12,736 nucleotides of DNA from Nitrospirota bacterium (GTDB lineage: Bacteria > Nitrospirota > Nitrospiria > Nitrospirales > Nitrospiraceae): the NCBI GenBank assembly GCA_005877535.1, contig VBOM01000111.1, forward strand, positions 1 through 12,736. The letters run 5' to 3'. Made by a program: the position numbers and the translations under genes. Positions 1-12,736 of this stretch are shown here, one piece after another; position 1 is the first letter of the stretch, and each line of letters opens with the position of its first letter. A model generated the notes under the pieces. That model was not told where the DNA came from. It was given only the letters and a program-made list of their open reading frames with translations, and ran no database searches.

Positions 1-1
1 C

Positions 2-163
2 TTGGTCCACGGCATTCTGCATCTCTGCGGCTACGATCATGAGCGGAGTGAAAAAGAAGCTCGCCGGATGCATCGTCGTGAACGGATGATTCTGCGGTCG
101 GTCTCGCGGTTGTCGACAAGAGTGAATCGAATGTGCCACGTATCGCACAGCACGCATCACTAG
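2..163 (+). CDS. ybeY: YbeY endoribonuclease, C-terminal end (5' end outside window)
   Basis: YbeY is a zinc-dependent RNase involved in 16S rRNA 3' maturation and ribosome quality control. Only the last 53 residues lie in the window, read in the frame starting at base 2 and ending with TAG at 161-163. They open with LVHGILHLCGYDHERSEKEA, which contains the YbeY signature HGxLHLxGYDH with the three zinc-binding histidines (codons at 8-10, 20-22 and 38-40). The tail after it is basic and rich in Arg and His, slightly longer than the usual YbeY end. The stop is 7 bp before ftsY, so the two are probably co-transcribed. The motif is diagnostic; the unseen N-terminal part cannot be judged. Confidence 0.92.
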   Translation: MVHGILHLCGYDHERSEKEARRMHRRERMILRSVSRLSTRVNRMCHVSHSTHH

Positions 164-170
164 TAGATCT

Positions 171-1160
171 ATGGGATGGTTGCAGCGACTGAGTGACGGG
201 CTCACCAAAACGCGCGATATCGTTCGCGGGTCTTTAGATCGACTGCTTGGCCGTGCGGCGGATCCTGCCCTCTTGGAGGAATTCGAAGCAGCCCTCATTG
301 CCTCCGATCTCGGTGCCCGTGTCGTGGATCGCGTGCTGGAGCACCTCAAGACACAGCTTCAAGGGACCGATGCTTCACAACCCGGTCAAGTGTATACGGT
401 ATTGCGGGCTACCCTGCTCGATGTGCTGACACCAGTGCAAGGACTGTCGTTGGAGTCCTTGATCGAGAAAGGTCCCAAGCCCTTCGTCATCCTGGCGGTG
501 GGGGTGAACGGTGTGGGTAAGACAACCACAATTGCCAAGATCGCGCAACGGCTCGTGCAGGCAGGGAAAGCGCCGTTGCTGGTGGCTGCCGATACCTTTC
601 GCGCGGCGGCGATCGATCAGCTGCAAGTCTGGGCCGACCGAATCGGCGTCGAAGTAATCCGTCACCGCCATGGAGCCGATCCAGCCGCCGTTGCGTTCGA
701 TGGGATGGCCGCCGCGAAAGCACGACAAGTTAACGTGGTGTTGGTCGATACGGCCGGCCGGCTGCACACGAAATCGAATCTCATGGATGAACTCCGCAAG
801 ATCACCCGCGTCATCGCGGGGGAATGTCCTGGTGCACCGCACGAGGTTCTCCTCGTGCTGGACGCCACGGTCGGGCAGAACGCCCTGTCACAAGCCCGTC
901 AATTCCATCAAGACGTCGGCGTTACAGGCTTGGTGCTGACGAAGCTCGATGGAACCGCTCGCGGAGGGATCGTCGTCGCGATTGCCGAGGAACTGAAGTT
1001 GCCCGTGCGGTTGATCGGAGTCGGGGAGTCGGTTGAGGATCTGCAGGATTTTCAGAGCGACGCTTTCGTGGACGCGCTCCTTGGGCCATCGACGCCGTCC
1101 TCCGCCTGGCAGGATACTAAGAAGTCTGCCAACAGTGTACTCGACACCCGTGAAGCCTAA
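171..1160 (+). CDS. ftsY: Signal recognition particle receptor FtsY
   Basis: FtsY is the SRP receptor GTPase. It docks ribosome-nascent chain-SRP complexes at the inner membrane for insertion of membrane proteins. The 329-residue product is a compact NG form without the long acidic A domain of E. coli FtsY. The N domain helices occupy about residues 1-95. GTPase motifs follow in order: P-loop GVNGVGKTT (111-119), the DTFRAAA insertion-box motif (141-147), DTAGR (193-197), TKLD (257-260) and the closing GVGESVEDLQDF (283-294). ATG at 171 is chosen because MGWLQRLSDGLTKTRD matches the amphipathic N-terminus expected for FtsY. No clear Shine-Dalgarno is seen, and the start follows the ybeY stop after 7 bp, so translational coupling is possible. 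All catalytic motifs look intact. Confidence 0.96.
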   Translation: MGWLQRLSDGLTKTRDIVRGSLDRLLGRAADPALLEEFEAALIASDLGARVVDRVLEHLKTQLQGTDASQPGQVYTVLRATLLDVLTPVQGLSLESLIEKGPKPFVILAVGVNGVGKTTTIAKIAQRLVQAGKAPLLVAADTFRAAAIDQLQVWADRIGVEVIRHRHGADPAAVAFDGMAAAKARQVNVVLVDTAGRLHTKSNLMDELRKITRVIAGECPGAPHEVLLVLDATVGQNALSQARQFHQDVGVTGLVLTKLDGTARGGIVVAIAEELKLPVRLIGVGESVEDLQDFQSDAFVDALLGPSTPSSAWQDTKKSANSVLDTREA

Positions 1161-1189
1161 ATCGTAAACATGCAGTAACCGGTTCTGTA

Positions 1190-1224
1190 ACGAAAGACGA
1201 ACGGCGTTTCACGAACGACGGACG
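1190..1224. repeat. Degenerate 7-bp period array after ftsY
   Basis: Five consecutive 7-bp units can be read: ACGAAAG, ACGAACG, GCGTTTC, ACGAACG and ACGGACG. The third unit is close to the reverse complement of the others. The array fills most of the gap between ftsY and the receiver gene. The units differ from the AGG-type units further right, so a common origin is uncertain. Confidence 0.5.
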
Positions 1225-1240
1225 AAGAGGCCGGCCTCTT
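1225..1240. terminator. Perfect 16-bp palindrome, possible weak terminator
   Basis: AAGAGGCCGGCCTCTT is a perfect palindrome 64 bp after the ftsY stop, directly abutting the 7-bp array. It could form a GC-rich hairpin, but only TTTG follows on the plus strand, so intrinsic termination would be weak. A DNA-binding site is an alternative. Confidence 0.3.
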
Positions 1241-1357
1241 TGAGGATCCTACGTAACCCCCAGTGAGATCCCGTCATTTTCTTCTCAGGCAGCATCGCCT
1301 GTGTTAGGCTGAATTTGCGGAATGTCTAGACGCGGCACACCACGCGTTCCTGTCCGT

Positions 1358-1361
1358 GAGG
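1358..1361 (+). promoter_or_regulatory. Ribosome binding site for the receiver gene
   Basis: GAGG lies 7 nt before ATG 1369, an ideal spacing, and fixes the start of the receiver ORF. No convincing -35/-10 pair is visible in 1161-1368, although a small hairpin (CAGGC/GCCTG, 1286-1301) is present. Confidence 0.65.
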
Positions 1362-1368
1362 TTGAAAT

Positions 1369-1845
1369 ATGGTCAAGATTTTGGTTATCGACGATGATCG
1401 CATGAACTGTGAGCTGATCCAGTCCGTCTTCACTCGGCATGGGTATCAGGTGCTGTCGGCGACGAGCGGGATCGAAGGCCTGACTCTTTTCCGACGGCAG
1501 GTCCCGCGTGTCACCATTCTTGATCTTCGTATGCCTGAAATGGATGGGTTGACCGTCCTCAAAGAAATCCGTGCATACGATCCCCATGCGCCGGTGATCA
1601 TCCTGGGCGGCGGAGCGACCGAGGAGCAAGAAAATCAAGCGCGGGGATTGCGCGTTACCGATTTTATCCGAAAGGGCCTCTCGCTTGATGTGCTGGTCGA
1701 ATGCGTCAACCGAGTAGTGCAGCTTCCGGCTAAAGTTCATGCCTGGCATGGACGGTGTCGAAGTGCTCAGGCAACTCCGCCAACGCGAATACACCGGCGG
1801 GGTGATCATCATCACCGGGAGTCACGACGAAGAGAGTCTAGATGA
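1369..1845 (+). CDS. Response regulator receiver domain with frameshifted tail
   Basis: Residues 1-122 form one complete CheY-like receiver domain. The acidic pocket is D8-D10, the predicted phospho-acceptor is D52 (in ILDLRMPEMDG), and the conserved lysine is K102 (DFIRKGLSLDVL). The switch Thr/Ser expected after beta-4 is replaced by glycine: VIILGGG at 76-82, where families usually have VIILTG. After LPAK (119-122) the frame runs into a second receiver fragment in the wrong register. It adds about 36 residues rich in Arg and His before TAG at 1843-1845. This tail has no receiver character and is almost certainly a deletion artefact. No output domain is present, and no histidine kinase lies nearby. 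The start is supported by GAGG 7 nt upstream. The first domain may still fold, but whether it signals is doubtful. Confidence 0.8.
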   Translation: MVKILVIDDDRMNCELIQSVFTRHGYQVLSATSGIEGLTLFRRQVPRVTILDLRMPEMDGLTVLKEIRAYDPHAPVIILGGGATEEQENQARGLRVTDFIRKGLSLDVLVECVNRVVQLPAKVHAWHGRCRSAQATPPTRIHRRGDHHHRESRRRESR

Positions 1846-1945
1846 AGCCTGGGCCGTGGGGCCGCAAGAGGTCATTGGGAAGCCGATCGACTTGGAGCAA
1901 ATGCTGACGTCCATCCAGCTTGTGCTCCTCTGTCGCGAATGCTAA
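1730..1945 (+). pseudogene. C-terminal half of a second receiver domain (remnant)
   Basis: The frame one base off the upstream gene encodes LKFMPGMDGVEVLRQLRQRE, followed by VIIITGS (the conserved Thr) and VIGKPIDLEQML (the conserved Lys-Pro), and ends CREC-stop at 1945. This is the second half of a receiver, from the residues just after the phospho-acceptor to the last helix. The first 50 or so residues, with the acidic pocket and acceptor Asp, are missing. A stop in this frame at 1715-1717 rules out an open N-terminal extension. ATG 1739 could formally start a 68-residue product, but half a receiver would not fold normally. The simplest reading is an out-of-frame deletion between two tandem receiver genes or two domains of one gene. 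Confidence 0.72.
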
Positions 1946-1955
1946 AACTCTTCCG

Positions 1956-4217
1956 ATGCCAATCGGAAGCAGGATTGTCTCTTTTCCCTGTCTGTTTCTC
2001 GTCGCGCTCCTCCTCAGCCACGGGACACTCGGTGTCGCCATCGCAGCCGACCCCGTCCTGCCGCGGGTCGTGATTCGACATCACGAGTTATTCGTCCAGA
2101 TTGTCCCCGATCAACATGCGCTCATCGCAAAGGACAGGCTGACCCTTGAGGTGCCGCAGCCGCAGGTCCCGATTCGTTTCGCCCTCGCCCCCACGCTCCA
2201 GATCGACCGCATTGCAGTCGTGCAAGAATCGGTCGGGATGGAATCCCTGATTCACGATGTGCCGTTTAAACTCGAGCGTGGTTCCACGCCGGAGTCGGTC
2301 CAGGAGGTCACCATTCCCTCGCAGGTCATGACTGCCGGACTGGTGACGCTGGACGTTCACTATCATGGCATCATCAACGATCCGCCGAGAGATCCGCGCC
2401 ATCTTCGATTTGTGACGCCCAGCGAAACCGCCGGATATATCGGGCCGGAAGGCGTCTATGTGAGCAGCGAGAGCCACTGGTATCCCGATATCCCGGAATC
2501 GGTCAGCACCTATGCGCTGCTGGTCGCCGTGCCAACGGGGTGGACCGTCGTGACTCAAGGGAAGGCAGGCGAATCGCGCGCCTGTCCCGCCGGGCTCTGT
2601 CGTAACGATCAGATGGTGACGACGGAATGGACCGTGATGCAGCCGAGCGAAGCCCTCACGCTCGTGGCGAATACATTTGTCACATCGTTCCGCGATTGGA
2701 CGACTCAGACCGGCCAGAGGATTCAGCTCTCGACCTATCTCTTCCCCGACGATGCGTATCTGGCTGAGGAATATCTCGATGCCACCGCACGCTACTTGGA
2801 CGTCTATATCCCTCTCCTCGGCCCCTATCCGTTCGAGAAGTTCGCCGTGGTGGAGAATTTCTTTGCGAGTGGACTCGGCATGCCCTCGTTCACCCTGCTG
2901 GGCAGCAGCGTCATTAAGCGGCATTATGTGCAACCCTACGCGCTCGGCCACGAGATCGTGCATTCGTGGATCGGCAATGGGGTCTTCAATCGCGCCGAAC
3001 GCGGCAATTGGGTGGAAGGTCTGACGACATACTTGGCCAATTATTACTGGCACGAACTGATGGGGGATCGCGCGCAGGCGCGCGACCAACGCCGTCTAAT
3101 GGTGCAGAGCTACAATCTCCATGTGCCCCCGGAGCGGGACTATCCGGTCGGGCAATTCACGCAGAAACAGGATGAGCATGACAATGCCATCGGCTATCAA
3201 AAGGCCTCCATGCTGTTTCACCTCCTGCGACAGGAGGTGGGAGAGGAGACGTTCTGGCGGGCCCTCATGAGCCTGGTGGCGCAATATCGTGGCAGGCATG
3301 CGGAATGGCGCGATCTTGAGCGAGTCTTTGCAGAAGAGAGCCGTCAGGATCTCCGATGGTTTTTCGCGCAATGGGTGGAACAGGATGGGGCGCCGGTGCT
3401 GTCGTTGTCGGAGGCCGTCGCCCGTCCGGTGGCGGGGAAGCCGTCGCAGACCTTTCAGCTGGAAGCCACGATTGTCCAATCGAGTAAGCCCTTTCGTCTT
3501 CCCCTTCAGTTGTTGATTCACATGGAGGGTGACCATGAGCACCTTCTGACTCTGCCGCTGCGTTCGCTGAGCGAGAGGCTCTCCGTTACCTTGCCTGCTC
3601 GACCGATCGCGATCGATCTCGATCCCGAGTTCATGACCTTCCGGCGGATTGCCCGGCAATCGTTGTCGCCGGTGCTCAATCACTATGTCACCGATCGGCG
3701 GCGATCAGTGCTGATGGCGTATACGGATGAGCCAGGCCATCCCTCGCCGTTTCGGGACGTGGTCACGCGCATCGAAGCCCAGGAGCAGCAGAGACCGGTC
3801 GGCGAGCGAACGGTGATCGCCTCGATGGCTCAGGATGGGCTGTTGCCTCGGGAAGGTTCGGTGTTAGTATTAGGCACGCCCGAGTCACGTTCGGGGATTC
3901 AAGCGATCCTGGCCAATCACTGCGGTGAACGAGCGACCTTGAGCGACAGTGGTGTTACGGTGATGGGGACGGCGCACGAAGGACCGGGGCTGGCCCTGCT
4001 GGTCAGTTGCCACCGGGTCGATCGTCCAGGCAGCGTCGTGACGGTGCTGTATGCGGCCACGCCGCAGGCCGTGGCGAAGGTGGCGCGGCTGCTCTTTTTT
4101 TACGGGTGGAATAGTTTTGTGTTGTTCAAGGATGGAGCGGTGGTTACCCGCGGGGAGTGGCCACTCGCGAGCGAAGGTACGGAGGTGCGTTTCGATGCAA
4201 GCAATCCCCTACGGTAA
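1956..4217 (+). CDS. Exported M1-family (gluzincin) metallopeptidase
   Basis: This 753-residue protein probably cleaves peptides in the periplasm or outside the cell. ATG 1956 is preferred over the TTG at 1920 because MPIGSRIVSFPCLFLVALLL begins a good signal peptide, with likely cleavage near AIA-ADP (about residue 30). The zinc site is HEIVHSW with H332, E333 and H336, and the third ligand E354 lies in GNWVEGLTTYLA. The second histidine and E354 are 18 positions apart, one fewer than in classical aminopeptidase N, as I recall for bacterial M1-like proteins with the GNW-EGLT form. The exopeptidase motif GxMEN is absent; SGLGMPSFTLLG stands in its place. The region after about residue 560 shows no domain I recognise. 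The gene starts 10 bp after the receiver remnant and overlaps the next gene by 23 bp. Physiological substrate unknown. Confidence 0.87.
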   Translation: MPIGSRIVSFPCLFLVALLLSHGTLGVAIAADPVLPRVVIRHHELFVQIVPDQHALIAKDRLTLEVPQPQVPIRFALAPTLQIDRIAVVQESVGMESLIHDVPFKLERGSTPESVQEVTIPSQVMTAGLVTLDVHYHGIINDPPRDPRHLRFVTPSETAGYIGPEGVYVSSESHWYPDIPESVSTYALLVAVPTGWTVVTQGKAGESRACPAGLCRNDQMVTTEWTVMQPSEALTLVANTFVTSFRDWTTQTGQRIQLSTYLFPDDAYLAEEYLDATARYLDVYIPLLGPYPFEKFAVVENFFASGLGMPSFTLLGSSVIKRHYVQPYALGHEIVHSWIGNGVFNRAERGNWVEGLTTYLANYYWHELMGDRAQARDQRRLMVQSYNLHVPPERDYPVGQFTQKQDEHDNAIGYQKASMLFHLLRQEVGEETFWRALMSLVAQYRGRHAEWRDLERVFAEESRQDLRWFFAQWVEQDGAPVLSLSEAVARPVAGKPSQTFQLEATIVQSSKPFRLPLQLLIHMEGDHEHLLTLPLRSLSERLSVTLPARPIAIDLDPEFMTFRRIARQSLSPVLNHYVTDRRRSVLMAYTDEPGHPSPFRDVVTRIEAQEQQRPVGERTVIASMAQDGLLPREGSVLVLGTPESRSGIQAILANHCGERATLSDSGVTVMGTAHEGPGLALLVSCHRVDRPGSVVTVLYAATPQAVAKVARLLFFYGWNSFVLFKDGAVVTRGEWPLASEGTEVRFDASNPLR
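4181..4185 (+). promoter_or_regulatory. Ribosome binding site inside the peptidase gene
   Basis: GGAGG ends 9 nt before ATG 4195. It lies within the last codons of the upstream peptidase gene and decides the start of the propeller protein over a longer open frame beginning at 4051. Confidence 0.75.
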
Positions 4218-5322
4218 GTGGTGCATAATTGGACTTGTTTTTCTGTTGCTGTGTGAGCAGACGGGACAGGCAGAGGGCCCTGCGTCGAAGGCTCGGGCGA
4301 TTCCCGCTCACCAGGCTGAGCGGCATCTGAAGAATATTCGCCAGCTGACGATGGGCCGGCAGAATGCCGAAGCATACTTTTCTTTCAGCGGGAACAAATT
4401 GATTTTCCAATCCACGAACAATTGGATGAAGGATACATATGCGGCCACGCTCAAACCAGCCGACCTCGGGCTGGGTTGTTATCAGATGTACGTGATGGAT
4501 CTGGACAGTGAGACCGTTCGATTGGTAAGCACCGGTACAGGCGCCACGACGTGCGGATATTTTTTCCCGGGTGATCGCCGTGTGCTCTATTCCTCGACCC
4601 ATGCGTCGGGGCCGAACTGTCCGCCGAAGCCGAAGCGGGACGGGGCCTACCGCTGGGCCTTGGACGACTACGATCTCTATGCCGTACGCATCGATGGTCA
4701 GGAGATGCAGCGGCTGACCTCCACGCCGGGCTACGATGCGGAGGCGACCGTGTCGCCGGACGGCAAGACGATCGTCTGGACGTCCGTTAAAGACGGAGAC
4801 TTGGATCTCTATGCCATGAATCTTGATGGCTCGAAGCCTCGGCGACTGACGAACGAGATCGGCTACGATGGCGGGGCCTTCTTCTCACCGGACAGTAAGC
4901 ATATCGTCTATCGGGCGTCGCATCCGACGGATCAGGCGGAGATTGACAAGTACAAGGACTTGCTCAACCAGGGGCTGGTGGAACCCGGGCAACTTGAAAT
5001 TTTTGTGATGGATGCAGATGGAGGCGGCAAGCGACAGGTCACCTCGAATGGCGCCTCAAACTTTTCGCCCTTCTATTTTCCCGATGGCCAGAGGATCATT
5101 TTCTCTTCGAATATCGAAACGAAAAGCGAAGGAGGCCGACCGAGTTTTCATCTCTACGTGATCGGTGAGGACGGTCAAGGCCTCGAGCGGCTCACGTTCG
5201 ACGGACAATTTAACAGTTTCCCTATGTTCTCGCCGGATGGTTCCAGCCTGGTCTGGGTATCGGATCGTCAGGCCAAGGCGCCTGGAGAGTTCAATGTCTT
5301 TCTCGCCGACTGGGTTCCCTAG
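4195..5322 (+). CDS. Exported TolB-like PD40 beta-propeller protein
   Basis: The 375-residue protein starts with a signal peptide (MQAIPYGKWCIIGLVFLLLC, cleavage probably near residue 27). The rest is a series of PD40/WD40-like blades of the TolB C-terminal type. Blade signatures lie near residues 62-74 (FSFSGNKLIFQST), 123-134, 187-197 (SPDGKTIVWTS), 230-241, 294-305 (FPDGQRIIFSS) and 344-357 (MFSPDGSSLVWVSD), separated by LYAMNLDG-type strands. No TolB N-terminal domain and no peptidase domain is visible, so it is not Pal-system TolB itself. Such proteins usually bind proteins or ligands in the periplasm. The 23-bp overlap with the M1 peptidase gene and the internal ribosome binding site point to translational coupling and a shared process. 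The stop codon TAG shares its last two bases with a repeat element. Confidence 0.85.
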   Translation: MQAIPYGKWCIIGLVFLLLCEQTGQAEGPASKARAIPAHQAERHLKNIRQLTMGRQNAEAYFSFSGNKLIFQSTNNWMKDTYAATLKPADLGLGCYQMYVMDLDSETVRLVSTGTGATTCGYFFPGDRRVLYSSTHASGPNCPPKPKRDGAYRWALDDYDLYAVRIDGQEMQRLTSTPGYDAEATVSPDGKTIVWTSVKDGDLDLYAMNLDGSKPRRLTNEIGYDGGAFFSPDSKHIVYRASHPTDQAEIDKYKDLLNQGLVEPGQLEIFVMDADGGGKRQVTSNGASNFSPFYFPDGQRIIFSSNIETKSEGGRPSFHLYVIGEDGQGLERLTFDGQFNSFPMFSPDGSSLVWVSDRQAKAPGEFNVFLADWVP

Positions 5323-5446
5323 CAGGATGCTGAAAAAGTCCGCCAGCGGCGTTCTCGCCGCGCTCAGAGGCTCAACGTACCGAAGCGTACGCCTCGCCTC
5401 TTCCCTTGCTGCGGCCTTGCCGGACGGCCTTTTTGAGCATCCTGCT
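5321..5446. repeat. 126-bp MITE-like hairpin element
   Basis: Terminal inverted repeats are AGCAGGATGCTGAAAAAG (5321-5338) and its near reverse complement at 5429-5446, matching at 17 of 18 bases. The centre contains nested stems: AGAGGC (5366-5371) with GCCTCT (5396-5401), and CGTAC (5376-5380) with GTACG (5387-5391). The whole unit could fold as one long imperfect hairpin. There is no coding capacity of its own. It begins within the stop codon of the propeller gene and may also act as a transcription terminator, since the right arm would give a stem ending near a T-run (5430-5434). I recall similar units in Nitrospira genomes but cannot verify this here. Confidence 0.8.
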
Positions 5447-5481
5447 CACGTTGTTAATCGTTGAACGTGTAAACCGACTCC

Positions 5482-6570
5482 ATGGCTCTCTCGCGATTCG
5501 CGATTCACGATTCACGATTTACACGTGTTGCAGCCGTCCTCTTCTCCGTCAGTGCGCTCATCCTTGTATTCGTGGGGTTGTGGGAGTGGGATGTGCCGTT
5601 GACCAGGTTCGTCCGCTCCCTTTATCCACCGGTCGGCTCTATACCCAATCCCTGGCTGATTCAATTCAGCGACATCGGTGACCGCCTGGGCAAGGGGGAG
5701 TCTCTGGTGATCCTGAGCCTCGCGCTGCTGGCGATCGGGTATGGATTGAAACATACACAGTGGAAAGATGCCGGCAGGCAGAGTCTCATCGCGCACGGTC
5801 TTTCCGCGTTGATTGCCAATATTTTGAAACATGCCATAGGCCGTCCTCGCCCCAAGTTCATGCATGCCGGCAACCTCGAGTTTTCTCCAGCCGCCGGGAG
5901 CGGATGGGACTCGTTTCCGTCGGGGCATGCGGCGGCGGCGATCTCGGTTGCAACCGTGCTGGCCATAAAGTTCCCGCGAGCGAGATGGCCCATTCTCGCT
6001 GCGGCAGTGGCCATCGCCGCCAGTCGGATTCTCCGCGGGTCTCATTATCTGACCGACGTGGCCGGAGGAGCGGCTCTCGGCTGTGTTATGGGAGTGATTG
6101 CAACCCATCCCTGGCGCGAATGGCTTTCATCGGCTGGAATGGCTGTCTGCCGGATGACGCCATTTTTTGTGGCGGCGCTCGCACTGGTCTGGACGATCGT
6201 GCATATTCCGTCGGAAGCTTGGCCGTTTCAACAGCTCTTGTGGGGTGGCCTGTTACTCACCCTGGCGGGACTCGTGGGCCATGTCTTGTGGACAGTGCAG
6301 TTGTCATGGTGTCCGGCCTGGCTGTCCGGATCGCTGGCTCGCGGTCTCGTGGGACTGGGGTTAGGGATGACGACTGGCTCTCTGTTTGTCACCACCATCG
6401 TGCTGCTCGTCTGTGCGGCACATTGGTGGAATGGTCTCCCTGGTCAGATCGAGCCTCTGGCGGAGGGTCATGTGGGGTTATGGGCGGCAATGGTGGAGGG
6501 TCTGTTCGTCGCGGCCATGCTGTTAGTGCTGGTGGCGAGCTATGCACTGAAAGGCATCGTGCCGATGTAG
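5482..6570 (+). CDS. PAP2-family membrane phosphatase
   Basis: PAP2 enzymes remove phosphate from lipid phosphates such as undecaprenyl pyrophosphate or phosphatidate. All three family motifs are present: KxxxxxxRP as K116 to P124 (KHAIGRPRP), PSGH at 146-149, and SRxxxxxHxxxD at 181-192 with H188 and D192. Hydrophobic segments lie near residues 17-34, 74-90, 103-115, 150-163, 168-182 and 192-207, as expected for a membrane enzyme with its active site on the outer face of the inner membrane. Residues 226-358 add at least three further membrane segments beyond a minimal PAP2 unit; their role is unknown. Codons 4-13 are encoded by a 7-bp tandem repeat. No Shine-Dalgarno is seen before ATG 5482, but no better in-frame start exists before the first membrane segment. 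The stop again coincides with a repeat-element end. The substrate cannot be assigned. Confidence 0.85.
   Translation: MALSRFAIHDSRFTRVAAVLFSVSALILVFVGLWEWDVPLTRFVRSLYPPVGSIPNPWLIQFSDIGDRLGKGESLVILSLALLAIGYGLKHTQWKDAGRQSLIAHGLSALIANILKHAIGRPRPKFMHAGNLEFSPAAGSGWDSFPSGHAAAAISVATVLAIKFPRARWPILAAAVAIAASRILRGSHYLTDVAGGAALGCVMGVIATHPWREWLSSAGMAVCRMTPFFVAALALVWTIVHIPSEAWPFQQLLWGGLLLTLAGLVGHVLWTVQLSWCPAWLSGSLARGLVGLGLGMTTGSLFVTTIVLLVCAAHWWNGLPGQIEPLAEGHVGLWAAMVEGLFVAAMLLVLVASYALKGIVPM
5492..5519 (+). repeat. Four 7-bp tandem units at the PAP2 start
   Basis: Two copies of CGCGATT followed by two of CACGATT run without interruption. The array lies in the PAP2 reading frame, starts 10 bp after its ATG, and gives residues around RFAIHDSRF. 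Confidence 0.8.
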
Positions 6571-6594
6571 CAGGATAATGAAAGAGTCCACCAG
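6569..6594. repeat. Degenerate left end of the hairpin element
   Basis: The sequence from 6569 matches the first 26 bases of the element at 5321 in 22 positions, beginning with the same AGCAGGAT. As at 5321, the first two bases are the last two of the upstream gene's TAG stop (6568-6570). No matching right end is visible before the convergent gene at 6699, so this is a partial or decayed copy. Confidence 0.6.
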
Positions 6595-6698
6595 AGCTGC
6601 GGAGCGTGATGCGCGAGACTTGGGAGAAAAGCGCGACGTGAAGAGATTAGCTTTCCACCTCGTCCCGCCATTCCCGCCTGTCGCGCGCGGCTATCCGA

Positions 6699-8468
6699 TC
6701 AATGGCCGAGAATGCTGGGTGGAGGTGGCGGGGTCACACCTTCTGGAATCGTCACCATCGACTGGTTGGCTAGCAGCACGTAGCCGTAGCGTTTGAGAAT
6801 GGGGACCAGCCCGTTTGCTTCCGCCGGCAACTTTGATTGTGCGCTCTCCGGCAATAGGATCATCAATCTCGTTGACTCTTTCAGGGCCGACCGAATCTTG
6901 TCCTCTTCTCCGAAAGGCACGAAGAGTGTCTTGCGTTTTGCGTAAAATACGGACGACGGTCTCGTGGTGCCATATGCAATGAATTGATCCTGACGACCCA
7001 GGTTCAGCCCCGCGGCATAGGCGAGTTCCTGCGGGGGCGCGACCACATATCGATTGATGTGTGGGATCATGATCACGATGACGATCAGAACCAGACTGGC
7101 CAAGGTCGCCCCCGCCGCCCAGAACGCACCTCCACGACGTTCGTCGTTCAATCCAAGATATCCCACCAACGTCATCCCGAATAACAACAGGGTCGCAGCC
7201 AGATAGGGACCGCTACCGAGATCCACCTGTCCGGCCAAAGGAAACTCCCGCACCATCTTGGAGGCGTAGGTTGTGTAGACCGTGGGAAGGAAGGCAAAGC
7301 CGATCGCCAAGAGATACCCCAGTCCCATCAGAAGGTGAATAGAGCCCCGAATCCCTCTCGTCGTCGGATAAAGCAGGCACCGGGACCAGTACGAGGCTGT
7401 CAACATGGCGGCGGCGGGAAACAATGGACCGATATAATGGGGCAGGCGGGTCGCAGAGGCCGTGAAGAATACGAAGATGCCCACAACCCATAGGGCCGCG
7501 AAGAGGTCGAGTTCTCGCCCCGCGGTAGAGGGATAGGGGAGATCAGAGTGGAGTAGCGCGGCAGAGGGATAGCGGGATATTCCTCCGCTACTCCGCCAGT
7601 TTTTGAACGCGTGATAGAGCGGCACAGGAAGGAGCGCGCTCCAAGGAAAGAAGCCTAAGAGCAGGACCGGGAGATAGAAGAAGATGGTGCCCTGGTGTCC
7701 TTCCATCGGACTTAAGAATCGGCCGATCGTATGGGCCTTCGCGCCTGTGGCATAGGCATCGCCATGCACGAGGAACATGGCCGCATACCAAGGGACGGCG
7801 AGTAGAATGAACAGCAGCATGCCCGCAAGGGGAACCCCCTTCTGCCAATAGTCCCGCCACCGGCGCGTCCAGGTGAGATAGAGTGCCGCTGCGATGAGGG
7901 GCACGGCGAACCCGACCGGTCCCTTCGTCAGCGTGGCGAGAGCCATCCCGATATAGAATGCCCAGATGCATTGGCGTACGCTGCCTGCTCCATGCAGTCC
8001 CAGCCAGAATCCGTACAGCGATGCCGTGGTGAAAAAAATCAAGACGCTATCGGTCAACGCCATGCGTCCGATTCCAAGGATTTCCAGATTGAGCAAGAGC
8101 ATCAAGCCGCCGAAGAGTGCGACGGTTTGATCGCGCTGGTGCACGAGAAACAGGTAGTGGATGAGGATCAAGCCAACTCCGAAGAGGGCGGAGGGGAACC
8201 GTGCGGCGAACTCGTTGACACCGAACAGGCGATACGACTGGTCCATCAACCAATAGAGAAAGACCGGTTTCGCGACGCGCAGCTCACCGTTGAACGTCGG
8301 TGTCAGGTGATCCCCCGACTCGAACATTTCGCGCCCGGCTTCAGCGTTCCGTCCCTCATCACGGTCGGTCAACCCCATGTCGCCGAGCCCCAGGAAGAAC
8401 AAGAGTCCCGACAGGACGAGGAGGGCCAGGAGGAGCAGCGCGTGGCGAGAACGGTCGGTCGTGGTCAT
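6699..8468 (-). CDS. ArnT-like GT-C glycosyltransferase (GT83/PMT type)
   Basis: This 589-residue integral membrane protein resembles ArnT and related GT-C enzymes, which move a sugar from a polyprenyl-phosphate carrier to lipid A or another acceptor on the periplasmic face. After the first membrane helix (about 9-29) comes the first-loop motif LTDRDEGRNAEAGREMF (33-49), with the acidic pair D35/D37-E38 expected of this superfamily. It is followed by LRVAKPVFLYWLM, typical of the ArnT branch. About a dozen hydrophobic segments follow, then a soluble C-terminal tail ending PPPPPSILGH. An outer loop near 7521-7572 carries an in-frame duplicated 16-bp motif. It is the last gene of the GT2-LAB_N cluster, 57 bp after LAB_N. 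No clear ribosome binding site is seen. Sugar and acceptor are not determined; assignment as true ArnT is not justified. Confidence 0.85.
   Translation of the reverse strand: MTTTDRSRHALLLLALLVLSGLLFFLGLGDMGLTDRDEGRNAEAGREMFESGDHLTPTFNGELRVAKPVFLYWLMDQSYRLFGVNEFAARFPSALFGVGLILIHYLFLVHQRDQTVALFGGLMLLLNLEILGIGRMALTDSVLIFFTTASLYGFWLGLHGAGSVRQCIWAFYIGMALATLTKGPVGFAVPLIAAALYLTWTRRWRDYWQKGVPLAGMLLFILLAVPWYAAMFLVHGDAYATGAKAHTIGRFLSPMEGHQGTIFFYLPVLLLGFFPWSALLPVPLYHAFKNWRSSGGISRYPSAALLHSDLPYPSTAGRELDLFAALWVVGIFVFFTASATRLPHYIGPLFPAAAMLTASYWSRCLLYPTTRGIRGSIHLLMGLGYLLAIGFAFLPTVYTTYASKMVREFPLAGQVDLGSGPYLAATLLLFGMTLVGYLGLNDERRGGAFWAAGATLASLVLIVIVIMIPHINRYVVAPPQELAYAAGLNLGRQDQFIAYGTTRPSSVFYAKRKTLFVPFGEEDKIRSALKESTRLMILLPESAQSKLPAEANGLVPILKRYGYVLLANQSMVTIPEGVTPPPPPSILGH
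7521..7572. repeat. Direct repeat inside the GT-C gene
   Basis: CGCGGTAGAGGGATAG (7521-7536) and CGCGGCAGAGGGATAG (7557-7572) match at 15 of 16 bases. They are 36 bp apart, exactly 12 codons. The translated minus strand shows YPSAA and YPSTA 12 residues apart in a soluble loop. This looks like a tolerated in-frame duplication or repeat insertion. Confidence 0.65.
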
Positions 8469-8525
8469 AGAATCGTTCGGATCGTGTGATGACTGTATAC
8501 GTTGAAAGTCTTGGATCCCAAAGAA

Positions 8526-8825
8526 TTATGTTTGTGGATTGGAGGGGCTGACTGGCCGGTTCGTCTGGCTCGCGCGAAAGATCAGCATCAGGTTGCGAAT
8601 ATAGACGATAGACCCAATGCTCTGTCCTGCGATGAAGACGGGATCTCTTCGATAGATCGCATAGGCCAGCGTGATGAGCCCGCCGATCAGACTCATGTAC
8701 CAAAACGAGATCGGGACCTGACTCTCTGCCTTCCGTTCAGAGGCAATCCATTGGATCACCCAGCGGCCGAAAAACAGTCCTTGGCCGAGAAATCCGATGG
8801 CGAGCCAGATGGTTTCGATGCTCAT
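8526..8825 (-). CDS. LAB_N-domain membrane protein (lipid-A-disaccharide synthase N-terminal domain)
   Basis: This 99-residue membrane protein matches the LAB_N family, a domain named after an N-terminal extension found on some LpxB proteins and also encoded alone beside glycosyltransferase genes. Conserved elements are GQGLFFGRWVIQWIASE (14-30), VPISFWYMSLIGG (37-49), YAIYRRDPVFIAGQ (55-68) and SIVYIRNL (72-79). Three hydrophobic helices are expected. ATG 8825 is chosen because the family begins close to the first helix; a longer frame from TTG 8879 would add a polar 18-residue leader without family character. It sits between the GT2 and GT-C genes. An auxiliary role in handling a lipid-linked sugar, such as membrane anchoring or flipping, is inference. 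Catalytic LpxB activity is absent. Confidence 0.85.
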   Translation of the reverse strand: MSIETIWLAIGFLGQGLFFGRWVIQWIASERKAESQVPISFWYMSLIGGLITLAYAIYRRDPVFIAGQSIGSIVYIRNLMLIFRASQTNRPVSPSNPQT

Positions 8826-8959
8826 GATGGAACCGTCATGCGCGACGGGCGAGACACGCGCGAAGCGCTGGACGCGCAAGGTAGCCGATTCTTATGGTCC
8901 ATGGAGTTTTGTTTGTCCCGCATCTCTCGCTCTTCTCGCTCGTCCCGCCTGCCCTCGCA

Positions 8960-9060
8960 TCACTTATCTCGGAATGTATACCGCAGCACTCTGGTCTGCA
9001 TCCAGTGCATAGCGATCAGGTCGTAAAGGCTTTTGAAGAGGCGGTTGCCTACGCCGTACT
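8960..9060 (-). pseudogene. 3' remnant of a second GT2 gene
   Basis: On the minus strand from about 9060 the sequence encodes KYGVGNRLFKSLYDLIAMHW, then MQTRVLRYTFRDK and a TGA stop ending at 8960. Over 29 residues it matches the C-terminus of the adjacent GT2 protein at 25 positions, but in another frame. The N-terminal part is absent. DNA identity over the 86-bp unit is only about 74 percent (64 of 86) and most differences are silent, so the two copies diverged while both were selected as protein. This is best read as the end of a lost tandem paralogue, not a recent duplication. Confidence 0.75.
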
Positions 9061-9146
9061 TGTATATCGCAGTACTCTGGTTTGCATCCACCGCACTGCA
9101 ATCAAATCATAGAGAGATGTGAATAATCGGTTACCCATGCCGTACT
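8975..9146. repeat. 86-bp tandem repeat, two units
   Basis: Units 8975-9060 and 9061-9146 align without gaps, 64 of 86 bases identical. The right unit is the 3' end of the intact GT2 gene, the left unit its remnant paralogue. The period of 86 is not a multiple of three, which puts the remnant out of frame. Confidence 0.85.
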
Positions 9147-9780
9147 TGGAGATGCCGTGAATGCGTGGGTAATGCCGGACCGGCACCTCCGTGACAGTGA
9201 ACCCATGCATGAGCGCGAGCGCAGGAAAGAATCGGTGCATGCCCTCGAAGAGGTGGATACGTTCCAGCACAGGTCGTCGGAATATCTTGAGTGGACATCC
9301 TGTGTCGTGGACGCCGTCGTGAGTAAAGAAGTTCCGCACACGGTTGGCAATTCTGGACGATATTTTTTTCACCAGGCCATCTTGCCGCTCTTGCCTCCAT
9401 CCGCACACGAGATCGTGGGTAGCAGTATAGGGGAGGAGTTTCAAAATGTCTTGGCTGTCCTGTTGAAGATCGCCGTCAATTTCGATGATCAATTCGCCGG
9501 AAGATTGACTGAACCCCGCGTTGATCGCGCAGGTCTTGCCGTAGTTTCTGTCGAAGTGGAAGACCTGCACCTGTCGGTGCTGGTCCGCCAGGCGATCCAG
9601 TGCTTCACTGCTGCCATCGCTGCTGCCATCGTCCACGAAAATGATTTCAAACGGCCGAGTTTGCGAGGCCGCATGTGAATTCATGACGGTCAGCAGCCCC
9701 TCAATCAGTGGAATGAGATTGTCTCGCTCGTCCTTGATGGGGACGATGACGGAAGCCCATGGATGGGATGGCACGGTCAT
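9049..9780 (-). CDS. GT2 glycosyltransferase, polyprenyl-phosphate sugar synthase type
   Basis: The 243-residue enzyme has a GT-A fold of the DPM1/ArnC-like group, which loads a sugar from a nucleotide donor onto polyprenyl phosphate at the cytoplasmic face. Motifs: SVIVPIKDE (10-18), FVDDGSSDGS (48-57), the metal-binding DGDLQQD (102-108), DTGCPLKIFRR (159-169) and HGISKYGMGNRLF (208-220). No C-terminal membrane helices are present, unlike ArnC. ATG 9780 is chosen over an in-frame GTG at 9816 because the promoter at 9831-9859 would start transcription only a few bases before 9816. An AGGAA lies 12 nt before the ATG. The last residues (STA-stop) come from an out-of-frame junction with the paralogue remnant; the native tail, probably like FRDK, is lost. 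The product likely feeds the GT-C enzyme of the same cluster; the sugar is unknown. Confidence 0.88.
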   Translation of the reverse strand: MTVPSHPWASVIVPIKDERDNLIPLIEGLLTVMNSHAASQTRPFEIIFVDDGSSDGSSEALDRLADQHRQVQVFHFDRNYGKTCAINAGFSQSSGELIIEIDGDLQQDSQDILKLLPYTATHDLVCGWRQERQDGLVKKISSRIANRVRNFFTHDGVHDTGCPLKIFRRPVLERIHLFEGMHRFFPALALMHGFTVTEVPVRHYPRIHGISKYGMGNRLFTSLYDLIAVRWMQTRVLRYTSTA

Positions 9781-9827
9781 GCAGGGTAGAGATTCCTGAG
9801 GCAGAAGGGGAACCACACGCTCACGCA

Positions 9828-9845
9828 GGCATTCTACAGAATGCC
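9828..9845. promoter_or_regulatory. Palindrome over the -10 box, possible operator
   Basis: GGCATTCT and AGAATGCC form a perfect 8-bp inverted repeat with a 2-bp centre, covering the predicted -10 hexamer of the GT2 promoter. A repressor site is possible; so is chance. Confidence 0.35.
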
Positions 9846-9859
9846 GGAGGGAGCGTCAA
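9831..9859 (-). promoter_or_regulatory. Sigma70-type promoter of the GT2-LAB_N-GT-C cluster
   Basis: On the minus strand TTGACG (9854-9859) is followed after 17 bases by TAGAAT (9831-9836), close to consensus in both hexamers and spacing. Transcription would start near 9824, giving a leader of about 44 nt to ATG 9780. The -10 box lies within a perfect inverted repeat. Confidence 0.65.
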
Positions 9860-9931
9860 ACCATGCGCCGCAGTCTGCGCGACGGGCAAGAATAGGGGGA
9901 ACATCAAGATGGGCGGGATCCAAAATTCATT

Positions 9932-9956
9932 GTTCGAGATTCAGAAAACCTCGAAC
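9932..9956 (-). terminator. Possible terminator after the secreted protein gene
   Basis: On the minus strand GTTCGAG, an 11-nt loop and CTCGAAC form a 7-bp stem, followed by AATGAATTTT. It lies 45 bp after the stop at 10002. The T-run is short and offset, so strength is uncertain. Confidence 0.35.
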
Positions 9957-10001
9957 TTCGGAGATCGAACCTTCACTCGGCTTGCAGTCGCGCGATTCCC
10001 G

Positions 10002-10580
10002 CTAGTCTCCTGACGCCGCCACGATAGTGAAGCGCATCGTACCCATCAGACTCATCTCATTGACCTGCTCTCCCACATGGATTTCCACTTTGTATCGGCC
10101 GGGTTTCCATGCGTCCTGTGGTGGGGAGAGCTTGAGATACCCGCTTTCGTCTTCGAGCGCAATGTGCATGGCATCTTGGCCGATCACCACGGTGGGATCG
10201 AGGCCGGCTACTGCTTCCGGGAAGCAGCGTCCGAACACCTGGAATCCCTGATAATGTTGGTGGAGGTGGAACACAATGAAGACTGCGGGGATATCGGAGC
10301 GGAACCGATCGGTCGGTTTGACCGGCACGATTTCGTGCGTACGATGAAAGCCCAGTTCCTCGTCGAATCCTTCCGCTGTCGTAATGGTACGGAATAGGCC
10401 TTGCGGCGGAGCGTCGAAGTCGTAGGGGGTGACGTCTTGAGGGCGGTTCTGAAAATCAGGGATCGGAGAATTCTTGGTGATCGGCAGCTCCGCTGCCAGA
10501 ACTTCCGGCAGCGCCGACAGAGTGATGACAATGACCGCTGCGATCGCCCTTTGCCTCGATCGTCTCGCACCTCTCGCCAT
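10002..10580 (-). CDS. Secreted protein of unknown function
   Basis: I do not recognise this family. The 192-residue product starts with a signal peptide: basic MARGARRSRQR, hydrophobic AIAAVIVITLSALPEVL, likely cleavage after residue 30 (LAA-E). The mature part begins with a Pro- and Asp-rich stretch (33-60). A segment rich in beta-strand character follows (97-188), with FIVFHLHQHY, VIGQDAMHIALEDESGY and WKPGRYKVEIHVGEQV. The last resembles the closing strands of an immunoglobulin-like fold in which a ligand or partner is bound extracellularly. A single Cys (119) excludes an internal disulfide. ATG 10580 is preferred over GTG 10595 because it starts directly at the basic n-region. It points away from the four-helix-bundle gene and is upstream of the GT2 cluster on the same strand, but the GT2 cluster has its own promoter. 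Function open. Confidence 0.7.
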   Translation of the reverse strand: MARGARRSRQRAIAAVIVITLSALPEVLAAELPITKNSPIPDFQNRPQDVTPYDFDAPPQGLFRTITTAEGFDEELGFHRTHEIVPVKPTDRFRSDIPAVFIVFHLHQHYQGFQVFGRCFPEAVAGLDPTVVIGQDAMHIALEDESGYLKLSPPQDAWKPGRYKVEIHVGEQVNEMSLMGTMRFTIVAASGD

Positions 10581-10624
10581 AGCGTCTTGGTACACCGACC
10601 GGCAGGGGCTGTCAAGGCAACTAA

Positions 10625-10666
10625 CCCAAGGGGAGAGGCGAAAGGCTTGAGGCGAGGGGCGAGCGG
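10625..10666. repeat. Array of six GG-ending 7-mers, left of the four-helix-bundle gene
   Basis: Uninterrupted 7-bp units on the plus strand: CCCAAGG, GGAGAGG, CGAAAGG, CTTGAGG, CGAGGGG and CGAGCGG. All end in GG and most fit CNNNAGG. The array lies in the divergent region between the secreted protein gene and the four-helix-bundle gene, just before the latter's predicted promoter. Confidence 0.7.
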
Positions 10667-10680
10667 TACGGAAAGGACGG

Positions 10681-10710
10681 TTGCGACTAAATTTCTGGTT
10701 CTGTTAGAAT
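10681..10710 (+). promoter_or_regulatory. Predicted promoter of the four-helix-bundle gene
   Basis: TTGCGA (10681-10686), 18-bp spacer, TAGAAT (10705-10710). The -10 hexamer is identical to that of the GT2 promoter. The leader to GTG 10754 would be about 37 nt. Confidence 0.5.
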
Positions 10711-10753
10711 CCCCCTCCTTTAACGAAACCCGCCAGGCGAGGGATACGAGACC

Positions 10754-11125
10754 GTGGGCAAGAAGGGATTTAAGGATCTGCTCGTGTGGCAGTTGGCAAA
10801 AGATTTGGCGGTGAGAGTGTATTGTGTATCGGAAAGCCAAAACCTCAAGAAAGACTTCGGTCTTTGCGATCAGATTCGGCGGAGTGCGGTCAGTGTCGCG
10901 AGTAATCTGGCGGAGGGAGATGAGCGCAGCTCGGATCGAGACTCGGTGCGCTTCTTTTACATGGCGAAGGGTTCCGTCGCTGAAGTACGGACACAAATCC
11001 AAATCGCTTGGGAAGTCGGCCATCTAAGGAAGCCGGAGTACGACAGCCTTGAAGCGGAGTATGAACAGCTGGCTAAGAAGATCGGGAGTCTCATCAGGGC
11101 CCGGAGCCAAGCCTCTAGCCATTAA
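10754..11125 (+). CDS. Four-helix-bundle protein (S23 / 23S rRNA intervening-sequence protein family)
   Basis: The 123-residue protein belongs to the small four-helix-bundle family first found in 23S rRNA intervening sequences and related to bAvd of diversity-generating retroelements; members form pentameric bundles. Family landmarks are FKDLLVWQLAKDLAVRVY (6-23), the basic turn GLCDQIRRSAVSVASNLAEG (36-55), RFFYMAKGSVAEVRTQI (66-82) and a final helix (95-117). Here it is outside any rRNA gene and no reverse transcriptase is in the window. The start is GTG 10754, preceded by GAGGG ending 10 nt upstream and by a promoter-like pair. Arrays of 7-bp repeats lie before the gene and across its stop codon, in opposite orientations. 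The last residues (QASSH) are read from the right array. The biological role of stand-alone members is not established; nucleic-acid binding is suggested by the basic surface of relatives. Confidence 0.9.
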   Translation: MGKKGFKDLLVWQLAKDLAVRVYCVSESQNLKKDFGLCDQIRRSAVSVASNLAEGDERSSDRDSVRFFYMAKGSVAEVRTQIQIAWEVGHLRKPEYDSLEAEYEQLAKKIGSLIRARSQASSH

Positions 11126-11143
11126 CTAACCCCTTGCCCCTAG
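11112..11143. repeat. Inverted array of 7-mers, right of the four-helix-bundle gene
   Basis: On the minus strand the units CTAGGGG, CAAGGGG, TTAATGG and CTAGAGG can be read, with 4 extra bases in the middle. They resemble the units at 10625-10666 but in opposite orientation, so the gene is framed by an inverted pair. The array overlaps the last codons and stop of the gene. Confidence 0.5.
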
Positions 11144-11156
11144 ACTGGATTTATTT

Positions 11157-12632
11157 ATGTTGCAGGACGCAGACGCCTTACCCCAGCTCATCGGCGACTA
11201 TAAGCCGGTCGATCAGTGGCAAGTCCACATCAATAGGCTCTTCTACCGCTTCCGGGGCGATCAGATCCGCAGCTTCTACCAAACGTTTGCCTCAGTCGAC
11301 CATCGGCTCGCCCATGCGCTCGCGGCAGACTATTTCGAAAAAGTCGTGAAGCGCGAAAAAACGTCAGGCGTCAGGCGCCAGGCGCCAGGCGAAAATGCGT
11401 CGGATGCACGCCTCACCCCTCACGCCTCACCCCTCACGGTGATGGAATGGGGCCCAGGCAACGGCAACCTCGCTGCCTGTTTCTTGAGCCATCTCCAGGT
11501 CCTCGATAAAGACGGAGTGATTTATCCCCGCATTCGATATGTACTGGTCGATTGGGAACAAGCAGTGCTCGATGCAGCCCTGGCTCATCCGGAACTCGCG
11601 TCTCACCGCAATCGGGTCGAGACACATCGGGGGACCGTTGACCGGCTCGACGGTGTTGCGGATGGCAGCGTGGATCGCATCATCTGTAACGAACTGTGGA
11701 ACGATCTCCCGACAAAATTGATGTCGCGCAAGGCGAACGACATTGAAGAGGAGTTCCTTCGACCGAACTTGAGTGAAGCCTTGCATGCGAAGATTCCTGA
11801 CTGGGCTGCCTTTGTCCGGGCGTTCGACGCCATGGATGTGGAGGCGCTCAAGAGCTTCCCCCCCTTCCTCGACGACCTAGTGTGGGAGCGGGAATATCGG
11901 ACGATCGAATGGAAAGAAGTCCCCTACCGGAAGACGACCACGGATTTCCTCAAACGCATCGATGAGCAAGTGTTGGTTCCCGTCAATCTGGGAGCCTATG
12001 CCACGATCAAGGAAGCCAAGCGCCTGTTGGCTTCGAAGGCGATCGGGTTCAGCAGTTTCGACGCAGGTACGGCGGATATGAACGTGCTGAACGATCCGGA
12101 GAAGCCTTGCTATGGCCAATTTGGCGGGCAACAGAGTTTCATGGTCAACTTTGCGTTAGCCGAGGCGGTCTCCAAGCAGTTGGAGGCCGGCACGATGACG
12201 ATAGAAAGCCAGCGTGAGTTTGTGGGGCGCAGCTTGGGGACCAACGTCTTGACTCTCATGGATCTCATCGCCACCCATCCTTCCGCCGGTACGAAAATGC
12301 CGCCGTGGGAACAGGACCGCTTGATGCTCAAGACCCTCCGTGCGTTGAACGAGACTTATCGTAGCCCCTATGCACGCCATTTGGACTTCCCAATTCCGTT
12401 GGAGATGCCGCCAGAGGAGCGTGAGGCACTCCAGGCTCTTGTGCGCTCGCTCACGCCGACAGGCATTCCGGACACCGTCGCCTATCTCACAGAGGAAGAC
12501 AGACTGGGCTTGTCCCAGACGTGTAGACCAGTGAAACTGCGACCTGCCCCACAGTGTTTTCCCGCAGCCTATCAGGCCCAAACATCCAGATTTACTGAAT
12601 TTTCGCTTGACTCAGTTCTTGTTCTTCTATAG
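11157..12632 (+). CDS. MidA/NDUFAF7-like SAM-dependent methyltransferase
   Basis: This 491-residue protein looks like a divergent member of the MidA family (DUF185), whose mitochondrial relative NDUFAF7 methylates an arginine of a complex I subunit. Supporting elements are SAM motif I EWGPGNGNLAACFL (97-110), the acidic post-I strand YVLVDWEQAVLDAAL, ICNELWNDLPTKLM in place of the family's NE-x-x-DALP motif, and YGQFGGQQSFMVNFALAEAV near the C-terminal half. A stretch at about residues 66-94, immediately before motif I, is encoded by two inverted 7-bp arrays and has no family character (VRRQAPGENASDARLTPHAS). It is in frame and contains no stop, so the protein may tolerate it. The protein is also longer than typical MidA, about 380 residues. 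ATG 11157 follows the four-helix-bundle stop by 31 bp with only a weak GGA upstream. The target protein is unknown. Confidence 0.72.
   Translation: MLQDADALPQLIGDYKPVDQWQVHINRLFYRFRGDQIRSFYQTFASVDHRLAHALAADYFEKVVKREKTSGVRRQAPGENASDARLTPHASPLTVMEWGPGNGNLAACFLSHLQVLDKDGVIYPRIRYVLVDWEQAVLDAALAHPELASHRNRVETHRGTVDRLDGVADGSVDRIICNELWNDLPTKLMSRKANDIEEEFLRPNLSEALHAKIPDWAAFVRAFDAMDVEALKSFPPFLDDLVWEREYRTIEWKEVPYRKTTTDFLKRIDEQVLVPVNLGAYATIKEAKRLLASKAIGFSSFDAGTADMNVLNDPEKPCYGQFGGQQSFMVNFALAEAVSKQLEAGTMTIESQREFVGRSLGTNVLTLMDLIATHPSAGTKMPPWEQDRLMLKTLRALNETYRSPYARHLDFPIPLEMPPEEREALQALVRSLTPTGIPDTVAYLTEEDRLGLSQTCRPVKLRPAPQCFPAAYQAQTSRFTEFSLDSVLVLL
11362..11389 (+). repeat. Four 7-mer units inside the methyltransferase gene, left arm
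   Basis: CGTCAGG twice followed by CGCCAGG twice, without gaps. The units fit the CGNNAGG form of the array at 10625-10666. This is the left arm of an inverted pair around a 21-bp centre. Confidence 0.85.
11411..11438 (-). repeat. Four 7-mer units inside the methyltransferase gene, right arm
   Basis: On the plus strand CCTCACC and CCTCACG alternate twice. On the minus strand these are GGTGAGG and CGTGAGG, so the arm is inverted relative to 11362-11389. A hairpin between the arms would pair about six of every seven positions in the best-matching units. Confidence 0.85.
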
Positions 12633-12633
12633 C
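12607..12633 (+). promoter_or_regulatory. Possible promoter at the end of the methyltransferase gene
   Basis: TTGACT (12607-12612) and TATAGC (12628-12633) are separated by 15 bp, slightly short for sigma70. It would serve a gene beyond the window. After it, 12634-12736 holds no ORF I can support, only a small hairpin (CCACA/TGTGG around 12690-12705) and a purine-rich end. Confidence 0.3.
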
Positions 12634-12736
12634 CTTTATAGTCTTCCCCTCGCATGAGGAAGGCCCCCACCTTTCGATTGGTCAACGCCACAGAGCGTGT
12701 GGGGTGGGTGGGACAAGAAGAGAAAGCGAGAGATTG

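Follow-up and report, generated by a model that had tools for sequence, protein, structure and literature searches.

Heptamer arrays in inverted orientation around IVP-family genes outside rRNA: a probable small mobile element

The closest described relatives of the locus treated here are the intervening sequences (IVSs) of 23S rRNA, the REPIN/RAYT system, the Avd proteins of diversity-generating retroelements (DGRs) and the heptameric simple sequence repeats (SSRs) of Xanthomonas and Nostoc. The Coxiella IVS is 428-444 nt long with a 28-bp terminal stem, and the IVS has been described as a selfish element in rRNA (PMC4990558). A 23S rRNA IVS with an S23/IVP ORF shares its protein family and a similar size with the elements described below, and has complementary ends around the ORF (PMC4990558), whereas the elements read here lie between ordinary protein genes, end in heptamer arrays and commonly have gene-less derivatives. 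RAYT types are single-copy per genome (PMC3116915). The likeness to REPIN/RAYT lies in a gene flanked by its own repeats, in inverted repeat doublets elsewhere, and in repeats that are lineage-specific. The differences are that the flanked gene encodes PF05635 alone and not a Y1 transposase, and that the ends are tandem heptamers where those of a RAYT are palindromic REPs. DGR Avd belongs to a homologous protein family (PMC10053308), but no match to the reverse transcriptase profile PF00078 was found in the genome that holds the locus (G000, 79.8% complete).

The heptameric SSRs of Xanthomonas and Nostoc (GGGAATC and GGGGA(C/T)T) mostly have four units, and X. campestris has 70 convergent heptamer pairs, the function of which was left open (PMC4692102). 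Like the present arrays they are G-rich heptamers, and a Nostoc plasmid IVP gene found here has GGGGAAA-type arrays. None of the words intervening, four helix, S23, transposase and RAYT was found in PMC4692102, and no link of IVP genes to heptamer arrays was found among the matches listed for open-access PMC. The convergent heptamer pairs of Xanthomonas and the IVS as a selfish rRNA element are already published; the IVP elements outside rRNA that have heptamer-array ends appear to be new.

The IVP gene of the window and its arrays

The window is the whole stretch of DNA that was analysed, 12,736 nt, and forms one contig (C474) in a draft assembly of 505 contigs that is 79.8% complete. Its IVP gene (10754..11125, plus strand) encodes 123 aa from a GTG start, and matches PF05635 with an E value of 2.9e-33 and 114.7 bits (curated cut-off 33.8) and TIGR02436 with 112 bits (cut-off 24). 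Judged from these profile matches, the product is a member of the 23S_rRNA_IVP/TIGR02436 four-helix-bundle family. The Pfam and NCBIfam profiles give the IVP family alone, with no recombinase motif in the protein, and its net charge is about zero. The gene is placed between a divergent ORF upstream (10002-10595, minus strand), which has no family match in the Pfam and NCBIfam profiles, and a methyltransferase-like gene downstream (11157-12632, plus strand, PF02636); judged from these neighbours, it is not within an rRNA gene. A near-twin locus with 98% protein identity (L034) is found in a Nitrospira MAG. The draft genome has another IVP gene at C466 2916-3228 (L003, L004), the third of the genome, which is split across two frames.

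The preliminary description took six GG-ending heptamers at 10625..10666 (plus strand; CCCAAGG GGAGAGG CGAAAGG CTTGAGG CGAGGGG CGAGCGG) as the left array framing this gene. The heptamers are real and above chance, since the window has one chain of GG (or CC) with at least six steps at spacing 7 and 100 first-order Markov copies have none. They are not adjacent to the gene, however: 87 bases separate this outer left array from the IVP start codon, and between them lies a putative promoter-like stretch of the methyltransferase leader, recognised by eye (10681..10710, plus strand; TTGCGA at 10681-10686 and TAGAAT at 10705-10710). The IVP gene lies downstream of this stretch, which is conserved also in relatives that have no IVP gene at the window's site. 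The outer array is separable from the gene as well, being present without it in G018 (L256) and absent from L035, which has the gene; it is not the terminus of this gene. The left array of the gene is instead a decayed inner one (about 10735..10762, plus strand; AGGCGAG GGATACG AGACCGT GGGCAAG), which contains the start codon and was read by eye against L035 and L036, where it is clean. In eight loci (L250, L254, L257, L261, L264, L265, L267 and L270) a gene-less inverted pair of GCTGATN type was read by eye in place of the outer left array.

The right array (11104..11143, minus strand, C orientation, read by eye) crosses the stop codon and reaches the methyltransferase leader, and this arrangement is also kept in L107 and L034. 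The right set of the original description (11112-11143) indeed spans the stop codon (11123-11125) and, with runs of CC, is oriented opposite to the left set, but its units are loose and their phase is interrupted; it is weaker than the left set, a degeneracy that had been recognised from the start. The window copy shares one inverted and two direct 8-mers between its flanks, and is among the 12 of 119 copies failing the shared-8-mer test given below. This copy is best explained as a decayed element, inherited locally, in the methyltransferase gene's 5' leader. The 9-base repeat AACTAACCC, found in direct orientation at 10619 and at 11124, was rejected as a candidate target duplication because it is absent from L107 and L035.

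The strongest arrays of the window in a lag-7 scan (5488-5524, 11358-11395 and 11406-11439) are not beside the IVP gene. The array at 11358..11395 (plus strand, GTCAGGC units) is gene-less and lies within the methyltransferase ORF, and the array at 11406..11439 (minus strand, CACGCCTCACCCCT units) is its inverted partner; the DNA fold of this pair has a z of -2.06. Window positions 11341-11439, together with L248-L275 and L035, represent one fixed place in the methyltransferase coding sequence that has in-frame heptamer tracts differing by species (GTCAGGC, GGGGTAA, CTCAGCA, GTCAAAC and CTTCAGC types, with 20 of the 30 loci readable). From these tracts the place looks like a hot spot where array types replace each other. 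The array at 5488-5524 is of CGATTCA type and lies where a phosphatase-like ORF (5482-6570) begins; upstream of it an inverted partner, degenerate, was recognised by eye. An imperfect 86-bp tandem duplication at 8975-9148 runs from the end of a glycosyltransferase gene into the GT2/LAB_N gap, which is a site holding IVP cassettes in other species.

Heptamer arrays beside IVP genes in other genomes

By profile search, 28 of 32 genomes of the genus have the IVP family, at up to 11 matches per genome, whereas none of 14 control genomes has it. Regions were fetched around 120 IVP matches and at 20 random places, three matches below the family cut-off being excluded. Six of the 120 regions gave no gene by our own profile (ORFs of at least 60 aa) and were dropped, and none of the 20 random regions gave one. 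With overlapping hits merged, 124 IVP genes of the genus with at least 40 bits were kept, 119 of them with both flanks, and 1291 ORFs more than 600 bp away from any IVP gene served as controls. A first score based on GG and CC chains (128 genes, threshold 4) gave GG in 20 and CC in 1 on the 5' side, CC in 19 and GG in 8 on the 3' side, and a GG..CC inverted pair in 9 of 128 IVP genes against 2 of 1512 controls. It was too narrow because the heptamers vary by lineage, and tests of lag and of shared 8-mers took its place.

Lag-7 self-similarity (at least 20 of 28) was found on the 5' side of 28%, the 3' side of 30% and both sides of 13% of the IVP genes, against 4%, 7% and 1% of the 1291 controls. 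Lags 3 to 6 and 10 to 13 beside IVP genes gave at most 1%. Lag 14 was elevated (15% 5', 13% 3' and 6% both), being a multiple of 7; lag 8 was slightly elevated (5%, 5% and 3%, against at most 1% in controls), and lag 9 on both sides was at 3% against 0. At least three 8-mers were common to the 5' flank and the reverse complement of the 3' flank in 101 of 119 copies of the genus (85%), compared with 8.8% of the 1291 controls, 7.8% of 474 size-matched controls and 10.5% of 332 controls from random regions; swapping partners among IVP genes gave 11.6%. By orientation, 76 of the 119 copies are inverted-dominant, 23 direct-dominant and 12 neither.

The association extends beyond the genus. Eleven genomes of other groups, picked for holding a relative, have 1 to 14 IVP matches each. 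The inverted test with at least three shared 8-mers was passed by 27 of 31 IVP genes from other phyla (scores of 40 bits or more, 150 bp or more on each flank, duplicates excluded) and by 7 of 63 control ORFs, and 23 of these genes are inverted-dominant and 4 direct-dominant. The preliminary description had made its case depend on arrays being commoner beside this family than beside size-matched control genes and on an orientation bias; in the genus as in other phyla they are far commoner, and the bias is towards the inverted arrangement. Among 14 plasmid records, picked for variety out of 37 with an IVP match and taken without control genes, ten are inverted, with three or more shared 8-mers that outnumber the direct ones, two have direct or equal arrays and two are weak. 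The plasmid IVP locus L315 has period 8 by eye, so that seven is a rule and not a law. No match to the IVP family was found in the phage records searched. In cyanobacterial plasmids, IVP genes with arrays were seen inside cas operons, at L307 1465-1894 (between cas10 and cmr3) and at L310 1282-1963 (between cas6 and cas4). Some IVP lineages have direct rather than inverted arrays (L155, L157 and L159; L090, L122, L130 and L132; AACTCAG type, AAACCAG type), and in L122, L130 and L132 a reversed array lies further upstream of the direct ones.

The heptamers appear to be a property of the gene lineage. A Dirichlet-multinomial array score placed both sides above the control 95% line in 23% of 150 IVP genes and in 0.5% of 200 controls, and with periods 5, 6, 8, 9 and 10 (60 genes) 3 to 17% passed this line. 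Both arrays score above 10 in just 65 of the 150 genes, and the comparison of own with other heptamers covers these 65. The left heptamer has a median similarity of 0.91 to the reverse complement of the gene's own right heptamer and of 0.39 to those of other genes, and inverted similarity beats direct similarity in 52 of the 65. Among pairs without a common neighbour gene, heptamer similarity goes from 0.36 below 25% protein identity (649 pairs) to 0.70 at 60-80% (14 pairs); the Mantel r between heptamer similarity and protein identity is 0.239, which was reached by 0 of 2000 permutations. The scored IVP genes carry their own lineage-specific heptamer, mirrored on both sides. The commonest array size is five units (16 of 56 left arrays and 21 of 57 right arrays), short arrays being harder to detect.

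Occupied sites, empty sites and gene-less arrays

Among the 155 IVP proteins for which 1500 bp or more of context was available, all 39 pairs with at least 90% identity share a neighbour gene, and 18 of the 75 pairs at 80-90% are without one. The clade with the GGCTGAA heptamer has eight loci, which fall at five unrelated places. L096, L099 and L109 adjoin a heptosyltransferase-type gene and L105 a NusG-type gene; pyrB and pyrC flank L094 and L097, a histidine kinase and a regulator flank L129, and phoH and ybeY flank L106, the gene names being read from translations. Across places the proteins are 84-92% identical (24 comparisons), and the DNA aligns over 362-425 bp at about 80-86% around the gene while the neighbour genes do not align. 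Among the alignments listed, some pairs of this clade have further short repeats of 51-120 bp elsewhere. Movement is seen in the GGCTGAA clade, which is another clade than that of the window copy. The highest identity among the 287 same-genome IVP pairs of the genus is 67%, so no burst of copies was caught, and a better fit than bursts is an element that moves without multiplying locally, or one that passes from genome to genome.

Twelve of the 29 loci between phoH and ybeY are readable: one is filled (G013), one has an internal-deletion derivative that retains 205 bp (G022), two have a different insert and eight are empty. Compared with the empty site of G026, the filled site has a clean 447-bp insertion at the overlapping stop and start codons (TAATG), where at most a single base could be a target duplication. 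The different insert (L353, L354) is about 200 bp long, begins with ACAGGATGCTGAAACAGTCC and contains a near-complement of that start. Between pyrB and pyrC, 22 of 29 loci are without an insert, two are filled, one has only the gene end on the contig, three have gene-less array pairs (G008, G011 and G015) and one is unread. The ends of the element are not exactly readable there, since filled and empty sites differ at the pyrC start too. G008, with a gene-less pair at this site, has its copy of the same GGCTGAA clade elsewhere (L105).

The window's site was readable in 25 of 28 loci, of which three are filled and 22 have no IVP gene, among them G027, which has a deletion retaining the outer left array, the last codons of the gene and the right array. 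The GT2/LAB_N site, read in 25 of 28 loci, has an intact IVP motif in five and a gene split between frames in G026, along with at least three array-keeping deletion derivatives (G015, G017 and G028) and short insert-free sites in G001 and G025. It is occupied by two lineages with 39-42% protein identity and different arrays. Presence and absence at homologous sites, the lack of which the preliminary description had named as counting against mobility, was found at all of these sites, and the idea that gene and arrays form a small mobile cassette gains support at the level of the family (array excess, orientation bias, empty sites and the five-site clade), the window copy itself being decayed.

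Gene-less arrays are a regular part of these genomes. Lag-7 arrays that lie away from IVP genes number 154, and 85 of them have an inverted partner within 180 bp, compared with 9 for random places, so that inverted doublets elsewhere in the genome, as known from REPIN/RAYT, are found here too; direct partners (20) are near the background of 14. Gene-less heptamers are closer to the IVP heptamers of their own genome than to those of others in 124 of 147 cases with the same locus allowed. With the same locus excluded the effect is modest (88 of 139; label permutation 3/2000), as is the excess of gene-less/IVP heptamer pairs above 0.85 at other loci of the same genome (7.4% against 3.3%). In the four genomes without an IVP match, one lag-7 array was found in about 245 kb, and in random regions of IVP-bearing genomes, totalling 400 kb, there were 14 (p about 0.008, binomial). 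This contrast is weak because the four genomes are incomplete or of small size and lag-9 tracts shift likewise (2 against 10). The five gene-less pairs read in detail (in G027, G015, G028, G022 and G011) are internal deletions with gene remnants, which identifies them as losses.

Two candidate features of the gene-less arrays were set aside. Targeting of terminator hairpins is not general: CTGAAAAAG was found close to 6 of the 154 gene-less arrays, where its rate of 1.3% at random places would give about 2, and close to 2 of 119 IVP genes. Spacers common to gene-less pairs score at least 24 in 15 of 2081 comparisons against 0 shuffled, most of them from a few composite regions. A spacer core derived from the gene-less pairs gave three finds in 1.83 Mb, all between GTGAAA-type arrays, a result that is partly circular and too small in number to carry a claim.

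The abundance of heptamers has been attributed, as a proposal, to polymerase slippage (introduction of PMC4679880; discussion of PMC4692102), and the arrays might arise in this way, with the IVP gene just inserting into existing arrays or surviving beside them. Arrays that exist without genes, and an outer array that is separable from the gene at the window's site, are consistent with such an origin. We nevertheless consider it quite unlikely: the arrays are mirrored and are not one direction split by a gene, the scored genes have their own heptamer on both sides, arrays and gene are jointly absent in eight of the 12 loci read between phoH and ybeY, and the remnants in the five gene-less pairs mark losses. 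The arrays could also be operators or mRNA sites through which IVP regulates itself and its operon, mobility being incidental. This would agree with the position of the elements between neighbouring genes, beside stop and start codons, and with the array that covers the start codon in L035 and in the window, but plain autoregulation does not predict the widespread gene-less inverted pairs or a clade at five places, and this explanation is considered very unlikely.

An IVP gene with its two bracketing heptamer arrays is probably a small mobile element of about 450 bp, the ends of which are inverted arrays of a lineage-specific heptamer.

Enzymes, folding and a model of the element

The element may alternatively be IVS-like at the RNA level, with arrays that pair in the transcript, an RNA that is released by RNase III and reverse transcribed back into DNA, and the Avd-like protein as a cofactor. 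The protein family is that of the IVS, the size and terminal stem of which in Coxiella are given above (PMC4990558), the Avd of DGRs is related (PMC10053308), and the arrays at the ends of L037 pair in the predicted RNA. The stability of the whole-cassette RNA fold is not significant in either of the two cassettes folded, however (z -0.74 for L037 and +1.28 for the window), and PF00078 is found in just 7 of the 28 IVP-bearing genomes and in one of the four without IVP, so an RNA route is regarded as unlikely. G025, which is 99% complete and has five IVP matches, has no match to PF00078, and none to the Y1 transposase profile PF01797.

A Y1 transposase of the IS200/RAYT type, acting in trans on the arrays, has in its favour that two gene-less pairs fold as stable hairpins like REPINs (z -4.17 and -4.55 in the DNA fold series) and that PF01797 is found in 17 of the 28 IVP-bearing genomes. 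The remaining 11 are without a PF01797 match, and these include G025, G026 and G027 at 99% completeness, which leaves this explanation with hardly any credibility.

For a mobile element made of the IVP gene and its arrays, a plausible mechanism is that the IVP protein binds the heptamers of both ends, perhaps with one heptamer per subunit, and that the bound protein pairs the two ends. Cutting and joining would then fall to an activity of the host, or to one of the IVP protein itself that has gone unrecognised. The solved relatives 2gsc (XCC0516) and 2rld each have five chains, and the title of the XCC0516 paper, as it stands in the reference list of PMC10053308, mentions five four-helix bundles. 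These structures suggest, as a leading guess, a ring that would take five heptamers per end, and the commonest array size of five units bears on the idea of one heptamer per subunit. The gene-less pairs may be non-autonomous relatives of the IVP element, by analogy with REPINs and RAYTs.

We conclude that IVP elements outside rRNA behave like RAYT/REPIN and have an IVS-like protein and size, and that they are a member of neither. It is also possible, as a tentative proposal that we put forward short of an even expectation, that they form a new class of transposon, the sole gene of which encodes a four-helix-bundle ring of the Avd/IVP type and not a known nuclease. The ring would read about five lineage-specific heptamers per inverted end, one per subunit, gene-less derivatives would explain much of the unexplained heptanucleotide repeats of bacteria, and the rRNA intervening sequences would be one specialised branch. 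The role of the IVP/S23 family and the movement of its rRNA intervening sequences form one question, and the dominance of 7-base units among long bacterial simple repeats forms another; the two become testable together, and mobile IVP elements may help to explain why 7-base repeats are so common in bacterial genomes.
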